A DNA stretch of 64,000 nt, from the NCBI GenBank assembly GCA_002030045.1, contig LQBI01000035.1, positions 88,807 to 152,806 of the forward strand, read 5' to 3'. A program made the translations under genes and the position numbers. Under the pieces are notes generated by a model. The model was given only the letters and a program-made list of their open reading frames with translations, was not told the DNA's origin and did not search any database. Shown here piece after piece: positions 1-64,000 of the stretch. Position 1 is the stretch's first letter, and each line of letters starts with the position of its first letter. This stretch comes from Candidatus Aegiribacteria sp. MLS_C. GTDB lineage: Bacteria > Fermentibacterota > Fermentibacteria > Fermentibacterales > JCC-6.

Positions 1-306
1 TACCGATAGGACTGCCAGTGCAAGGAAGGACGCTCCGCTGATAGCGCAGGAGACCGGCAGCCTTCCGGATGCCACGGGTCTGGTGCTCTTCTCCGGATGG
101 TTCCGGTCCCTCTCCCTGTCGGCGACGTCGTTCATCAGGTAGACGGAACTCGATAGAAGGCTGAAGCCAACAGCTCCCAGCGCTGTTATGCCAAGGGCCC
201 TGGGATTGGTCCAGTGGTCGGCGAAGAGGATGCCGGCGAAGACGAAGAGATTCTTCGTCCAGGATCGGACCCTGAGGCTCTGGAGGAATGCGCTGACAGT
301 GTTCAT
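1..306 (-). CDS. UbiA-family prenyltransferase, 5' part only (C-terminus lies outside the window)
   Basis: The first 102 codons of a gene that runs off the left edge. The ATG is at 306 on the minus strand. The N-terminus has the RSWTKNLFVFAG segment typical of decaprenyl-phosphate phosphoribosyltransferase-like UbiA proteins. Residues 59-67 carry the first Asp-rich motif, NDVADRERD, followed by HPEKSTRPVASG. These Asp residues bind Mg-diphosphate in the family, which transfers polyprenyl groups or, in this branch, phosphoribose to a polyprenyl phosphate in the membrane. Two hydrophobic segments are visible (about 19-30 and 39-58). The exact substrate cannot be told from this fragment. The left end of a decayed insertion element begins 45 bases upstream of the start. 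Confidence 0.85.
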   Translation of the reverse strand, partial: MNTVSAFLQSLRVRSWTKNLFVFAGILFADHWTNPRALGITALGAVGFSLLSSSVYLMNDVADRERDRNHPEKSTRPVASGRLPVSCAISGASFLALAVLSV

Positions 307-350
307 GTGCTCTATAATACTTCAAGCAGAGTCCCCGAGAAAGCGCCTGG

Positions 351-388
351 TGTCTCATTCTGGTGCCGGGCCTTGAAAATGAGACATT
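351..388 (+). repeat. Left terminal inverted repeat of the IS relic
   Basis: Begins TGTCTCATTCTGGTGCCGGG and ends AATGAGACATT. It matches the reverse complement of 1297-1334 at most positions. It also contains its own palindrome, TGTCTCATT paired with AATGAGACA, so each end could fold into a hairpin by itself. Confidence 0.75.
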
Positions 389-437
389 ACCAGAAGCTAT
401 GAATGTAGATAGGGACTCCTGAACGATCGACACAGTA

Positions 438-1190
438 TCAGCATTCCAGCATCCATATTGAGATCTTGGCACCGAACTCCCAGTTCGCTGCCGCCTTGCC
501 GTGCTTGATGGAACGAACGTGAGGCTGTGATATGCCTGCCATCCGGTAAGGGATGTTACGCTTCTTCTCATTGCACATCTCCTTCTGCTGACGGTAAACC
601 TCATGAATCACGAGAAGCTTCCGATACCGATCCCGGCTGAGATTCTCAATGGATACTTCTTCGGAGAGCGTTTCTATATGATAAAGGCCCCTGCGAATGT
701 ATCCCGGCTGCTTCCGAATAGCTTTGCGAAGCTTACCGCATGCTTTCTTCTTCTTCGCCGCTCTCAGGTAATCGCGCCGGGCATTCTCCAGGTAGGTCCT
801 GTGCTTCGTGCTGCCAGGTGGTCGAAATTCCTGAAGAGTATCGATGATCCCTTCGAGACATTCCCGTGAGCTGTTGAGAAGCTTCAGGTCAGCAGGGAAG
901 GCTATGTCAGCAGGTGATACGGTGGCATCAAGAATGAGCTTCCCACGGTTACGGGGCCTCTTATCAACATCATCTTCTTCTGGAGGACCATCATCCTGAC
1001 CCCGGGCAGGGCTGCTCAGACTCTTCCTGTACTCCTCCTCGTTAATCGACCATGGAATTACTTCTGCGAGTTTTACTCAGCGATTATCCGCACTGAGATA
1101 CTCTCAGAAAGGACTGTTGAATTCAATGAATTCCAGCTGATGACTGCTGTGTTTGAACAATGATGCCTCCAGGTGCAAGGGTTGTATCCA
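438..1190 (-). pseudogene. IS5/IS1182-like transposase remnant with in-frame stops and deletions
   Basis: Reading the minus strand gives recognisable transposase blocks: AEVIPWSINEEEYRKSL, then GKLILDATVSPADIAFP, LKLLNSSRE, RRDYLRAAKKKK, RKLLVIHEVYRQQ and finally GISQPHVRSIKHGKAAANWE, GAKISIW. These match the order of the N-terminal and middle parts of IS5/IS1182-type DDE transposases. Two TGA codons interrupt the N-terminal part: one replaces the Trp expected in NRWVKLA, the other follows SPF. A stretch normally present between EEEYRKSL and the GKLILDAT block is missing. The frame ends at a TGA (438-440) just where the catalytic C-terminal half should start. The gene is dead. The upper boundary is approximate because no start codon survives. 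Confidence 0.75.
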
Positions 1191-1296
1191 TTATAAGATA
1201 TCAATCGTGCATCAATATACTTGATATGTTTCTATCTATAAAGATTTCAAATAGTTATCCCATATTCAGTAGACCCTGAATACAGTTCTACAAAGA

Positions 1297-1334
1297 AATG
1301 TCTCTTTTCCCGGGCCCGGCACCAGAATGGGACA
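1297..1334 (-). repeat. Right terminal inverted repeat of the IS relic
   Basis: The reverse complement reads TGTCCCATTCTGGTGCCGGG followed by a GC-rich stretch and AAAAGAGACATT. It is the inverted partner of 351-388, differing mainly in the middle (CTTGAAAATG against CGGGAAAAG). Confidence 0.75.
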
Positions 1335-1461
1335 TTCATAACCGGGCGTGTTATTCCGGTCGCGGTCGTTTATATTCCAGTGTCGCTCACTGCAGCGATT
1401 CCGATCACGGTACATGTGATACTGAATTCTCCGTAAGACGTCACTGGAAGCAGGGTGAACG

Positions 1462-3522
1462 ATGAGAACCGTACTGATGGTCCTGCTGTCGATCCTGTCG
1501 GTCTCCTTCGCCGATGATTACAAAGTGGAGGAGTACGGCAACTCTCAGACCGGCAGGATAGAGACCGTGCTGGAAGACCAGCTGGCGGTACGGGTTCTCG
1601 ATTCCCGCGGAAGACCCCTGGAAGGCGTTGAAGTAGTCTTCGAGACCTATTCCGACGGCGGCTCCATCGCGTATCCGTTCACCGGGGTTGATCCCACGAT
1701 AATCGAAGGTGATACCGCATCAGGTGATTTCTCAGCGGTGAGGCTCCTCACGGACGATGAGGGATTCGCCGGGATATCACTCAAGCTCGGGGACGAGACC
1801 AGCAACAACAGTGTTGACGCCAGGGTGCACTTTTCCGCCGACAGGGAGGAGAGGGTCCACTTCTCCGCTCTGGCGGTGGACCTGAGGACCATCATCTTCC
1901 AGATCATAGGCGGCCTGGCCATCTTCCTGCTGGGCATGAAGATGATGTCCGAGTCACTTCAGACCGTGGCCGGAAGCAAGATGCGTTCGATACTCAAGAA
2001 GATCACCTGCAACAGGTTCGCGGCTCTTGCTGCGGGAGCCCTCATGACGGCGGTCATTCAGAGTTCCAGTGCGACTACCGTGATCGCGGTGAGTTTTGTC
2101 AACTCGGGACTGATGGTGCTTCAGCAGGCGGTAGGAGTCATCATCGGGGCCAACATAGGTACCACCATCACCGGCCAGCTGATTGCCTTCAAGATAACTA
2201 GCTACGCATTCCCAATAGTGGCGGTTGGATTCACAATGTTCGCTTTCGCCAGGACTCGCAGGAACCAGTTCTGGGGAAGGGCCGTGGTGGGTCTGGGTCT
2301 AATATTCCTCGGCATGACGCTGATGAGCGACGTCCTGGTTCCCCTCAGGAGCAGCATGGCGGTGAAGAACTTCTTCACCGATTTCAGCGCGAATCCCCTC
2401 CTGGCTGTCTTCGCCGGTACGGTTCTGACCTCGATAATCCAGAGTTCCAGCGCAACAGTGGGCCTGACCATGACCCTGGCAGGTGCCGGGCTCATCGACC
2501 TGCAGGGCGCCTTCTACCTCGTCCTGGGAGATAACATCGGAACCACCATCACAGCTCAGCTGTCGGCGATAGGAGCCAGCAGGACCGCCAGGCAGACCGC
2601 CATGGCTCATACTCTCTTCAACTTCATAGGCGCCATCTACATGGGAATCCTGATCTCCGACAACGGAGGGTTCGTGCTCAACCTGGTAAGGTCCACATCC
2701 AGCCACCCTCTGCGCCAGGTAGCCAATGCGCACAGCATGTTCAACATACTGAACGCCGTCGTGTTCCTGCCGCTGGTGCCCTTACTCGCCAGGCTCTGCA
2801 GGTTCCTGATACCCGACAGGGTACAGGTACAGGCAGAGGAAATCGAACTGCGGCTGGAGGAACACCTGCTGGATTCACCGGCCCTGGCCATAGACAACCT
2901 GGAGAGGGAAATGGTCAAGATGGCGGCCTACGCCGAGGAGACCGTCAAAGGAGCAGTATCCTGCTTCTTCCGGGGTTACCCTAAGCAGAACACCATAATG
3001 TCAATGGAGGACAGGGTCGACTTCATGCAGAGGGACCTTACGATATACGCCTCGAAGCTGTTCCAGAGGGATCTGGACCAGGAACAGTCGCTGAAGCTCC
3101 CGGTGATAATACACACCATAAACGACCTGGAGAGGATTTCCGATCACGCCGTGAACATCGTCGAAGCCAGGGGTAGGGTCACCAGCAACCTGGACACGGA
3201 CATCAGCGAGATGAGTTCGTCTGCACTGAAGGCCTCGGAAATGGTGCTGAGGATGCTGGACAACACAAGGATATCCCTGGAATCACACTCCAGGGAGGCC
3301 TCGCAGGCGGTCCTGGAGCTGGAGGCCAGGCTTAACGGGCTGGAAGAGGACGCCCGGGAACTGTATACCGACTGTCTGACCAGACGGGGGCAGGACGGTC
3401 TGCAGAGGCTGGCCCTGCTGGATTTCACTGATTACTGCGAGAGAATAGGCGATCACCTTACCAACATTGCGCAGTCCCTCCTCGGAGGAGGCGTCTGGCA
3501 CGGCACCGACGACCTGACCTGA
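1462..3522 (+). CDS. Na/Pi cotransporter family protein with N-terminal exported domain and C-terminal PhoU-like domain
   Basis: Predicted inner-membrane sodium-coupled phosphate transporter of the NptA/YjbB type, 686 aa. Residues 1-17 form a signal peptide, and about 20-135 look like an Ig-like periplasmic domain (VRVLDSRGRPLEGVEVVFET), an uncommon addition. From about 145 the two inverted Na/Pi repeats follow, each with the signature QSSSAT (about 199 and 326). About 450-680 is a helical PhoU-like domain with two repeats (NDLERISDHAVNI and FTDYCERIGDHLTNI). The PhoU part probably controls transport on the cytoplasmic side. The ATG is preceded by AGCAGGGTGAACG. The family is clear; the role in uptake or efflux is inferred. 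Confidence 0.9.
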   Translation: MRTVLMVLLSILSVSFADDYKVEEYGNSQTGRIETVLEDQLAVRVLDSRGRPLEGVEVVFETYSDGGSIAYPFTGVDPTIIEGDTASGDFSAVRLLTDDEGFAGISLKLGDETSNNSVDARVHFSADREERVHFSALAVDLRTIIFQIIGGLAIFLLGMKMMSESLQTVAGSKMRSILKKITCNRFAALAAGALMTAVIQSSSATTVIAVSFVNSGLMVLQQAVGVIIGANIGTTITGQLIAFKITSYAFPIVAVGFTMFAFARTRRNQFWGRAVVGLGLIFLGMTLMSDVLVPLRSSMAVKNFFTDFSANPLLAVFAGTVLTSIIQSSSATVGLTMTLAGAGLIDLQGAFYLVLGDNIGTTITAQLSAIGASRTARQTAMAHTLFNFIGAIYMGILISDNGGFVLNLVRSTSSHPLRQVANAHSMFNILNAVVFLPLVPLLARLCRFLIPDRVQVQAEEIELRLEEHLLDSPALAIDNLEREMVKMAAYAEETVKGAVSCFFRGYPKQNTIMSMEDRVDFMQRDLTIYASKLFQRDLDQEQSLKLPVIIHTINDLERISDHAVNIVEARGRVTSNLDTDISEMSSSALKASEMVLRMLDNTRISLESHSREASQAVLELEARLNGLEEDARELYTDCLTRRGQDGLQRLALLDFTDYCERIGDHLTNIAQSLLGGGVWHGTDDLT

Positions 3523-3569
3523 TGCTGGTTTTCTCTGAGTTGACAATCACATGCCGGTCTGAGAGATTA

Positions 3570-3685
3570 ACCGGGTCGAGTCCGGTCAGAACAGGCCGGA
3601 ATTCTTGCACGATGGGAGAGGCCGAACCGAAGAAAACCGGTTCGCTGTTGCTTTCCCGCAAGCAGTCATCCACTTGCGGAAAGGA
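3570..3685 (+). promoter_or_regulatory. Structured leader with three hairpins before the cyclic-2,3-DPG synthetase-like gene
   Basis: Three short stem-loops lie in the 170-base gap: ACCGG/CCGGT (3570-3574 with 3582-3586), GAACCG/CGGTTC (3624-3629 with 3638-3643) and CCGCAAG/CTTGCGG (3656-3662 with 3673-3679). The last one can be extended by TTT/AAA pairing into the Shine-Dalgarno AAGGA (3681-3685) of the gene starting at 3692. Folding could therefore hide the ribosome-binding site. This is seen in the sequence only; regulation is inferred. Confidence 0.4.
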
Positions 3686-3691
3686 CGACAG

Positions 3692-5017
3692 ATGAGCAAG
3701 ATCAGAACTCTGATCCTGGGCGCCGCCGGGCGCGATTTTCACAATTTCAACGTAGTCTACAGGAATGATCCCGACTACGAGGTAGCGGCCTTCACCGCCA
3801 CCCAGATCCCCGACATCGACGGGAGGATGTACCCGCCCAAGCTGGCCGGTGACCTATACCCCGAGGGGATTCCCATACTCTCCGAGGAAGACCTGGAGGA
3901 CATCATCAGAGACCGTGGAATAGAACTCTGTGTGATGTCCTACAGCGACCTGTCGAATGACAGCGTGATGGAACTCTGTGCCAGGGTGAACTCCGCGGGT
4001 TCAGATTTCACGCTGCTCGGGGCCGAGAGGACCATGCTCAGGAGCAGCAAGCCTGTCATATCTGTATGTGCAGTAAGGACCGGTTGCGGCAAGAGCCAGA
4101 CCACCAGGAGAGTCATCGAGATACTGCAGAAGGCGGGGAGGAAGGTGGTGGCCGTAAGGCATCCGATGCCATACGGAGACCTCGTCGCCCAGCGGGTGCA
4201 GAGGTTCGAGAAGATAGAGGACCTGAAGAAGCACAACTGCACCATCGAGGAGATGGAGGAGTACGAGCCCCACATAAGAAGGGGGAACGTCATCTATGCC
4301 GGAGTTGACTACGAGGCGATATTGAGGGAGGCCGAGAAGGAAGCCGACATAATCCTCTGGGACGGCGGAAACAACGATACCTCATTCTACCGCCCTGACC
4401 TCCTCATAACCGTCGTCGATCCTCACAGGCCCGGTCACGAGGTGTCCTACTACCCCGGCCAGACCAACCTCCGCATGGCGGACGTGGTGGTCATCAACAA
4501 GATAGACAGCGCCTATCCGGAGGACGTCGATACGGTCCGTGACAACATCAGGGCCGTGAACCCGGAAGCCGTAATCGTTGACGCCGCCAGTCCCATCACT
4601 GTAGATGATCCCTCGGCCATCACCGGGGCAAGCGTTCTGGTGGTGGAGGACGGACCGACCCTTACCCATGGGGATATGGAGTATGGAGCCGGTTTCGTGG
4701 CAGCGGAGAAGTACGGTGCCGAGGACTGCATCGACCCCAGACCGTATGCGGTGGGTACCATAATAGAGACCTACGAGAAATACTACGCCGACCGTGAGGA
4801 TGCCTACATACTACCGGCGATGGGTTACGGTGAGGACCAGATGAAGGACCTCCAGCAGACCATCAACGCATCGGACTGCGATACCGTGATAATCGCGACG
4901 CCGATAGACCTGACCCGCGTTATCAAGATAAACAAGCCGGTGGTGAGAGTGGGCTACGACCTTCAGGAGATAGGGAAGCCGGACCTTCCCCAGGTACTGA
5001 GGAGATTCACAGACTAG
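3692..5017 (+). CDS. cpgS: Cyclic 2,3-diphosphoglycerate synthetase-like GTPase
   Basis: 441 aa. The closest recognisable family is cyclic 2,3-diphosphoglycerate synthetase, best known from methanogens, which cyclises 2,3-diphosphoglycerate with ATP to give a thermoprotectant/phosphate store. Features: an N-terminal Rossmann-like part (RTLILGAAGRDFHNFNVVYR), a P-loop-like VRTGCGKSQTTR at about 128-139, HPMPYGDL, IILWDGGNNDT, VDPHRPGHE and an NKID motif near residue 268, as in GTPase folds. The chosen ATG has AAGGACGACAG in front. The open frame continues 29 codons upstream without a good ribosome-binding site. Bacterial homologues exist, and their reaction has mostly not been tested, so the substrate remains an inference. 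A hairpin terminator follows. Confidence 0.8.
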   Translation: MSKIRTLILGAAGRDFHNFNVVYRNDPDYEVAAFTATQIPDIDGRMYPPKLAGDLYPEGIPILSEEDLEDIIRDRGIELCVMSYSDLSNDSVMELCARVNSAGSDFTLLGAERTMLRSSKPVISVCAVRTGCGKSQTTRRVIEILQKAGRKVVAVRHPMPYGDLVAQRVQRFEKIEDLKKHNCTIEEMEEYEPHIRRGNVIYAGVDYEAILREAEKEADIILWDGGNNDTSFYRPDLLITVVDPHRPGHEVSYYPGQTNLRMADVVVINKIDSAYPEDVDTVRDNIRAVNPEAVIVDAASPITVDDPSAITGASVLVVEDGPTLTHGDMEYGAGFVAAEKYGAEDCIDPRPYAVGTIIETYEKYYADREDAYILPAMGYGEDQMKDLQQTINASDCDTVIIATPIDLTRVIKINKPVVRVGYDLQEIGKPDLPQVLRRFTD

Positions 5018-5040
5018 CTGGAACGGAAATGTCTCACAAT

Positions 5041-5073
5041 GCAGAAGGCAGGATCGAAATCCTGCCTTTCTGC
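5041..5073 (+). terminator. Strong hairpin after the cpgS-like gene
   Basis: GCAGAAGGCAGGAT and ATCCTGCCTTTCTGC form a long stem with one bulge around a CGAA tetraloop. There is no clear T tract, so termination is likely but not certain. Confidence 0.6.
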
Positions 5074-5121
5074 ACAATCGCTTGACCGCCCGTGCGATCG
5101 AATAAGGGAGGTACAGGTTCA

Positions 5122-5481
5122 ATGGCAAAGAGTTCCTCACCTGCTGAGAAAGCCTCCACCGCTGACAGCAGCGGTGGCAAGGTGAAGGAGAAAGCCACGA
5201 AGGGAGCAGAACCGAAGGAGCCGACATCCTTCGTTCATATTTTTCCCGACTGGTGCAAAGGCTGCGGAATATGTGTGGCATTCTGTCCCACCGGCGTGCT
5301 GGAGATGAAGGGACAGAAGGCGGTGGTCGCGCACCCCGAGAAGTGCGTCCGCTGCTATCTGTGCGCCAGGAGGTGCCCGGACTTCGCCATAGGCATCGAG
5401 GACAGCGAGGGGCGGGTTGACGATACCCAGGACAAGAACAAGAACGGTTCTGAAGACAGGGGAGAAGGTGGTTCAAGGTGA
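5122..5481 (+). CDS. korD: 2-oxoacid:ferredoxin oxidoreductase, delta (ferredoxin-like) subunit
   Basis: 119 aa. It carries two [4Fe-4S] motifs: Cys45, 48, 51, 55 (CKGCGICVAFCP) and Cys75, 78, 81, 85 (CVRCYLCARRCP). The N-terminal 35 residues are Lys/Ser-rich linker sequence and the tail is charged. It should carry electrons between the catalytic subunits and ferredoxin. I chose the ATG at 5122 because GGGAGG lies 11 bases upstream; a GTG 30 bases earlier would place the ribosome-binding site inside the gene. It is the first gene of a coupled operon: its TGA overlaps the next GTG start in GTGA. Confidence 0.9.
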   Translation: MAKSSSPAEKASTADSSGGKVKEKATKGAEPKEPTSFVHIFPDWCKGCGICVAFCPTGVLEMKGQKAVVAHPEKCVRCYLCARRCPDFAIGIEDSEGRVDDTQDKNKNGSEDRGEGGSR

Positions 5482-6620
5482 TAGTGCCCTGGGGAGAGAC
5501 CAGACTTGTTCAGGGCAACGAAGCCGTTGCTCTAGGCGCCATTGCCGCCGGAATCGGCTTTTTCGCGGGATATCCCATCACTCCTTCCACCGAGATCGCC
5601 GAGCTGCTGGCGCGTTACATGCCGCTCAAGGACAAGAAGTGGATACAGATGGAGGATGAGATCGCCAGCATCAGCGCCCTGATAGGAGCCAGGCTGGCAG
5701 GTTCGAAATCAATGACCGCCACCAGCGGCCCCGGCTTCAGCCTTATGCAGGAGGGTATAGGCTACGCGTGCATGACCGAAGTGCCCCTGGTCCTTGTCAA
5801 CGTGATGAGGGCCGGACCGTCAACCGGTCTTCCCACCCAGGCGGCGCAGGGTGACGTGATGCAGTCCAGGTGGGGTACCCACGGCGACCATCCGGTGATA
5901 GTCCTCGCTCCCTCCAACGTGATGGAGTGCTTCGAACTCACAGTTAGGGCCTTCAACCTCTCGGAGATATTCAGGAACCCCGTGATACTGATGCCCGACG
6001 AGATAATAGGCCACATGCGCGAGAGGATAACCTTCCCGCTCAGGGAGGATGTCCACGTCGAGAAGATACCGGTGCCGGACGTACCGGTGGAATGGTACGA
6101 GCATTACCACGAATCAGCCTCGTACGTTTCTCCTATGGCGATCTTCGGAAGCGGTTACCGTTTCCACGTGACGGGACTTACCCACGACAAACAGGGGTTC
6201 CCCACAAGGAAGGAGAACGAGGTTATCGCAAAGATGGAGAGGCTAAAATACAAGATCACCAGAAGACTGAGCGAACTGGAGGACGTAAGGATGCACGGCA
6301 TGGAAGACAGCCGTGTGGTGATATTCGCCTACGGTTCGGTCTACCGGTCGGCCCTTGCCGCCCAGGCGATCCTCAGGAAGAGAAAGAAGAGGGTGGGAGT
6401 ATTCCGTCCGGTCACCCTGTGGCCCTTCCCGGACAGAACGGTCAAGGAGAACCTCGATTCCAAGGAAGTAGTCCTGGTGCCGGAACTCAACCAGGGACAG
6501 ATGATACACGAGGTGGAGAGAATGACCGCGGATGCCGTCAGAGTGGTCCCCCTGCACAGGGTGGACGGCTACGAGATCACACCCGAGGAAATCGTCAACG
6601 CAGTCATGGAGGTGGTCTGA
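5478..6620 (+). CDS. korA: 2-oxoacid:ferredoxin oxidoreductase, alpha subunit
   Basis: 380 aa catalytic subunit of an oxygen-sensitive, CoA-dependent 2-oxoacid oxidoreductase. Diagnostic segments are GNEAVALGAIAAG, FFAGYPITPSTEI, MEDEIASISA, TSGPGFSLMQEGIGYA and GPSTGLPTQAAQGD, which match the KorA (2-oxoglutarate synthase) type rather than fused pyruvate enzymes. It starts with GTG, overlapping the previous stop by 4 bases, and its TGA overlaps the ATG of the beta subunit. Substrate choice between 2-oxoglutarate and branched-chain 2-oxoacids cannot be settled from sequence inspection alone. Confidence 0.92.
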   Translation: MIVPWGETRLVQGNEAVALGAIAAGIGFFAGYPITPSTEIAELLARYMPLKDKKWIQMEDEIASISALIGARLAGSKSMTATSGPGFSLMQEGIGYACMTEVPLVLVNVMRAGPSTGLPTQAAQGDVMQSRWGTHGDHPVIVLAPSNVMECFELTVRAFNLSEIFRNPVILMPDEIIGHMRERITFPLREDVHVEKIPVPDVPVEWYEHYHESASYVSPMAIFGSGYRFHVTGLTHDKQGFPTRKENEVIAKMERLKYKITRRLSELEDVRMHGMEDSRVVIFAYGSVYRSALAAQAILRKRKKRVGVFRPVTLWPFPDRTVKENLDSKEVVLVPELNQGQMIHEVERMTADAVRVVPLHRVDGYEITPEEIVNAVMEVV

Positions 6621-7462
6621 TGCCTACCGTCCTGCCTTACGAATACAAGTATCTCAGGGCCAAGAAACGCTTCCCCCATGTCTGGTGCCCGGGATGCGGC
6701 ATCGGAATAGTGCTGGGTTCCATCATACGTTCGGTCCACGCATTGCAGTGGGACCTGGACGACATAGTGATGGTCTCGGGAATAGGCTGCACCTCAAGGA
6801 TGCCGGTCTACGTCGACTTCAACACTCTGCACACGACACACGGGCGGAGCCTGGCATTCGGTACGGGTGTGAAGATGGCGAACCCCGATCTTAACGTTAT
6901 GGCGGTAATGGGCGACGGAGACGCGCTGGCCATCGGCGGCAACCACATAATACACGCTGCACGCCGCAACATCGACATTACTGCTATCATCGTCAACAAC
7001 AACAACTACGGCATGACAGGGGGGCAGTTCTCGCCCACAACCCCAGCGGGAGCCCGTACCTCCACCACTCCCTACGGAATGATAGAGCCCAGTTTCGACG
7101 TATGCAAGCTCATGGAAGGCGCCGGCGCAACCTTCGTCGCCAGGGGGACGGTCTATCATGTAACCGAGCTGGACAACATCCTCCTCAAGGCTTTCAGGAA
7201 GAACGGTTTCAGCGTGGTGGAGGTCCTGGCGCCGTGCCCGACCAATTTCGGCAGGGCAAACCGCCAGGGCGGACCTGTAGAGATGATGAAGCTCCTGAAG
7301 AACAATACGATAAACCTCAGCCAGCTTAAAGCCATGAAGGAGGGGGAGGCAACTGACAAGATTGTCCGGGGCATATTCGTCGACCGGGATGTACCTTCCT
7401 ACGACGAAAGGTACAGGGAGCTATGTGAGCAGGCGAAGAAGGCTGCGGAGGCTGCGAAATGA
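6620..7462 (+). CDS. korB: 2-oxoacid:ferredoxin oxidoreductase, beta (TPP-binding) subunit
   Basis: 280 aa. CPGCG (23-27) supplies the expected Cys pair, and GDGDALAIGGNH (98-109) with NNNNYGMTGGQ (126-136) is the thiamine diphosphate/Mg site. SGIGCTSR and HTTHGRSLAFGTGVK are also typical. The ATG at 6620 shares a base with the alpha-subunit stop (TGATG). Upstream in-frame codons lie inside korA and are not a plausible start. The stop overlaps the next gene in ATGA. Confidence 0.93.
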   Translation: MPTVLPYEYKYLRAKKRFPHVWCPGCGIGIVLGSIIRSVHALQWDLDDIVMVSGIGCTSRMPVYVDFNTLHTTHGRSLAFGTGVKMANPDLNVMAVMGDGDALAIGGNHIIHAARRNIDITAIIVNNNNYGMTGGQFSPTTPAGARTSTTPYGMIEPSFDVCKLMEGAGATFVARGTVYHVTELDNILLKAFRKNGFSVVEVLAPCPTNFGRANRQGGPVEMMKLLKNNTINLSQLKAMKEGEATDKIVRGIFVDRDVPSYDERYRELCEQAKKAAEAAK

Positions 7463-8076
7463 AGAAACACTACGAAGTAAGACTGTCCGGTGCCGGAGGC
7501 CAGGGTCTGGGGCTTGCAGGCAGGGTCTTCTCCGAGGCTTCAATCGAGGCGGACTACAATGTATGCCAGACCCAGAGCTACGGTCCGGAAGCCAGGGGAG
7601 GCACCAGCAGGACCGACATCATTATCTCCAGGAAGGAGATACTCTATCCCAACTGCAGGCACCTGGACATACTGCTGGCAATGAACCAGGAGAGCGCCGA
7701 CAAGTATGCCGACGAGGTCGATGAGGACGGTATGATCCTGGTGGACGGCACCTACGTGAACCAGCCGCCTCCGGGCAGCAGGGTATACTCCTTCCCCCTG
7801 ACCGCGCGGAGCCTTGAGGAGTTCAATACACCGGTGGCAGCCAATATCATCGCCATGGGTATGCTGGCATCGCTTGGAAGGCTCTTCAGCATTGACGTAT
7901 GGGTCAGGGCCATCGAGAAGACAGTTCCCCCCAGGTTCCTCAGAATGAACCTGGACGCCTTCGAGATAGGCCACAGGGAAGGCAGGGAGATACTGAACGT
8001 CGAAGAAGGAAGGGTCCCGATGGCATACGACAGGAAGCAGCCGGTTCCGGAGGCCCTCAAGAGGAATAAGCGGTAG
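7459..8076 (+). CDS. korC: 2-oxoacid:ferredoxin oxidoreductase, gamma subunit
   Basis: 205 aa with the gamma-subunit signature GAGGQGLGLAGRVFSEA near the N-terminus, then QSYGPEARGGTSRTDI. A C-terminal extension of about 25 residues (KQPVPEALKRNKR at the end) follows the usual domain. It is the last gene of the D-A-B-C operon. All three junctions in the operon overlap by 1-4 bases, so the four subunits are probably made in balanced amounts by translational coupling. Confidence 0.92.
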   Translation: MKKHYEVRLSGAGGQGLGLAGRVFSEASIEADYNVCQTQSYGPEARGGTSRTDIIISRKEILYPNCRHLDILLAMNQESADKYADEVDEDGMILVDGTYVNQPPPGSRVYSFPLTARSLEEFNTPVAANIIAMGMLASLGRLFSIDVWVRAIEKTVPPRFLRMNLDAFEIGHREGREILNVEEGRVPMAYDRKQPVPEALKRNKR

Positions 8077-8082
8077 CAGTTA

Positions 8083-8475
8083 CTAGAGCTTTTCCATGTG
8101 ATCGACGAAATCGGTAACGACGAAGGCCCGAATGGTGTTGCACTCCGGATCGCAGGGGGTCATGAAGAACCCGTGCCTGTCAGGACCGTATCCGGTTGCC
8201 ACGCCTGTGAATTCCTCACCGTCCCGGAAGACCACCTTCAATTTCGAACCGTAACCCGCTGATTTGCCGGGGTCGAAATCGCTGGCTTCGCGGTAATCCG
8301 GGTCGCCGTCGAATTCCTTGACTATGAAGACCGCCTTGAGCCTGTCAACGTTGACCACGTGCACACTTCCGTCGGTCCTGTCTGCAAGGTGGAACATCCT
8401 CCTGTCAGGAGCGAAGTCGTTCGTGAATCCCTTCAGCACGTTACCGTCCGCGTACCTGGCGACTATCTTGTTCAT
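8083..8475 (-). CDS. Small soluble protein of unknown function (DUF6982-like)
   Basis: 130 aa, no signal peptide or membrane segment. The sequence begins MNKIVARYADGNVLKGFTND and contains FHLADRTDGSVHVVNVDRLKAVF and a second, beta-rich half (KLKVVFRDGEEFTGVATGYG, GFFMTPCDPECNTIRAFVV). The pattern resembles small domains seen next to PilZ domains in signalling proteins (DUF6982), but this is recalled similarity, not proof. The ATG at 8475 has AGGAG 7 bases upstream; the longer open frame to 8541 has no ribosome-binding site. It converges with korC, 6 bases away. Confidence 0.65.
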   Translation of the reverse strand: MNKIVARYADGNVLKGFTNDFAPDRRMFHLADRTDGSVHVVNVDRLKAVFIVKEFDGDPDYREASDFDPGKSAGYGSKLKVVFRDGEEFTGVATGYGPDRHGFFMTPCDPECNTIRAFVVTDFVDHMEKL

Positions 8476-8559
8476 GAGCGCTCCTGTCGATGGTCGGTGA
8501 ATTCCATGATGACAGATAAAACCCCTTTGCACCTCTGTCAATGAGGCCCGCCAGCGGGT

Positions 8560-10356
8560 TCACAGGTCCATGGTCCTGCTCCACGCCTCCTCCATCACCC
8601 TGCTTTCGAAGAAGACCTGGTGCATGGAGGGGACCATGGATGACAAGCGGTCCATGTCCCAGTGTTCACCGTGGAGACGGATGCATACTCCAGCCTCCCA
8701 GAGATGTTCATTCAGTTCCAGGGGCGATTCGGTGTCCACCACAACCGTGCATTGACCGGCCAGGGCGGCCAGCCAGCCGGGGTCCTTCGGACCGTCTTTC
8801 TCAACCAGGACCGCAACCCTGAGGTTACCCTCCCTGCCGAGGATACTCGCCGTCCTGGCGGAATAGCCGCCGATTTCGTCGCACTCCCTGATCGATCCTA
8901 TCAGGTCCACCGGGAACATCCCTCCCGGTACGAGCACAACGTCGAGCACACAGAAGGGCTCTTCCCTTCTCAGCCGCCGAACGGAACGAAGCAGCAGGTC
9001 CTTCCCCGTCCAGTGGTCCGAGGACCTGACCCGCAGCGCCGTGAGCCTCAGCGAAGGGGAGGGGATCACGCCCGGCTCCATGACATCCAGATCGAGGCAG
9101 ATTGTTCCCGGCCAGCCCTCGAAGAGCACAGGTCTCTCGGGAAGGTCGATATCGTAGCCGAGTATATCCGCTATCCCCTCTCTTGCCAGGGCGAATTCAT
9201 CGCTGAGCGGACCCAGGTCCCTGTAGTAGGGGGGGAGTTCCATGTATGAGATCCCTTTGTTTTTCCGCAATCCCGTACCGGGCAGTACGCAGGTGTAGAA
9301 TACCTGGACATTGCGGTGGAGGTTCCTGTCTCTGACCATTCGTGCAGTCATTACGGCATCCTCGGGAGTATCACCAGGCAGTCCGAGCATGATGTCGATG
9401 ATCGGCTCGATCCCCGCGTGCCTGAGATGAAGGGCTCCCTGAAGGACCTTTTCCGGATCCACGGGTCTTCCGGACAGTTCGAGCGACCTTGGATTGCATG
9501 ACTGAAGGCCGATCTCGACCGTCCGGAACCCGGCCTCTCCTATCAGCCGCGCTGTCTCGGCGTCCAGCAGGTCCCCCCTCATCTCGCCGAAGTAATCGAG
9601 TCCCGTTTTCGTCAGTCCTTCCAGCAGAGGTACAAGGTCGGGCCTGGCGTTGAAGGTCGGGTCCAGGAAGACCACCTCCGAAGCTCCCCTCCGCGACAGG
9701 GCGGAGATCTTATCCAGCGCTGCGCCGGCATCCATGATCAGCGGTGTCGGGTGTGTCCTCCGGTATGAGCAGAAGGTGCAGGTCCCCGGGCATCCCCTTA
9801 CCGTTTCCAGGTGGACGGGACCCGAGGACGGGTCAAGGTAACCGGTGAGCCACGGATCGGGGTAGGAACCGGGAGAAATACCGTTACCGCCGCTCTCGAG
9901 AAACCCTCCGGTCCTGCGAACTATCTCCCGGACACTTTCAGGGTCGAGGACCCGGCAGGCGCGCTCCTCTCCCTCCCCGCACACCAGCAGGTCGAAAGCG
10001 CCGCTGGAGACCAGCCACCGGTTGTCGAAAAACACTTCCGGTCCGCCCCCCACAGTGAGCAACCCGGGTTTCCGCTCCCTGAGCATGGCCGCCAGCCTTG
10101 CGCTCCTCTCGGAGTTCCACATGTAGAGGGTGAATGCCACCAGCCGGGGATCCCTATCCAACAGGTTGTCCACCAGGGCACCGTCGCTAAGGGAATCCGC
10201 CGTGTCCTGATCCACCAGCGATTCCGGCGGGAGCCCGGCGGCAGCTGCAAGTGTCGCTCCCGCAAGGGGCACGTTGCCGGTGGCTTCCAGTGGTGCCGAG
10301 GGATTGAGGGGCAGCTGGAGGAGAACGGTACGCAGGGAGTCAGCCGATGGATACAT
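8560..10356 (-). CDS. B12-binding-domain/radical SAM protein
   Basis: 598 aa. Residues 1-130 look like a cobalamin-binding-type Rossmann region (LVAFTLYMWN, GLLTVGGGPEVFF, FDLLVCGEGEE). A radical SAM domain follows, with Cys189, 193 and 196 in RGCPGTCTFCSYRR, then FLDPTFNARP, VEIGLQS and IIDIMLGLPGDT. The C-terminal 200 residues are unlike known auxiliary domains. Proteins of this layout carry out methylations or rearrangements on varied substrates, and nothing here fixes the substrate. Its start overlaps the end of the upstream membrane-protein gene by 17 bases, so it belongs to the same minus-strand operon. Confidence 0.85.
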   Translation of the reverse strand: MYPSADSLRTVLLQLPLNPSAPLEATGNVPLAGATLAAAAGLPPESLVDQDTADSLSDGALVDNLLDRDPRLVAFTLYMWNSERSARLAAMLRERKPGLLTVGGGPEVFFDNRWLVSSGAFDLLVCGEGEERACRVLDPESVREIVRRTGGFLESGGNGISPGSYPDPWLTGYLDPSSGPVHLETVRGCPGTCTFCSYRRTHPTPLIMDAGAALDKISALSRRGASEVVFLDPTFNARPDLVPLLEGLTKTGLDYFGEMRGDLLDAETARLIGEAGFRTVEIGLQSCNPRSLELSGRPVDPEKVLQGALHLRHAGIEPIIDIMLGLPGDTPEDAVMTARMVRDRNLHRNVQVFYTCVLPGTGLRKNKGISYMELPPYYRDLGPLSDEFALAREGIADILGYDIDLPERPVLFEGWPGTICLDLDVMEPGVIPSPSLRLTALRVRSSDHWTGKDLLLRSVRRLRREEPFCVLDVVLVPGGMFPVDLIGSIRECDEIGGYSARTASILGREGNLRVAVLVEKDGPKDPGWLAALAGQCTVVVDTESPLELNEHLWEAGVCIRLHGEHWDMDRLSSMVPSMHQVFFESRVMEEAWSRTMDL

Positions 10357-11182
10357 TCAGGCTCGTGAAGGAATCTACGAGAAGACGGACCAGGCGCAGC
10401 AGCCAGGCGATGGAAACAAGTGCGACAGCCGGAGTATGGTGCAGCATCATCCGGTCCCTGAACACCGCCAGGGAGGAGAGCAGCAGAAGCACCGTAAGCA
10501 GGTTCATCATGGCAGGCAGAAGAGGATAGCCGTAACCTGCGACCAGTACGGAGAGGGAGAGGAAAAGCGCCAGGGCCAGAGCCGCCGTGAACCTCGTGAG
10601 CCTCCTTATCCAGTACTCGGAATAGACGAGGGAAGGGAGGAAATAGAAGAAGCTGCCATCCTCCCTGGAAAGAAGCCTCAGGAAGTACGTGGCGCAGAAG
10701 GGGACGGTTACCGTGAGCAGGAAGAACACGCTGAAGGATACCATCGATATCATCCACCTTCCCGGGAACACACCCGAACCCTCTGGAACAGTGGGGTCCG
10801 CACCCGTAATGAGCATCAGCAGGAGCATAAGCACCTGCAGCACCACGGTCATGCCGAGAACCGACCACTGGTTGATGATCTTCCTGTTCACTATGCGCAC
10901 CACCTGGGTCAGAAGAAGGAGTCCCGACAGCTGGCCGGCGGGAGTGTTCAGCAGCTGCACACCTGTACTCGATGCCGCCAGTACGAGAAGCAGACCGAAG
11001 ACCAGCAGCTGGACGAACCTGGCCCAGGACATCACCCGCAGAAGGTTTCCCCCTGCCTTTTCCGTACCCTCCACCGTATCGCCAGCCAGGTCAACGCTGA
11101 GGGAAACCTTTCCCCTGCTTAACCTGTAGATCAGTTCCTCGACGAGCAGAAGGCCTAGAAGCACTATTACTGTCGCTGTCAT
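10340..11182 (-). CDS. Polytopic membrane protein of unknown function
   Basis: 280 aa with about seven hydrophobic segments and few charged residues between them (for example FVQLLVFGLLLVLAASSTG, VLGMTVVLQVLMLLLMLITG and ALALALFLSLSVLVAGYG). I do not recognise a family. The first segment is followed by a polar loop that holds RLSRGKVSLSVDLAGDTVEGTEKAG, which may be cytoplasmic or periplasmic. The ATG overlaps the MFS stop in ATGA and the 3' end overlaps the radical SAM gene, so the three are probably co-transcribed and may act in one process. Confidence 0.7.
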   Translation of the reverse strand: MTATVIVLLGLLLVEELIYRLSRGKVSLSVDLAGDTVEGTEKAGGNLLRVMSWARFVQLLVFGLLLVLAASSTGVQLLNTPAGQLSGLLLLTQVVRIVNRKIINQWSVLGMTVVLQVLMLLLMLITGADPTVPEGSGVFPGRWMISMVSFSVFFLLTVTVPFCATYFLRLLSREDGSFFYFLPSLVYSEYWIRRLTRFTAALALALFLSLSVLVAGYGYPLLPAMMNLLTVLLLLSSLAVFRDRMMLHHTPAVALVSIAWLLRLVRLLVDSFTSLNVSIG

Positions 11183-12510
11183 GGACCTCCGATCGGTTCC
11201 GTCGCCGGGTCACCCGGGTCCCTCACGGTGCGGAGCACCAGTCCTCCGGAGATGAACAGGACCAGCAGCGAGAGTATTGAGATCCTCGAGCTGCCGGTGA
11301 TGTCGTTCACCGCCGCGAACATCAACGGTCCGAATATACTGGCAAATCTCTGTGATACGGAAAAGAAGCCGAAGTACTCAGCGTTCATGCCTTCCGGTAT
11401 CATCCTGGAATAGTAGCCACGGCTCACCGCCTGTATCCCGCCCATGAAAAGGGCCACGACGCCGGCCAGTATCCAGAAGTCAAGGGCGGTGCTCATTCGG
11501 ACGGCGCAGGCGACTATTACGACATAACCGGCGATGCCCACGAATATCATGCGCCTGGAACCGAATCGTGCGGCCAGCCACCCGTAGGCCAGGCTACCGG
11601 GTACACCCACCAGCTGCGTGAGAAGGAGCGCACCTATGAGGTGTCCGGATCCAAGGCCCAGTTCTGCCTTCCCGTAGACAGCGGCCATCATGATGACCGT
11701 CTGGACCCCGTCGTTGTACAGCAGGAAAGCCAGCAGGAACCGGAAGATGTTCCTCCTGGCCCGAATGTGCCTGAAAGTAGAGAGGGTGGTCAGGAAACCC
11801 CTGCGTACCGCTGCTGAGACCGTCCTTGCACCTCCGGACACCCCCTCCGGAACCTTCAGGAACAGCGGTATCGAGAAGAGAGCCCACCAGATCGACACGC
11901 TCAGGAAGACCAGCCTCACCGCGGACCCGGTATCCGGTATGCCCAGGAGGCCGGGCTTCCTTATCATCAGCAGGTTAAGGGCAAGCAGAAGACCTCCGCC
12001 AAGGTAACCGAAGGCGTAGCCTCTCGCCGATACCAGTTCCCTTCTTTCCGGACTCACAACCGAGATCAGCAGGGAGTTGTAGAAGACGTTGGCTCCTGCG
12101 AATCCTATCTGCCCCGCAACCAGAAGACCAAGCACGGGCCAGATGTCACCGGGGCCGGTCAGCGCCAGCATTCCCGAGGCAACGACACCCAGGCCGGTCA
12201 TCACTCCAAGGAACTGCTTTCTTCTTCCACCGGCGTCCGCCGCCGCCCCCATGACCGGAGCCATCAGCGCCACAAGAAGGGCGGCAAGGGCCATGGCGTA
12301 ACCCCACAGGGAGGTGGCGTTGCTGGAGACCCTGAGGCCCAGGAGCGACCAGCTCTCGGTCCTGGAGCCGCATACGGTCTCGGCGAAGTATACGGGAAGT
12401 ACAGCCGCGACCACTGTGGTGACGAACGCGGAATTGCCCCAGTCGTACAGGCACCATGCGTTCTCGGCCGAAAGACCGGGCGTACCCCTGGATTCGGTCC
12501 GTCGCTTCAC
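11179..12510 (-). CDS. MFS transporter, UMF1/Atg22-like
   Basis: 443 aa with about 12 membrane segments. The N-terminal SAENAWCLYDWGNSAFVTTVVAAVLPVYF is the hallmark of the UMF1/Atg22-like branch of the major facilitator superfamily. ADAGGRRKQFLG is the loop 2-3 motif. Substrates of bacterial members are unknown; yeast Atg22 exports amino acids from the vacuole. The gene starts with GTG behind GGGAGG (spacing 5) and heads a three-gene minus-strand operon, divergent from pckA. Confidence 0.85.
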   Translation of the reverse strand: MKRRTESRGTPGLSAENAWCLYDWGNSAFVTTVVAAVLPVYFAETVCGSRTESWSLLGLRVSSNATSLWGYAMALAALLVALMAPVMGAAADAGGRRKQFLGVMTGLGVVASGMLALTGPGDIWPVLGLLVAGQIGFAGANVFYNSLLISVVSPERRELVSARGYAFGYLGGGLLLALNLLMIRKPGLLGIPDTGSAVRLVFLSVSIWWALFSIPLFLKVPEGVSGGARTVSAAVRRGFLTTLSTFRHIRARRNIFRFLLAFLLYNDGVQTVIMMAAVYGKAELGLGSGHLIGALLLTQLVGVPGSLAYGWLAARFGSRRMIFVGIAGYVVIVACAVRMSTALDFWILAGVVALFMGGIQAVSRGYYSRMIPEGMNAEYFGFFSVSQRFASIFGPLMFAAVNDITGSSRISILSLLVLFISGGLVLRTVRDPGDPATEPIGGP

Positions 12511-12656
12511 GTCGACCTCCCATCACCGGCTGAACATAAGCTCATCGGTTCGGCCGTGGTAGAGATGCGGCAGAAGCTGGCAGACGTTCCGTTCTTGGAG
12601 TATCTTACATAGCCTCGGACCATCCAGGACCGAAAACAACTCCGGAAAGGTTGCAT

Positions 12657-14315
12657 ATGAACCTTCAGAAACGGATATCGGAACTCCTCGACTCCAGGGA
12701 GGGAGTTCACCGCAACATTCCCAGGGCGGAGATGATCAGGAAGTCCGTGGAAAAGGGTGAAGCCCTGGTAAGCGCCTGCGGGGCGCTCTCTACATGGACT
12801 CCGCCTGAATCCACCGGCCGCAGCCCAAAGGACACCGTGATAGTGAAAAGGCCGTCCAGCAGCGATACCATCGACTGGACCAGTCCCAACAACATTCCCA
12901 TCGAACCGGAAACCTTCGACATGGCCTTCGAGGACGCGATCGAAAGGTTGTCCAGGGCGGAAGAGATCTTCGTGACAGACAGACTGGTGGGAGCGGACCC
13001 GTCGTACACCCTTCCGGTGCATACGGTTTCTGACGAGGCACTTCCCGCCCTCTTCACCGATAACATGTTCAGGCCGTGGGACGATGAAGCCGCAGGGGCG
13101 TCGTGCTTCTCGGATGCACATTTCACGCTCCTGGTGCTCCCCTACTGCAAGCTGGAGCCGGAAAGGTACAGGGGCCGACTGAGGGTTGACCCCCTTCTAG
13201 GGCACACATCCACGATGATAGTTGCCATGGACATGGACAGGCGAATGGGGATCGTATACGGATCAGCCTACGGCGGCAGCGTCAAGAAGCTGATATTCAC
13301 CGTCATGAACTACATGCTCCCGGCCAGGGGCATCCTTCCCCTGCACTGCAGCGCCAACGAGGGACCGGACGGCAGGAGCGCACTGCTGCTGGGCCTGTCG
13401 GGTACCGGGAAGACGACGCTCTCCGCCGATGCCTCCAGGGCCCTTCTGGGTGACGATGAGCACGGCTGGGGGGACAACGGCATAGCGAACTTCGAGTACG
13501 GATGCTACGCAAAGCTGATAAACCTGAGTTCGGAGAAGGAACCCGAGATCTACAACGCCTGCTTCCACGAGGACGACTGGCTGGAGCACGGCTCCATCAT
13601 CGAGAACACCATGATGTACCCAGACGGCAGTTTCGACCTCTTCGACGACAGGCTCACACCCAATTCAAGGGGCTCCTACCCACTTCGGTACCTTACGAAC
13701 ATCAAGGAATCCTCCAGGGCGGGACATCCCTCCACCATCCTCTTCCTTACAGCCGACGCCAACGGGGTGATACCTCCTGTCGCCAAGCTCAACAGGGGAC
13801 AGGCGATGTTCTGGTTCCTCATGGGATACACAAGCAAGCTGGCCGGCACGGAGACCGGGATCACCGAACCTGTGAGCACCTTCAGCAGGTTCTTCGGCGA
13901 GCCCTTCATGCCCAGGAACCCTGATGTATACGCCGCCATGCTCGGTGAACGCATGGATCGTCACGGTACGGAGGTCTACCTGGTGAACACCGGCTGGAGC
14001 GGCGGTCCCTACGGCATCGGGTCCAGGATCGACCTGCCCCTTACCAGGAAAATGGTGAACGCCGTGCTTTCCGGTGAGCTCAGCGATGTTCCCTGCCACC
14101 AGGACCCGGTATTCCGTGTCATGGTGCCCGAGCGCTGTCCGGGACTTCCGGACCAGTCCATCCTCGATCCGGTCAACACCTGGCAGGACAGGGAAGCCTA
14201 CAGGCAGAGGGCGAACAGGCTTGCGGGGGAGTTCAGGGCTCATTTCCAGAAGGCGTACGGGGACAAGGGTATTTCCGAAGAGATCGCGGGTGAGTGCCCG
14301 TTCCAGATGGACTGA
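12657..14315 (+). CDS. pckA: Phosphoenolpyruvate carboxykinase (ATP)
   Basis: 552 aa, full length. It interconverts oxaloacetate + ATP and PEP + CO2 + ADP. Key sites are the kinase-1a P-loop GLSGTGKTTLSAD (about 247-259), the metal/kinase-2 segment DDEHGWGDNGIANFEYGCYAK and NSRGSYPLRYL. These identify the ATP-dependent rather than the GTP-dependent enzyme. The ATG at 12657 has GGAAAGG 7 bases upstream; a TTG six bases earlier is too close. In an anaerobe with 2-oxoacid:ferredoxin oxidoreductase the enzyme may run either towards gluconeogenesis or to fix CO2; the direction is not visible here. Confidence 0.95.
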   Translation: MNLQKRISELLDSREGVHRNIPRAEMIRKSVEKGEALVSACGALSTWTPPESTGRSPKDTVIVKRPSSSDTIDWTSPNNIPIEPETFDMAFEDAIERLSRAEEIFVTDRLVGADPSYTLPVHTVSDEALPALFTDNMFRPWDDEAAGASCFSDAHFTLLVLPYCKLEPERYRGRLRVDPLLGHTSTMIVAMDMDRRMGIVYGSAYGGSVKKLIFTVMNYMLPARGILPLHCSANEGPDGRSALLLGLSGTGKTTLSADASRALLGDDEHGWGDNGIANFEYGCYAKLINLSSEKEPEIYNACFHEDDWLEHGSIIENTMMYPDGSFDLFDDRLTPNSRGSYPLRYLTNIKESSRAGHPSTILFLTADANGVIPPVAKLNRGQAMFWFLMGYTSKLAGTETGITEPVSTFSRFFGEPFMPRNPDVYAAMLGERMDRHGTEVYLVNTGWSGGPYGIGSRIDLPLTRKMVNAVLSGELSDVPCHQDPVFRVMVPERCPGLPDQSILDPVNTWQDREAYRQRANRLAGEFRAHFQKAYGDKGISEEIAGECPFQMD

Positions 14316-14324
14316 GTTCCGGTT

Positions 14325-15974
14325 TCAGGGAGCGGCGTCGCGTTCACCGGTTCCCGTCAGGGCCCGGAGGAGCGTATCCATCTCCTTCATCGTATAGGGT
14401 TTGGAAAGCACTCCGCTGAAGCCGCAGGAAAGATGATCGGCCATCACCGGGTCCGTGGAGTAGCCGCTGGATACCACGAGCACAGCATTCTCGTCCATCG
14501 CCAGGATCTTCCCGGCGGCATCCCTGCCTCCCATGCCCCCCGCCACCGTCAGGTCCAGGATGACCACGTCGTACCTGCTGCCGGAGGACATGGCCCTGGC
14601 GTACATGGATACCGCCTCCTGGCCGTTTGAAGCCAGATCCGCGATCTGCCCGAGGGCTTCCAGCATTCCTGCGGCCACGTTCCTCACGTAATCCTCGTCG
14701 TCCATGACAAGGACCCTGATCCCACCGGGCCGGGCCTGCTCCTCGATTGCCCCGGCGGTTTCCGCTTTATTCGGGAGACTGTCGGATACGGGAAGGAAGA
14801 TGGAGAAAGTGGAGCCCTCGCCGGGAACCGAGAAAACCCTGGTGCGGCCTCCGTGTTTCTCAACGACGGAATGAACCACCGCCAGGCCAAGTCCGGTCCC
14901 CTGGGGCCTGGTGCTGAAAAAGGGTTCGAATATTCTGTCAAGATCCTCCGCCGGTATGCCGGTGCCGCTGTCCCGGAAGTCCATTCTCACGAACCTTCCC
15001 TCCTTCAGTCCCTCGGCCGCCGCCTCTTCAGCAACGAGGTTCCTGGCCGCCACCTCGAGTTTACCTCCCTCGGGCATCGATTCCCTTGCATTGATCACCA
15101 GGTTGGAGATCACCTCACCCAGCTGTCTGGCATCCCCCCTCAGGCACCACAGGTCCCCGGGGAGGTCGAACTCCGCCTTCACGCTGCATCCGGCCAGGTG
15201 GAAGGCCACCGTCTCACGGAGCAGTCCGCCGGTGTCAAGGCTTCGAACCACCGGTTCGCTCCCCCTGGCGAAGGTCAGCAGCTGGTGCGTCAGTGCCACG
15301 GCCCTGCTCATCGAGCCTTCCACAGCGTCAAGGTACCCCCTGGCCGGGCTGTCTTCCGGAAGAAGGGACGATACTATGGATATGTTACCGAAGATACCGC
15401 TGAGAAGGTTGTTGAAATCATGGGCGATCCCGCCGGCCAGTGTCCCAAGGGATTCCAGCCTCCTGCTCCTCATCAGTTCGGCCTCGTAGAGTTTCCTCTG
15501 TGTGATGTCGGTGTAGACGCCGATCACGCCGAGAAGTACGCCATCCACGATAATGGGTGCGCCGGAGAGAAGAACGTCAACCGGAGTCCCGTCCCTCCGA
15601 TACCTCACGGTTTCCACGGGAGGTATCCGTTCGCCCCGGAGTACTTTCTCGGTGTATGACCTCGCCTCCCTGACGGTGTCGTCCCTGGAGATGAGTTCGT
15701 CGACGTCATGACCGACCACCTCGTCCCTCGTGTATCCGAAGAGTTCGGCGGCACCACTGTTCCAGTCTAAAATCCTGTGATCGGCGTCCAGGGTCACGAT
15801 GGCGTCAGGAGCTGACTCCAGAACCACTTCCAGGTACTCTCGCCTTCCGGCGCCGTCCAGTCCGGAAACCAGGAGCTTCTTCTCTCCACCCTCCCCGTGT
15901 GCCCGGCATTCACCGTGAATACAGAATGAACAAAGGGAACGCTGGACGCAATGGTACCGAAGCACGGAATGCAC
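14325..15974 (-). CDS. Hybrid sensor histidine kinase: PAS, HisKA, HATPase, receiver
   Basis: 549 aa, no membrane segment, so a cytosolic sensor. Domain order: PAS about 48-160 (ESAPDAIVTLDADHRILDWN); HisKA with phospho-acceptor His185 in LGTLAGGIAHDFNN; HATPase with NLVINARESMPEGG, DSGTGIPAEDLDRIFEPFFS and GTGLGLAVVHSVV; and a C-terminal receiver with phospho-acceptor Asp474 (VVILDLTVAGG) and conserved Lys in LSKPYT. The GTG at 15974 is the first possible start, but the first 35 residues (Cys/His-rich) are atypical and the real start may be further in. It lies 14 bases after the large cyclase gene on the same strand, so the two are probably co-transcribed. Confidence 0.88.
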   Translation of the reverse strand: MHSVLRYHCVQRSLCSFCIHGECRAHGEGGEKKLLVSGLDGAGRREYLEVVLESAPDAIVTLDADHRILDWNSGAAELFGYTRDEVVGHDVDELISRDDTVREARSYTEKVLRGERIPPVETVRYRRDGTPVDVLLSGAPIIVDGVLLGVIGVYTDITQRKLYEAELMRSRRLESLGTLAGGIAHDFNNLLSGIFGNISIVSSLLPEDSPARGYLDAVEGSMSRAVALTHQLLTFARGSEPVVRSLDTGGLLRETVAFHLAGCSVKAEFDLPGDLWCLRGDARQLGEVISNLVINARESMPEGGKLEVAARNLVAEEAAAEGLKEGRFVRMDFRDSGTGIPAEDLDRIFEPFFSTRPQGTGLGLAVVHSVVEKHGGRTRVFSVPGEGSTFSIFLPVSDSLPNKAETAGAIEEQARPGGIRVLVMDDEDYVRNVAAGMLEALGQIADLASNGQEAVSMYARAMSSGSRYDVVILDLTVAGGMGGRDAAGKILAMDENAVLVVSSGYSTDPVMADHLSCGFSGVLSKPYTMKEMDTLLRALTGTGERDAAP

Positions 15975-15988
15975 CGGTGAGCCCGGGT

Positions 15989-18900
15989 TCAGAGTATCTG
16001 AAGGACTGCGCTGCTCCTGCGGGCCGTGACACCGAGCTCGCGCTCGAGGGCATCCAGAGTTTCCCCGGCACCTGCGCCGTTCTCGGAACCTCTCAGAGAA
16101 CAGAGGAAGTGAAGGGCATCGGCCAGCGCCGGTCTGAGACCCTTCTCACGAAATACATCTATCGCCGAACCTGTCTCCTCCACCGCCGCCTCGGTCTTCC
16201 CTTCCAGGTCGAGCATCCTTGAACGAAGTACATGGATCCTGCCGGCGCCCGACGCCATGCCCATCTCCTCCAGTAGTTCACCGGCCTCCTCCACGATTCC
16301 TGCGGCTCCCTCCGCGTCACCGGTGACGGAACAAAGGTACATGCGCGCAGTAAGGGCGTTGAGCAGCTGGCTCCTGGACTGGACTCTCCTGCAGAGTTCC
16401 TCGCCTCTCCCGAAGAGTTCGCCGGCACCGGCGGGGTCATCCATTTCCATGCGCAGCATACCCTTGAGGATGAACGCGCTGGCCCTCTCGCGCTCGTAGG
16501 CTTCCGCGCCGGGCATATCCAGTATGCTGTCAGCATGGATCCCGGCCTGCAGCATGTTGCCGAATGCAAGCTGAAGAATGCCCATCTGGCAGTGGGCCAG
16601 GAGGATATCCTGCATGGCCGGCAGCTCCATCGCAAGTCTCAGGTAGGTGCAGGCGGCGTCCATGGACCCGCCGAGGTCTCCGAGGGTACCGCAGGCTGAG
16701 GAGATGGAGCCGTAGGAGGAGAGCAGGATGAGCTTCTCCCCGATCTGTTCTGAGAGGGACTTCTGCATTTCGAAGGCGGCCACTGCCGCGTGCAGGTCAT
16801 CCAGTTTCTGCGAGACCAGCCCTATGTTGCCGGAAGTGACGGCCATCTCCCTCTTCATGTCTTGTTCCCTGGCGATCGCCAGTGCCCTCTGGTAGTACTC
16901 CCTGGCCCTTTCGTAGTCGCCGTTGCCCCAGTGGACCGTGGCCAGTGTGTTATAGGCGAAACCCCTGCGATGGTCCTTCTCCCTGTCCGGCACACCCTTC
17001 AGGCCTTCGGCCAGCTCCAGCGCTTTCAGGGCCTTTTCCATGGCCGGACCTGTCCTGCCCGTCACGCAGTAGGCCCAGGACCTGAAGCATTCGATGCGGA
17101 CCATCAGGAGGTCGTGGTTCTCTCCGGAGGCTTCCAGCATGGATTCTATGTCATCAAGTTCCGCCAGGGACTCCTCGACCCTGCCTGTCGTGTATGCTAT
17201 GTCCGCCCTTAGAAGCCTGACCTCGGCCAGGAATCCGGCGTCCCGTGGGGAGGTGCCCCGGACCGCGGCGGAAAGGGATGCGCCGTAGTAATCACCGGCC
17301 TCGTCGTACCTTCCCAGCCTGTCATATATCCTTCCCAGCTCCAGCAGTGACTCGGCCAGCTGGTCCGGCGTCTCTTCGGGGTGTGACTTCATCATCTCCA
17401 ACGCCGAGGTGTAATGACCTATCGCGTCATGGTTCCTGTAGTCCGAGCAGGCTTTGCTGCCGGCGAGAATGGAGTATCTGACGGCGCTGTCCCATGACTC
17501 CGCGACCCTGAAGTGATGGGCAAGGAGAGGACTTACGGTCCCGAGATCGTCACGGTGGACTTCCTCCAGTATGGAGGCAATGCTGCCGTGGATATCCCTT
17601 CTCCTCTTCCTGAGTATGGAGTCATAGGTCACGTCCTTTATCAGCGTGTGGGAGAAGACGAACTCCAGCGCCCTGAGATCCGACCTGCAGGTGAGGCCGG
17701 CCGCCAGGCACTGTCCCAGGCTGGAGCTGACATCCCTTCCCGCTACCCTCCTCACCGTCTCCTCGTCGAACCTCAGACCGATCACGCTGCCTATCCTGAG
17801 GCTCTCCTTGGCCTGTTTCTCAAGCCTGTCGATCCTGGCCATTATCATCGTGAAGATGTTCTCCGGCAGTTTCTCGTCGCTGTACGCATCGGTGCGTGAC
17901 CAGACTCCGTCCACGGGACTGATGAGACCCTCCTCCACCAGATAGAGCAGGAACTGCATGAGGTAGAAGGGATTCCCTCCGGCCCTGTTCCTGATGACCT
18001 TGTCCAGTTCATCCTCGAGTGGCCTGGAGCCCAGTATCTCCATGGCGAGTCCGCCCAGGGCCCCGTCCTCGAGGGAACTCAGGAGGACCCTGTCGGGAAT
18101 GTGGTCCCCCGTTCCGGGCAGCTCCCTTGCGTCGGGTCTTCTGGAGAGCAGAATGGAGATTCCGGTCCGTCTCCTCTCCAGGATCCTGCGGCATATGTAG
18201 CCCACCGCTTCCAGGTCCTCCTCGCCGCAGTTGTGCAGGTCCTCCAGTATGATGCATGAATGTCCGGAAAATGCCAGGACAAGATCGCACACACCGTCCA
18301 GCAGGTTCTCCCTCCTGAGCGCCGGTGGAAGGCGGTGGTGGTCCGAATCGGGATAGTCCAGCGAGAAGAGCATGCTTCCTATGAAAGGTTCCCGGTGCGA
18401 AAGTGCACCGGAGGAATCCTCCAGTTCGTTCACCAGATAGCAGAGCCTGCTCTTTCTGACCGCCTGTGTGTCTCCGTCGGCCATGCCCGACATGTCCTCC
18501 ACGAGTGATGCCAGGATGCCGTTGCTCAGACCCCGTTCACCCGCTGAAGCATGGTGGCACGTGATCCCTCTCGACGAGAGGATGCCGGACAGCCTGTCCA
18601 GGAACCTGGTCTTGCCGATCCCGGCTTCCCCCTCCACCAGCCCGAAGTAGCTGCCCGACCCCATGCCGGCGAGTATCCTCTCCGTTTCCGGTTCCCGGCC
18701 CACGAAACCGTAGCTGTATACCCTGTCACTCCTTCTGGATACTGGAGTGTGGACCTGCTGGGGCCTGTCCCGGCCCCTTATCTCGACGGTTCCCATCCCG
18801 CTGAATACGAAATCGTTCCTGGTCATCCTTCGGACCCGGTCGGACACCAGCAGTTCGCCAGTCGCGGCCAGGTCGGCGATACCGGCCGCCGAGTTGACTA

Positions 18901-19918
18901 CCTCGCCTATCACCGTGTAGTGCTTCCTGCGGGAGCTTCCGATGACTCCGGCGAACGCGTATCCCTCGTCCATTCCGATGTGGATGTCCAGGTCCGGGCT
19001 TCCGGAGGTCCTGTCCCTCATTTCAATGGCCGAGGCTACCGCGTGTACGTGGTCGTCTCCGTGTGATACCGGGGCTCCGAAGAGAACGAGTATCCTGCAG
19101 CCTCCAGGGAGCATGTTGTCGATCGAGTGCACGGTCCCGGAGTACTTTGCCGCTGCGTCGGCTATCCTTCCGTAGACCTCCCGCAGCCTCGCCACCGGAG
19201 GCCTGGCCGGATCGTAGCCGGTAACGTTCACGAATATTGCTGACACGGACCTGTGTTCGCCCGGTGTCCCACCCTCGCCGTGTATCAGGAACGCTTCGTC
19301 GAGTATGCCCTCGAGGGGAGAAGGAGGTATTCCGGGCTCCATATCCGATACCACCGAGACCAGGTCCCCCTCCGATGCAGATGATTCCGCATGGGCCATC
19401 CTGGCAACCAGGTCCCCCGCGAGGTAGAGGTGCGCTCCGCGGGCATCCCCCATGATGAACCTGCCCCATGGGCCGTATCCGAGAACGGTCTTTATTCCCA
19501 GCCGGAACGGGCCGGCGCTCGTCTTCAGCCCGCGGAAGCCCTGCATCGCCTCCATAATCTCCGCCGCACACCGGTCGGGACCGGGACCCTCGGGGAATGA
19601 AGCCAGCATGGAGTCACCGGCGGATGACAGCACTGAACCTCCGTATTCCCAGACTATGCCGTGCATCGCGCTGAAGAACGAGTTGAGTATGTCCGAGAGT
19701 TCCTCGGTGCCCTTCTTGCCGTGGCGGGCCAGTCTTCCCGTCAGTCCGGTGAAGCCGGAGATGTCCGTCAGAAGAAGAGCGCCCCTGAAAATGCAGGTAC
19801 CCTCCCTGATGGTCTTCAGGTCAGGCGGGAGGAAGAAGTTCAAATGCCGGTACCTCCTGTTCTGGAGCATTGAATACCAGAAGCCGTGATGAAAACTCGT
19901 CAAGTCGAACCCGCCCAC
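15989..19918 (-). CDS. Tandem class III nucleotidyl cyclase + ATPase + TPR protein, soluble adenylyl cyclase (ADCY10)-like
   Basis: 1309 aa. Cyclase domain 1 (about 45-215) keeps both metal-binding Asp (52 in LLTDISGFTGLT; 102 in SSAGDSMLASF), although Ser replaces the Lys usual three residues before the GD. Cyclase domain 2 (about 223-395) has IFVNVTGYD, with Asn for the first Asp, and RILVLFGAP without the second, so it is catalytically dead. It keeps HYTVIGEVVNSAA. A P-loop ATPase follows (EGEAGIGKT, 429-436; SCIILEDLHN as Walker B), then a long helical TPR region. This order and the degenerate second domain mirror mammalian soluble adenylyl cyclase. It has a GTG start and no membrane segments. 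It is expected to make cAMP, but the unusual purine-site residue leaves that open. Confidence 0.85.
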   Translation of the reverse strand: MGGFDLTSFHHGFWYSMLQNRRYRHLNFFLPPDLKTIREGTCIFRGALLLTDISGFTGLTGRLARHGKKGTEELSDILNSFFSAMHGIVWEYGGSVLSSAGDSMLASFPEGPGPDRCAAEIMEAMQGFRGLKTSAGPFRLGIKTVLGYGPWGRFIMGDARGAHLYLAGDLVARMAHAESSASEGDLVSVVSDMEPGIPPSPLEGILDEAFLIHGEGGTPGEHRSVSAIFVNVTGYDPARPPVARLREVYGRIADAAAKYSGTVHSIDNMLPGGCRILVLFGAPVSHGDDHVHAVASAIEMRDRTSGSPDLDIHIGMDEGYAFAGVIGSSRRKHYTVIGEVVNSAAGIADLAATGELLVSDRVRRMTRNDFVFSGMGTVEIRGRDRPQQVHTPVSRRSDRVYSYGFVGREPETERILAGMGSGSYFGLVEGEAGIGKTRFLDRLSGILSSRGITCHHASAGERGLSNGILASLVEDMSGMADGDTQAVRKSRLCYLVNELEDSSGALSHREPFIGSMLFSLDYPDSDHHRLPPALRRENLLDGVCDLVLAFSGHSCIILEDLHNCGEEDLEAVGYICRRILERRRTGISILLSRRPDARELPGTGDHIPDRVLLSSLEDGALGGLAMEILGSRPLEDELDKVIRNRAGGNPFYLMQFLLYLVEEGLISPVDGVWSRTDAYSDEKLPENIFTMIMARIDRLEKQAKESLRIGSVIGLRFDEETVRRVAGRDVSSSLGQCLAAGLTCRSDLRALEFVFSHTLIKDVTYDSILRKRRRDIHGSIASILEEVHRDDLGTVSPLLAHHFRVAESWDSAVRYSILAGSKACSDYRNHDAIGHYTSALEMMKSHPEETPDQLAESLLELGRIYDRLGRYDEAGDYYGASLSAAVRGTSPRDAGFLAEVRLLRADIAYTTGRVEESLAELDDIESMLEASGENHDLLMVRIECFRSWAYCVTGRTGPAMEKALKALELAEGLKGVPDREKDHRRGFAYNTLATVHWGNGDYERAREYYQRALAIAREQDMKREMAVTSGNIGLVSQKLDDLHAAVAAFEMQKSLSEQIGEKLILLSSYGSISSACGTLGDLGGSMDAACTYLRLAMELPAMQDILLAHCQMGILQLAFGNMLQAGIHADSILDMPGAEAYERERASAFILKGMLRMEMDDPAGAGELFGRGEELCRRVQSRSQLLNALTARMYLCSVTGDAEGAAGIVEEAGELLEEMGMASGAGRIHVLRSRMLDLEGKTEAAVEETGSAIDVFREKGLRPALADALHFLCSLRGSENGAGAGETLDALERELGVTARRSSAVLQIL

Positions 19919-19971
19919 TTCCCCGCCGGGTTCAGAGCGAATATCTTACCTTCCGGAAGGGAAGTCAGTCC

Positions 19972-20496
19972 ATGGAGGGCAGGTTGCAGGTCTACACAGG
20001 TAACGGCAAGGGCAAGACCACCGCGGCTCTTGGTCTTTCGGTGCGGGCGGCGTGTGCGGGCATATCCGTGTACTTCGGGCAGTTCATGAAGGGTAGACGC
20101 TACTCCGAGCTGGCCCTTCCGCAGCGGTTCCCGGGTCTCCTCACGATGGAGCAGTTCGGTTCTCCAAGGCTTCTGTGCATGGGCGAGGAACCTTCCGAGA
20201 ATGACATACGGCTTGCCCGCAACGGCCTGGTAAGGGTGAGGGAGGCCCTGTTCTGCGGGAAGTACGGTCTGGTCGTCGCCGACGAACTCAGCGTGACGGT
20301 TCACCTGGGACTCCTCTCGGAGGAGGAGGCGATGGAGGTCATAATGTCCAGACCGGAGGAGGTGGAACTGGTCGTGACGGGCAGGTACGCTCCGGAGAGC
20401 TTCGTCAGGGCCGCCCACCTTGTGACGGAGATGACGGAAGTGAAGCACTACTACTCAACGGAGGGTCTGGAGGCCAGGCCGGGAATAGAATTCTGA
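19972..20496 (+). CDS. cobO: Cob(I)alamin/cobinamide ATP adenosyltransferase (CobO/BtuR type)
   Basis: 174 aa. It transfers the 5'-deoxyadenosyl group of ATP to cob(I)alamin, giving coenzyme B12. The P-loop GNGKGKTTAALGLSVRAA (about 10-27) is diagnostic, followed by VYFGQFMKG, the Walker-B-like YGLVVADELSV and VELVVTGRYAPESFVRAAH. The ATG at 19972 is preceded by GGAAGGGAAG; the open frame continues 34 codons upstream, overlapping the divergent cyclase gene, and is not used. It may serve the B12-type radical SAM protein encoded nearby. Confidence 0.92.
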   Translation: MEGRLQVYTGNGKGKTTAALGLSVRAACAGISVYFGQFMKGRRYSELALPQRFPGLLTMEQFGSPRLLCMGEEPSENDIRLARNGLVRVREALFCGKYGLVVADELSVTVHLGLLSEEEAMEVIMSRPEEVELVVTGRYAPESFVRAAHLVTEMTEVKHYYSTEGLEARPGIEF

Positions 20497-20536
20497 AGGA
20501 TCATTCCTGCAGGATAATAAAGGACGGGAGATCGAC

Positions 20537-21097
20537 ATGAAATCAGCAGTAATCTTGCTTGTGCTTTCGGTGCTGGCGGTACATGGGGAGGAGAGGGGAA
20601 GCCTCGAGTTCTCGCTGGGAGGGGGATTGTGGATGCCGGCCCTCCTTGAATCCGACGCTCAACTCGACCCGGGACCCGCTTTCCTAGTCTCCCTGCGAAT
20701 ACCGCCTTCCCTCGGCAATGTATTCGTCATACAGACGGGATACCTCAGCGCGTCCTCGGGCAGGGACGCATACGACGGAATAGCCGGTATTCCACTAACG
20801 GTCGGCTACAGGATGTACCCCATGTACCGACGGTTCGCCGGTCCCAGGGGTATCGAACCCCTGCTGGGGATCTACGGTGGCGGCATGCTCCTCTGGGACA
20901 GTCCCGCGGGGAACCAGGATGCCTCCAGTACCGGTGCGGCTGTGATAGGAGCTGAACTGGGCGCCAGAGTGGGCATCGGTGAGTCGGCTTCACTGGACCT
21001 GGTGGTATCCCCGGAATGGGTCGGGGCGGGTTCCTCGGTGGCAGGTGAGGGCAAGGACCTCACAGGTCTGAGGCTGTCCCTCTCTGTGGTCTTCTGA
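20537..21097 (+). CDS. Secreted, probably outer-membrane beta-barrel protein of unknown function
   Basis: 186 aa with a clear signal peptide (MKSAVILLVLSVLAVHGEE). The mature part alternates hydrophobic and polar residues and has glycine-rich turns (FSLGGGLWMPALL, GIYGGGMLLWDS, AELGARVGIGESASL), ending in a terminal Phe (LSLSVVF) as barrel proteins do. It is short, perhaps an eight-stranded barrel. I do not recognise a family. Its 3' end overlaps rlmN, on the opposite strand, by 38 bases. Confidence 0.65.
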   Translation: MKSAVILLVLSVLAVHGEERGSLEFSLGGGLWMPALLESDAQLDPGPAFLVSLRIPPSLGNVFVIQTGYLSASSGRDAYDGIAGIPLTVGYRMYPMYRRFAGPRGIEPLLGIYGGGMLLWDSPAGNQDASSTGAAVIGAELGARVGIGESASLDLVVSPEWVGAGSSVAGEGKDLTGLRLSLSVVF

Positions 21098-22133
21098 CCC
21101 CTCCCAGCTGCCCGCAAGCTGCTGCTATATCGACTCCCCTGGAACGCCTCAGTGTGACGGCCTGGCACCTCGGGTACAGGAACTCCATGAAACGCCTCAC
21201 CCTGTCCTCTCCAGGCCTCAGCAGGTCCACTCCCTCGACGGGGTTGTAGAGCAGTAGGTTTATCTTGCACTGCAGCCCCTGCGAGAAGCGGACCAGAGCC
21301 TCTGCCTCATCCGGTGTGTCGTTTATTCCCTCGATGAGGCAGTACTCCAGGGTGATCCGTCTTCCCACGGCGCGGTTGTAGAGTTCCAGGTCCCTCCTCA
21401 GCTCCGGCAGTGGAAGGGCCGCCGAGATCGGGACCAGTCTCCTTCTCGTTTCCTCAACGGCGCTGTGGAGCGACAACGCGAGACCGTACTGTCCTCCCAG
21501 CCCTATGAGCTTTTCGATGCCGCCCGGCAGACCAACCGTCGAAACGGTTATCTTCCGGGCACCTATGCAGATCCCACGGGGATCGCTGATGATTGACAGT
21601 GCGGACGCCACCGGCCCGAAGTTGTCCATCGGCTCCCCCATGCCCATGAGCACAACGTTGGTTATCCTCTCCCCCGACCTTTCCTGCAGTGCGTAGAGCT
21701 GGCCCACTATCTCCGAGGCTCTCAGGTCCCGCACGAACCCGCTGCGTCCTGTCTGGCAGAAGATGCAGGCGCACCTGCATCCCGCCTGGGTGGAAAGACA
21801 TGCGGTCAGCCTGGGGGGTTCAGGAATAAGGACCGATTCCACGGTCACTCCGTCCGACAGGTCCAGGGAGTACTTCTCCGTGCCGTCACCGGCCTCCAGG
21901 TGCGCCGAAGGTGCGAGGACGGTCAGATAAGCCCTCTCCTCCAGTTCCGACCTGGCTTCCCGGGATATGCTGGTCATCCCCTCGAAGGAACCGGTCCTCC
22001 TCCGGTGTATCCAGCCGAAGACCTGGTCGGCACGGAATGGTCTCATCCCCATCCTTTCCGTGACCCATTCCCTCAGTTCCCCGTAGGTGAACCCTGTCAG
22101 GTCCGCACGGGCTTCACCGGTTGTACCGTTCAT
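21060..22133 (-). CDS. rlmN: Dual-specificity 23S rRNA/tRNA adenine-C2 methyltransferase RlmN
   Basis: 357 aa radical SAM methyltransferase. The cluster motif is GCRCACIFCQTG (CxxxCxxC), preceded by CLSTQAG. FRADQVFGWIHRR at the N-terminus, VLMGMGEPMDN, KITVSTVGLPGGI, LALSLHSA, LEYCLIEGIND and the catalytic-Cys region RRSRGVDIAAACGQL are all typical of RlmN. It methylates A2503 of 23S rRNA and A37 of some tRNAs. The ATG at 22133 follows GAAGGGAAA; the longer open frame to 22298 lacks a plausible start. Confidence 0.94.
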   Translation of the reverse strand: MNGTTGEARADLTGFTYGELREWVTERMGMRPFRADQVFGWIHRRRTGSFEGMTSISREARSELEERAYLTVLAPSAHLEAGDGTEKYSLDLSDGVTVESVLIPEPPRLTACLSTQAGCRCACIFCQTGRSGFVRDLRASEIVGQLYALQERSGERITNVVLMGMGEPMDNFGPVASALSIISDPRGICIGARKITVSTVGLPGGIEKLIGLGGQYGLALSLHSAVEETRRRLVPISAALPLPELRRDLELYNRAVGRRITLEYCLIEGINDTPDEAEALVRFSQGLQCKINLLLYNPVEGVDLLRPGEDRVRRFMEFLYPRCQAVTLRRSRGVDIAAACGQLGGVRRPQRGTASDL

Positions 22134-22213
22134 CTTCGAATTTCCCTTCAACCATCTCCAGGTGTATATATACAACATGCGGTACGGGGCATCCTTAATC
22201 AGGAGGCACTGCT

Positions 22214-22281
22214 GAACAATCGTCGACCTGGCATGGAACGAACAATCGAGTAGGCGTGAAATGAACAATCGAATAGGCATA
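22214..22281 (+). repeat. Three spaced GAACAATCG repeats across the mtnP start codon
   Basis: GAACAATCG occurs at 22214, 22240 and 22263. The last two copies extend to 19-base near-identical units (GAACAATCGAGTAGGCGTG and GAACAATCGAATAGGCATA), the second lying inside the first codons of mtnP. It is a local duplication or a repeated operator; which is not visible. Confidence 0.5.
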
Positions 22282-23127
22282 ATAGGCGGGTCAGGCATCT
22301 ATACATTCGAAGGCGTGAAGATACACGAGAGGCTGAGCACGGAGACCCCCTTCGGCAAGCCCTCGGCGCCTCTGATAATGGCCGATTTCGATGGGATACC
22401 CCTGGTTTTCCTTCCCAGGCACGGAGAGGGGCACACGCTCTCCCCCTCGGAAGTCCCCTACGCAGCAAACATCTACGCACTGAAACAGGCGGGGGTGAGG
22501 CAGCTCATATCCGTCTCCGCAGTGGGCAGTCTGCAGGAGGAATACCATCCAAGGCACTTCGTGGTCCCCGATCAGATCTACGACAGGACCAAGGGGATCA
22601 GGAGGTCCACATACTTCGGGGGCGGTATCGTCGGACACATCGGTTTCGGCGATCCCTTCTGTCCGGAGCTGTCCAGGCTCCTGTACGACGCGGCGGGCAG
22701 GGCCGGGGCCACGGTGCACATGGGAGGCACCCTCGTATGCATGGAGGGACCCGCTTTCTCGACCAGGGCCGAGAGCATGGTCTACAGGAAACTCGGACAC
22801 TCAGTGATAGGGATGACGGCCCTTCCCGAGGCCAAGCTTGCCAGGGAGGCCGGCATATGCTACGCGATCCTGTGCATGGTCACCGATTTCGACGTGTGGC
22901 ACGAGACCGAGGAGGACGTCACGGTCGAGGCAGTGATGGCCAACGTAAGGGTGAACACCGTGAGGGCCAGGAAGACTCTGGAACTTGCGCTTGGAATGAT
23001 GGACCCGGAGAAGGGCTCCTGCGAATGCTACGGAGGACCAGAGGGGATCGGGAACGCGATAATCACGACCCCGGAACACCGCAGCTACCTTGCGAAGGAG
23101 CATCTCAAGGTCATCCTCGACAGGTAG
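22261..23127 (+). CDS. mtnP: S-methyl-5'-thioadenosine phosphorylase
   Basis: 288 aa purine phosphorylase of the MTAP family; it splits methylthioadenosine with phosphate into adenine and methylthioribose-1-phosphate. Conserved parts are IGIIGGSGIY (1-10 region), LPRHGEGHTLSPSEVPY, VCMEGPAFSTRAES, IGMTALPEAKLAREAGICYA and TDFDVWHE. An in-frame TAG shortly upstream fixes the ATG at 22261, although the ribosome-binding site is weak. It is followed 6 bases later by thiL, and the two probably form an operon. It clears the by-product of polyamine synthesis and SAM radical chemistry. Confidence 0.93.
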   Translation: MNNRIGIIGGSGIYTFEGVKIHERLSTETPFGKPSAPLIMADFDGIPLVFLPRHGEGHTLSPSEVPYAANIYALKQAGVRQLISVSAVGSLQEEYHPRHFVVPDQIYDRTKGIRRSTYFGGGIVGHIGFGDPFCPELSRLLYDAAGRAGATVHMGGTLVCMEGPAFSTRAESMVYRKLGHSVIGMTALPEAKLAREAGICYAILCMVTDFDVWHETEEDVTVEAVMANVRVNTVRARKTLELALGMMDPEKGSCECYGGPEGIGNAIITTPEHRSYLAKEHLKVILDR

Positions 23128-23133
23128 GATGAA

Positions 23134-24102
23134 GTGGGACCTACACTGGGCGAACTGGGGGAGAGGGGTTTCATAGCCGAACTGAGGAGGGCGGTGCCTC
23201 ACGGGAATCTCATGGGCGACGATTCCGCGGTGATACCGCCCCTTGCCTGCCCGGTGGTCACAACCGACAGCTTCTTCGAGGGAAGGCATTTCCACAGGTG
23301 GTGGGCACCGCCCGAGGTGCTCGGGCGCCGTCTGCTGGAGGCGACCGTTTCTGACCTGGCCGCCATGGGGGCCGAACCTGCATGGCTGCTGGCCGCCGTC
23401 TCCCTGGAACCATCGATGGAGCTTGACTGGCTCCTGGCCTTCTACAGGGGGCTGGCTTCACGCCGGGGGACCGTCATCGCGGGAGGAGAAACGGTGAGGG
23501 GACCCGGTTTCGGACTGACCCTCACGGCCATAGGCGAGGGGACGGAGCCTGGAACCCTCCTGCGTAGGTCCGCGCTTCGTCCGGGAGACCGTCTCTGGAC
23601 CGGTGGTCCGGTGGGCCGGTCGCTGGATGCCCCGAAGTACCTCGAGGAGTGCGGAGGCCTGACCGGAAAGGACCTGGATCCTGTTAGGGACGCGGTCACC
23701 GCGGAAAGGCTCGAACAGCTGAGGGCTTTCCTGACCCCCTCGGCCCAGGTGGAGCTCGGGCAACGCCTGCGGGAGGAGGGAGTCGAATGCGCCATAGACA
23801 TCTCGGACGGCCTTTTTTCTGAAGCCCGGCACCTCGGCGAAGAGAGCGGGTTGGACGTGGTCCTGAAAATAGACGGGTCGGTCTTTCTGCCCTCGGTAAG
23901 GGAAAGACCGCTGGAGGCCGCCGCTGCCGGTGAGGATTTCCTTCTGCTCTTCGGAGCCGATGAAGGCAGGGACTTCAGGGACATGGGGTGCCTCCCGGTA
24001 GGTCGGGCAGAGGAGGGGGGGACCGGTATGCTTACCGTTATTCTGAATGGAACAGAGGTGCCTGTGAGAACCATCGGGTACGATCACATGGAGGTTGACT
24101 GA
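23134..24102 (+). CDS. thiL: Thiamine-monophosphate kinase
   Basis: 322 aa, full length. It phosphorylates thiamine phosphate to thiamine diphosphate, the cofactor of the KorB subunit. GDDSAVIPP, VTTDSFFEGRHFH, LLEATVSDLAAMGAEP, the central AIDISDGLFSEARHL and AAAGEDFLLLF follow the ThiL/AIR-synthase pattern. It starts with GTG after AGGATGAA; an ATG at 23129 is in another frame. Its TGA shares a base with the next ATG (TGATG). Confidence 0.9.
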   Translation: MGPTLGELGERGFIAELRRAVPHGNLMGDDSAVIPPLACPVVTTDSFFEGRHFHRWWAPPEVLGRRLLEATVSDLAAMGAEPAWLLAAVSLEPSMELDWLLAFYRGLASRRGTVIAGGETVRGPGFGLTLTAIGEGTEPGTLLRRSALRPGDRLWTGGPVGRSLDAPKYLEECGGLTGKDLDPVRDAVTAERLEQLRAFLTPSAQVELGQRLREEGVECAIDISDGLFSEARHLGEESGLDVVLKIDGSVFLPSVRERPLEAAAAGEDFLLLFGADEGRDFRDMGCLPVGRAEEGGTGMLTVILNGTEVPVRTIGYDHMEVD

Positions 24103-24362
24103 TGACAGAGGAGAGTACGACGGGTGAAAAGGAGTTCAAGGTCTCCGGAGGTGAGCTTCTGGGAAGGTTCAGGGATCTTGTCCACCAGGGGAACGTAAGA
24201 CATATCATCATACAGAACGAGAAGGGCAGGACCCTCCTGGAGGTGCCTCTCACACTGGGGGTAGTCGGCGTTGCTCTGATCCCGGCCTATGCCGCCGTGG
24301 CCGCCATCGCAGCCCTGGTGGCCAAGTGCAATATCATCGTCCTGAACACGGAGGATGAATAG
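24102..24362 (+). CDS. DUF4342-family small membrane-associated protein
   Basis: 86 aa. The segments EFKVSGGELLGRFRDLVHQG, NVRHIIIQNEKGRTLLEVPL and the hydrophobic GVVGVALIPAYAAVAAIAAL match the DUF4342 pattern: a predicted amphipathic N-terminal helix, two strands and one or two membrane helices. Function is unknown in the family. It is translationally coupled to thiL by a one-base stop/start overlap. Confidence 0.8.
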   Translation: MTEESTTGEKEFKVSGGELLGRFRDLVHQGNVRHIIIQNEKGRTLLEVPLTLGVVGVALIPAYAAVAAIAALVAKCNIIVLNTEDE

Positions 24363-24374
24363 GGGGATCCCGGG

Positions 24375-25241
24375 TCAGACGCTGAGGACGCCCAGGAAGA
24401 ACCTGGAGTAGAGTATCTCCATCATTCCGTCGGTGATCAGCTCTATGCCCGTGATGCCCTCCACCGTGCTTTGAGGAAGCGGGAAGATCAGAAGTGTATC
24501 CCCCTGCCATGAACCGCCGTATATCCATTCCTCCCAGGTGGCCCACATGCCTTCCAGCTCCTTCGTCTTCATGGTCCCCTCCGCCCAGTCGCAGAGCGTC
24601 TCGATGACCTCTTCCTCCGGAGGGTCCACCATCACCACCGAGCCCCCATCCCTTGCGAAGGACATGACCGGTCCCGCGTAGTCGGGGTCGAGGGAGAAAC
24701 CATCCTCCGAGGTCCTGACGGGGTCCCACGCGCCTGTACCGCCGTCGATGGAGCACTCGTAGTAGATGAAGCTCTCACTGCCCCCGTCATCGAACAGAAG
24801 GTTCTTCGAGAGCGGTTCCCTCCAGAGTTCCAGCAGGTCTTCGGGAATGCACCCGGTCCCCGGAGGGTAGCCAGGAGTACCGCCTTCCTCCCTTGCGGAA
24901 GTCCCGATGATGTTCCATGAGGCGGTTGCACAGGGCCCATCGGTCATCGAGGCCGGGGTCGGCCAGGTCTCGATGAAGGAGGCCGAACCCGCCCTGACCA
25001 CGAAAGTGCCGGAGAATGCCGGTCCGTAGAAGTAGACCACCGGAGCGCGAACCACCATCTCCTGTTCCGGGTCCTGCTGGAACGGTGTCTGCCAGTGGGA
25101 AACCGTGGCAGGATCCGATCCCGGCACCACTGAACCTTCGATGAAGGTAACCACTCCCCATTCGTGAACCTGGACCGTCCCGTCGCCGGGCACCGCGATG
25201 ACGGTGTCAAGGAGCGCCGTAGCCAGGAGCATCTCTATCAT
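24375..25241 (-). CDS. Exported protein of unknown function (VHEWG-type)
   Basis: 288 aa. The ATG at 25241 has GGAGG five bases upstream; four earlier codons of the open frame are skipped for that reason. A short hydrophobic N-terminus (MIEMLLATALLDTVIAVPGD) suggests export. VQVHEWGVVTFIEGS and APVVYFYGPAFSGTFVVRAG recall a group of large uncharacterised secreted proteins with a conserved HEWGxFT / PVLYFY pattern; this is a weak family link from memory. The middle is rich in Gly, Pro and acidic residues. It is convergent with the DUF4342 gene. Confidence 0.6.
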   Translation of the reverse strand: MIEMLLATALLDTVIAVPGDGTVQVHEWGVVTFIEGSVVPGSDPATVSHWQTPFQQDPEQEMVVRAPVVYFYGPAFSGTFVVRAGSASFIETWPTPASMTDGPCATASWNIIGTSAREEGGTPGYPPGTGCIPEDLLELWREPLSKNLLFDDGGSESFIYYECSIDGGTGAWDPVRTSEDGFSLDPDYAGPVMSFARDGGSVVMVDPPEEEVIETLCDWAEGTMKTKELEGMWATWEEWIYGGSWQGDTLLIFPLPQSTVEGITGIELITDGMMEILYSRFFLGVLSV

Positions 25242-25422
25242 GTCAGCCTCCATCGTTTTACATACGCCTGCCGAACCCGGATATGATACAGCACCACAGA
25301 CCTGAATATTCCGCAGGACAGGACGGAAGTACAGTCTTCGGAGCTGCCCTGACGACTATTCCGTTCCGTTCCCCTTTGGGTTATTGTACTCCCGTCAACG
25401 CTGCCATGCGGGAGGTCCCTGA

Positions 25423-26928
25423 ATGAACACGCAGATGGTCCTGCACGGTGTCCAGGCAGTCGTACTCGGGCTTTCCGTCGGACTCATACTCCTTTTCATA
25501 AGGAGGCACGCACCGGGGAGCAGGCTCAGACTGTGGGTCTTCCTGGCCGGCATAGCCGGGGCCGCTTACCTGGTTTTGAAGATGTTCGGTGTCCCGGGGG
25601 ACAACACCTTCTCCAAGATATCCCTGGCCTTCACGGTATTCCTGTCCGCAAACATCGTGCTGAAAATGCTGAACCTTCTCTTCTGGGACTACCTCCTGAA
25701 GAAGCAGGTGGAGGTCTACATTCCACGCCTGGTCATAGACATCATTAACGGAATCGTCCTCGCCATAGTCGCCCTGGCAGTGCTCAACGGAGTGTTCGGT
25801 GTGAAACTCTCCGGACTGCTGGTCACCTCCACGGTCCTGTCCGCAGTGATAGGTCTCTCGCTGCAGGACATACTGGGCAACCTCTTCGCGGGCCTGGCCC
25901 TGCAGATGGAGAGGCCCTACAAGCTGGGTGAATGGATTAGCGTCGGGGATCATGAGGGAATCGTCATACAGATGAACTGGAGGACCCTGACCATCAGGAC
26001 AAGGGAGGGCGACAACGTCACCATCCCGAACGCCACTGTCTCGAAGGACATAGTGACCAACCATTCCCGGCCCGACAGGAACCACATGTGCAGGGTGGAG
26101 GTGGGCATCTCCTACGACAGCAGGCCTGACAGGGTCAAGAGCGTCATCGCATCGACCCTGGAGAGGATGGACGGAGTGCTCGGCCACCCTCCTCCAAAGG
26201 TTTTCCTGAAGCAGTTCGGCGACTTCTCCATACTCTACGAGGCCAGGTTCTGGACCGGCGAGTACCACAGGAAACCGGAACTCGAGAATACTGTCAGGAC
26301 AAGGATATGGTACGTGCTCAGGAGGCACGGCATGTCCATACCCTTCCCCATAAGGGACGTCACCGTGAGGGAGGTATCCCGCGAGGAGGAGGACCTCGTC
26401 AGGGAGAACCTGAGGATGGAGGTGGTCCTCGGTCTCAGGAGCGTGGAGCTTTTCAGGCCTCTGTCCGACGTCCAGATGGAGGAGCTTGCGCGGAATTCAT
26501 CCAGGCTTGTCTATTCCCCGGGCGAGACCCTGGTGAGGCAGGGCGACTCCGGTGATTCACTGTTCATCATAACATCCGGCAGGGTGGAGATATACGTTTC
26601 CGATGGCTCCGGCAGGAATACCCATCTTGCCGACCTCGCCGCCGGGGACTACTTCGGAGAGATGAGCCTCCTGACCGGGGAACCCAGGACGGCTTCCGTC
26701 ATAGCAGCTGTCGAGACGGAGGTCATAATGGTAAGGAAGGCGGGCATCAGTTCCATCCTTGAACAGGAGGCCTCGGTGCTGGAGCCCCTTTCGGCAATGC
26801 TGGACAGGAGGCTGCAGGAACTCTCGGGCAGGATCGTCGACCAGAAGGCCAGGGAGGATAAGGGTCGCCAGCCGGACCGCAAGGAGCACCTGCTGGGCAG
26901 GATCAGGGATTTCTTCGGCATCGGCTGA
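25423..26928 (+). CDS. MscS-family mechanosensitive channel with C-terminal cyclic-nucleotide-binding domain
   Basis: 501 aa. The N-terminal half has four or five membrane helices, then the MscS pore/beta region: LSAVIGLSLQDILGNLFAGLALQMERPYKLGEW (pore helix and following domain, about 145-175), DNVTIPNATVSKDIVTNHSRP. Residues about 345-480 form a CNB domain with its phosphate-binding cassette near 407-427 (GDYFGEMSLLTGEPRTASV, including the conserved Glu and Arg). cAMP or cGMP should gate or tune the channel in the inner membrane. Such MscS-CNB fusions are known (bCNG type). It fits the two cyclases encoded in this window. Confidence 0.9.
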   Translation: MNTQMVLHGVQAVVLGLSVGLILLFIRRHAPGSRLRLWVFLAGIAGAAYLVLKMFGVPGDNTFSKISLAFTVFLSANIVLKMLNLLFWDYLLKKQVEVYIPRLVIDIINGIVLAIVALAVLNGVFGVKLSGLLVTSTVLSAVIGLSLQDILGNLFAGLALQMERPYKLGEWISVGDHEGIVIQMNWRTLTIRTREGDNVTIPNATVSKDIVTNHSRPDRNHMCRVEVGISYDSRPDRVKSVIASTLERMDGVLGHPPPKVFLKQFGDFSILYEARFWTGEYHRKPELENTVRTRIWYVLRRHGMSIPFPIRDVTVREVSREEEDLVRENLRMEVVLGLRSVELFRPLSDVQMEELARNSSRLVYSPGETLVRQGDSGDSLFIITSGRVEIYVSDGSGRNTHLADLAAGDYFGEMSLLTGEPRTASVIAAVETEVIMVRKAGISSILEQEASVLEPLSAMLDRRLQELSGRIVDQKAREDKGRQPDRKEHLLGRIRDFFGIG

Positions 26929-26937
26929 TCCGCATTT

Positions 26938-27396
26938 TCAGAACAGCACCCGGCTCAGTGCGTAGTACACGGCCATAAGCGAGGAGAACACCGCGCTGGC
27001 GAGGAACCTCCACTCAAGGGATATCCTGTTCTGTATGGAATAGTTCGCGGCAAAGGTCACGGGTATGTTGACCGTGAAGGAGAGAAGCCCGAGTCTGAGA
27101 AGCTCGGGGGAGACCGCCCGCCATTCGAAGGAGAACACGGCAATGAACAGCAGGTGCCTGGCTATCCATAAAGGGTTGAAGTAGAGGAGCGCGAACCCTG
27201 TTCGCGCCAAGGAGGCTGACAGCCCTCCCATGCCGGCTGTCCTGCGCTGAATGAACCGGAAGTACCGGGGTATCTCCAGAGCGTAGACACACCCTCCCAC
27301 CAGCATCATGCCCGCCAGCCTCGACAGCATGAACTGCGATAGTATGAGGGATGCAGCCGTGTCCCCGGCGGCGTACACCAGCATTCCCCGGAACAC
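26938..27396 (-). CDS. Small membrane protein of unknown function
   Basis: 152 aa with three or four hydrophobic stretches (MLVYAAGDTAASLILSQFM, LAGMMLVGGCVYALEIPRYF, TGFALLYFNPLWIARHLLFI, FLASAVFSSLMAVYYALSRV). The start may be GTG at 27396 or ATG at 27384, four codons later; both have a partial ribosome-binding site. No family is recognised with confidence. It follows the xanthine dehydrogenase genes on the same strand and could be the last gene of that operon. Confidence 0.6.
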   Translation of the reverse strand: MFRGMLVYAAGDTAASLILSQFMLSRLAGMMLVGGCVYALEIPRYFRFIQRRTAGMGGLSASLARTGFALLYFNPLWIARHLLFIAVFSFEWRAVSPELLRLGLLSFTVNIPVTFAANYSIQNRISLEWRFLASAVFSSLMAVYYALSRVLF

Positions 27397-27476
27397 CTCG
27401 CTCCGCCGGAAGGGGTTGCTCGTACCGCCCTCACCGATCCGACCAGCGGGACCGGGACGCGCCCCGTTCAGAAGAA

Positions 27477-29726
27477 CTACCCTGTTCCGAGGCCCTCGAG
27501 GAGCATCAGGAGTCTCTCGTTGCTGAGGGGTGCCGTGTAGTGACCCCTTTCGAAGGGACGGAATGCCTGCAGGGCCTCCATCAGGGCAAAATAGGTTCCT
27601 ATCCCGTACATGAATGGCGGCTCACCGACGGCTTTGGAGTTGTAGATGCCGGCGTTGTCCCCCCGAGGAGGAAGGAACTCAATGGTGATCTCCTCGGGGG
27701 TCGAGTATATGTCCGGCACCTTGTAGGTGGCCAGGGAATCCGTGAGGAGCCGACCGGAGTCGGAGTACCTAAGCTCCTCCATTGTCATCCATCCTATGCC
27801 CTGAAGCAGTCCGCCCTCTATCTGGCCCCTGTCCACCAGAGGATTGATGCTCTTCCCGGCGTCATGTACAATGGTCACCGAGTCCACTCTCCAGATGCCC
27901 CTGAGGCAGTCCAGGCTGACATCGGTGACCGCTGTGCCCGCCACGTGGTAGGCGAAGGGCCTGCCCTTCTCCGTGGCAGTATCGAAATGTATGCCGGGAG
28001 TGGCGTAGTGGGCTTGCGCAGAAAGACTTATCCTCCTCAGGTAAGCCTCCTCCACCAGCTCCCGCCATTTGAGGCCCGTTCCTCTGCCGTCCACCAGCAC
28101 TTCGCCTCCGGACATCACCACGGCGACGCCGGGTCCAGCACCCAGCCTGTTCACGGCGAATGCCAGGAGCCTTCCCAGTATCTCGCTGCAGGCTATCCTG
28201 GTGGCGTTGCCGTTCATGTCCGCGCCTGTGCTTGCTGCGGTGGGGGAGGTGTTGGCCGCCCTGGTGGTGTTGGTGGTCTCCACCTTGATCAGGGATACAT
28301 CTATGCCCAGGGTCATGGCCGCGGCCTGCGCTATCTTCGTGTTCACTCCCTGTCCCATCTCCACGGCTCCGGTGCTCACCCCCACGCTCCCGTCGGTGTA
28401 GACGTGGACAAGAGCGCTTGCCTGGTTCAGCGAAGTGTTCGTGAAGGAAATGCCGAAGCAGACGGGCATCAGGTAACGGCCTCTGGAAATGTGCCCTGTG
28501 CAGCTTTCCTCCCCGTCCTTCCGTTCCGGAGACAGCCGGACGGCCCTTTCCCAGGAGCGCCTGATCTCGTCGCCCTCGTACTCCATGCCGCAGGGGAACC
28601 GGTCGCCTCTCCGAAGGAGGTTCCTCTCCTGGATCACTGATGGTTCCAGTCCCATCCTGGTGGCTGCCATGTGAATAGCGGTCTCCATCACGAACATCGC
28701 CTGAGGTGCGCCGAACCCCCTGAAAGCGGTGTTGGGCGGCAGGTTGGTCCGGCAGCAGATCCCGGTGGCCCTGACATTGGGTATCATGTAGGCGTTGGTG
28801 CAGTGGAAGAGGGTCCTCTCCAGGATGGCCGTGGAAAGGTCCGAAGCGGCTCCTCCGTTCTGGTAGTAGGTCACCTCCCAGGCAATCATGTCACCCTCGG
28901 CACTGAGTCCCAGCCTGAAGTCGGAACTGTACGGGTGGCGCTTGCCGGTCCAGGCCATGTCGCTCTTCCTGTCCAGGACCACCTTTACGGGTCTGCCGGT
29001 AAGGTGCGTCCCGAGAGCTGCCATCACGGCCCAGGGGGTGGCCTGGTCCTCCTTGCCGCCGAAAGCTCCGCCCAGCCTTCCCACGTCGACCTCCACCCTG
29101 TGCATCGGGATGCCAAGGACCCTTGCTGCCACCTTCTGCACGAAGGTGGGACCCTGGGTGGAGGAGCAGATCCTTACGCACCCGTTCTCCATGGGAAGCG
29201 CCACCGATGCCTGGCATTCTAGGTAGAGGTGCTCCTGGCCGCCGGAATCGGCCCGGCCCTCCACCACCAGGTCGCACATTCCCCACGCCGAATCCGTATT
29301 CCCGGCGCAGAAGGTCCTTGGTGGCGCGATGAGCATTCCGAGATCGAAAGCCGTCCTGGGATCGAAGACCGGAGGGAGTTCCTCGATGGCTGTCTCCACC
29401 AAGGAAGCCGCCAGCCTGGCCGCATCCATGGATTCAGCAAGGACGAGTGCCACGGGCTCTCCCGTGTAATGAACCGTATTCACGGCCAGGAGGGGCTCGT
29501 CAAGGATGATGTTGCCTATCTGGTTCTCCCCGGGTATGTCCTCGGCCGTGATGATCCGACGTACACCCGGTACGGAGCGGGCCGAGGAGACATCCAGCGA
29601 GATTATTCTGCCGTGAGGCATGGCCGAAACCGCAACGGCGCCGAACAGGCAGTTGTCCGGCAGCTGCAGGTCGTCGACGAAGACCGATGCACCGCGGACG
29701 TGGAGGAGGGAATCGATGTGCTTCAC
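27477..29726 (-). CDS. xdhB: Xanthine dehydrogenase, molybdopterin-binding subunit
   Basis: 749 aa large subunit of the molybdenum hydroxylase family. Residues that mark true xanthine dehydrogenases are present: GQEHLYLECQ, GRLGGAFGGKED (Glu of the purine site), LSTAILERTLFH (the Arg that orients xanthine), NTAFRGFGAPQ, MGQGVNTKIAQ and the catalytic Glu in KAVGEPPF. It should oxidise hypoxanthine/xanthine to urate, or run other purine hydroxylations, with electrons passed to the FeS/FAD subunit. The GTG start overlaps the upstream stop by 4 bases (GTGA). No Mo-cofactor sulfurase/XdhC chaperone gene is in the window. Confidence 0.92.
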   Translation of the reverse strand: MKHIDSLLHVRGASVFVDDLQLPDNCLFGAVAVSAMPHGRIISLDVSSARSVPGVRRIITAEDIPGENQIGNIILDEPLLAVNTVHYTGEPVALVLAESMDAARLAASLVETAIEELPPVFDPRTAFDLGMLIAPPRTFCAGNTDSAWGMCDLVVEGRADSGGQEHLYLECQASVALPMENGCVRICSSTQGPTFVQKVAARVLGIPMHRVEVDVGRLGGAFGGKEDQATPWAVMAALGTHLTGRPVKVVLDRKSDMAWTGKRHPYSSDFRLGLSAEGDMIAWEVTYYQNGGAASDLSTAILERTLFHCTNAYMIPNVRATGICCRTNLPPNTAFRGFGAPQAMFVMETAIHMAATRMGLEPSVIQERNLLRRGDRFPCGMEYEGDEIRRSWERAVRLSPERKDGEESCTGHISRGRYLMPVCFGISFTNTSLNQASALVHVYTDGSVGVSTGAVEMGQGVNTKIAQAAAMTLGIDVSLIKVETTNTTRAANTSPTAASTGADMNGNATRIACSEILGRLLAFAVNRLGAGPGVAVVMSGGEVLVDGRGTGLKWRELVEEAYLRRISLSAQAHYATPGIHFDTATEKGRPFAYHVAGTAVTDVSLDCLRGIWRVDSVTIVHDAGKSINPLVDRGQIEGGLLQGIGWMTMEELRYSDSGRLLTDSLATYKVPDIYSTPEEITIEFLPPRGDNAGIYNSKAVGEPPFMYGIGTYFALMEALQAFRPFERGHYTAPLSNERLLMLLEGLGTG

Positions 29727-31144
29727 GGCAGCGCTTCCCGTCCCAGCTCCGGGCGGACCTTCAGGAAGTGGGCCCTGACCAGCCTTCCCAGTAGCTTTCG
29801 CTTGTACTCCGCAGAACCCCGGACGTCGTCGATGGGGGAGACCTCTTCCATGGCTGCCATTGCAGCCGTTCCCGCCGTTTCGGCGGACAGCGTCCTTCCG
29901 GCAATGGCCCGTGAAGTGTTCGCGAGCAGCATCGGCACGGGAGCAACCCCTCCTGCGGATATCTCCGCGGATACTATGGTATCGCCCGACAGGACGAAGA
30001 GCGCGGCGGAGTTCACCGATGCTATGTCCATGTGCCTTCTCATCGACACTTTCTCGAAGCTGCAGAGAATACCCGGGTCCGGAGCAGGAAGGCGCACCGA
30101 CTCGAGGAGTTCGTCCTCCCTCATGTCCAGTTTCCTGTATCCCAGGAAGAAACGGTGCAGGGGCAGGGTCCTCGCGGCACCGGCCTCGCTCCTGAGCAGC
30201 AGCTCGGCTCCAAGGGGCATCAGCATGACGGTGAGGTCGCCTATGGGGGAAGCGTTGACGATGTTGCCTCCCAGAGTGGCCCTGTTCCTTATCTGTGTCG
30301 ATGAGACGAGATCCAGGGAATCGTGGAAGTCGCCGTAGGGACGGAGCACCCTCGACTCGACAAGCTCAGTCACCGTGACCGCCGCGCCAAGGACCGTACT
30401 CCCTTCCTCCCTGCGGATGCCCCTCAGAGACGGATCCCTGCAGAGAAGCTCAAGAGGCATTTCCCGAAGTTCCCCGGCCCGTACCGCGAAGAGGTCGGTA
30501 CCGCCGGCCAGCCTGACCGGCCGGGCATCAGAGTTCACGGTGCCGCCCGTATCCAGCTCCCCTATCCTTGAGGAGATTCCCGGAAAGTACTCAGGCAGAA
30601 CGCCCTTCTCCACCAGGAACTCGAGGTGAGCCGGAGAGGACGAACTACAGGCGGGAGAGGGGCCGATGCAGCGTACTGTCTCTTCCGCCGCCCTTCTTAC
30701 CGCCGCGTACCCCGTGCACCTGCATATGTTCCCTCCGAGAGCATCCGCGGCCCCCTTCCCGGTGGGTTCCAGGGTGGAAAGGAGGTAGCCGGTCATAGAG
30801 ACGATCATTCCCGGAGTGCAGAAGCCGCACTGTGAAGCCCCCAGGTCCACGAATGCCTTCTGTACGATGGAAAGGCCGCCTTCGGGAGTGAGTCCCTCGA
30901 TGGTCACCAGGTGACGGCCACGGAGTTCGGCCACTGGAAGGAGACAGGAGTTGACAGCCCTGTAGGAAACGCCCTCCGCCAGGGGAGTTCCGATCAGTAC
31001 CGTGCAAGCACCGCAGTCACCCTCACGGCAGCCTTCCCTGGTCCCGGTAAGGTGAAGACCGTTGCGGATCAGGTCGAGCACTACGGCTCCGCCGGGCATC
31101 GTCGTTTCCGTCTCATAGCGGTTGAGCAGAAAGTGAAGTGCCAT
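29723..31144 (-). CDS. xdhA: Xanthine dehydrogenase, fused [2Fe-2S] and FAD subunit
   Basis: 473 aa. The N-terminal part binds two [2Fe-2S] clusters: GCREGDCGACTVL with a later NSCLLP, and CGFCTPGMI with NICRCTGY. After a linker (about 165-200) comes a FAD-binding domain of the CO-dehydrogenase type (RPVRLAGGTDLF, TQIRNRATLGGNIVNASPIGD). The ATG at 31144 follows GGGAGGT; a 17-codon upstream extension is rejected. With the next gene it forms the bacterial XdhA/XdhB two-subunit enzyme. The electron acceptor (NAD or ferredoxin-like) is not evident. Confidence 0.92.
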   Translation of the reverse strand: MALHFLLNRYETETTMPGGAVVLDLIRNGLHLTGTREGCREGDCGACTVLIGTPLAEGVSYRAVNSCLLPVAELRGRHLVTIEGLTPEGGLSIVQKAFVDLGASQCGFCTPGMIVSMTGYLLSTLEPTGKGAADALGGNICRCTGYAAVRRAAEETVRCIGPSPACSSSSPAHLEFLVEKGVLPEYFPGISSRIGELDTGGTVNSDARPVRLAGGTDLFAVRAGELREMPLELLCRDPSLRGIRREEGSTVLGAAVTVTELVESRVLRPYGDFHDSLDLVSSTQIRNRATLGGNIVNASPIGDLTVMLMPLGAELLLRSEAGAARTLPLHRFFLGYRKLDMREDELLESVRLPAPDPGILCSFEKVSMRRHMDIASVNSAALFVLSGDTIVSAEISAGGVAPVPMLLANTSRAIAGRTLSAETAGTAAMAAMEEVSPIDDVRGSAEYKRKLLGRLVRAHFLKVRPELGREALP

Positions 31145-31221
31145 GGGTACCTCCCGGGTATGAGGGAGTATAATCCACGCCTCGTTATTCCGCACCGGTC
31201 CGTCCCGGCGCCCGGATGCCC

Positions 31222-32091
31222 TCAGGAGAGCGCGGCCAGCTGCTCCCTCAGCTGGTCGATGGACGATTCAGCCGCCTTGTATATCTCCTCCGCCCGATGG
31301 AACTCCAGGAGCCCGATCCCCTTCAGTTCGGGCCTGAAATAGATGTCCGGCGGCGAACTGTCCAGCCTTGTCCTTACCATGGACCGCTGCATTATGTCGA
31401 ACATCTCAACAACCGCCCTGAAGGCGCTCGGCTCGTCATCGTTCCCCTTCTCCAGCGAGCCGAGGACATCCACGGCGAGCACCAGGTCGCAGTCCTCCAG
31501 CAGGTCCCACGGTACCGGGTCGACTCCGCCCCCGTCCACCAGCACCCGTCCGTCCCGCTCCACCGGCGTGAATATTCCCGGAAGGCTCATGCTGGCCCTC
31601 ACCGCCGATATCAGCTCGCCCTCTGAGACCACGACCTGCCCGGCTGTCCAGAAATCCGATGTAACCACCTTCAGCGGGATGTCCAGCTCCTCGAAGGAGT
31701 CGGTATCGATGGCATCGTAGAAGTAGTCCATGAAGGATTCTCCCTTGAACATGCCGGAACCCATGAAATCCAGGTCAAGGAACCGGATGACCGTCTTCAG
31801 GTTCCTCATTACCTTGTTCGGAGGGTCTCCCTTCTTCAGGACCGTATCGTCAACCAGCCCTCGAATGTCCGAGCCGCTCATGCCCGACGCGTACAGGGCG
31901 CCGATCACTGCCCCGATGCTTGTGCCGGCCATGCATACGGGCCTTATGCCCATTTCATCCAGCAGTTCTAGGACCGGCACATGGGCCAGGCCCCTGGCAC
32001 CGCCGCCCCCCAGGGCAACCCCCAGCCGGCGGCCTTGTCTGCCGCCCATTCCCAGGAAGCTCCTGATCCTGCCACCTAATGAACTCTTCAT
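31222..32091 (-). CDS. Patatin-like phospholipase (RssA type)
   Basis: 289 aa lipid acyl hydrolase. The oxyanion-hole motif GGGGARGLAH, the nucleophile elbow GTSIG and the catalytic-dyad Asp in VDGGGVDPVP are all intact, so it should be active on phospholipids or lysophospholipids. There is no signal peptide, so it acts at the inner face of the membrane or in the cytosol. It lies in a minus-strand run with rtcB, the nitroreductase and xdhA, with gaps of 34-77 bases. Confidence 0.9.
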   Translation of the reverse strand: MKSSLGGRIRSFLGMGGRQGRRLGVALGGGGARGLAHVPVLELLDEMGIRPVCMAGTSIGAVIGALYASGMSGSDIRGLVDDTVLKKGDPPNKVMRNLKTVIRFLDLDFMGSGMFKGESFMDYFYDAIDTDSFEELDIPLKVVTSDFWTAGQVVVSEGELISAVRASMSLPGIFTPVERDGRVLVDGGGVDPVPWDLLEDCDLVLAVDVLGSLEKGNDDEPSAFRAVVEMFDIMQRSMVRTRLDSSPPDIYFRPELKGIGLLEFHRAEEIYKAAESSIDQLREQLAALS

Positions 32092-32125
32092 TCAGTCCCG
32101 TCCCATGTCATGGCCCCTGCTGAGA

Positions 32126-32629
32126 TCACCACCGGTCCAGGCGGACCCTCCCCGGGTCGTACCTGTCCTCGAATTCCTTCTCCTCGGCGGGCCAGCCCAA
32201 GGATACGAGGGCGATGGGAACGATGTTGCACGGCAGCCCGAACAGCTCTGCCATTCCCTCCATCCTCTCCTTCCTCGGGAAAACTCCCAGCCAAACCGCT
32301 CCCAGACCCTGTTCCACCGCCTCCAGGAGGAGGTTCTGCACCGCGGCGGCACAGTCCTGGGCAAGGTATCCCGTGTTCGCCTGAATGTCTGTGTTGCCGC
32401 AGACCAGCACCGCCGCCCCTGCCTTCGGGACCATGGAGGAGTACGGGTGGTAATCGGGGATCCTCTGCAGGATCTTCCTGTCACGGACAACCACGAACTC
32501 CCAGGGTCGGAGGTCCCTGGCCGACGGCGCCTGCATTGCGGACCTGAGCAGCTCCTCCAGTACCCTGTCCGGCAGGGGCGAATCCCTGTACTTCCTTACG
32601 CTGCTGCGCTTCCTTATGGCTTCCAGCAT
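32126..32629 (-). CDS. Nitroreductase-family FMN oxidoreductase
   Basis: 167 aa. The FMN-binding start RKRSSVRKYRDSPLP, LLRSAMQAPSARDLRPWEFVVV, the central helix DCAAAVQNLLLEAVEQGLGAVWLGV and the closing LGWPAEEKEFEDRYDPGRVR are typical of short nitroreductase-family enzymes in anaerobes. These proteins reduce flavin-accessible substrates with NAD(P)H or ferredoxin; the natural substrate is unknown. Confidence 0.9.
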   Translation of the reverse strand: MLEAIRKRSSVRKYRDSPLPDRVLEELLRSAMQAPSARDLRPWEFVVVRDRKILQRIPDYHPYSSMVPKAGAAVLVCGNTDIQANTGYLAQDCAAAVQNLLLEAVEQGLGAVWLGVFPRKERMEGMAELFGLPCNIVPIALVSLGWPAEEKEFEDRYDPGRVRLDRW

Positions 32630-32675
32630 TCCGCAAAACCTTTCTTTGTCTTTCTTTCGACGGAAGTGAAGGGCC

Positions 32676-33869
32676 TCAGCCCTTGACCACTCCCAGGGGA
32701 TGGAGCCTGACAGCAGGTTCCACCAGGTCGGTCTGCTCCTTCATGACCTCTTCGATGTCCTTGTACGCCGCAGGCGCCTCGCTGAGGTCCAGAACGGGAG
32801 CCCCCCTGCCGCGCCTGCCCCGTTCCGGGAACCTCTTCCACCCGCTGAAGACGATCCCTCTCATCGCTTCGTCACACTTCTTCGGGTTCAGCTTCCTTGA
32901 CGCCTCCTTCCTCCCCATGACGCGGCCGGCTCCGTGGGAGCAGCTCCTGAACGAGTCGGGGCTGCCCAGTCCCCTCACGATGTAGGAGCAAGTTCCCATG
33001 CTGCCGGGGATTATGCCCGTCTGGCCCTTCGCTGCCGAAGTGGCCCCCTTCCTGTGAACCCATACCATCCTGCCGAAATGCTCCTCCAGGGCGGCGTAGT
33101 TGTGATGGATGTCTATCCTTTCTTCGAAATCCTCTTCACCGGCTGTTTCCGCATAGATCTCCATCAGGGATGCCATGAGCCTCCGGCGGTTCTCCCTTGC
33201 GTAGTCCAGGGCGAATTCCATGTCCCGTATGTACTCCTCTCCCTCGACGCTGTTCACCGGAAGGTAGGAAAGCTCGTCGGTGGGAAGCTTCAGGGACCTT
33301 TTCCTGCAGTAGGTCACGGCTATGCGGTGGTGGTGGCCGGCGATCCTGTATCCCAGGTTTCGTGATCCGGAGTGTATCATGAGCCATACACGGCCGTCGT
33401 CACCCTCCTGCAGCTCCAGGAAGTGGTTGCCTCCCCCAAGTGTGCCAAGGCTCCTTCGGCACAGGTCCCGCCCCCTGGCGTCCATCCAGGATGGTATTCG
33501 GCCGAACTGGTCCCATTCCTGGTCCGACCTGTGGGAGTGACCCTCACCCGCCGGTATGCGCCTCGCGGCCTCGGCCACCACCTTCTTGACAAGGCCGCCT
33601 CCCGCCTTGCCGGCGGAAGTCCCGGTCCTGACCGCCACCATTCCGCATCCGATGTCGACGCCAACCGCGTAGGGTATCAAGGCTTCGGGACAGGCGATGA
33701 CCCCGCCTATGGGCATGCCGTATCCGGGATGGCAGTCGGCCATCACGGCCACGTGGTGGAAGGTCTGGCTGTGCACGGTGAGGTTCCCGGCCTGGACCGA
33801 GGCTGCCTTGTCCATGGACCTGCACCAGGAGTACAGGGGTATTCGGCCCCCGGTATCGATGATCCTCAA
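32676..33869 (-). CDS. rtcB: RNA-splicing ligase RtcB (short form)
   Basis: 397 aa. It joins RNA ends bearing 2',3'-cyclic phosphate or 3'-phosphate with 5'-OH using GTP and Mn. Seen are HHVAVMADCHPGYGMPIGGV, YAVGVDIGCGM (metal Cys), LGTLGGGNHFLE, MIHSGSRNLG and SCSHGAGR, whose His carries the guanylate. It begins with TTG at 33869 behind AGAGAGGCGGG, giving the expected start for the short RtcB type. No archease gene is adjacent. It is divergent from the M1 peptidase gene. Confidence 0.9.
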   Translation of the reverse strand: MRIIDTGGRIPLYSWCRSMDKAASVQAGNLTVHSQTFHHVAVMADCHPGYGMPIGGVIACPEALIPYAVGVDIGCGMVAVRTGTSAGKAGGGLVKKVVAEAARRIPAGEGHSHRSDQEWDQFGRIPSWMDARGRDLCRRSLGTLGGGNHFLELQEGDDGRVWLMIHSGSRNLGYRIAGHHHRIAVTYCRKRSLKLPTDELSYLPVNSVEGEEYIRDMEFALDYARENRRRLMASLMEIYAETAGEEDFEERIDIHHNYAALEEHFGRMVWVHRKGATSAAKGQTGIIPGSMGTCSYIVRGLGSPDSFRSCSHGAGRVMGRKEASRKLNPKKCDEAMRGIVFSGWKRFPERGRRGRGAPVLDLSEAPAAYKDIEEVMKEQTDLVEPAVRLHPLGVVKG

Positions 33870-33889
33870 CAGGACCCGCCTCTCTCCGT

Positions 33890-33919
33890 TTTACATCACC
33901 CGCCGCTGTTCCGTATAAT
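33890..33919 (+). promoter_or_regulatory. Sigma70-like promoter for the M1 peptidase/AmmeMemoRadiSam operon
   Basis: TTTACA at 33890-33895 and a perfect TATAAT at 33914-33919 are separated by 18 bases, 41 bases before the chosen ATG. It is the best plus-strand promoter in this part of the window. Confidence 0.6.
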
Positions 33920-33960
33920 GGAGATAATCGAAAAAACTCGTCGTGAAAAGGGCGGCGGAT

Positions 33961-36744
33961 ATGATATACCTACTGCTTACGGCGCTGGTCTGCGAAGCCG
34001 GGTTCCCGGGGCCCGAGAGCCGGGCCGACTACCGGATGGAAGCCAGGCTTGTCCCCGATTCCCAGATGGTCATCTGTACCTCGACCATACTGTTCACAAG
34101 CGGGGTGGACTACCCTGTGGACACCCTCTGGCTCCATCTCTACCCGAATGCATACCGTGATCCCTCCACCCCCTTCGGCCGCGACATGGAAGCGGCGGGA
34201 AGCTACGGCTTCAGAGCATCGGGCGCTGAGGAGAGGGGCTGGCTGGACCTCTTCGAATGGGAGCTGGACGGGGATCCCGTCACCGTGGAAGTGGACGACT
34301 GCCTGGGGTACATCGCACTGCGGAGGCCGCTTCCCCCGGGCGGCACCCTGACACTGAGCGGGGGGTTCGCTCTGAAGGTCCCGTTTTTCTGGAGCAGGCT
34401 GGGTCACTCGGGGGACACCTATCAGATAACCCAGTGGTACCCCAAGATGTGCGTCCTGGATCCCCGGGGATGGCATTCGGGCCGGTACCGCCGGCGAGGG
34501 GAGTTCTACAGCGATTTTGGTGATTACAGGGTGGAGATAACGGTACCCCGTGAATTCATCACCGCAGCCACCGGAAGGGTTGCGGGAACGGTCTTCTCCG
34601 AGGATTCGACCCTTCGTACGGATACCTGGCTGGCCCGGGATGTCCACGATTTCGTGTGGTCAGCAAGCCCCGACTACCACGTAAGGGAACACACCTTCCA
34701 TTACCCCGAGGATCTCGGCGGGGACGGCATATCGGTTCATCTCGTCCTGCTGGACGACGATCCCGGCCACTGGGAGGATGTACCCGCGGTCATTGACTCG
34801 ACCCTGCTCTACTACGGCCAGTGGTACTGTCCCTACCCCTACCCGGACCTCTGGGTGGTGGAGCCCGCACAGCTGACGGCAGGGGGCATGGAGTACCCGC
34901 AGTTCGTCTTCTCGGCCGCTGAGATACCGCTCACCAGGGCCCTGGAGATGGTCACGGCCCACGAGATCGGGCACCAGTGGTTCTACGGCATCCTGGCCAA
35001 CGACGAGGTGAACGAGGCCTGGCTGGACGAGGGCATGAACACCTTCAGCGAACTCCGCTACATGGAGCGCAGGCACGGATTCCACGGGAACATGACCACA
35101 ACGCCGGACTGGCTGCTCAGCGTAAGCGACCGGGAGCTTACGCTAACCGGATACGTCTCGGGGACCGCCGGCTTCGAGAAGATGCCGGTCCTCAGCGATG
35201 CCACCTCGGCAGGGGACGGGAGCCATCCAACCGGATTCACCTACTACTCCAAACCCGCACTCTTCGTCAGCATGCTGAGGGACCAGGCAGGCGAGGATGA
35301 GTTCGACCACGCCATGGACCTCTACTTCAGGAGGTTCATGTTCCATCACCCGCATACTGATGATTTCATGGAGGTACTTGAGCAGGTTACCGGCGAGTCC
35401 TGGGACCGTGAGTTCGACTACTGGCTCAGGGGGACCGGTAACGCCGACCTGGTGCTGGCAGACCTCCGCTGCTCCGAAGAATCCACCACGGTTGTCCTGT
35501 CCGGCGACCTGCCCCACTCCCTCGATCCTGAGCTGCTCCTGGTGGACGGAGAGGACTCACTGCTCTCCAGAGTTCACATGGAACCCGGAGAGACCGTATC
35601 CCTGACCGTCCCGGGAACATGGTCCCGGGCGGTGGCTGACCCGTTCTCCGAGTTTCCGGACCGCGCTCCATGGAACAACTCACTTCCACCGCTCTCACAG
35701 GTGCGCCCCCTTCTGCTGCCGGTACCCAGGCCCACCCACTACGGTCTCTGGCTCCTGCCCTTCCCCTCCTACGGTGCAGGTTCATGGCGGGGAGAACTGC
35801 TTCTCATGTCGACTCCTCTGCCTTCCTACATGGGCGGCCCGTACACCTTCACCGGCAGCGTATCCCTGCCCTTCAGCACGGGCAGCTGGTCCTCATGGGG
35901 TTCCTACGTACATTTCCCCCTTTTCAGGGGCCGGCACAGGGAACTCTTCGGTTCGGTCGGCCTGGAAAGGGGTTACGGGATCGGAAAGGCTTTCATCGGG
36001 GCCGAATACCGGTCAAGCGGCAGGGTGCCCTCGGACCCGTCTGTGGAGATCGGGCTTGGAATACGGCTCTTCAGCGTGGAGGACACCACCGTCTACGGAG
36101 GGAGGAACCTGGAGGAGGGACGGGGGGTGGAGGCGGCCGCAGGTCTTCAAGTCTCGGACGAGGGCTACCGTTTCTCCTGGAAGGGAGATCTCGAATTCCT
36201 CGGATCCCCTGGCTGGGAAGAGGGTCCCTACGGAACTGCGGAGGTCACCTTCGATCTGAGGACCAGGCTGTCCGGGGGCTGGTTCACAAGGAGCAGGCTG
36301 TACGCGGGAAGGGTTGCCGGGGATGCTCCCCGCCACGTTCTGCTGAGACCCGGGGGCGGTCTCTTCGCCGATGGCATTGTCGGAGCCTTCCTTCCGCCGG
36401 ACGGGACACTTTCCCCGCAGGAGCACTACTACGTGAGGAGCGGTCCAGCGCTTCCGGGATACCGGGAGAGTCACGTCCGTGGAAGGGCTGCGTTGACCGC
36501 CGAACAGAGGCTGGACCTGCCCGCTGTCCCTCTGGAGGTCTACTGGGCAGGGGGCTGGCTGGCCGACGGTTTCGAAGGTTTCAGTGGAGACTCCTTCATG
36601 TCGGAGCTGGGGGTCGCACTGAGGCTCGCCATGATGGAGGTCCTGTTCCCGCTCTGGGTCTCCGACCCGGGCGAAGGAGAGGAAGACTGGAACTTCAGAT
36701 GGAGGATAGGGCTTCATCCATCCGGGTTCCCCGATCTCTACTGA
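33961..36744 (+). CDS. Exported M1-family metallopeptidase with C-terminal beta-barrel-like domain
   Basis: 927 aa. The ATG at 33961 follows AAGGGCGG; a GTG 18 bases upstream has no ribosome-binding site. A signal peptide (MIYLLLTALVCEAG) is followed by an aminopeptidase-N-like beta domain. The zinc site is HEIGH (334-338) with Glu357 in NEAWLDEGMN, matching M1 peptidases. The exopeptidase GAMEN motif appears as TAGGMEYPQFVF. From about residue 600 to the end the sequence becomes Gly/Tyr/Trp-rich and strand-like (RELFGSVGLERGYGIGKAF, VEIGLGIRLFS), suggesting a membrane-anchoring beta-barrel, which is unusual for M1 enzymes. Confidence 0.85.
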   Translation: MIYLLLTALVCEAGFPGPESRADYRMEARLVPDSQMVICTSTILFTSGVDYPVDTLWLHLYPNAYRDPSTPFGRDMEAAGSYGFRASGAEERGWLDLFEWELDGDPVTVEVDDCLGYIALRRPLPPGGTLTLSGGFALKVPFFWSRLGHSGDTYQITQWYPKMCVLDPRGWHSGRYRRRGEFYSDFGDYRVEITVPREFITAATGRVAGTVFSEDSTLRTDTWLARDVHDFVWSASPDYHVREHTFHYPEDLGGDGISVHLVLLDDDPGHWEDVPAVIDSTLLYYGQWYCPYPYPDLWVVEPAQLTAGGMEYPQFVFSAAEIPLTRALEMVTAHEIGHQWFYGILANDEVNEAWLDEGMNTFSELRYMERRHGFHGNMTTTPDWLLSVSDRELTLTGYVSGTAGFEKMPVLSDATSAGDGSHPTGFTYYSKPALFVSMLRDQAGEDEFDHAMDLYFRRFMFHHPHTDDFMEVLEQVTGESWDREFDYWLRGTGNADLVLADLRCSEESTTVVLSGDLPHSLDPELLLVDGEDSLLSRVHMEPGETVSLTVPGTWSRAVADPFSEFPDRAPWNNSLPPLSQVRPLLLPVPRPTHYGLWLLPFPSYGAGSWRGELLLMSTPLPSYMGGPYTFTGSVSLPFSTGSWSSWGSYVHFPLFRGRHRELFGSVGLERGYGIGKAFIGAEYRSSGRVPSDPSVEIGLGIRLFSVEDTTVYGGRNLEEGRGVEAAAGLQVSDEGYRFSWKGDLEFLGSPGWEEGPYGTAEVTFDLRTRLSGGWFTRSRLYAGRVAGDAPRHVLLRPGGGLFADGIVGAFLPPDGTLSPQEHYYVRSGPALPGYRESHVRGRAALTAEQRLDLPAVPLEVYWAGGWLADGFEGFSGDSFMSELGVALRLAMMEVLFPLWVSDPGEGEEDWNFRWRIGLHPSGFPDLY

Positions 36745-36755
36745 GGGGAGGAATG

Positions 36756-37001
36756 ATGATACTGACCCTTGTGCTGATGACATGGGCCCTCCTGTTCACC
36801 GGATCCAGACCGGAAGGGGAGGGAACCGTGCGTCTACCGGCGGTGATCGAGCACATAATGGCACTTGCCGGCGATGAAAGGCCGTGGGCGAGGCCCATCG
36901 AGGCGGCGGACATGGAACTGATGGAGGAACTCGAAGAGTCCGGCTGGACGACGTTCCATGCCGCCGAGTGGTGGGTGAAGAAGGACGAAGATGAGCGGTA
37001 G
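36756..37001 (+). CDS. Small exported or membrane-anchored protein in the AmmeMemoRadiSam locus
   Basis: 81 aa. GGGGAGG precedes the double ATG; I use the second for spacing. Residues 1-15 are hydrophobic (MILTLVLMTWALLFTG). The rest is acidic with a Trp/aromatic tail: ALAGDERPWARPIEAADMEL, then ESGWTTFHAAEWWVKKDEDE. The stop lies 11 bases inside the following radical SAM gene, so the two are translationally coupled. No family is recognised. Its position and strict coupling suggest a partner or substrate of the radical SAM enzyme; this is inference. Confidence 0.65.
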   Translation: MILTLVLMTWALLFTGSRPEGEGTVRLPAVIEHIMALAGDERPWARPIEAADMELMEELEESGWTTFHAAEWWVKKDEDER

Positions 37002-37968
37002 GGTACAGTGCGTGCTCTGTCCACACATGTGCGTCCTCGACCCCGGGCAGCGCGGCCGGTGTACGGTAAGGCTCAACGTTGAAGGGGAGCTTGTGAGCCT
37101 GGTATACGGAAGACCGGTGGCGGTAAACGTCGACCCCGTGGAGAAGAAGCCCCTCTTCCATTTCCTTCCCGGCAGCGATGTGTTCTCCATCGCCACAGCA
37201 GGCTGCAACCTCAGGTGCCGGTTCTGCCAGAACTGGGAGATATCCCAGGCAGCCCCGGAGGATGTGGCACCCTACGACCTTCCCCCAGAAGCCGTGGTGG
37301 ACAGCGCATTGGAGTACGGGTGCAGGGCCATAGCGTATACCTACACCGAACCCATGGTCTGCATCGAGTACGTTCGGGACACCGCGGTCCTGGCCAGGGA
37401 ACGGGGACTGGCCAGCATACTGGTCACTGCGGGGTACGTGAACCCGGGACCTCTGATGGAGCTTGCGGAGTACGTGGACGCGGCAAACGTGGACCTCAAG
37501 TCCATATCCGACAGTTACTACAGGGATGTCTGCGGAGGGACGCTGGCCCCTGTGCTGGATACGCTGCGAATACTGAAGGATTCCGGGACCTGGGTGGAGG
37601 TCACCAACCTGGTGGTGCCGACCCTGAACGACGGGAAGGAGGAGCTGGAGGAACTGGCGGGATGGGTCCTGGACAATCTCGGGCCGGATACTCCGCTGCA
37701 CTTCTCAAGGTTCTTCCCCATGTACAGGCTCACGGACCTCCCCCCTACGCCCATAGAGACGCTGGCTGAAGCAAGGGAGACTGCTCTTGGGATGGGTCTT
37801 CATCATGTCTACGTTGGCAATGCCGTCACCACCGACGGTATGGTGACCCGCTGTCCGGCATGCGGAGCGGAGCTGGTGGTCAGGGAAGGCTACCTTGTGA
37901 CGAGGATGGACATTCAGGACAGCGCGTGCTCGCACTGCTCGGAACCTGTCGCGGGAATATGGGAATAA
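36991..37968 (+). CDS. AmmeMemoRadiSam system radical SAM enzyme (PflA-like)
   Basis: 325 aa. The radical SAM cluster is GCNLRCRFCQNWEIS (Cys72, 76, 79). The N-terminus carries four more Cys in the spacing CVLCPHMC...C (7, 10, 14, 24), a typical extension of this subfamily. SQAAPEDVAPYDLPPE, AYTYTEPMVCIEYVRD, NVDLKSISDSYYRDVCGGTL and FHVYVG-like end segments match the rSAM member of the AmmeMemoRadiSam set. A C-terminal zinc-ribbon-like part (RCPACGAEL...CSHC) is present. The system's reaction is unknown. The neighbours encode the Memo/AMMECR1 partners. Confidence 0.9.
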   Translation: MSGRVQCVLCPHMCVLDPGQRGRCTVRLNVEGELVSLVYGRPVAVNVDPVEKKPLFHFLPGSDVFSIATAGCNLRCRFCQNWEISQAAPEDVAPYDLPPEAVVDSALEYGCRAIAYTYTEPMVCIEYVRDTAVLARERGLASILVTAGYVNPGPLMELAEYVDAANVDLKSISDSYYRDVCGGTLAPVLDTLRILKDSGTWVEVTNLVVPTLNDGKEELEELAGWVLDNLGPDTPLHFSRFFPMYRLTDLPPTPIETLAEARETALGMGLHHVYVGNAVTTDGMVTRCPACGAELVVREGYLVTRMDIQDSACSHCSEPVAGIWE

Positions 37969-37982
37969 AGGGAGGACACCTT

Positions 37983-38153
37983 ATGGAAAGAATGGACAGA
38001 CGAGGCTTCCTTGCCAGGACCGTTCTGATCCTGCTATCCCTGGTGGCCGTCCGGACCGGGCCAACCGGTGAACGGTCGGCAGGCAGTTCAGGAATGGAGG
38101 TCGGAAGGACCTCGCGGAAGAGGGCCGATCACTGGAAGGAGCTGGCCGGATGA
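37983..38153 (+). CDS. 56-aa protein with a twin-arginine (Tat) signal
   Basis: Reads MERMDRRGFLARTVLILL and ends TSRKRADHWKELAG. RRGFLAR followed by a hydrophobic stretch (to about residue 24) is a Tat export signal. Only some 25 residues would remain after cleavage, with a basic, Trp-containing end. GGGAGG precedes the ATG, and the TGA overlaps the next ATG (ATGA), so it is a real coupled gene between the radical SAM enzyme and the Memo/AMMECR1 lipoprotein. Tat use implies folding or cofactor loading in the cytoplasm, possibly as a carrier for a partner. No family is recognised. Confidence 0.7.
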   Translation: MERMDRRGFLARTVLILLSLVAVRTGPTGERSAGSSGMEVGRTSRKRADHWKELAG

Positions 38154-39709
38154 GGATCACCCCTGTTCTGCTGGCCCTGCTGATGGCCTGCGGCGGCGGC
38201 TCACCCGCCCGGGATGTTCCTTCCGAGGGGATCTCTGACTCACCGCATGAAGCCCCATCGGGTTCAAGACCGCCGGCGACCGCCGCCGGTTCAAGACCGC
38301 CGGTTTACGCAGGAACCTTCTACCCGGCGGATCCCGGAGTACTGGCCTCCATGGTGGACAGCCTGCTTGACTCGGCATCCTCGTCACTGCGGGGAAGTCG
38401 CGCCGTGGCTGGTGTTGTCCCCCATGCGGGATACGTGTACAGCGGAGCCACCGCCGCCGATCTTTTCGGTTCCCTTCGGGGCATGGACATTGACGTGGTG
38501 GTCCTGGTGGGTCCCTCGCACAGGACTTCCTTCAACGGCTTCTCGGTCTTCCAGGGAACCTCCTGCCTGACTCCGCTGGGGGAGGTGCCGGTGGACACTG
38601 ATATGGCCGGGAGGCTCCTGGAGTCGCACCCGTCGGCAGCATTCACTCCCCGTGCCCATGAGGCCGAGCACTGCCTGGAGGTGCAGCTCCCCTTCCTCCA
38701 GCGGTCGCTGGATCCCGGTTTCAGAATAGTGCCTGTCCTGGTCGGCTCGGCGGACGCCGGTGAGCTGGAGTTCATGGCTGAACTCATACTTGCGGAGGCC
38801 TTCGAAAGGAGGGTTCTTGTCCTGGCCAGCTGCGACCTGTCACATTACCCTCCGCTTGAAATGGCGACGCGGGTCGATTCCGCCACTGTTTCAGCCATAC
38901 TTGCGGGCGACCCGGAAGGCTTCCTTTCCTCCACCTCCGAAGAATCGCTTCCGGAAGGAGTCGATACCTTCGCCTGCGGCCGGCTGCCGGTGGCGCTGGC
39001 GATGTACTACTCCAGGTTCTTCCCCGGAACGAGCGCGGAGGTCCTCTCGATGACCACAAGCGCGGAGTTCTCCGGGGATGATGAAAGGGTGGTCGGGTAC
39101 GCTTCCATCCTCTTCTTCTCCGAGGAGCCCGATCCCTCTGAGTGGATGGTCTCCGAAACCTCCTCCGACCTCCTGCTGGAGCTTGCCCGGGGCTCGGTGG
39201 AAGCTGCGGTGGCCGGCGGCGCCTTCGACCTTCCATCGGAACTCCCCGATGAACTGACCGTTCCCAGGGGAGCTTTCGTCACCCTGAAGAGCGGCGGTAT
39301 GCTCAGGGGATGCATCGGGTCCATCCGCCCATCGGGGCCGCTGGCGGAGACGGTGGTGCGAATGGCCCGCTCCGCCGCCCTGGAGGATCCCAGGTTCCCG
39401 CCAGTCTCACCTGCAGAGCTGGACGGCATTTCATTCGAGGTGTCGGTCCTGACACCGCTGCAGATGCTGGAGGACCCGGACCGGGTCAGGGTGGGTACCG
39501 ACGGTCTGCTGATCATCGGTCCCGGAGGCCGTTCGGGGGTGCTGCTTCCCCAGGTTCCCGTGGAACAGGGTTGGAACAGGGAGGATTTTCTCGAGGGAGT
39601 ATGCATCAAGGCGGGGCTTTCACCGAATGCGTACACCGGTGACGTCCTGCTCTACCGTTTCCAGGCGCAGGTGATCGATGAGTACGGGGAAGACCGGCGG
39701 CAGCGGTAG
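38150..39709 (+). CDS. Lipoprotein fusion of Memo-like (AmmeMemoRadiSam B) and AMMECR1 (AmmeMemoRadiSam A) domains
   Basis: 519 aa. It begins with a lipoprotein signal: MRITPVLLALLMACGGG, lipid-modified Cys14. After a Ser/Pro linker, residues about 50-325 are the Memo domain (GTFYPADP, GVVPHAGYVYSGATAA, VGPSHRTSF, EHCLEVQLPFLQ, LASCDLSHYP), with the His/Asp/Cys positions that form the metal site. Residues about 335-510 are AMMECR1 (RGAFVTLKSGGMLRGCIGSI, LEDPRFPPV, LPQVPVEQGW). Fusion of B and A occurs elsewhere. A lipid anchor, which puts both outside the cytoplasm, is striking because the radical SAM partner is cytosolic. Confidence 0.88.
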   Translation: MRITPVLLALLMACGGGSPARDVPSEGISDSPHEAPSGSRPPATAAGSRPPVYAGTFYPADPGVLASMVDSLLDSASSSLRGSRAVAGVVPHAGYVYSGATAADLFGSLRGMDIDVVVLVGPSHRTSFNGFSVFQGTSCLTPLGEVPVDTDMAGRLLESHPSAAFTPRAHEAEHCLEVQLPFLQRSLDPGFRIVPVLVGSADAGELEFMAELILAEAFERRVLVLASCDLSHYPPLEMATRVDSATVSAILAGDPEGFLSSTSEESLPEGVDTFACGRLPVALAMYYSRFFPGTSAEVLSMTTSAEFSGDDERVVGYASILFFSEEPDPSEWMVSETSSDLLLELARGSVEAAVAGGAFDLPSELPDELTVPRGAFVTLKSGGMLRGCIGSIRPSGPLAETVVRMARSAALEDPRFPPVSPAELDGISFEVSVLTPLQMLEDPDRVRVGTDGLLIIGPGGRSGVLLPQVPVEQGWNREDFLEGVCIKAGLSPNAYTGDVLLYRFQAQVIDEYGEDRRQR

Positions 39710-41735
39710 AGGAGGCGGGCTGGGGAGTTCTTCCTTCTTCCTTGGAGGGATGCTGTCCGTCCTCGTGCAGGCGGTGGTCCTCAGGGAATCACTCTTCGCA
39801 CGGCACCAGGCCGAGCTTGCTTCCGGTGTCGTACTCGCCTCCTGGATCGCGGGTTCAGGTCTCGGTGCTGTCATTGGAGGAAGGAGCCGTCACCGTCTCC
39901 TCCTCTGGAGGGCTGGTGTCCTTCTGATGCCGCTTCTGGGTGCCGCGCAGGTGCTATCTGCACGGACCGGATGGCTGCCGCTGCCCCTGACCGTGCTTCC
40001 CCTCGGCCTTCTGGCGGGGATGGTCTTCATACAGCCCTTCGCATTCGGCGATCCGGGAAGGGTATATGCCATGGAGGCCCTCGGTGCAGCGGCCGGAGGC
40101 GGGCTTTTCGTACTCCTGGCCCCATGGACGCTTTCCGGCGGAATGCTTGCGTTCTCTATCCTCGCGGCGGCTTTGGCTCTCGTCTCCAGCGGAAGGAAGT
40201 CAGCCGGACTCGTCCTGGGCGGACTGACCCTCCTCTCACTAGCCCTCGGGGTCCCCGGAGGTTTTGACCGTTTGCTGGCAAACATCTCCTTCGAAGGGTA
40301 CGAAAGCGTGGAAGTACTGCCGTCACCTTACGGGGAGGTGGCGGTGGCAGAGAGAAGCGGTCAGCACGCGGTCTTTCGCGGAGGCATCCTGGAATCCACC
40401 TGGCCGGCACGGGAATGGGCGGAAGCAGTTGTGGCGGTCCCTCTGGCGGCGTCCATGCCTGAAAGAGTGCTCTACATCGGGTCCTCCCCCGAGGAGTGCG
40501 GCTTACTTGAGGAATGGCCCGGTGTCGAGGACCTGTCATGCGTGGTCCCGGACGGGACACTCCTGGAAACGGCGGCCTATCCTACCGGAACGGAAACTGG
40601 GGACGGAAGGAGGTACGTCGACGGATGCGCAGGCGGGTTCGACCTCGTAGCTGTCTCCACCGGCCAGCCGCTCACCCTTCTGGCCAACCGTTTCTATACG
40701 GAGGAGTTCATGGAGACCGCGGTGGCTGCTCTGAATGATAGCGGCATGATGTCTCTCCGCCTTCCCGGCGGGGCCAACAGGCTCCATCCGCTGGAGGCGG
40801 ACCTGGCGCGTTCGGTACAGCTGGCGGCCGCGAAGCATTTCGACTGGGTCAGGGTCCTTCCGATGGCAGGCGTATCGATGCTCATGGGAAGGGGCACCGA
40901 GCCCGACCTTTCCGGGGAGGTCCTCGCCTCTTCTCTCGATTCCGCCGGTTACAGGGGCCTGTTCGTGAACTCCGGGACTCTTCCCTTCGATCTCTCCCCA
41001 ATGAGGGTATCGGCCCTTTCCGAACTGATATCCGCATCCCCGGCGGAGATGAACAGGGACCTGCATCCCGAGGGCTTCCTGCTGGCGCACCGATTATGGT
41101 CGGAGAGGACGGGCGGTCCACTCGAGAATTCGTGGATAGCACCGGCAGCGGCTGGGCTCCTTCTCATCATGGCCGCAGCCGCTGTTTTCACGCGGGATTT
41201 CCGTTCAGCCATGGGTGTCGCCTCCGCCGGGTTCTCCGGGCTCTCGGTGGAGGCCATCTCCCTTGTGGCGGTCCAGGCTTCCACCGGCTACTCCTGGGTC
41301 CTGGTTGGGGCGATCACAGGGCTGTTCATGACCGGAGCGGCTGCTGGAGCGCTGACCTCGTGGAAGTTCCGCCTGCCGGTCAGGCACTGGCTCCTGATCT
41401 CCACACTATCCGCATCCGCCTGCGCATGCTCGCTTGCAGCCTACGACGGATCGATCATAGATGGCAGGGTCCTTTCGATCATCATGCTGTCGGGTACGTT
41501 CCTGTGCGGATCCGCTTCGGGAGGTGCATTTTCCTCGGCCGCTGCAGGGCTCGCGGGGCACGGGACCTTCAGAATAGGGCTCCTGGGTCTTGCGGACTAC
41601 GGTTCCGGAGCGGCCGCGGCACTGCTGATGCCCCTGGTACTCTTCCCCCTGGCGGGAGCTGCCATTTCGCTCATTGCGGCGGCGGGATGGACCCTTGCCT
41701 GGTACGGGATGCAGTTCCTTCCCCGGGGCAAATGA
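39678..41735 (+). CDS. Polytopic membrane protein with degenerate spermidine-synthase-like middle domain
   Basis: 685 aa. N-terminal (about 20-200) and C-terminal (about 490-680) parts hold many hydrophobic segments; the middle (about 205-480) is soluble and follows the outline of SpeE-type Rossmann methyltransferase folds (YESVEVLPSPYGEVAVAERS, RVLYIGSSPEECGLLEEWPG, FDLVAVSTGQP, FYTEEFMETAVAALND). The glycine-rich cofactor loop (usually LxIGGGxGG) reads LYIGSSPEE, and the catalytic Asp after it is not evident, so polyamine synthesis is doubtful. It starts inside the Memo/AMMECR1 gene (32-base overlap), so it belongs to the same locus. Confidence 0.8.
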   Translation: MSTGKTGGSGRGGGLGSSSFFLGGMLSVLVQAVVLRESLFARHQAELASGVVLASWIAGSGLGAVIGGRSRHRLLLWRAGVLLMPLLGAAQVLSARTGWLPLPLTVLPLGLLAGMVFIQPFAFGDPGRVYAMEALGAAAGGGLFVLLAPWTLSGGMLAFSILAAALALVSSGRKSAGLVLGGLTLLSLALGVPGGFDRLLANISFEGYESVEVLPSPYGEVAVAERSGQHAVFRGGILESTWPAREWAEAVVAVPLAASMPERVLYIGSSPEECGLLEEWPGVEDLSCVVPDGTLLETAAYPTGTETGDGRRYVDGCAGGFDLVAVSTGQPLTLLANRFYTEEFMETAVAALNDSGMMSLRLPGGANRLHPLEADLARSVQLAAAKHFDWVRVLPMAGVSMLMGRGTEPDLSGEVLASSLDSAGYRGLFVNSGTLPFDLSPMRVSALSELISASPAEMNRDLHPEGFLLAHRLWSERTGGPLENSWIAPAAAGLLLIMAAAAVFTRDFRSAMGVASAGFSGLSVEAISLVAVQASTGYSWVLVGAITGLFMTGAAAGALTSWKFRLPVRHWLLISTLSASACACSLAAYDGSIIDGRVLSIIMLSGTFLCGSASGGAFSSAAAGLAGHGTFRIGLLGLADYGSGAAAALLMPLVLFPLAGAAISLIAAAGWTLAWYGMQFLPRGK

Positions 41736-41737
41736 AG

Positions 41738-41761
41738 AAGGGGCGGGTTGCCCCGCCCCTT
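41738..41761. terminator. Bidirectional terminator between convergent genes
   Basis: AAGGGGCGGG (41738-41747), loop TTGC, CCCGCCCCTT (41752-41761): a perfect 10-bp stem with A and T rich ends, placed 3 bases after the plus-strand gene and 24 bases after the minus-strand ompA-like gene. Confidence 0.85.
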
Positions 41762-41784
41762 CCTTGACCTGAGTTCCGATACGC

Positions 41785-43725
41785 CTACCTGTTGGAGAGG
41801 ACCACGAACTCGATCCTCCTGTTCATGGCCTTGTTGGCGGCGGAGGTGTTGGGGACCACGGGCTGGTTCTCGCCGTAGCCCACGGTGCTCAGCCTCCGTG
41901 CTTCGATGCCGCTGTTCACCAGGTAGTCGAAGACCGACTGTGCCCTCTGCTCGCTGAGGGTCTGGTTGTAGCTCTCGGCACCGTCGGAGTCGGTGTGGCC
42001 GGCGATCTGGACCTGAGCGTTGGGGTTTGCGCCCAGTATCTCAACGATCTCGTCCAGCACCTCGTAGGATTCGCGCTTGATGGTGGCGCTGTTGACATCG
42101 AAGTAGATGTTGTCGAAGGAGAGCACCTGTCCCTCCTCGATGGCGCAGGGTTCAAGCTGGAAGTCCACCACCATCTCCTGCATCCCGCTGATGCTGACGG
42201 TTTCGGTGGCGGGAAGGTAACCGTTGGCGCTTGCGGAGAGTATCCATTCGCCGTCGGCCACGAAGATGGAGTAGGTCCCGTCGGGACCGGAAGTTGCGGA
42301 TACGGCGTCAGAGTAGGTAACGGTGCCTATGATGGGAAGCCCGGTCTCCATGTCGGTGAAGGTACCCGTCACATTCTTGGCGGGATCCAAAGTGAAGTCG
42401 CGTACCATGTCCTGGCCGGCGACTACCTGAAGCGTGGCTGTGCGCTCCATGTAACCCGGCGCCGTGATGGATACGTCCAGGCTGCCCTCGGGGACCTCGG
42501 CGGCGTAGAAGCCGGTCCCGGGGTCGCAGATGGCCGCATCGGCCTCATCACCGGGGAATGCCACGGTGGCGCCCAACGGCTGACCGTCGAAGGAACTGCT
42601 GACGGTTCCTGTCATGAGGGCGTACCTGTCCTCCACAAGGTCGCTGGAGTACATCAGGTTCACACCCACACCCCAGGCGGGATAGTATCCCTCGGGGAAG
42701 GGGGCGAAGTTGGCCCTGTAGTCGTTGGTGGGTTCCATACCGGCCTGGTAGGCGTGATGGCCGAGATCGTTCCACTTGGGATCGAAGTTGTCGACGGAGA
42801 ATCCGCCCACCACGTCGCATGCGAAGCCGGAGCCCAGCTCGAACCTTACGCCGGGCTGAATGATGAGCAGATCATCATATCTCTCCTCGTTGCCGGCCTC
42901 GTAGTCCCGGTCGAGGAAGTGGCGCCATTCGGCTTCGGCGAAGAGTGTCCAGCCCTTCATCGGGTACTCGATGCCGGTGGCCAGGTGGAAGACGGGGTCT
43001 TCCACGTCCATGTCCACGGCAACCGTGTCACCGGTGCCGTACCTGTGGTCTGTGAACTGGAAGTTCTGCTTGAAGTAGTGGTAGCCGACGTTGGTGTGCC
43101 AGACCACCGGTTTCATGTCAAGGGACATGAGAAGATCGGCGCCGGCGGAGAAGTCGGTGCCTATCATGGGGCGGCGCATCTCGAACATGGGCTGGCCGGC
43201 CTGCCAGATGCCGTCGTACTCGTTGTTGTTGATCACGAAGGGACTGTTGCCGCCGTCATAGATGCTGAGGTTTACCCAGGGCATGAAGCCCAGCCAGAGG
43301 TTGCCCTCGCCGGGGTTCATGCCGTACTTGAGGTAGAGACCAGCCTCGCTGAAACCGTCGTCGTTCTCGTTCTCACCTCCGGAGAGGTCCTCGCGGCCCT
43401 CGATGGATTCCCTTGAGAGGCAGTTCCAGACGTAGGAGAGCCTTCCGGCTATCTCGAACTTATCTCCCAGTCCGAATGCGGTGGTGATGTACCATGTTCC
43501 GTCGTACTCGGTATCCGTGACGTCCACCGCCTCACCGCCTATCCATGCGGCCCTGGTGTCGTCGCTCATGCCGAGGAAGGAGAAAAGCGCTACCGAGAAC
43601 TCGCCGGCGCCTATGGGTTTGGAGTCAACCGTCCTGTTCAGGCCGCGGAGCCCGGTATAGGACGGAAGGGCCAGCGCCACTGCGCTGACCATGAGGAGAA
43701 CGGAAATTAACAACCCCTTCTTCAT
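41785..43725 (-). CDS. OmpA-family outer-membrane protein with carboxypeptidase-like repeats (paralogue 1)
   Basis: 646 aa. The ATG at 43725 has AAGGAA in front, then a signal peptide (MKKGLLISVLLMVSAVALA). Residues about 25-390 look like a beta-barrel (many YxxGxxF strands, long acidic loops). Two carboxypeptidase-regulatory-like beta-sandwich repeats follow (TVAFPGDEADAAICDPGTG, TFTDMETGLPIIGTVTYSD). The last 115 residues are an OmpA peptidoglycan-binding domain (LSFDNIYFDVNSATI, IAGHTDSDGAESYNQTLSEQ, RRIEFVV). It links the outer membrane to the cell wall. A second copy with the same order lies at 48086-50071. Confidence 0.9.
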   Translation of the reverse strand: MKKGLLISVLLMVSAVALALPSYTGLRGLNRTVDSKPIGAGEFSVALFSFLGMSDDTRAAWIGGEAVDVTDTEYDGTWYITTAFGLGDKFEIAGRLSYVWNCLSRESIEGREDLSGGENENDDGFSEAGLYLKYGMNPGEGNLWLGFMPWVNLSIYDGGNSPFVINNNEYDGIWQAGQPMFEMRRPMIGTDFSAGADLLMSLDMKPVVWHTNVGYHYFKQNFQFTDHRYGTGDTVAVDMDVEDPVFHLATGIEYPMKGWTLFAEAEWRHFLDRDYEAGNEERYDDLLIIQPGVRFELGSGFACDVVGGFSVDNFDPKWNDLGHHAYQAGMEPTNDYRANFAPFPEGYYPAWGVGVNLMYSSDLVEDRYALMTGTVSSSFDGQPLGATVAFPGDEADAAICDPGTGFYAAEVPEGSLDVSITAPGYMERTATLQVVAGQDMVRDFTLDPAKNVTGTFTDMETGLPIIGTVTYSDAVSATSGPDGTYSIFVADGEWILSASANGYLPATETVSISGMQEMVVDFQLEPCAIEEGQVLSFDNIYFDVNSATIKRESYEVLDEIVEILGANPNAQVQIAGHTDSDGAESYNQTLSEQRAQSVFDYLVNSGIEARRLSTVGYGENQPVVPNTSAANKAMNRRIEFVVLSNR

Positions 43726-43993
43726 ATCATTCCTTCTCAGTATGTTAACAAAAACCAACATTACAAACATGCGCAGATGAACACGGTATTGTCAACTGAT
43801 CAAAATCCAGTATAAAACCGTATGGGCATTTTAACATGGATATTCGGAGCGACATAATGAATCCGGGCCTTTCCGACGGTTAAAGGACAAAGAAGTGTCA
43901 GGATTCCGTCAGTGATTTGATTCGTGGACTTTCAAGCTTATATTGAACCATGTACCGGTGGCGTTCACGGTCAACCCACTCTGGAGTCGCAGC

Positions 43994-46900
43994 ATGTCGC
44001 AGGATTTCGCGTCGTTCCTGAAGAAGAGGCTGGTGCAGCATACGCTGCCCGAAGACCATCACGGGCCCGGCAGTAGCGAACTCAAGCCGGGAGAGAGAAG
44101 GGACATCGCAGTCCTATTCCTGGACCTGGGCGGCTTCACCGCCCTTTCGGAAAGACTCGACCATGAAGCCGTCCACGATATCTCGAAGGGCGTAATGGAC
44201 GCCCTGGTCGATATAAGCGGGAACTTCGGCGGCTACGTGGACAAGATAGAGGGCGACAGGATAATGGTCCTCTTCGGCGCCACCAGGGCGGGGGAGAACG
44301 ACAGCGAGAGAGCGGTATCCTGCGGTCTTCTCATGCTCGACGCGATAAGCACCGCGAACGACATACTCTCCGACACCGGAGTGCCCATCACCGCCAGAAT
44401 AGGTATCAACAGCGGCCCGGTAACTGTGGCCCCGGACGCGATCGGGCACCTGACCGCGATAGGCAGCACCGTTAACATAGCATCGAGGATGGAGGAGGCG
44501 GCCCAGGAGGGAACCGTCCTCCTGCCGGCCGCAGTCATGGAGAAGTGCAGGGACCTCTTCAGCTGGGTGGACCGGGGCGCCGTCAGCCTGAAGGGGGTGA
44601 GCCTGCCGGTACACGCCTTCAGTCCCGTGGAGAGGCTGACGGTAAGGCGTCATCGATGGGAGCGCTTCAGCGGTGACGGTTTTACCTCCTTCGTAGGACG
44701 GCGGCGGGAGCTGTCAGAGCTTTCGGGGCTTCTTGAGGAGCATATGAGTGAAGCCGCAGGAAAGGGAAGGCTGGGAACGATCCGCCACACGGTCCTTGAA
44801 GTGACCGGAGAGGCGGGCATAGGGAAATCCAGACTGGTGCACGAATTCATCGGCGACAGGTGCAGAGGTGCTCCGGGCATTCTTGTCCTCAGCGGTCAGA
44901 CGCAGTCCTACGCGCAGCCGGCGTACCAGCTCTGGGTCAGCATGCTCAGGGAGCTGCTCCGTTTTGATACGTCCTCCAGGCCGGGCTACCGGGAGTTCCG
45001 GGAGCGGGTCCTGGCCCTTTCCGGGGGTGATGAGACAACCGATTCAATACCCTTCCTGGCGGAACTCCTTTCAATCAGGTCAGGGGACAGGCGTCTGGAG
45101 GACCTGGACAGCGGCGCAATAGCACTGGAGACCAGGATAGCCTTCAGGAACCTGCTGAAGGCGATGGCTTCCGATCGCCATCTGATACTGGTTCTGGACG
45201 ACCTCCAGTGGATCGATTCCACCTGCCGCGGAGTGCTTGATTTCCTGCTGGCCAACTGTCCCTCTATCAATCCCCTGCTGGTCTTCCTGGTGAGCAGACC
45301 GGAGACCGATGACGGGAAACCCGTCAGATTCGATGTAAATCCGGGTTACGCGAGACTCGAGAGGATGGCTTTGTCGGCCATGGAGGGGGATGAGTGCCGG
45401 GGGATCATCGGAGCCCTTCTCGACAGGTTCGGAGGGGACGGACACCTGCCGGTCTCCCGCAGGGCGGAGGAGTTCCTGCTGGGGCATTCCCAGGGGAATC
45501 CCTTCTTCCTGGAGGAGCTGGTGCTGGATATGCTGGAATCCGGGCTGCTGGGGATACATGAGGGATCATGGACCTTCTCGAGTTCCCTGGACGACATCTA
45601 CGTCCCCCATTCACTGACGGGTCTCCTGCAGTCGAGACTGGACCGGCTTTCGGAGGAACACAGGGGAAGCCTGCAGAAATCATCCGTACTCGGGTTCGAG
45701 TTCAGGCTGATGCTCTACAGGCGTCTGCTGGAGAAGCTTGGACTCGAGGAAGACACGGATAATGTCTTCGGCGACCTTGAAAGACGCCAGTTCCTCCTGG
45801 GGAAGGAATCCGCCGGCGGCAGGATGTTCGAGTTCAGGAACATACTCATTCACGACACGGTCTACAGGACCGTTCTGGAGAGCAACCGCAAGCTCCTGCA
45901 CAGGCTGACGGCCCTTATTCTCGAAGATGGGCTGGAGGAGGACGACAGGGAGATGGCCGATATCCTCGCCCACCACTGGGAACTGGCTGGCGACAGGGAG
46001 AAGGCCCTCCACTGGGGCGTGCTGAGCCTCAGGAAGGCTGTGACCACCTACCAGCACGAAAGGGCGATGGCTCTCTCCGCAGGACTGGAGGAGCTTATCC
46101 GCCTGAAGCCCCTGGAGGGCGGGAACCTGGAGAGGCTCATGGAAGTTCTGCTCAGCAGGTATACCACTCTGGACATGCTTGGCCGCAGGAGGGATCAGGA
46201 GGAACTGCTCCTCTCGATGAAGGAGCTTGCAGAGTCGCATTCCCTGGAGGAATGGCAGTTGAGGATATGGACAAGCCTCGGAAACGTCCTGAGGATAACC
46301 GGAAGGCTCCAGGAGGCCGAGGACAGCTACAGGAAGGCGCTGGCACTGGCAGTTGAGAGGTCGGACCGCCGGAGTCGGGGCAAGGTTCTCTGCAACCTGG
46401 GCATACTCAGCAGGATAAAGGGGGACCTGGAGGAGTCTGAGTGTCTCTTTAAACAGGCCCTGGAGATGAACGGCACCGAGGTCGACCCCAGGGTGGAGGG
46501 AGTGCTGATGGGCAACCTGGGCAACCTGTACTACGACCAGGGTCACATGGATGAGGCAATCGAGTACTACGAGAGGGCTCTGGCGATGAACAGGGAGGTG
46601 GGGGACAGGCGGAGCGAGGGAATAGCATTGGGCAACCTGGGAAATCCCTACAAGGCCAGGGGCGACCTGAATAAAGCCCTGTCCTACTACAGGCAGTCCC
46701 TCGACCTGCACAGGGAGATAGGGAACAGGAGGAGCGAAGGGGTGACCCTCTCCAACCTCGGAGCTCTCTACTATGACCACGGCCGCTTTCAGGAGTCAGG
46801 CGAATGCAGCGACCTTGCACTGGAGATACACAGGGAGACCGGCAACATGATGCTGGAGGCAGTTACGCTCACATGTCTCGCGTTGCTCCGCGTCCGCTCA

Positions 46901-47065
46901 GAGGACATCGAGGGGGCAATGACGCACTATAAGAGGATAGTGGAGCTGGTGGACGAACTGGGTCTGACGGAAGGAGGGTTCGATCATTTCCGTGAACTGC
47001 GCCGCCGTCTCCTTGAACAGGGACTCACTGAAGAAGACGTGCCGCTTCCGAAGGAATGGGAGTAG
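43994..47065 (+). CDS. Class III adenylate cyclase + P-loop ATPase + TPR regulator-like protein
   Basis: 1023 aa. The ATG at 43994 follows GGAG; an in-frame TTG 51 bases upstream is less likely. The cyclase domain (about 35-215) has a full catalytic set: Asp44 in LFLDLGGFTALSERL, Lys84 and Asp88 in YVDKIEGDRIMVLFGA, Asn161 and Arg165 in GSTVNIASRME. The Lys predicts ATP as substrate. A P-loop lies near 271 (GEAGIGKSRL), Walker B near 400 (LILVLDDLQWID). The region about 740-1000 holds TPR repeats with the recurring pattern GxxLGNLGNLYxxxG. There is no membrane segment. Unlike the 15989-19918 protein it has only one cyclase domain. Confidence 0.9.
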   Translation: MSQDFASFLKKRLVQHTLPEDHHGPGSSELKPGERRDIAVLFLDLGGFTALSERLDHEAVHDISKGVMDALVDISGNFGGYVDKIEGDRIMVLFGATRAGENDSERAVSCGLLMLDAISTANDILSDTGVPITARIGINSGPVTVAPDAIGHLTAIGSTVNIASRMEEAAQEGTVLLPAAVMEKCRDLFSWVDRGAVSLKGVSLPVHAFSPVERLTVRRHRWERFSGDGFTSFVGRRRELSELSGLLEEHMSEAAGKGRLGTIRHTVLEVTGEAGIGKSRLVHEFIGDRCRGAPGILVLSGQTQSYAQPAYQLWVSMLRELLRFDTSSRPGYREFRERVLALSGGDETTDSIPFLAELLSIRSGDRRLEDLDSGAIALETRIAFRNLLKAMASDRHLILVLDDLQWIDSTCRGVLDFLLANCPSINPLLVFLVSRPETDDGKPVRFDVNPGYARLERMALSAMEGDECRGIIGALLDRFGGDGHLPVSRRAEEFLLGHSQGNPFFLEELVLDMLESGLLGIHEGSWTFSSSLDDIYVPHSLTGLLQSRLDRLSEEHRGSLQKSSVLGFEFRLMLYRRLLEKLGLEEDTDNVFGDLERRQFLLGKESAGGRMFEFRNILIHDTVYRTVLESNRKLLHRLTALILEDGLEEDDREMADILAHHWELAGDREKALHWGVLSLRKAVTTYQHERAMALSAGLEELIRLKPLEGGNLERLMEVLLSRYTTLDMLGRRRDQEELLLSMKELAESHSLEEWQLRIWTSLGNVLRITGRLQEAEDSYRKALALAVERSDRRSRGKVLCNLGILSRIKGDLEESECLFKQALEMNGTEVDPRVEGVLMGNLGNLYYDQGHMDEAIEYYERALAMNREVGDRRSEGIALGNLGNPYKARGDLNKALSYYRQSLDLHREIGNRRSEGVTLSNLGALYYDHGRFQESGECSDLALEIHRETGNMMLEAVTLTCLALLRVRSEDIEGAMTHYKRIVELVDELGLTEGGFDHFRELRRRLLEQGLTEEDVPLPKEWE

Positions 47066-47094
47066 ACCGGGGAGCCTATCGCATCACCGGTTAG

Positions 47095-47871
47095 CTACCA
47101 TGTCTGGTTGAATACCCTGACCCCCGACATCGGCTGAAGCTGTCCATCGATCCTGATTGTTTCCATCGAACTTGACTGGCTGCTGAGTCTGCAGTAATGG
47201 CCGTCGTCCAGTGCCACGAAAAAGGTGGTGCCGAGTGGTATGCTGTCCTGCCAGAGCGCGGTGTCCCCGGGGGAGGGCGCCACGAATCCGCCCATGGACG
47301 ATATTGCCGTTCTTGCGCCGGAGGGCCACGTCATCGGTCTGGCGGAGCCGGGGTAGATGTACAGCTGTTCACCCCCGGTATCACGCGCAACGGTGAACTG
47401 CTGGCTGAAGCCGGGTGACGCCGGATCCCCGGTAACGAGAGAATCGTTCTGTACGTCTACGCGGAAACCCACAGGATTCCCGTCGAACGGGAGTTCCTTC
47501 TCGGCGACCGCATCGGCCCTGGAATTGTCCGGAATACCGGTCATGCTGGAGGTGTCCCATCCCTGGAATGCGCTGACGGTATAGTACATGGTCCTGTCGG
47601 CGATGTGTTCCGCGAAGTTCTGTTCCACCGTTCCCTGAAGCGACCAGGGCTCCCCTGCACTGATCCTGGACCAGAGGTAGTAACCCTCAACCTGGACCGT
47701 GCCGACGGCGTCCCATGTCACGGCTATCGTATCACCGTGACTTGTCAGGGAATCAACCCTTATTCCGGTAACCACCGGAAGGGTGCCGGCTGTCTCGGTT
47801 GCCGAGTCTCCGCAGCCGGCCGGCAATATCACCGCGATGGTAGTGGTAGCGAGCAATGCCATCAGTCTCAT
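47095..47871 (-). CDS. Lipoprotein with fibronectin-type-III-like domain, unknown function
   Basis: 258 aa. The lipoprotein signal ends in ILPAGC (Cys about 20). GGAGG precedes the ATG at 47871. Residues about 30-105 resemble a fibronectin type III fold (TGIRVDSLTSHGDTIAVTWD, VEGYYLWSRIS, YYTVSAFQGWDTSS). The rest is rich in Ser/Gly and strand-like. No enzyme motif is seen. It lies between the cyclase/TPR gene and the second ompA-like gene. Confidence 0.75.
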   Translation of the reverse strand: MRLMALLATTTIAVILPAGCGDSATETAGTLPVVTGIRVDSLTSHGDTIAVTWDAVGTVQVEGYYLWSRISAGEPWSLQGTVEQNFAEHIADRTMYYTVSAFQGWDTSSMTGIPDNSRADAVAEKELPFDGNPVGFRVDVQNDSLVTGDPASPGFSQQFTVARDTGGEQLYIYPGSARPMTWPSGARTAISSMGGFVAPSPGDTALWQDSIPLGTTFFVALDDGHYCRLSSQSSSMETIRIDGQLQPMSGVRVFNQTW

Positions 47872-48085
47872 GGGCAACCTCCAGTATATGAGCGCGTTTC
47901 ACGGTACGACCGGATATTCTCTCCTTAGTGGGCGCGTGTCAATCCTCCCGGCCGGCAGGACACCCGGAACACGCTCCATCGGGCGCGGGCAGGCGGAACT
48001 GTTGCTTGACTGACAGGGTGATTTAGCACATTCTTCATTCCAGTCCATTTTCGCTTTTCACTCCGGAAACGGATGGAGGATCGAT

Positions 48086-50071
48086 TTGAAGAGATACGTG
48101 GCCTTACTGCTGCTGGCGGCCGCAGGTCTTCCGCTGGCAGCCCCTTCCGTCAACGGAGTGCCTGGCCTCTTCCGTGTCAACAGCGCCATTCCCATGGGTT
48201 TCAACGAGATGTCCTTCGGAATGGGTCTGAGCTACTGGACCGCGAAGAACGAGTACCGTGATTTCATCTACCACAGCCACTTCCTTCCGCAGACACTGCT
48301 CTTCTCCGAGCTGACCAACGTGGAGCACACCGGTCGCGGCCGGATGTACATCGGCTACGGCTTCTGGGATTACATAGACCTGGCCGCAAGCGCCTCATAC
48401 TACACCACATTCTTCGAGAGGGGACTGTACGTTGAGAGGTCCACCGGGCACTGGGAGGAGATGTACGGCTTCGAGGGCTTCGACATAACGCTCCATGGAG
48501 GCTACGATCCGATCCCCGGTCTGGACGACGTGCTGTGGTTCGGCGGCGACGTGCACTTCGGCTGCTGTCCTGCCGATACCGCCTACCTCCGGGTCGAGGA
48601 CGACCCCGACGGCATGTGGCACCATGACCAGATAATGAGCACCGTGAGGAGACCCTTCGCCGCCACCGGCAACGGGAGCTTCGGAATGGACTTCCTGGTC
48701 ACCGGTGATTTCTCCAGGTGGATACCCAACGCCCCCGCCAGGGCGCACTTCAACATCGGGTTCGCCAACTACAGGCAGAACTACCATTTCACCGACTTCA
48801 GGGCGACTCCCGTCACCGACGGATGGGAGTACTCGGATTCCACCGCCGTCGATCTTGAGGTGAAGGACGACGTGCTGAATGTGGGTATGGGCATGGAAGT
48901 GGCGACTCCGAACCTCGACCTTTACTTCGAGTTCACCAGCAGCATCATCACCAGCAGGGAGGACGCCGCCGTCGCCTACTTCACGCCGGGCATAAGGTTC
49001 AAGAACAACTCGGGCACATTCATTGACGTAGCCTTCGACCTCAGCACCAGCGATTTCGACCCCACCTACTACGACATGGGCCACGGGCTTTACCAGGCGG
49101 ACATCTCGGTCACAGCCGAGGAGAGGGCCGAGAGGGCACCGCTGCCCATAGGAGGCGTCTTCGACTGGGGTGTAACCCTCGCCATGGGCTACTCCTCCGA
49201 CCTGGAGTTCAGAGAGGAGGAGAGCATCACCGGAATACTCAGCGGTACGGTGACCGACTCCCTCACCCGCGAGCCCGTGTTCGCAACAGTAACCTTCCCC
49301 GGCAGGCCCGTCGGGAACGTGACCAGCGATGCAGCCACCGGAGCCTACGCCAGCGTCATCCGGGAAGGCGAGGTCCCGGTCACCGTAGTGGCGCCGGGGT
49401 ACAGGAACGCCAGCGCAACTGTGGAGATAGCGGCCGGAGAGACCCTCACCCTGGACTTCGCGCTGCTTCCCACACTGAGTACCGTGACCGGGTCAGTTAA
49501 GGACGGGGAAGGCCTGCCCGTAGCCGGGGCGGCCATAACCATAGGAAGCCCGACACCGATCAGCGTCACCGCCGACGGATACGGGGTCTTCACCGCACAG
49601 GTGGAGGCAGGTACATGGCCCATATCGGTCCAGGCCGAGGGTTATCTGTCAGACAGCAGATCAGTAACCCTGATGGCCAACGAGACCGTCAGCGTTGATT
49701 TCCAGGTCCGTGACGCCCTCAGGGCCGGAGAGGTAATGAGCTTCGACAACATCTACTTCGATTCCGGCAGCGCGACCATCAAACCCGAGAGTTACGGTAT
49801 TCTGGACGGTATCGCCCGGATCATGCGGGACAATCCCACAGCCAGTATTCAGATAGCGGGTCATACCGATTCCGACGGCAGCGACTCCTACAACCAGAAC
49901 CTCAGCGAGAACCGTGCCAGGTCAGTCTACCAGTACCTTGTCAGCACGGGCATCGATGCCGGCAGGCTGACCACCATAGGCTTCGGCGAGTCCAGTCCCG
50001 TCGTGTCCAACGACTCTCCCGCCAACAAGGCCAGGAACCGGAGGATAGAGTTCACGGTACTGAGCATCTGA
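48086..50071 (+). CDS. OmpA-family outer-membrane protein with carboxypeptidase-like repeats (paralogue 2)
   Basis: 661 aa, same domain order as the 41785-43725 protein: signal peptide (MKRYVALLLLAAAGLPLAAP), barrel-like region to about 385, two carboxypeptidase-regulatory-like repeats (VFATVTFPGRPVGNVTSDAA, LPVAGAAITIGSPTPISVTA), and a C-terminal OmpA domain (SFDNIYFDSGSATI, IAGHTDSDGSDSYNQNLSEN, NRRIEFTVL). It uses a TTG start, supported by GGAGG seven bases upstream. The motif NxxNxxNYRQNYHFTDFR-type strands are shared with the paralogue, so a duplication seems likely. Confidence 0.9.
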   Translation: MKRYVALLLLAAAGLPLAAPSVNGVPGLFRVNSAIPMGFNEMSFGMGLSYWTAKNEYRDFIYHSHFLPQTLLFSELTNVEHTGRGRMYIGYGFWDYIDLAASASYYTTFFERGLYVERSTGHWEEMYGFEGFDITLHGGYDPIPGLDDVLWFGGDVHFGCCPADTAYLRVEDDPDGMWHHDQIMSTVRRPFAATGNGSFGMDFLVTGDFSRWIPNAPARAHFNIGFANYRQNYHFTDFRATPVTDGWEYSDSTAVDLEVKDDVLNVGMGMEVATPNLDLYFEFTSSIITSREDAAVAYFTPGIRFKNNSGTFIDVAFDLSTSDFDPTYYDMGHGLYQADISVTAEERAERAPLPIGGVFDWGVTLAMGYSSDLEFREEESITGILSGTVTDSLTREPVFATVTFPGRPVGNVTSDAATGAYASVIREGEVPVTVVAPGYRNASATVEIAAGETLTLDFALLPTLSTVTGSVKDGEGLPVAGAAITIGSPTPISVTADGYGVFTAQVEAGTWPISVQAEGYLSDSRSVTLMANETVSVDFQVRDALRAGEVMSFDNIYFDSGSATIKPESYGILDGIARIMRDNPTASIQIAGHTDSDGSDSYNQNLSENRARSVYQYLVSTGIDAGRLTTIGFGESSPVVSNDSPANKARNRRIEFTVLSI

Positions 50072-50168
50072 ACCATCGGAGGGGTTCGAAGGAACCTGCT
50101 CAGGGAAGGCTGGTCCGGACGGGTGCTGTCCGGCCGCATCTATGCAAGGCGGGTTGTATATTAGCCGA

Positions 50169-50966
50169 ATGAAATGGTCTGCGGTCATAACCACATACAA
50201 CAGCTCCTCCGTCATTCGCGGAGCGGTGGATTCCCTCCTGTCGCTGGGGCCAGATGAGGCCCCTGCGGACATAGTCGTGGTGGACAACGCCTCCTCCGAC
50301 GGTACGGTGGAAGTCCTCCGGGAATACGGCGATAACCTGAAGATGATCACCAACGATTCCAACCTGGGCCTGGCGAGGGCCAACAACATCGGGGCCGCGA
50401 AGGCCGAAGGTGATTCCCTTTTCTTCCTCAATCCCGACGTGGAGGTACTTCCCGGAGCGGCCAAGGCTCTGACGGGCTTCCAGCTGGATCACCCCGAAGC
50501 GGCACTCCTGGGACCTCGGATGCTGGACGGGAACGGCATTCCCCAGTCCACCGCCAGGACCTGGCAGACCCCCCTGGTGATAGCCTCGAGACGGACGGTC
50601 TTCGGCAGGACACACGCTGGGAAGAGTATCGCCGAGGAACACCTCAACAGGTTCGGCGGAGATGAACCCGTCATGCCCCACTGGCTGGTGGGGGCCGCCA
50701 TCTGGCTCACTCCCCGGGGCAGGGAGCGGGTCGGCCTGATGTCCGAAGGTTACTTCCTCTACTTCGAGGACGTGGAATGGTGTCTCAGGGCCTGGAAAAG
50801 GGGGATGCAGGTGTGGTATGTTCCGTCTGCGGTGATAACGCACCAGTGCAGGAGGGAGAGCGGTTCCGGGGGCCGGGCGCTCAGGCACCATCTACGGAGC
50901 ATGCTCAGGTTCTTTCTGACCCATCCGGCCACCGCCATCGGATATGGACCGGAAGGAGGAATGTGA
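50169..50966 (+). CDS. Family 2 glycosyltransferase
   Basis: 265 aa GT-A fold enzyme, rhamnosyltransferase-like. WSAVITTYNSSSVIRGAVDS at the start, IVVVDNASSDGT, NLGLARANNIGA and the DxD-like FLNPDVEV are the nucleotide-sugar site. VGAAIWLTP and FLYFEDVEWCLRAWKRG form the acceptor side. The ATG at 50169 is the natural family start, though the ribosome-binding site is weak; an ATG 27 bases upstream is possible. The TGA overlaps the GTG of the next gene (GTGA). Confidence 0.88.
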   Translation: MKWSAVITTYNSSSVIRGAVDSLLSLGPDEAPADIVVVDNASSDGTVEVLREYGDNLKMITNDSNLGLARANNIGAAKAEGDSLFFLNPDVEVLPGAAKALTGFQLDHPEAALLGPRMLDGNGIPQSTARTWQTPLVIASRRTVFGRTHAGKSIAEEHLNRFGGDEPVMPHWLVGAAIWLTPRGRERVGLMSEGYFLYFEDVEWCLRAWKRGMQVWYVPSAVITHQCRRESGSGGRALRHHLRSMLRFFLTHPATAIGYGPEGGM

Positions 50967-52327
50967 AAAGGAAGAGGAGCGTTCTCTGGTTGCTTCCGCC
51001 CTCCGACCTCCTCCTGATCATACTGGTCTTCATGGGAGGCTTCTGGGTCAGGCACTCCCTTCTTGCCGGCGTCATGGGGGCCGACTTCAGGCTCTCCGTC
51101 TACCACTACCTCCTTAGCGGCCTGGTCCTGGGCAGCGTGCAGGTAGTCTTCATGGCCGTCTTCGGTGTTTACCGCAAGGAGTTCGGCCTGGGAATGATAG
51201 AGGAGATGGCCGGCATAATAAAGGCTTCCGTCATGGCCGTGCTCTTCACCTTCGCCACCACCTTCATCACGCGGCAGCTCTTCTTCTCCCGGTTCGTCCT
51301 GGTCTTCGCCTGTCCCACTTCCATACTCATACTGGGTCTCTGGCACTGGGCCCTGAGGAAGCTGGCCAGCAGGTCGGGGACGCCTGCCTCCGTACTGATA
51401 GTCGGGGATTCCGAGGAGGCAAGGCATCTGGGGGCCTTCATGGAGAACAGGGCGCAGCTCCCCTATTCAGTGAAGGGTTACGCCGACCCGGAGTGGTCTC
51501 CGCCGAGGATAAACGGGATGATAGACGACCTGGGGATCGACGAGCTGGTGGTGGCGGAGCGGTCCATATCCGAGGACACCCTCTCCGGCGTGATCCTCCA
51601 CTGCGAGAAGATGGGCGTGAACTACAAGATAGCCGCCGACGTGTTCTCCCTGGTGAGCCTGACCGCCCGTGTGGCCCACATGGGCGGGACCACTCTAATA
51701 GAATCGGTCCCGGCACCGCTCTCGGGATGGGGACTTTTCCTGAAGAGGCTCTCGGACAAAGTGCTGACTGCACTCCTGCTGGCGCTCCTATCTCCGGTCT
51801 TCCTGCTCACCTCCGTCGCCATAGTCATCGATTCCGGATTTCCCGTCTTCTACAGGCAGATCAGGCTGGGAAGGGACAATGAACCCTTCAGGATGTTCAA
51901 GTTCAGATCCATGAGGAAGGGGGCCCACGAGGAGAAGGAGTTCCTCAGGGAGAGCAACGAGTCCTCGGGACCCCTGTTCAAGATAAGGCGTGATCCCCGA
52001 ATAACCAGGGTCGGCAGGTTCATGCGCAGGTGGTCCATCGACGAGCTGCCGCAGCTGTTCAACGTCCTCTCCGGCAGGATGAGCCTGGTGGGACCCAGAC
52101 CCCCGCTGCCGGAGGAGGTGGAGGAGTACAGCCGGCGGGACTTCAAGCGGCTGCATACCATTCCCGGTGTCACGGGGGTCTGGCAGATCTCCGGAAGGAG
52201 CCACCTGGGCTTCGACGAGATGGTGAAGCTGGACCTCTACTACGTTGACAACTGGTCGATCTGGATGGACCTGGCCATCCTTCTGCTCACTCCCCCTGCG
52301 GTGCTCTCCGGCGAAGGAGCCTACTGA
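50963..52327 (+). CDS. Polyprenyl-phosphate sugar-1-phosphate transferase (exopolysaccharide initiation)
   Basis: 454 aa, WbaP/WcaJ-like. Four N-terminal membrane helices, then a CoA-binding-like Rossmann part ([19 protein letters not shown]), a fifth helix ([20 protein letters not shown]) and the catalytic sugar-transferase domain with [48 protein letters not shown] and [13 protein letters not shown]. It loads the first sugar phosphate onto a polyprenyl carrier at the inner membrane. GTG start, GGAGG upstream. It works with the coupled glycosyltransferase in making a surface polysaccharide. Confidence 0.92.
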
Positions 52328-52332
52328 ATGCC

Positions 52333-52356
52333 TGCCGGCGGAACAGGAGGCCGGCA
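52333..52356 (+). terminator. Hairpin just after the sugar-transferase gene
   Basis: TGCCGGC (52333-52339) and GCCGGCA (52350-52356) with a 10-base loop, 6 bases past the stop codon. There is no T tract. Confidence 0.45.
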
Positions 52357-52374
52357 TGACACTTCGTCTCTGCG

Positions 52375-52426
52375 TTCTTGCTGATCAGCTACATTAATGT
52401 CAGGTTGTGTTCGTAATCAGCAAGAA
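52375..52426. repeat. 11-bp inverted repeat with 30-base loop
   Basis: TTCTTGCTGAT (52375-52385) and ATCAGCAAGAA (52416-52426) are perfectly complementary. The right arm runs directly into repeat copy A. It may be the end structure of a vanished element or a cruciform site. Confidence 0.55.
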
Positions 52427-52464
52427 TGGCTACCCTAACAAACCCCTTCCAGGAGTGGTTTCTT
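52426..52464 (+). repeat. Intergenic repeat, copy A (shortened)
   Basis: ATGGCTACCCTAAC followed by AAACCCCTTCCAGGAGTGG and TTTCTT. It aligns with copies B (54670-54726) and C (62010-62066) but lacks 12 bases (GGGCAAAACTTC) after CCCTAAC. Confidence 0.6.
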
Positions 52465-52769
52465 TATTTGCATCAGATCCGATTTTTTCTAGACACACAT
52501 CTTCAATCAGTAGATGACCTGCCCACGGATGTCCGGTCCACGCTATTTGCTGGTGTGGTGACCTGTGGAGTATCGTGTTGATAAGCAGCCGATAGGATTG
52601 TCAACTTCTTTGTTTTGTCCTACCGTATCATGAAACCTTTGACTATGATATTTATGAATCAGGCAACGTCTGTTCTCAGCGATCTGGCGGACGGGAAACA
52701 TGTGCCGGGGTTCCAGTGTATTTGTGCCATGATTTTGGTTACGCAGTATGTGTGGAAGGAGGGAGTGAA
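52465..52769. other. Gene-free stretch upstream of a secreted-protein gene
   Basis: About 300 bases, AT-richer than the preceding operon. No open frame with coding character and no clear sigma70 pair was found. It presumably holds the promoter of the 52770 gene. Confidence 0.4.
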
Positions 52770-53444
52770 GTGAGGATTCTAAAGCAATCTCCGGTGTCTG
52801 ATTTCATCTGCGGCGCGGCGGCTCTGCTTCTCATAGGGGGCGTTGTGCCTGTCCTTTCTGCAGAAGATCTTGACATGGGCAGCGAGCAAGTAACCATTGG
52901 GTGTTCCAACGATCCTCTCAGCTACAGTAGCTGGTATAACTTCGGCGGAACGTCCCAGTCTTTTTCCGGCTCGAATCGCGGACGGGGCAACACGTTCACG
53001 TTTACCGAGAACGAGCAGCTCATCGAGTTCACAGTCTGGCTGGATTTCACCGGCGATGCAACCATATACTTCTACGTACTCGAGTCCCCAACGCTGGACG
53101 GAACCTACACTCCTATCTACGAGGGTATCGAACCGACTTCAAGCGTGGGGCCCGGCTACTACTCGAGCGGGACCATCGCCGTGGATCTCCAGGCAGGCAT
53201 GTACTACGGTATCGGTGTTGCCTGGGGACCCGAAACGATCTTCTACTTCCGCGATGCCGCCGCCCTGCCGAGGACCTGGGACCTGGGAACAGTGGAAGAC
53301 TCCATGCAGATCAGTGCGCCCCCTCCCTATACGGAGATCACCTATAATCACTTCACTGGTTCGGAATACTGCATGCAGCTGTACATCTACGACTCCACAC
53401 CAGTCGAATCCACCACATGGGGACAGATCAAGAGCATCTTCTAG
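52770..53444 (+). CDS. Exported protein of unknown function
   Basis: 224 aa. The GTG at 52770 has GGAGGG 7 bases upstream; the open frame extends 18 codons further without a better start. A signal peptide covers about 1-33 (FICGAAALLLIGGVVPVLSA). The mature part is acidic and aromatic, with strand-like segments (ENEQLIEFTVWLDFTGDATI, YFYVLES, GYYSSGTIAVDLQAGMYYGI), resembling a carbohydrate-binding or jelly-roll fold. The tail is PVESTTWGQIKSIF. I do not recognise a family. GC content is like the core genome, unlike the genes further right. Confidence 0.7.
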   Translation: MRILKQSPVSDFICGAAALLLIGGVVPVLSAEDLDMGSEQVTIGCSNDPLSYSSWYNFGGTSQSFSGSNRGRGNTFTFTENEQLIEFTVWLDFTGDATIYFYVLESPTLDGTYTPIYEGIEPTSSVGPGYYSSGTIAVDLQAGMYYGIGVAWGPETIFYFRDAAALPRTWDLGTVEDSMQISAPPPYTEITYNHFTGSEYCMQLYIYDSTPVESTTWGQIKSIF

Positions 53445-53780
53445 TCAATCGGGCGCATGGCCACAGACTTGAGCAGGATGGGCGTGGCTGATAGCTGCGC
53501 CCTCTGCGTTTGATCGTACCTTCCTGCCCAGCCTGCATTCGATGCAGGAGATCATCGACCGTTGCTACTTTGGGTTGTGATGGAATGAACGAGTTATCCT
53601 ATCGAACTCGATCGGACGAATACGCACCAGGCATTTATTCTCCGATTGGGGTCCGAGAAAGTCATACGGCGACCTTTCTTTCCGGAATATCGAACTTTTC
53701 ATTCCAGAACTGGTTGTCGCACGCTATGCGAAGTGATGTTTGCATTCGCGGTTTCTTTGCCGTAGGGTCCTGTACTCCTA
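53445..53780. other. Gene-free stretch with one short hairpin
   Basis: 336 bases between the secreted-protein gene and hepT (converging). CCTGCAT/ATGCAGG (53532-53538 with 53542-53548, loop TCG) may end transcription of the upstream gene. A 94-codon open frame at 53510-53794 has no ribosome-binding site and an implausible composition. Nothing else is evident. Confidence 0.45.
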
Positions 53781-54161
53781 CTAACCTTCTTTAGTAAGCT
53801 TGAGCAGTATAGATTCAAAGGCGTTTTTGAGATCGGGTAAGTGCTGACTGCAAATGTTGAAAATGACCTCTGAATCTAGGTCGAAATAATGGTGGCTCAG
53901 GAAATCCCGTGTTCCTTTCGCCGCTTTCCAGTCGATTTCCGGGTTATCATCCATGTATGGTTTTCCACCGTATTTCTCGATGCGTTTCAGATTCTCCCCG
54001 ATGGTGATCAACATGAGAACGATTCCATCCAGCCTGTCAATTCCGTCATCGTCCTTAAGGAAATCTTCGGGCTTCCTGATACTGCTGAAACGTCGTTCAA
54101 TTTTGCTTATGCTTTGCATGATCTGAGATACAATATCTTGCAGCAGCTCAAGATCAGACAT
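53781..54161 (-). CDS. hepT: HepT-like HEPN ribonuclease toxin
   Basis: 126 aa, all-helical HEPN fold. The RNase/AMPylation motif RX4HXY is present as RDFLSHHY. LQDIVSQIMQSISKIERRF, RLDGIVLMLITIGENLKRIE and the C-terminal helix are typical of HepT (formerly DUF86). The ATG overlaps the end of the upstream nucleotidyltransferase gene by 8 bases, the usual MntA-HepT order. HepT cleaves RNA when free, and MntA inactivates it by adding AMP to the motif Tyr. Confidence 0.9.
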   Translation of the reverse strand: MSDLELLQDIVSQIMQSISKIERRFSSIRKPEDFLKDDDGIDRLDGIVLMLITIGENLKRIEKYGGKPYMDDNPEIDWKAAKGTRDFLSHHYFDLDSEVIFNICSQHLPDLKNAFESILLKLTKEG

Positions 54162-54441
54162 ATACAGCTTCCCGGTTGATTCGCTTTTTCAATAGTTCAT
54201 TCATGGTACTTCTGTAACGAACTAAGTCAACCGGAGCATCAAGTGCTTCTTCAAGGTAATCCTTGAGATTGATCATTGCATAGAGATCGGGTGGCATTTC
54301 AACAACGATATCTATATCACTGTTCTCATCAGCTTCACCTCGAGCTATCGATCCAAATACCCCGATAGACTCAATACCGTATTGCTTTTTCAAGAGAGGG
54401 ATCATTCTTTTCAGCACATCGAGAATATCCTCAAGCTTCAT
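54154..54441 (-). CDS. mntA: MntA-like minimal nucleotidyltransferase antitoxin
   Basis: 95 aa. The active-site pattern GSX10DXD is intact: GSIARGEADENSDID. A final Asp equivalent may be in PVDLVRY. The ATG at 54441 has AAGG 7 bases upstream; ten earlier codons are ignored. It AMPylates the Tyr of the HepT motif and so neutralises the toxin. Both genes are AT-richer than the core genes, as usual for acquired toxin-antitoxin pairs. Confidence 0.9.
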   Translation of the reverse strand: MKLEDILDVLKRMIPLLKKQYGIESIGVFGSIARGEADENSDIDIVVEMPPDLYAMINLKDYLEEALDAPVDLVRYRSTMNELLKKRINREAVYV

Positions 54442-54669
54442 AACCAGCCTTCTGTCAAAACCATTGTTCACATAGCATCCAACTATTTAAAGAGCAATTC
54501 CATTCAAGAAGAGTGGATCGTATTATTGCTCCTGAACTATTATGCGAAATACTGCAGGAGTAGCGCAAGTTGAAGACAGAGAGTAGGAACATGTTCAAAT
54601 ATTACTACATAAGAATCATGACAACGGAGGATGTCCCCGTGTTATCGTGTAGAGCCCAATATGTGCAGT

Positions 54670-54726
54670 TTGGCGACCCTAACGGGCAAAACTTCAAACC
54701 CCTTCTGGAAGTGGTTTCTTGCTCTG
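54670..54726 (+). repeat. Intergenic repeat, copy B (57 bp)
   Basis: Starts TTGGCGACCCTAACGGGC. Identical to copy C (62010-62066) at 54 of 57 positions. It includes an imperfect hairpin, AAACCCCTTC/GAAGTGGTTT (one mismatch, 2-base loop). Copies B and C are direct repeats flanking the C25 protease and FG-GAP genes. Confidence 0.75.
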
Positions 54727-54895
54727 AGCAGGATTGTGAACCTGGCAAATCCTCTGAATCCGAGGACCTGAATAGAACCAATGCAAGCATGTAAGTATGC
54801 TATGACATTCTGCAAACACTATTGATTCATGGGCATGGAATGCTGCAAATACAAAATAGGAACTCCGTCCAAAGCCAACCATCGAAAGAGGAATC

Positions 54896-54916
54896 GAGTA
54901 ATTTATGCAATTACTC
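54896..54916. promoter_or_regulatory. Palindrome GAGTAATT-5-AATTACTC
   Basis: A perfect 8-bp inverted repeat with a 5-base spacer, about 70 bases upstream of the promoter of the C25 protease gene. It has the form of a repressor or activator site. Confidence 0.4.
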
Positions 54917-54984
54917 TTCGAAAGTAATTCATAAATACCACATTGACATGTAGATATCTCTGCAGATAACAGACTATCTAGTCA

Positions 54985-55013
54985 TTGACATACAAGTCTG
55001 TCTGAGTTAAATA
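54985..55013 (+). promoter_or_regulatory. Sigma70-like promoter of the C25 protease gene
   Basis: A consensus TTGACA (54985-54990), 17 bases, then TAAATA (55008-55013), about 30 bases before the ATG. The predicted leader is short and contains the ribosome-binding site TTGGAGGGG. Confidence 0.7.
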
Positions 55014-55043
55014 ACTATAAGCAAACTAAATCTTGGAGGGGTC

Positions 55044-58000
55044 ATGAGGAAGTATTCCTTGTTGCTAGGCGTGCTTTATCTTACATCAACATCTGCAATG
55101 GCATCTATATCATTCTCACCTACGACGATACCAGGAGATATTTCAATTGATACAGTCGAAGTTCAGGGAACAACTTTCCATACTATTTCAGTAGAAGACT
55201 TCCCATTACCCATGTCGGGAGAATACTCAGCTGGTTTACCCTCAGTACCATTTATTACAAGAACCTTCTTGCTTCCTCCGGATATCATGATCGATACCAT
55301 TATCGTAAGTTCAGCATCATGGGAGACTATTCCCGGGAAGTACTATCTATATCCGGCACAATCTGGTATAATGGAGGATACTACATTCACTCCTCCTGAC
55401 TCAGCAGTGTATAATTCAGAAGATCCATTTCCATCTAGACCAATTATGGTGACTCGGCAAGGTTCTGCAATGGGGTATTCTGTAGCATCACTCTCAGGTA
55501 TACCTATTCGCTATGTACCTGCTGATAGTTCACTTATGTATTTATCATCAATTACAGTAACGATTGAGACGTGTGAATCAGAGTTTGAGAGGATTATTCC
55601 TGCAAGAGAAACCGAATGGAGTCACTCTATCCGTCAAAGAGGCATACAGTCTCTTGTTTCAAATCCTAACGCTGTAAGGTTCTATCAGCAACCATCTATT
55701 CTCTTCTATTCAGAGAGAACAGCACCCCTGAATGTTCTGGATTCGCCCTCCCTTGAGGGTGATGGAGTTGATATGTTGATCATCACATCTGGACCAAATG
55801 GACCTGGTCCTGATCTTACGGACGCATTTCAGGAACTTGCTGATTATAGAACCTCGCAAGGTATCATTACAATTATCCGAACGGTCGATTGGATAGACAC
55901 ATACTACTCTGGTTGCGATATACAGGAGAAGATTAGGTTTTTCATTAGAGATGCTCACGAAAACTGGGGTGTGCAAGCAGTTCTTCTTGGTGGGGATGAC
56001 TGGGTAGTGCCATGTCGAGAGGTCTGGGGAGGAATCTTTTCACCGCAGGAATACTGCCCATCTGATGATTACTATTCAGATATTGATGGAGATTGGTCAT
56101 TAGATGTTACAGGATGGGAAGTACCTGATGATGACTGGTATGTAGACCTGACAGTTGGTCGGTGGCCGGTGGATAACGAAAATGATGTTGAACTGATGTT
56201 AGAGAAAGAGAAATTGTATGAGTGTCCTAGTGAGTTTCCCGAAGATTACGCTCGTTGTGCTTTGTTCATCGGCGGATCAAGTAGTGGGACAAACGGGCTC
56301 GGTGCTGTATATGAGGAGTACCTAAATTACTTACTTGTTGACGAAGGAATAGCTGGCACTGGCGGTAGTAACCTTGATTCGATAGATGAGCTTTATTATC
56401 CAGGCAGAGGTTATGATTATTGCGAACCATACGGTGGTGACTACTATTTTGAATCTCAAAATGAGCTTAGCAGACAATCCGCTATTAACGAGATTAATAG
56501 TGGGTATAATATAATCATACACATGGATCATTCGGGCACACATAAGATCGGTTCCGCACAGCAAGCTGGTCAGCACGTGTACGAATATGATTTTGAAACA
56601 CTATTAAACAACTTCATGCCATCGATACTTTGGACAGGTGGATGTTGGCCTGGTCATTATCAAGGTGCAGAGTGTTTTATAGAAGCTGGCCTACTTACTT
56701 CCTCTACAAGTGGATTGGTTGCAGCAATCGCAAATCCAAGATCGGGAGCGTGGGGAGACTGGAAGCTATATTACCCGTTCATGGATGCGCTTTACCAGTT
56801 TGGATGGATAGATGATTCACCATCCGGTCCTCCTTATCCAATTAGTTCACAATCATCAACTATTGGTGAGGCCTATAGATACTCAATGAATTTCGAGAAC
56901 AATATATGGGGTTATAATGATAACAAGAATTATCATAGGAGTATGCAGCACTTATTTGGGGATCCATCTCTGTTCGTCTGGAGGGATAATCCTCACCAAT
57001 TAGGAGTTGAAACCGATCCAACATCCATTTCTATCGGATCTTCATGCGACATCGATGTAACAGTTACTGATGCCGATAATAATGACCAACCTGTAGCAGC
57101 AAGAGTCTGTTTATTCAAAGATGGTGACTTGTATGCAGTTAGTTACACAGACATGGTCTACGGAACTGTGACTTTCAATAATGTTGAAGTTGCTCACTCG
57201 GGTGAAATCACAGTAACAGCCACAAAGAGAAGAGCAGATATTGGTCAAAACCCGGGAGTTGTGAACTTCCTTCCAGGTGTAGCAACAATATCAGTTGGGG
57301 GTGCATCAGGTGCGGTTGTAACACTAGAGGATTTCGTAATTGATGATGATGATAGCGGTTCCTCCGAGGGTAATTCTGATGCAACTGCTAATCCTGGAGA
57401 GACCATAGAGCTTGATTTAGATGTTAAGAATACTGGAAGATCAACTGCTACAAATATCACAGCCCAGCTTACAATCATCAGTGGAGATATCACTATTGAC
57501 GATGGATATGTTTCGATTGGCTCTCTTGCAGGCAGTGCAAGTACACAAGTTCAGAATGCCTTCGTAATTAGTATACCTTCATATCTAACTGAGAACGAGG
57601 CAGTTCAGCTGGAAGTTGAATTCGATTACGACCAAGGCTCTTGGACATCACCATGTGATTTCACGATCCATGTTGACTCAATAGTATTACCTCTTCATTC
57701 GATAGATGTTGTATACAATTCACAGGATGATTTCACGACAATTGAAGTCTCGAATATTCTTGCGGTAAGCTCTGAAACGGGTTATGCAGAAGACGTCGAG
57801 ATCTTGCTTGATGATTTTAACTTTGGTGCCAACTTCAGTAGCGATGTATCAGTAGTTGGGGACATAGTACCCGGAACCGCTGTTGAAGCTCCATCAATCA
57901 AAGCTGTATGTCTGGATCCACCCCAGGAATGGACATCAAGCCCCTTCAACGGATGTAGTTTCAGGATCGTTGCAGAAGACAGATGGGATCGAGAGATATT

Positions 58001-60491
58001 TGAGGAATACATCACAGTAGCGGAATTCTGCACTAACGATACTCCTGATACACCTCCTCAAGCAAGCTTCGAGGCTGTAGAGGCTGGACAGGATTACATA
58101 AATGTTGAATGGGATGGTCCTTCAGGATTCGATGGCACCTTCTACTTGTACTGCAAAGAGCATAATGATCCGGCTTGGATCAGATCAAATCTACTGCCAA
58201 TTCCCGTTGAGCAATATACATATCCTAACCTAGAATCAATGACACAATATGATTTGGCTGTATCTGCGATAGATGACTATGGTCAAGAGAGTCCACTGTG
58301 TGAGATGGAAGATCCGATCTCAACGGTTTGTACTTATATACCTGGATGGCCTGTGCAGATTGAGGGTGATCCTGGTACGGGTCCGTTGGTTACAGATGTT
58401 GACGGTGATGATGACCTCGAAGTAATTGTGGCTACAGATCGTGGTCATCTATACATCATTGAGAATGACGGTGACCTTGAGTTGATTGATGATAATGACG
58501 AATATGCATTCACTGGATGTTCAGTTGGTGATGTTTTCTCTGGCGGTTATCTGGAGATTGTGGTATCCGGTTCCAGCTTTGACCTTGAACATGGAGCAGT
58601 ATTCGTTTATAAGTGGAATGCGCAAACACAGGAATGGGATTGCACAGAACTTGAAGCGGATTCAGCACCTTCTAATACAGGAGAAGCCCTGCACCCCTAC
58701 TTTTCTGTTCCAGTTTTACTGCAAAGTGAAGTCGGATCCAAGACTACTCTAGAGATAGCTTTGAGAACCTTCAATGGAAGTTTTTCTGGCACTCAAGCGG
58801 GTTGGCTGTACCTCTGGGAATATACTAATGGAGACTGGGATCAAGTTTCAGGTTACCCAGTAACTCTTAGTGGTGCAGAATGGGATTATGCGCCACCTGT
58901 GGTAACAAATGATATCGATGGTGACGGAATAGCAGAGCTAATCGTATCAAGTGGAACTGAGAAGCTATTGTGCGTCGAGACAGATAACGGAATATCATTG
59001 GTTGCATGGGATTTAGAAGATCTACCAGAATCTGACTATTGGAATCTTGGGCAGAGTACATATGAGTTTATAGAATGTAGCGGTGCAAATCTAATAGTAG
59101 GTACTGCTCGGCATGACCTAGGTTATTCAACTCATGATAGATCTGATAATGTAGTGTATTGCTGGAGTTGTGATGACGAGGAGATTCAATGGGTTACACC
59201 CAGTGAATCGCCATTTATACAAGCAAGAGATGCGTTTGGAAACAATGGAGGATTAGCTATTGGAGATATTGATGGAGATACATATCTTGATGTAGTGAAG
59301 CAATTTGCGAATGACGATATATCCCCAGTCTACGGTGATGAGTTTGTTGGTGTCTGGGATATCACCAGTGGAAGTGAAGTAGTTAGTACTAGTATCTATA
59401 AAAATAACCACCAGGAAGACTATGCTATCGCCCCAGTTGCAGTTGGAGGATCACTTGGAGATGGGATGGCTATTTCATTCGGTTACTCAACATGCGGTTA
59501 CAGTATGTATTTAGACGATGATGAATTATGCAATTCACTTGGCTATCCATACTGGACTGAAGAACTAGTCTTTGCATCTCCTGTTATCGCTGACATAGAT
59601 AACGATAATTACCTGGAAGTACTCTATAGCGATGCTTCAGGATTGATGGCTTTCGTAGACTGGGACGTAGTAAGTTCTTCAGATGGCTGGTTAATGTACC
59701 AACATGATACACAAAGATCTGGTAATTACATTGTTTCCGTAGCCACTGCTAGCACACTTGATTTCCAAGTGATTTCAATCCTTGAGCAAGTTAACGAGGA
59801 TCAAGACGGAGTGAATAGAGTTTACGAAATTACTGTTAGAATTTCAGGTGTAGGAATCCAACATCTACAAGAGGAAGTCAACAATATAGCAATATCGAAC
59901 TTGGATAGACTTGGTACAAGTAATACTGAAGCTCATATATCAAGTACAACCGGTCATACTGAGCTAAATCAAAATAGGAGAGTTGGGGATACCTCTTGCA
60001 TCTTAGATAATGATCTAGTTGACATTGCTATTCTTAACGGAAGTGAAATTGTGAGTTTGGTTTCAATCCCAGTCATGGATGGAGAGCATTGTATACGATT
60101 GCCAATAGTAGCAGGATCTAGTACATGTAATGATGATATTAGTGTATACATAGACCCATCGGATGAATACCCAGAGTATATGGAGAATAACAACTATGGA
60201 TCTCTTTTAGGTACATATTCACGCCATTCGCTTGATGCATTCCTACCATCACCATCCAACAACATCACGGTTCAACTATCACTTCCTACACCACTTGAGT
60301 CTACATTAACTATTAGGGCATACTCAATTGCAGGTAGGCTAGTTGCTGAGCAAACGACTAGTAATCTTGGAGTTGGTATTCATTCTATCCCCATCTCAGA
60401 AAGTGGAGAACTTCCATCAGGATTATACACAGTTGTGATTAGTGGAATTGGTGATGAGGAACTTGTCAGAAGAACTATCATTACTCACTAG
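55044..60491 (+). CDS. Giant secreted C25 (gingipain-like) cysteine protease with Ig-like, beta-propeller-like and C-terminal sorting-like domains
   Basis: 1815 aa with a signal peptide (about 1-20). Residues about 245-640 form a C25 peptidase: VDMLIITSGPNGP, FQELADYRTSQG, VQAVLLGGDDWVVPCRE, the catalytic His in HMDHSGTH (about 496) and Cys534 in WTGGCWPG, then GLVAAIANPRSGAWG. Further on come Ig-like/CARDB-like parts (about 660-930), a fibronectin-like domain (about 1010-1080), FG-GAP-like repeats (DVDGDDDLEVIVATD, DIDGDGIAELIV, DIDGDTYLDVVK) and a C-terminal domain ending LPSGLYTVVISGIGDEELVRRTIITH-like, as in type IX secretion cargo. It is strikingly AT-rich compared with the core genes, so probably acquired. 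A ribosome-binding site GGAGGGG and a promoter precede it. Confidence 0.85.
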   Translation: MRKYSLLLGVLYLTSTSAMASISFSPTTIPGDISIDTVEVQGTTFHTISVEDFPLPMSGEYSAGLPSVPFITRTFLLPPDIMIDTIIVSSASWETIPGKYYLYPAQSGIMEDTTFTPPDSAVYNSEDPFPSRPIMVTRQGSAMGYSVASLSGIPIRYVPADSSLMYLSSITVTIETCESEFERIIPARETEWSHSIRQRGIQSLVSNPNAVRFYQQPSILFYSERTAPLNVLDSPSLEGDGVDMLIITSGPNGPGPDLTDAFQELADYRTSQGIITIIRTVDWIDTYYSGCDIQEKIRFFIRDAHENWGVQAVLLGGDDWVVPCREVWGGIFSPQEYCPSDDYYSDIDGDWSLDVTGWEVPDDDWYVDLTVGRWPVDNENDVELMLEKEKLYECPSEFPEDYARCALFIGGSSSGTNGLGAVYEEYLNYLLVDEGIAGTGGSNLDSIDELYYPGRGYDYCEPYGGDYYFESQNELSRQSAINEINSGYNIIIHMDHSGTHKIGSAQQAGQHVYEYDFETLLNNFMPSILWTGGCWPGHYQGAECFIEAGLLTSSTSGLVAAIANPRSGAWGDWKLYYPFMDALYQFGWIDDSPSGPPYPISSQSSTIGEAYRYSMNFENNIWGYNDNKNYHRSMQHLFGDPSLFVWRDNPHQLGVETDPTSISIGSSCDIDVTVTDADNNDQPVAARVCLFKDGDLYAVSYTDMVYGTVTFNNVEVAHSGEITVTATKRRADIGQNPGVVNFLPGVATISVGGASGAVVTLEDFVIDDDDSGSSEGNSDATANPGETIELDLDVKNTGRSTATNITAQLTIISGDITIDDGYVSIGSLAGSASTQVQNAFVISIPSYLTENEAVQLEVEFDYDQGSWTSPCDFTIHVDSIVLPLHSIDVVYNSQDDFTTIEVSNILAVSSETGYAEDVEILLDDFNFGANFSSDVSVVGDIVPGTAVEAPSIKAVCLDPPQEWTSSPFNGCSFRIVAEDRWDREIFEEYITVAEFCTNDTPDTPPQASFEAVEAGQDYINVEWDGPSGFDGTFYLYCKEHNDPAWIRSNLLPIPVEQYTYPNLESMTQYDLAVSAIDDYGQESPLCEMEDPISTVCTYIPGWPVQIEGDPGTGPLVTDVDGDDDLEVIVATDRGHLYIIENDGDLELIDDNDEYAFTGCSVGDVFSGGYLEIVVSGSSFDLEHGAVFVYKWNAQTQEWDCTELEADSAPSNTGEALHPYFSVPVLLQSEVGSKTTLEIALRTFNGSFSGTQAGWLYLWEYTNGDWDQVSGYPVTLSGAEWDYAPPVVTNDIDGDGIAELIVSSGTEKLLCVETDNGISLVAWDLEDLPESDYWNLGQSTYEFIECSGANLIVGTARHDLGYSTHDRSDNVVYCWSCDDEEIQWVTPSESPFIQARDAFGNNGGLAIGDIDGDTYLDVVKQFANDDISPVYGDEFVGVWDITSGSEVVSTSIYKNNHQEDYAIAPVAVGGSLGDGMAISFGYSTCGYSMYLDDDELCNSLGYPYWTEELVFASPVIADIDNDNYLEVLYSDASGLMAFVDWDVVSSSDGWLMYQHDTQRSGNYIVSVATASTLDFQVISILEQVNEDQDGVNRVYEITVRISGVGIQHLQEEVNNIAISNLDRLGTSNTEAHISSTTGHTELNQNRRVGDTSCILDNDLVDIAILNGSEIVSLVSIPVMDGEHCIRLPIVAGSSTCNDDISVYIDPSDEYPEYMENNNYGSLLGTYSRHSLDAFLPSPSNNITVQLSLPTPLESTLTIRAYSIAGRLVAEQTTSNLGVGIHSIPISESGELPSGLYTVVISGIGDEELVRRTIITH

Positions 60492-60500
60492 TGGGGGATT

Positions 60501-61898
60501 ATGATGAGAAGACTGCTATTGATTCAGGGAGCTATTCTTATTCTTACGCCATCAATTGCTTCATCTGAGATATTCGAACTTGTCCATGATTACGATCTCA
60601 TGGCAGAGGATATCAGGTCGGCCGATCTGAACAATGATGGTCTGGAAGATTTCGCTGTGGCCGATATCCGTAACGACAGCAGCGGATATGAAGTTTTCCT
60701 ATCGAATGGTGACTGCAGTTTTGACAGCTGTGGCTGGGTGTTCGTCGATACAGCTCATATTGACCAGCTTCTCATCGAGGACTGGAACGAGGATGGCAAT
60801 CACGATCTGATGTTAGTGGGGTATGATAGTACCTGGTTTTATGAAGGAGATGGAACCGGGTCCTTCACTAATTCCGTAACCTATCCCTGGTCCCTGTACA
60901 ACGGGTGCACAGCAGATCTGAATGCTGATGGCCATCTGGATCTGGTTGGGATTACGGTAGACAGCTCGCCGTATGATGGCGATTCCGTCGTGGTGATGCT
61001 GGGTGACGGTAATGAGAATTTCACATTCTTCTGGTCTCTTGATGATTTTCCATATGGATATAACTTGAACTCTGCTGTGGTTGATTTCTTCAATGATGAC
61101 GCCTGTCTGGATCTCTGCGTGTCTATAGAAGGGGGTGGTGCCAATTTCCTGATGGGCTTGGGAGATGGTTCCTTTACCACGATGCCTGACGTTTACCTTG
61201 CGGGAGTCTCGGGCTGGGCAGGACCTTACTTCTGCGAATGTGGGGACTTCAACGAGGATGGCTGGACGGATGTTGCGGCAGCAGGAGCCGGTGACATGTC
61301 AACAGCTGCGGTTTACATCCTCACGAACTATGGTGACGGCACATTCGGATGGCTCTATTCATACTACATTGGTTCCGGCTGGGATACAAGTCGTATCAGC
61401 ACAGCGGACCTTGACCTGGATGGCCATCTGGATCTGATATATAGCGATGCAGAGGGATCCCTTCAAGGAAATGGAGATGGTTCCTTTGGAGATCAACTGT
61501 CGAGTAAGCCATTCAACAAATACGCATTACTCGATATTGACCAGGACACGGATATTGACTTTGCTGATGTATGGGGTCGGGTCTACAGGAACACCACTAT
61601 CATGCAGGGCATCGAAGGGTCATCTGCCACTAGTTCAAGGATTCAAGCGTTTCCCAATCCGTTTTCTCTTTATGTTGTGATCACTACATCCTCCGTGACG
61701 CAGGTTCCGACTGAGCTGAGGATCTACGACCTTACGGGCAGGCTAGTATGCGAAATCTCACCAGAGACAACTGAATGCAGCACCGTGTACACTTGGGACG
61801 GCAGATCGGGAACTGGAGAAGTTCTTCCCTGCGGTGTATACAGCGCCAGACTGGCGACCGGAGATACAGAACAGAAGTTGATGATATTGAAATTATAG
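60501..61898 (+). CDS. Secreted FG-GAP/VCBS repeat protein with FlgD-like C-terminal domain
   Basis: 465 aa. Signal peptide (MMRRLLLIQGAILILTPSIASS). Repeats of the type SADLNNDGLEDFAVADI, DWNEDGNHDLMLVG, DLNADGHLDLVGI, DFNEDGWTDVAAAGAG and DLDLDGHLDLIYSD are calcium-binding FG-GAP/VCBS blades of an integrin-like propeller. The last 80 residues (AFPNPFSLYVVITT, LRIYDLTGRLVCEI, VLPCGVYSARLATG) form a FlgD-like/type-A-like sorting domain. It starts 9 bases after the C25 protease gene and is probably co-transcribed. Base composition is intermediate between the protease gene and the core. Confidence 0.85.
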   Translation: MMRRLLLIQGAILILTPSIASSEIFELVHDYDLMAEDIRSADLNNDGLEDFAVADIRNDSSGYEVFLSNGDCSFDSCGWVFVDTAHIDQLLIEDWNEDGNHDLMLVGYDSTWFYEGDGTGSFTNSVTYPWSLYNGCTADLNADGHLDLVGITVDSSPYDGDSVVVMLGDGNENFTFFWSLDDFPYGYNLNSAVVDFFNDDACLDLCVSIEGGGANFLMGLGDGSFTTMPDVYLAGVSGWAGPYFCECGDFNEDGWTDVAAAGAGDMSTAAVYILTNYGDGTFGWLYSYYIGSGWDTSRISTADLDLDGHLDLIYSDAEGSLQGNGDGSFGDQLSSKPFNKYALLDIDQDTDIDFADVWGRVYRNTTIMQGIEGSSATSSRIQAFPNPFSLYVVITTSSVTQVPTELRIYDLTGRLVCEISPETTECSTVYTWDGRSGTGEVLPCGVYSARLATGDTEQKLMILKL

Positions 61899-62212
61899 CG
61901 CTAATGCGTTATCTGCTATCGAGAAAGCTCGGACATACTCAGAACCGTTACAGATATTTGAAGTCAGAATATAGCATAAAATGTTGTTATGCAATCAGAT
62001 AGATAATGATTGGCGACCCTTACGGGCAAAACTTCAAACCCCTTCTGGGAGTGGTATCTTGCTCTGCGCAAGGTCCGATTGCAGTCCATTACGAGTCTAT
62101 AGGGTGGGGGCTTCGAGTCTGTAAGGTGGAGACAAAGCTCAGGCTCAGCAGATTGCTGATGCAATATCGAATGATCCAATGGCAATACTGCTGTAGCCCA
62201 AATTCGGATGAT
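61899..62212. other. Gene-free stretch with repeat copy C
   Basis: About 310 bases between the FG-GAP gene and brnA. Apart from copy C I see no gene or clear terminator. Confidence 0.4.
62010..62066 (+). repeat. Intergenic repeat, copy C (57 bp)
   Basis: Starts TTGGCGACCCTTACGGGC. It differs from copy B at three positions only. Same strand as copies A and B. Confidence 0.75.
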
Positions 62213-62440
62213 TTATGCTCTTTCCTGTTCGATATGTCTGGCGATCAGCATCTTGATAAGAGATTGCCTGGGAATGCCCAGTCGTTTAGCTTCTTTATCC
62301 AGAGAGTGTATCATCCAGATCGGGAAGTCAACATTCACTCTCTTCTGTTCTTGCTCTACACGCCGGGCTCTAGTGAGTTCTAGATACTTGAGTACATCCT
62401 CGCCATCATCGAACTTCTTATCAAATTCCTTAGCCTTCAT
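62213..62440 (-). CDS. brnA: BrnA-like antitoxin
   Basis: 75 aa. The N-terminal half is charged and helical (EFDKKFDDGEDVLKYLELTR); the C-terminal half is a ribbon-helix-helix DNA-binding domain (KRVNVDFPIWMIHSLDKEAK, RLGIPRQSLIKMLIARHI). The ATG at 62440 has AGGAAG 9 bases upstream and lies 11 bases inside the toxin gene. It should bind BrnT and repress the shared promoter. Confidence 0.85.
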   Translation of the reverse strand: MKAKEFDKKFDDGEDVLKYLELTRARRVEQEQKRVNVDFPIWMIHSLDKEAKRLGIPRQSLIKMLIARHIEQERA

Positions 62441-62690
62441 AAAGTGCCACTTCCTCATCTCTCGATCGTCTTACTGATATTATTCTTATCCTGGAATCCC
62501 TGTATGTAATAACTCCAGACCAGAATCTATCTTCTATTCTCCCTATTACTAAGTACCGGGGTTCATCTTCTGTCCTCGCAGGAATCTCGAGCAAGTCCGG
62601 ATCATCCCACAGTGCTTTCGCTTGCTCGAAATCGATTCCGTGTTTTTCCTTGTTCATTTCGCTCTTAGTGTCGTCATACTCGAATTCCAT
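62430..62690 (-). CDS. brnT: BrnT-like ribonuclease toxin
   Basis: 86 aa, RelE-like fold. MEFEYDDTKSEMNKEKHGID, FEQAKALWDDPDLLEIPA, EPRYLVIGRIEDRFWSGVIT and RIRIISVRRSRDEEVALYE match BrnT throughout, including the Arg residues used in RNA cleavage. The toxin-first order is usual for this family. The transcript appears almost leaderless (see the promoter entry). Confidence 0.9.
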   Translation of the reverse strand: MEFEYDDTKSEMNKEKHGIDFEQAKALWDDPDLLEIPARTEDEPRYLVIGRIEDRFWSGVITYRDSRIRIISVRRSRDEEVALYEG

Positions 62691-62699
62691 AGTATAGTT

Positions 62700-62727
62700 A
62701 TTATACCCCTAAGGTATGAATAGTCAA
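62700..62727 (-). promoter_or_regulatory. brnTA promoter with internal palindrome
   Basis: On the minus strand TTGACT (62722-62727), 16 bases, then a perfect TATAAT (62700-62705). Only nine bases separate the TATAAT from the brnT ATG. ATACC/GGTAT (62703-62707 with 62713-62717) is an inverted repeat across the -10 box and spacer, a natural site for BrnA repression. Confidence 0.7.
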
Positions 62728-62920
62728 TATCTCTATATTCGAACAACTGATATCCAGCAAGAAAGATGCTTGCAGAGAATATACAGTCTCATCGGACAGT
62801 ATCTGCCAGTGGCTGTGTCTGCTCAAGCTGCCTGAGGATAAGCTGCGGGAGATAGAGGCGATGGGGGATAACTGGGAGTATCAGGTGGTAACGGAGAGGG
62901 AGCTCAGGAGTAATAGATGA
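62712..62920 (+). pseudogene. Fragment of an HTH-type protein, no start codon
   Basis: An open frame without ATG reads SSKKDACREYTVSSDSICQW, LCLLKLPEDKLREIEAMGD, NWEYQVVTERELRS and stops at 62918-62920. The pattern (helix-turn-helix-like, then LLKLP, GDxW, VVTERxLR) looks like the end of a ParB/recombinase-accessory type regulator. The family is uncertain. It is probably a relic of a mobile region. Confidence 0.4.
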
Positions 62921-63119
62921 TATATACAGTCTTCATCACTCTCCCAGCAGCGTTACAGTAGTCGAGACCTCTCCACAGGATACTCTCTACTCCTGAACTA
63001 TCCAGATAGATGAAGTTGTTGCCATGCCGTTCGAAAAAGTTGGTTGCTTCTGAAATGGATGAGAGCAGCAGTATGCTGACGAACAGATTCCCACAGACTC
63101 TGATGGCATTCATGAACAT
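62904..63119 (-). CDS. Small exported protein, possibly truncated
   Basis: 71 aa, starting MFMNAIRVCGNLFVSILLLS with a convincing signal peptide and a very strong ribosome-binding site (GGGGGGATATC before the ATG). The mature part (NFFERHGNNFIYLDSSGVES, ILWRGLDYCNAAGRVMK) is too short to place. It may be the intact start of a gene whose remainder was lost in the island. Confidence 0.45.
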   Translation of the reverse strand: MFMNAIRVCGNLFVSILLLSSISEATNFFERHGNNFIYLDSSGVESILWRGLDYCNAAGRVMKTVYIIYYS

Positions 63120-63220
63120 GATATCCCCCCAACTGTTAATAATCCTTTAATATGAGCATATGCCATTGCTGTTCTGCAGACAAGGGATTACATTCCTACA
63201 GGAATGGAGCGCAGGGATAT

Positions 63221-63934
63221 ATGAAAACCCTTACTCTTCTTATACTAGTGATAGTCTACTCTGTCTTTGCAGATACTCTCCTGGTTCCTTCAGAATACCC
63301 TTCCATCCAGGATGCCATCAGCGATTCGCAGAACGGAGACACCGTACTGGTATCTCCCGGCGAGTATGGAGGCCCTATCAGCTTCCAGGGGAAGAACATC
63401 GTCGTCAGAAGTACGAACGGGGCAGCAGAGACACTGATAAGGACCTTCTCGGATTACCACTGCGTATCCTTCACCAATGGAGAGGACAGCACTGCAGTCC
63501 TCGAAGGCTTCACGATCAGGAACACGATATCCGATGATTCTCATTCTTCAATAAGGCAGATGATAGATCATGGAGGAGGCCTCTACGTGACCAACTCCTC
63601 TCCGACCATCATGAACTGCAGGCTCATGCACTGCGTTGCGGAGACAGGTGCGGGTTTATATCTCCAGCATTCCTCCATGAGGATGGAGGATTGTGTCGTA
63701 AGTAATAACGATGCCTGGTACTACGGAGGTGGCCTGTTCATTGGCAGTTCCGATGAAGGGAAGCCGCCATGCATAATCGGATGTAGCGTAACTCAAAACG
63801 ATGCCCAGGATGGAGGAGGAATCTATCTTTGGGGCGATACTGTGGTCGTTATCAACAGTGTTGTCAGTGAGAATGAAGGCACAGGGATAGGTGTAAATAC
63901 CACTTGTCAAGCGACACCCAGATTCCCGCACTAA
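63221..63934 (+). CDS. Secreted right-handed beta-helix protein, 3' end cut off by an insertion
   Basis: 237 aa as it stands. The ATG at 63221 begins a signal peptide (MKTLTLLILVIVYSVFADT); an upstream in-frame start gives a Cys-rich, unlikely N-terminus. LLVPSEYPSIQDAISDSQNG, DTVLVSPGEYGGPISFQGKN and repeated GGGLYVTNSSPTIMNCRL, GAGLYLQHSS, YGGGLFIGSS, GGGIYLWGDT coils form a parallel beta-helix. From about 63905 the frame enters repeats that look like an insertion-sequence end and stops after 10 unrelated codons. The original C-terminus, probably with a sorting domain like its neighbours, is missing. Confidence 0.75.
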   Translation: MKTLTLLILVIVYSVFADTLLVPSEYPSIQDAISDSQNGDTVLVSPGEYGGPISFQGKNIVVRSTNGAAETLIRTFSDYHCVSFTNGEDSTAVLEGFTIRNTISDDSHSSIRQMIDHGGGLYVTNSSPTIMNCRLMHCVAETGAGLYLQHSSMRMEDCVVSNNDAWYYGGGLFIGSSDEGKPPCIIGCSVTQNDAQDGGGIYLWGDTVVVINSVVSENEGTGIGVNTTCQATPRFPH

Positions 63935-64000
63935 GGCGACACCCAGTTTCCCGCACCTCCTTTCGTTGAGTTGAATGAATTTGGAATTGTTTTCCTCCTT
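63905..64000. mobile_element. Probable left end of an insertion sequence (IS21-like?)
   Basis: TGTCAA (63905-63910) is followed by two 21-base direct repeats, GCGACACCCAGATTCCCGCAC (63911-63931) and GCGACACCCAGTTTCCCGCAC (63936-63956), one mismatch apart, 25 bases in register. Short repeated blocks next to a TG terminus are a feature of IS21-type ends. The element itself would lie beyond the window, so the family is a guess. Confidence 0.45.

Follow-up and report, generated by a model that had tools for sequence, protein, structure and literature searches.

Since their chemistry depends on SAM, a [4Fe-4S] cluster, and a strong reductant, radical SAM enzymes are regarded as cytoplasmic. In Candidatus Aegiribacteria sp. 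MLS_C (Fermentibacterota; hereafter MLS_C), the gene for the radical SAM (rSAM) enzyme of an AmmeMemoRadiSam system lies between genes for two tiny, exported-looking proteins and is followed by genes for a Memo–AMMECR1 lipoprotein and a polytopic membrane protein. This arrangement raises the question of the side of the membrane on which the enzyme works, and of what the two small proteins, called S1 and S2 here, do for it.

Organization and conservation of the locus

The window analyzed is a stretch of 64,000 nt of MLS_C DNA, and coordinates are positions within it. The MLS_C genes were assigned to families with NCBIfam and Pfam profiles. The features of the module are as follows.

36756–37001, + strand: S1, 81 aa (an alternative ATG at 36753 is possible)
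36991–37968, + strand: AmmeMemoRadiSam rSAM enzyme (TIGR04337, 386 bits; cut-off 220)
37204–37227, + strand: CX3CX2C motif of the rSAM enzyme
37983–38153, + strand: S2, 56 aa, with a Tat-type leader, a linker, and a C-terminal tail
38150–39709, + strand: Memo–AMMECR1 fusion (TIGR04336, 249.5 bits; TIGR04335, 164.9 bits; both above cut-off)
38189–38191, + strand: codon of the lipid-anchor Cys in the lipobox of Memo–AMMECR1
39678–41735, + strand: polytopic membrane protein, assigned from weak sequence matches, an AF2 model, and structural neighbors

Coordinates and family profiles confirm the five genes and their positions as given in a preliminary description of the locus, which had also noted that all junctions but one overlap. 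The overlaps are 11 nt (S1/rSAM), 4 nt (S2/Memo–AMMECR1), and 32 nt (Memo–AMMECR1/polytopic protein), and the sole gap is one of 14 nt between rSAM and S2. The order S1–rSAM–S2–Memo–AMMECR1–polytopic protein recurs in most congeners and, at lower identity, in neighboring genera of the order, as would be expected of the single functional unit that the preliminary description had proposed and for which it had suggested a search of related genomes. An M1-family peptidase gene (33943–36744, +; PF01433, 73.6 bits; signal-like N-terminus) ends a few nucleotides 5′ of S1. It precedes the module in most congeners, is unmatched in the other genera, and was left out of the module. Judged by eye, the other flanking genes encode an RtcB RNA ligase family-like protein with a TTG start (32676–33869, −), a large protein resembling those of the outer membrane, its C-terminus of OmpA type and its gene convergent with the module (41785–43770, −), and a long protein resembling nucleotide-cyclase/ATPase/TPR regulators (43943–47065, +).

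The Memo–AMMECR1 fusion begins MRITPVLLALLMAC|GGG and carries a lipoprotein signal. In every Fermentibacterota member that has a Memo, this protein was called a lipoprotein, the criterion being a conserved lipobox whose Cys follows a brief hydrophobic stretch; of the 58 loci with a Memo, 53 retain a lipobox or Sec signal on it. The earlier proposal that both domains are anchored outside the cytoplasm is thus supported; non-conservation of the lipoprotein signal in relatives would have spoken against the preliminary description. Because the gene order recurs and this signal is kept, the MLS_C layout is not a chance arrangement. Outside Fermentibacterota, a Memo lies near 50/99 exported versus 2/70 cytosolic rSAM genes, and almost every Memo near exported rSAM whose N-terminus could be read has a lipobox or signal. 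In locus L047 (4173–5867, −), the gene for a lipoprotein that weakly matches peptidases M3/M32 (36.1 bits versus 27 for PF01432) stands between those for a Tat-rSAM and a Memo–AMMECR1 lipoprotein. The MLS_C genome also has a second Memo (a 279-aa frame, MIRRPAVAGMFYPAG) with no signal and a second, leaderless rSAM (L058), so that it holds a set of the cytosolic type alongside the exported-type one.

The missing first strand and its fused form in relatives

The MLS_C enzyme lacks the first nine positions of its family profile. The TIGR04337 match begins at position 10, and the protein begins MSGRVQCVLCP, where ordinary AmmeMemoRadiSam enzymes open with a brief stretch like MKEAMFYEKLEDGKVRCxLCP, which corresponds to the profile from position 1 onward. 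A single chain including positions 1–9 is the usual form, although the curated cut-off does not demand it; in MLS_C, the corresponding segment sits on S2 and, more weakly, on S1.

In relatives from many phyla, a leader, the strand, and the enzyme are fused in one protein, and most of the 80 nearest rSAM sequences in named genomes carry an in-frame leader, either Tat (SRRxFLK) or Sec/membrane. In L121, one of the fused relatives, the TIGR04337 match runs from position 1, within its ARFY segment, which the AF2 model places in a hairpin (pLDDT ~98) after an N-terminal helix and a disordered linker. On a tree of rSAM sequences, the exported forms fall into one large group, with the second MLS_C enzyme outside it. 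Two leaderless enzymes, L079 and L093 (Nanoarchaeota, Woesearchaeota MAG), lie at or near the base of this group. A sample drawn outside Fermentibacterota by family search, blind to leaders, comprised 24 exported, 60 cytosolic, and 10 unclear loci; leaders were judged by motif and hydropathy rather than by a trained signal predictor, and most of the sequences are from MAGs.

It could be argued that the fused leaders, like S1 and S2, merely hold the enzyme on the cytoplasmic side of the membrane. Such an arrangement would avoid having to supply SAM, iron-sulfur clusters, and electrons outside, and several leaders do lack a clear cleavage site. Against it stand the Tat motifs and, in 61 of 67 fused leaders, flanking charges that fit an N-in/C-out topology. 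Moreover, in nine loci a CxxCH c-heme motif, of use solely outside the cytoplasm, is inserted between leader and rSAM. Memo proteins near exported rSAM, too, have a lipobox or signal. Taken together, these features make the tether unlikely.

A copy of the strand on S2 and, in relatives, on S1

S2 carries the Tat-type motif MDRRGFLA (DRRGFL at 37995–38012, +). An alignment of S2 proteins has an invariant R, RR/RK-x-F in nearly all members, and a hydrophobic segment thereafter, in keeping with a Tat motif, and TatC is encoded in the MLS_C genome. The curated Tat profile does not match MLS_C S2 and gives the S2 of L081 16.3 against a cut-off of 16.7; among fused relatives, L121 lies exactly at the cut-off of 16.7, and another score was 21.7 against 22.7. 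Assignment of S2 to the formate-dehydrogenase Tat family TIGR02811 was rejected, as one homologue reached just 21 versus 48 bits.

The C-terminal tail of S2, RADHWKELAG (38121–38150, +), resembles the N-terminal strand of rSAM family members. Joined to the MLS_C enzyme, it adds 7.2 bits to the family score, versus 1.5 for a shuffled tail, and it matches a profile of rSAM N-termini with p=0.0012 against shuffles of itself. In 16 of 16 cases from Fermentibacterota and other phyla, S2 tails match this profile, each at p<=0.006 by shuffling of the tail; a combined p would have no literal meaning, given that these tails share ancestry and that a tail pattern served to find some of them. The tails frequently end in LAG and have conserved aromatic residues, the usual form being ..A-x-Y-Y-x-x-LAG. 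Variant S2-like proteins that end in ..RPGKWAG or ..DWAG follow rSAM in L080, L097, L113, and L132.

S1 has a hydrophobic signal or anchor at its N-terminus and a C-terminal tail (36957–36998; HAAEWWVKKDEDER) that occupies the position of the enzyme's first strand. In MLS_C, the resemblance of this tail to the rSAM N-terminus profile is weak (p=0.026, shuffles of the tail), and by family score the tail joined to the enzyme does no better than a shuffled one. In other phyla (L033, L081, L083, L091, L140), S1-type proteins clearly carry a copy of the strand after a membrane leader. A programmed frameshift joining S1 to rSAM was considered and is unlikely because, outside the phylum, S1 often stops 5′ of rSAM with no overlap. 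In two Omnitrophota loci (L082, L083), a NosR-like FMN/4Fe-4S membrane protein encoded directly ahead of rSAM ends, beyond an extra hydrophobic stretch, in an S1-type tail, an arrangement that links this tail to the docking of an electron donor onto the enzyme.

The split and fused forms exclude each other. By one fixed rule, an S2-like open reading frame follows rSAM in 15/17 Fermentibacterota loci and 10/17 other leaderless loci (25/34 together), versus 0/80 fused loci, 0/69 cytosolic loci, and 2/3062 background windows; visual inspection adds a small number of further leaderless loci with S2 variants. On the rSAM tree, the difference between split and fused amounts to one or two transitions, and the exclusion is therefore not statistically independent; a tree-based test, with one or two independent contrasts, had no power. 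In these sequences the exclusion is a conserved correlated trait, not a repeated natural experiment.

These observations bear on the proposal of the preliminary description, that the rSAM enzyme stays in the cytoplasm and modifies S1 or S2, which is then exported to act with the Memo–AMMECR1 lipoprotein. S1 and S2 are indeed small and exported-looking and adjoin the enzyme; the S2 tails often have LAG endings and conserved aromatics; and the nearest solved fold to the enzyme is that of pyruvate formate-lyase activase, which modifies a protein. But the tails of S2, and of S1 in relatives, resemble the strand that the enzyme itself is missing, and in L082 and L083 the S1-type tail terminates a large electron-transfer membrane protein. 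Fused relatives, nine of them with CxxCH, hold leader and strand on the enzyme and do without a separate small protein. Homologous loci that lack the small genes, which the preliminary description had said would count against it, thus do occur, the genes being absent because the leader there is fused to the enzyme. Nor do the loci resemble those of a RiPP-like rSAM with a peptide substrate, which would have an independent small precursor wherever the enzyme occurs, as S2 tails copy the enzyme strand and fused loci lack the small genes. Modification of S1 or S2 inside the cell therefore seems distinctly unlikely.

Probable activity and redox neighborhood of the enzyme

The CX3CX2C cysteines and many further residues are invariant across the exported rSAM set, and the fold model of the exported-type enzyme is intact; the conserved residues point to a probably active enzyme and to no more than that. 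Exported rSAM has a NosR-like membrane protein (FMN_bind plus Fer4_5) encoded beside it in L080, L081, L082, L083, L084, L096, L098, L108, and L165, versus a single weak match in cytosolic loci. The NosR-like protein is fused to DsbD_2 in L096, L098, and L108 and to the spermidine-synthase-like protein in L080. Clustering of neighbors places DsbD_2 near 14/102 exported and 0/60 cytosolic rSAM genes and DUF362 near 12/102 and 0/60, respectively. DUF362 genes lie just 5′ of Tat-rSAM in L095 (3878–4774) and L137 (3775–4758), and the protein has its own Tat motif in some loci. The MLS_C locus itself encodes no electron conduit. That the exported proteins are structural or metal-binding relatives that have lost radical SAM activity would accord with the lack of precedent, in the literature searched, for an active rSAM outside the cytoplasm, but it is very unlikely given the invariant residues, the intact fold model, and the enrichment of redox membrane proteins nearby.

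The polytopic protein

The AF2 model of the polytopic protein (mean pLDDT 92.5) has helices at 17–204 and 484–678 around a domain at ~192–480. Its Foldseek neighbors are aminopropyltransferases for the inserted domain and MFS transporters for the helices, and the protein thus models as MFS-like transporter helices with an inserted spermidine-synthase/aminopropyltransferase-like domain. Although it shares both folds with these known proteins, it differs from them in its fused architecture and, in MLS_C, in an altered glycine-rich loop. Outside Fermentibacterota, it is found near 45/99 exported versus 0/70 cytosolic rSAM genes, and in the leader-blind sample near 11/24 versus 0/60 (p 1.3e-7); the profile used was built from same-locus matches, which touches the cytosolic zero only through sensitivity. 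Relatives of the protein match PF01564 at ~100 bits. In Fermentibacterota, the glycine-rich (SAM-binding) loop and one acidic residue are altered, so that export of SAM by this protein is a guess, and weakest in the MLS_C lineage.

Discussion

We judge it reasonably probable that the MLS_C locus encodes an extracytoplasmic AmmeMemoRadiSam whose leader and first strand have been split into S1 and S2, which act in trans. The module as a whole most likely works outside the cytoplasm, with S1 and S2 docking or escorting the enzyme.

We infer a mechanism along the following lines. Enzymes of this branch usually start with a Tat or Sec/membrane leader, followed by a flexible linker and the first β-strand. 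In the MLS_C lineage, this leader-plus-strand would have become two separate proteins flanking a leaderless enzyme, S1 upstream with a membrane leader and S2 downstream with a Tat leader, whose tails could complete the N-terminal hairpin of the enzyme in trans. S2 would be the Tat carrier, the folded iron-sulfur enzyme passing the Tat pore as its hitchhiker, and S1 an anchor that helps to keep the enzyme at the outer membrane face, where it would act with the lipid-anchored Memo–AMMECR1. In relatives, electrons might come through membrane conduits (DsbD_2 or the FMN-binding/4Fe-4S NosR-like proteins) or a c-type heme within the enzyme, and the transporter-like protein with the aminopropyltransferase domain may provide SAM or a relative of SAM.

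Several considerations count against export. First, we know of no radical SAM enzyme that works outside the cytoplasm. Second, SAM and strong reductants are scarce there. Third, Sec-type leaders export unfolded protein, which is hard to reconcile with iron-sulfur insertion.

The system has partial parallels among known ones. As in AmmeMemoRadiSam generally, all three MLS_C domains score above the curated cut-offs (TIGR04335, TIGR04336, TIGR04337), CX3CX2C is invariant, and Memo and AMMECR1 form one chain. Ordinary AmmeMemoRadiSam enzymes, however, are cytosolic, in one piece, and mostly apart from Memo (clustered in 2/70 loci), whereas MLS_C has split-off leader pieces, a lipid-anchored Memo–AMMECR1, and an extra polytopic partner. 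Among solved proteins, the nearest to the MLS_C enzyme in sequence as well as fold is pyruvate formate-lyase activating enzyme (3cb8, 3c8f), but with ~17% identity; the MLS_C enzyme has an extra N-terminal Cys motif and a C-terminal CxxC region and belongs to a different family. In Tat hitchhiker complexes, such as those of NiFe hydrogenase and formate dehydrogenase (PMC10924467), a partner with a Tat signal carries a cofactor-bearing subunit that has none, as S2 would by analogy; but the proposed carrier here has 56 residues, its mature part barely more than one strand of the cargo, and the MLS_C case is known from sequence. The FMN_bind and Fer4_5 proteins of relatives, some fused to DsbD_2, resemble flavinylated NapH-like and DsbD-type conduits (Meheust et al. 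2021, PMC8238504), of which the MLS_C locus itself has none; the text of that paper mentions neither radical SAM nor AMMECR1.

More broadly, we are inclined to think that an AmmeMemoRadiSam branch in many bacterial phyla is extracytoplasmic, with radical SAM chemistry outside the membrane, electrons delivered through dedicated transmembrane conduits, SAM perhaps supplied by a transporter with an aminopropyltransferase domain, and, in some lineages, two tiny proteins donating the export leader in trans. This branch is widespread and apparently undescribed. Our text searches, largely confined to papers outside subscription, returned no report of an exported or periplasmic radical SAM enzyme and turned up very little about AmmeMemoRadiSam. 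The Memo–AMMECR1 system was reportedly described in a 2019 paper on a dioxygenase superfamily. Memo and AMMECR1 both occur in humans. A description of the system is cited in PMC7159879.

The finding has several implications. First, an exported rSAM branch accompanied by redox conduits and a transporter-like protein would raise the question of how SAM radical chemistry could run outside the membrane. Second, the search for the role of Memo and AMMECR1 is narrowed, since for the exported branch a substrate located in the envelope is to be expected. Finally, if the split leaders S1 and S2 do bind the enzyme in trans, they would constitute a very small Tat escort.
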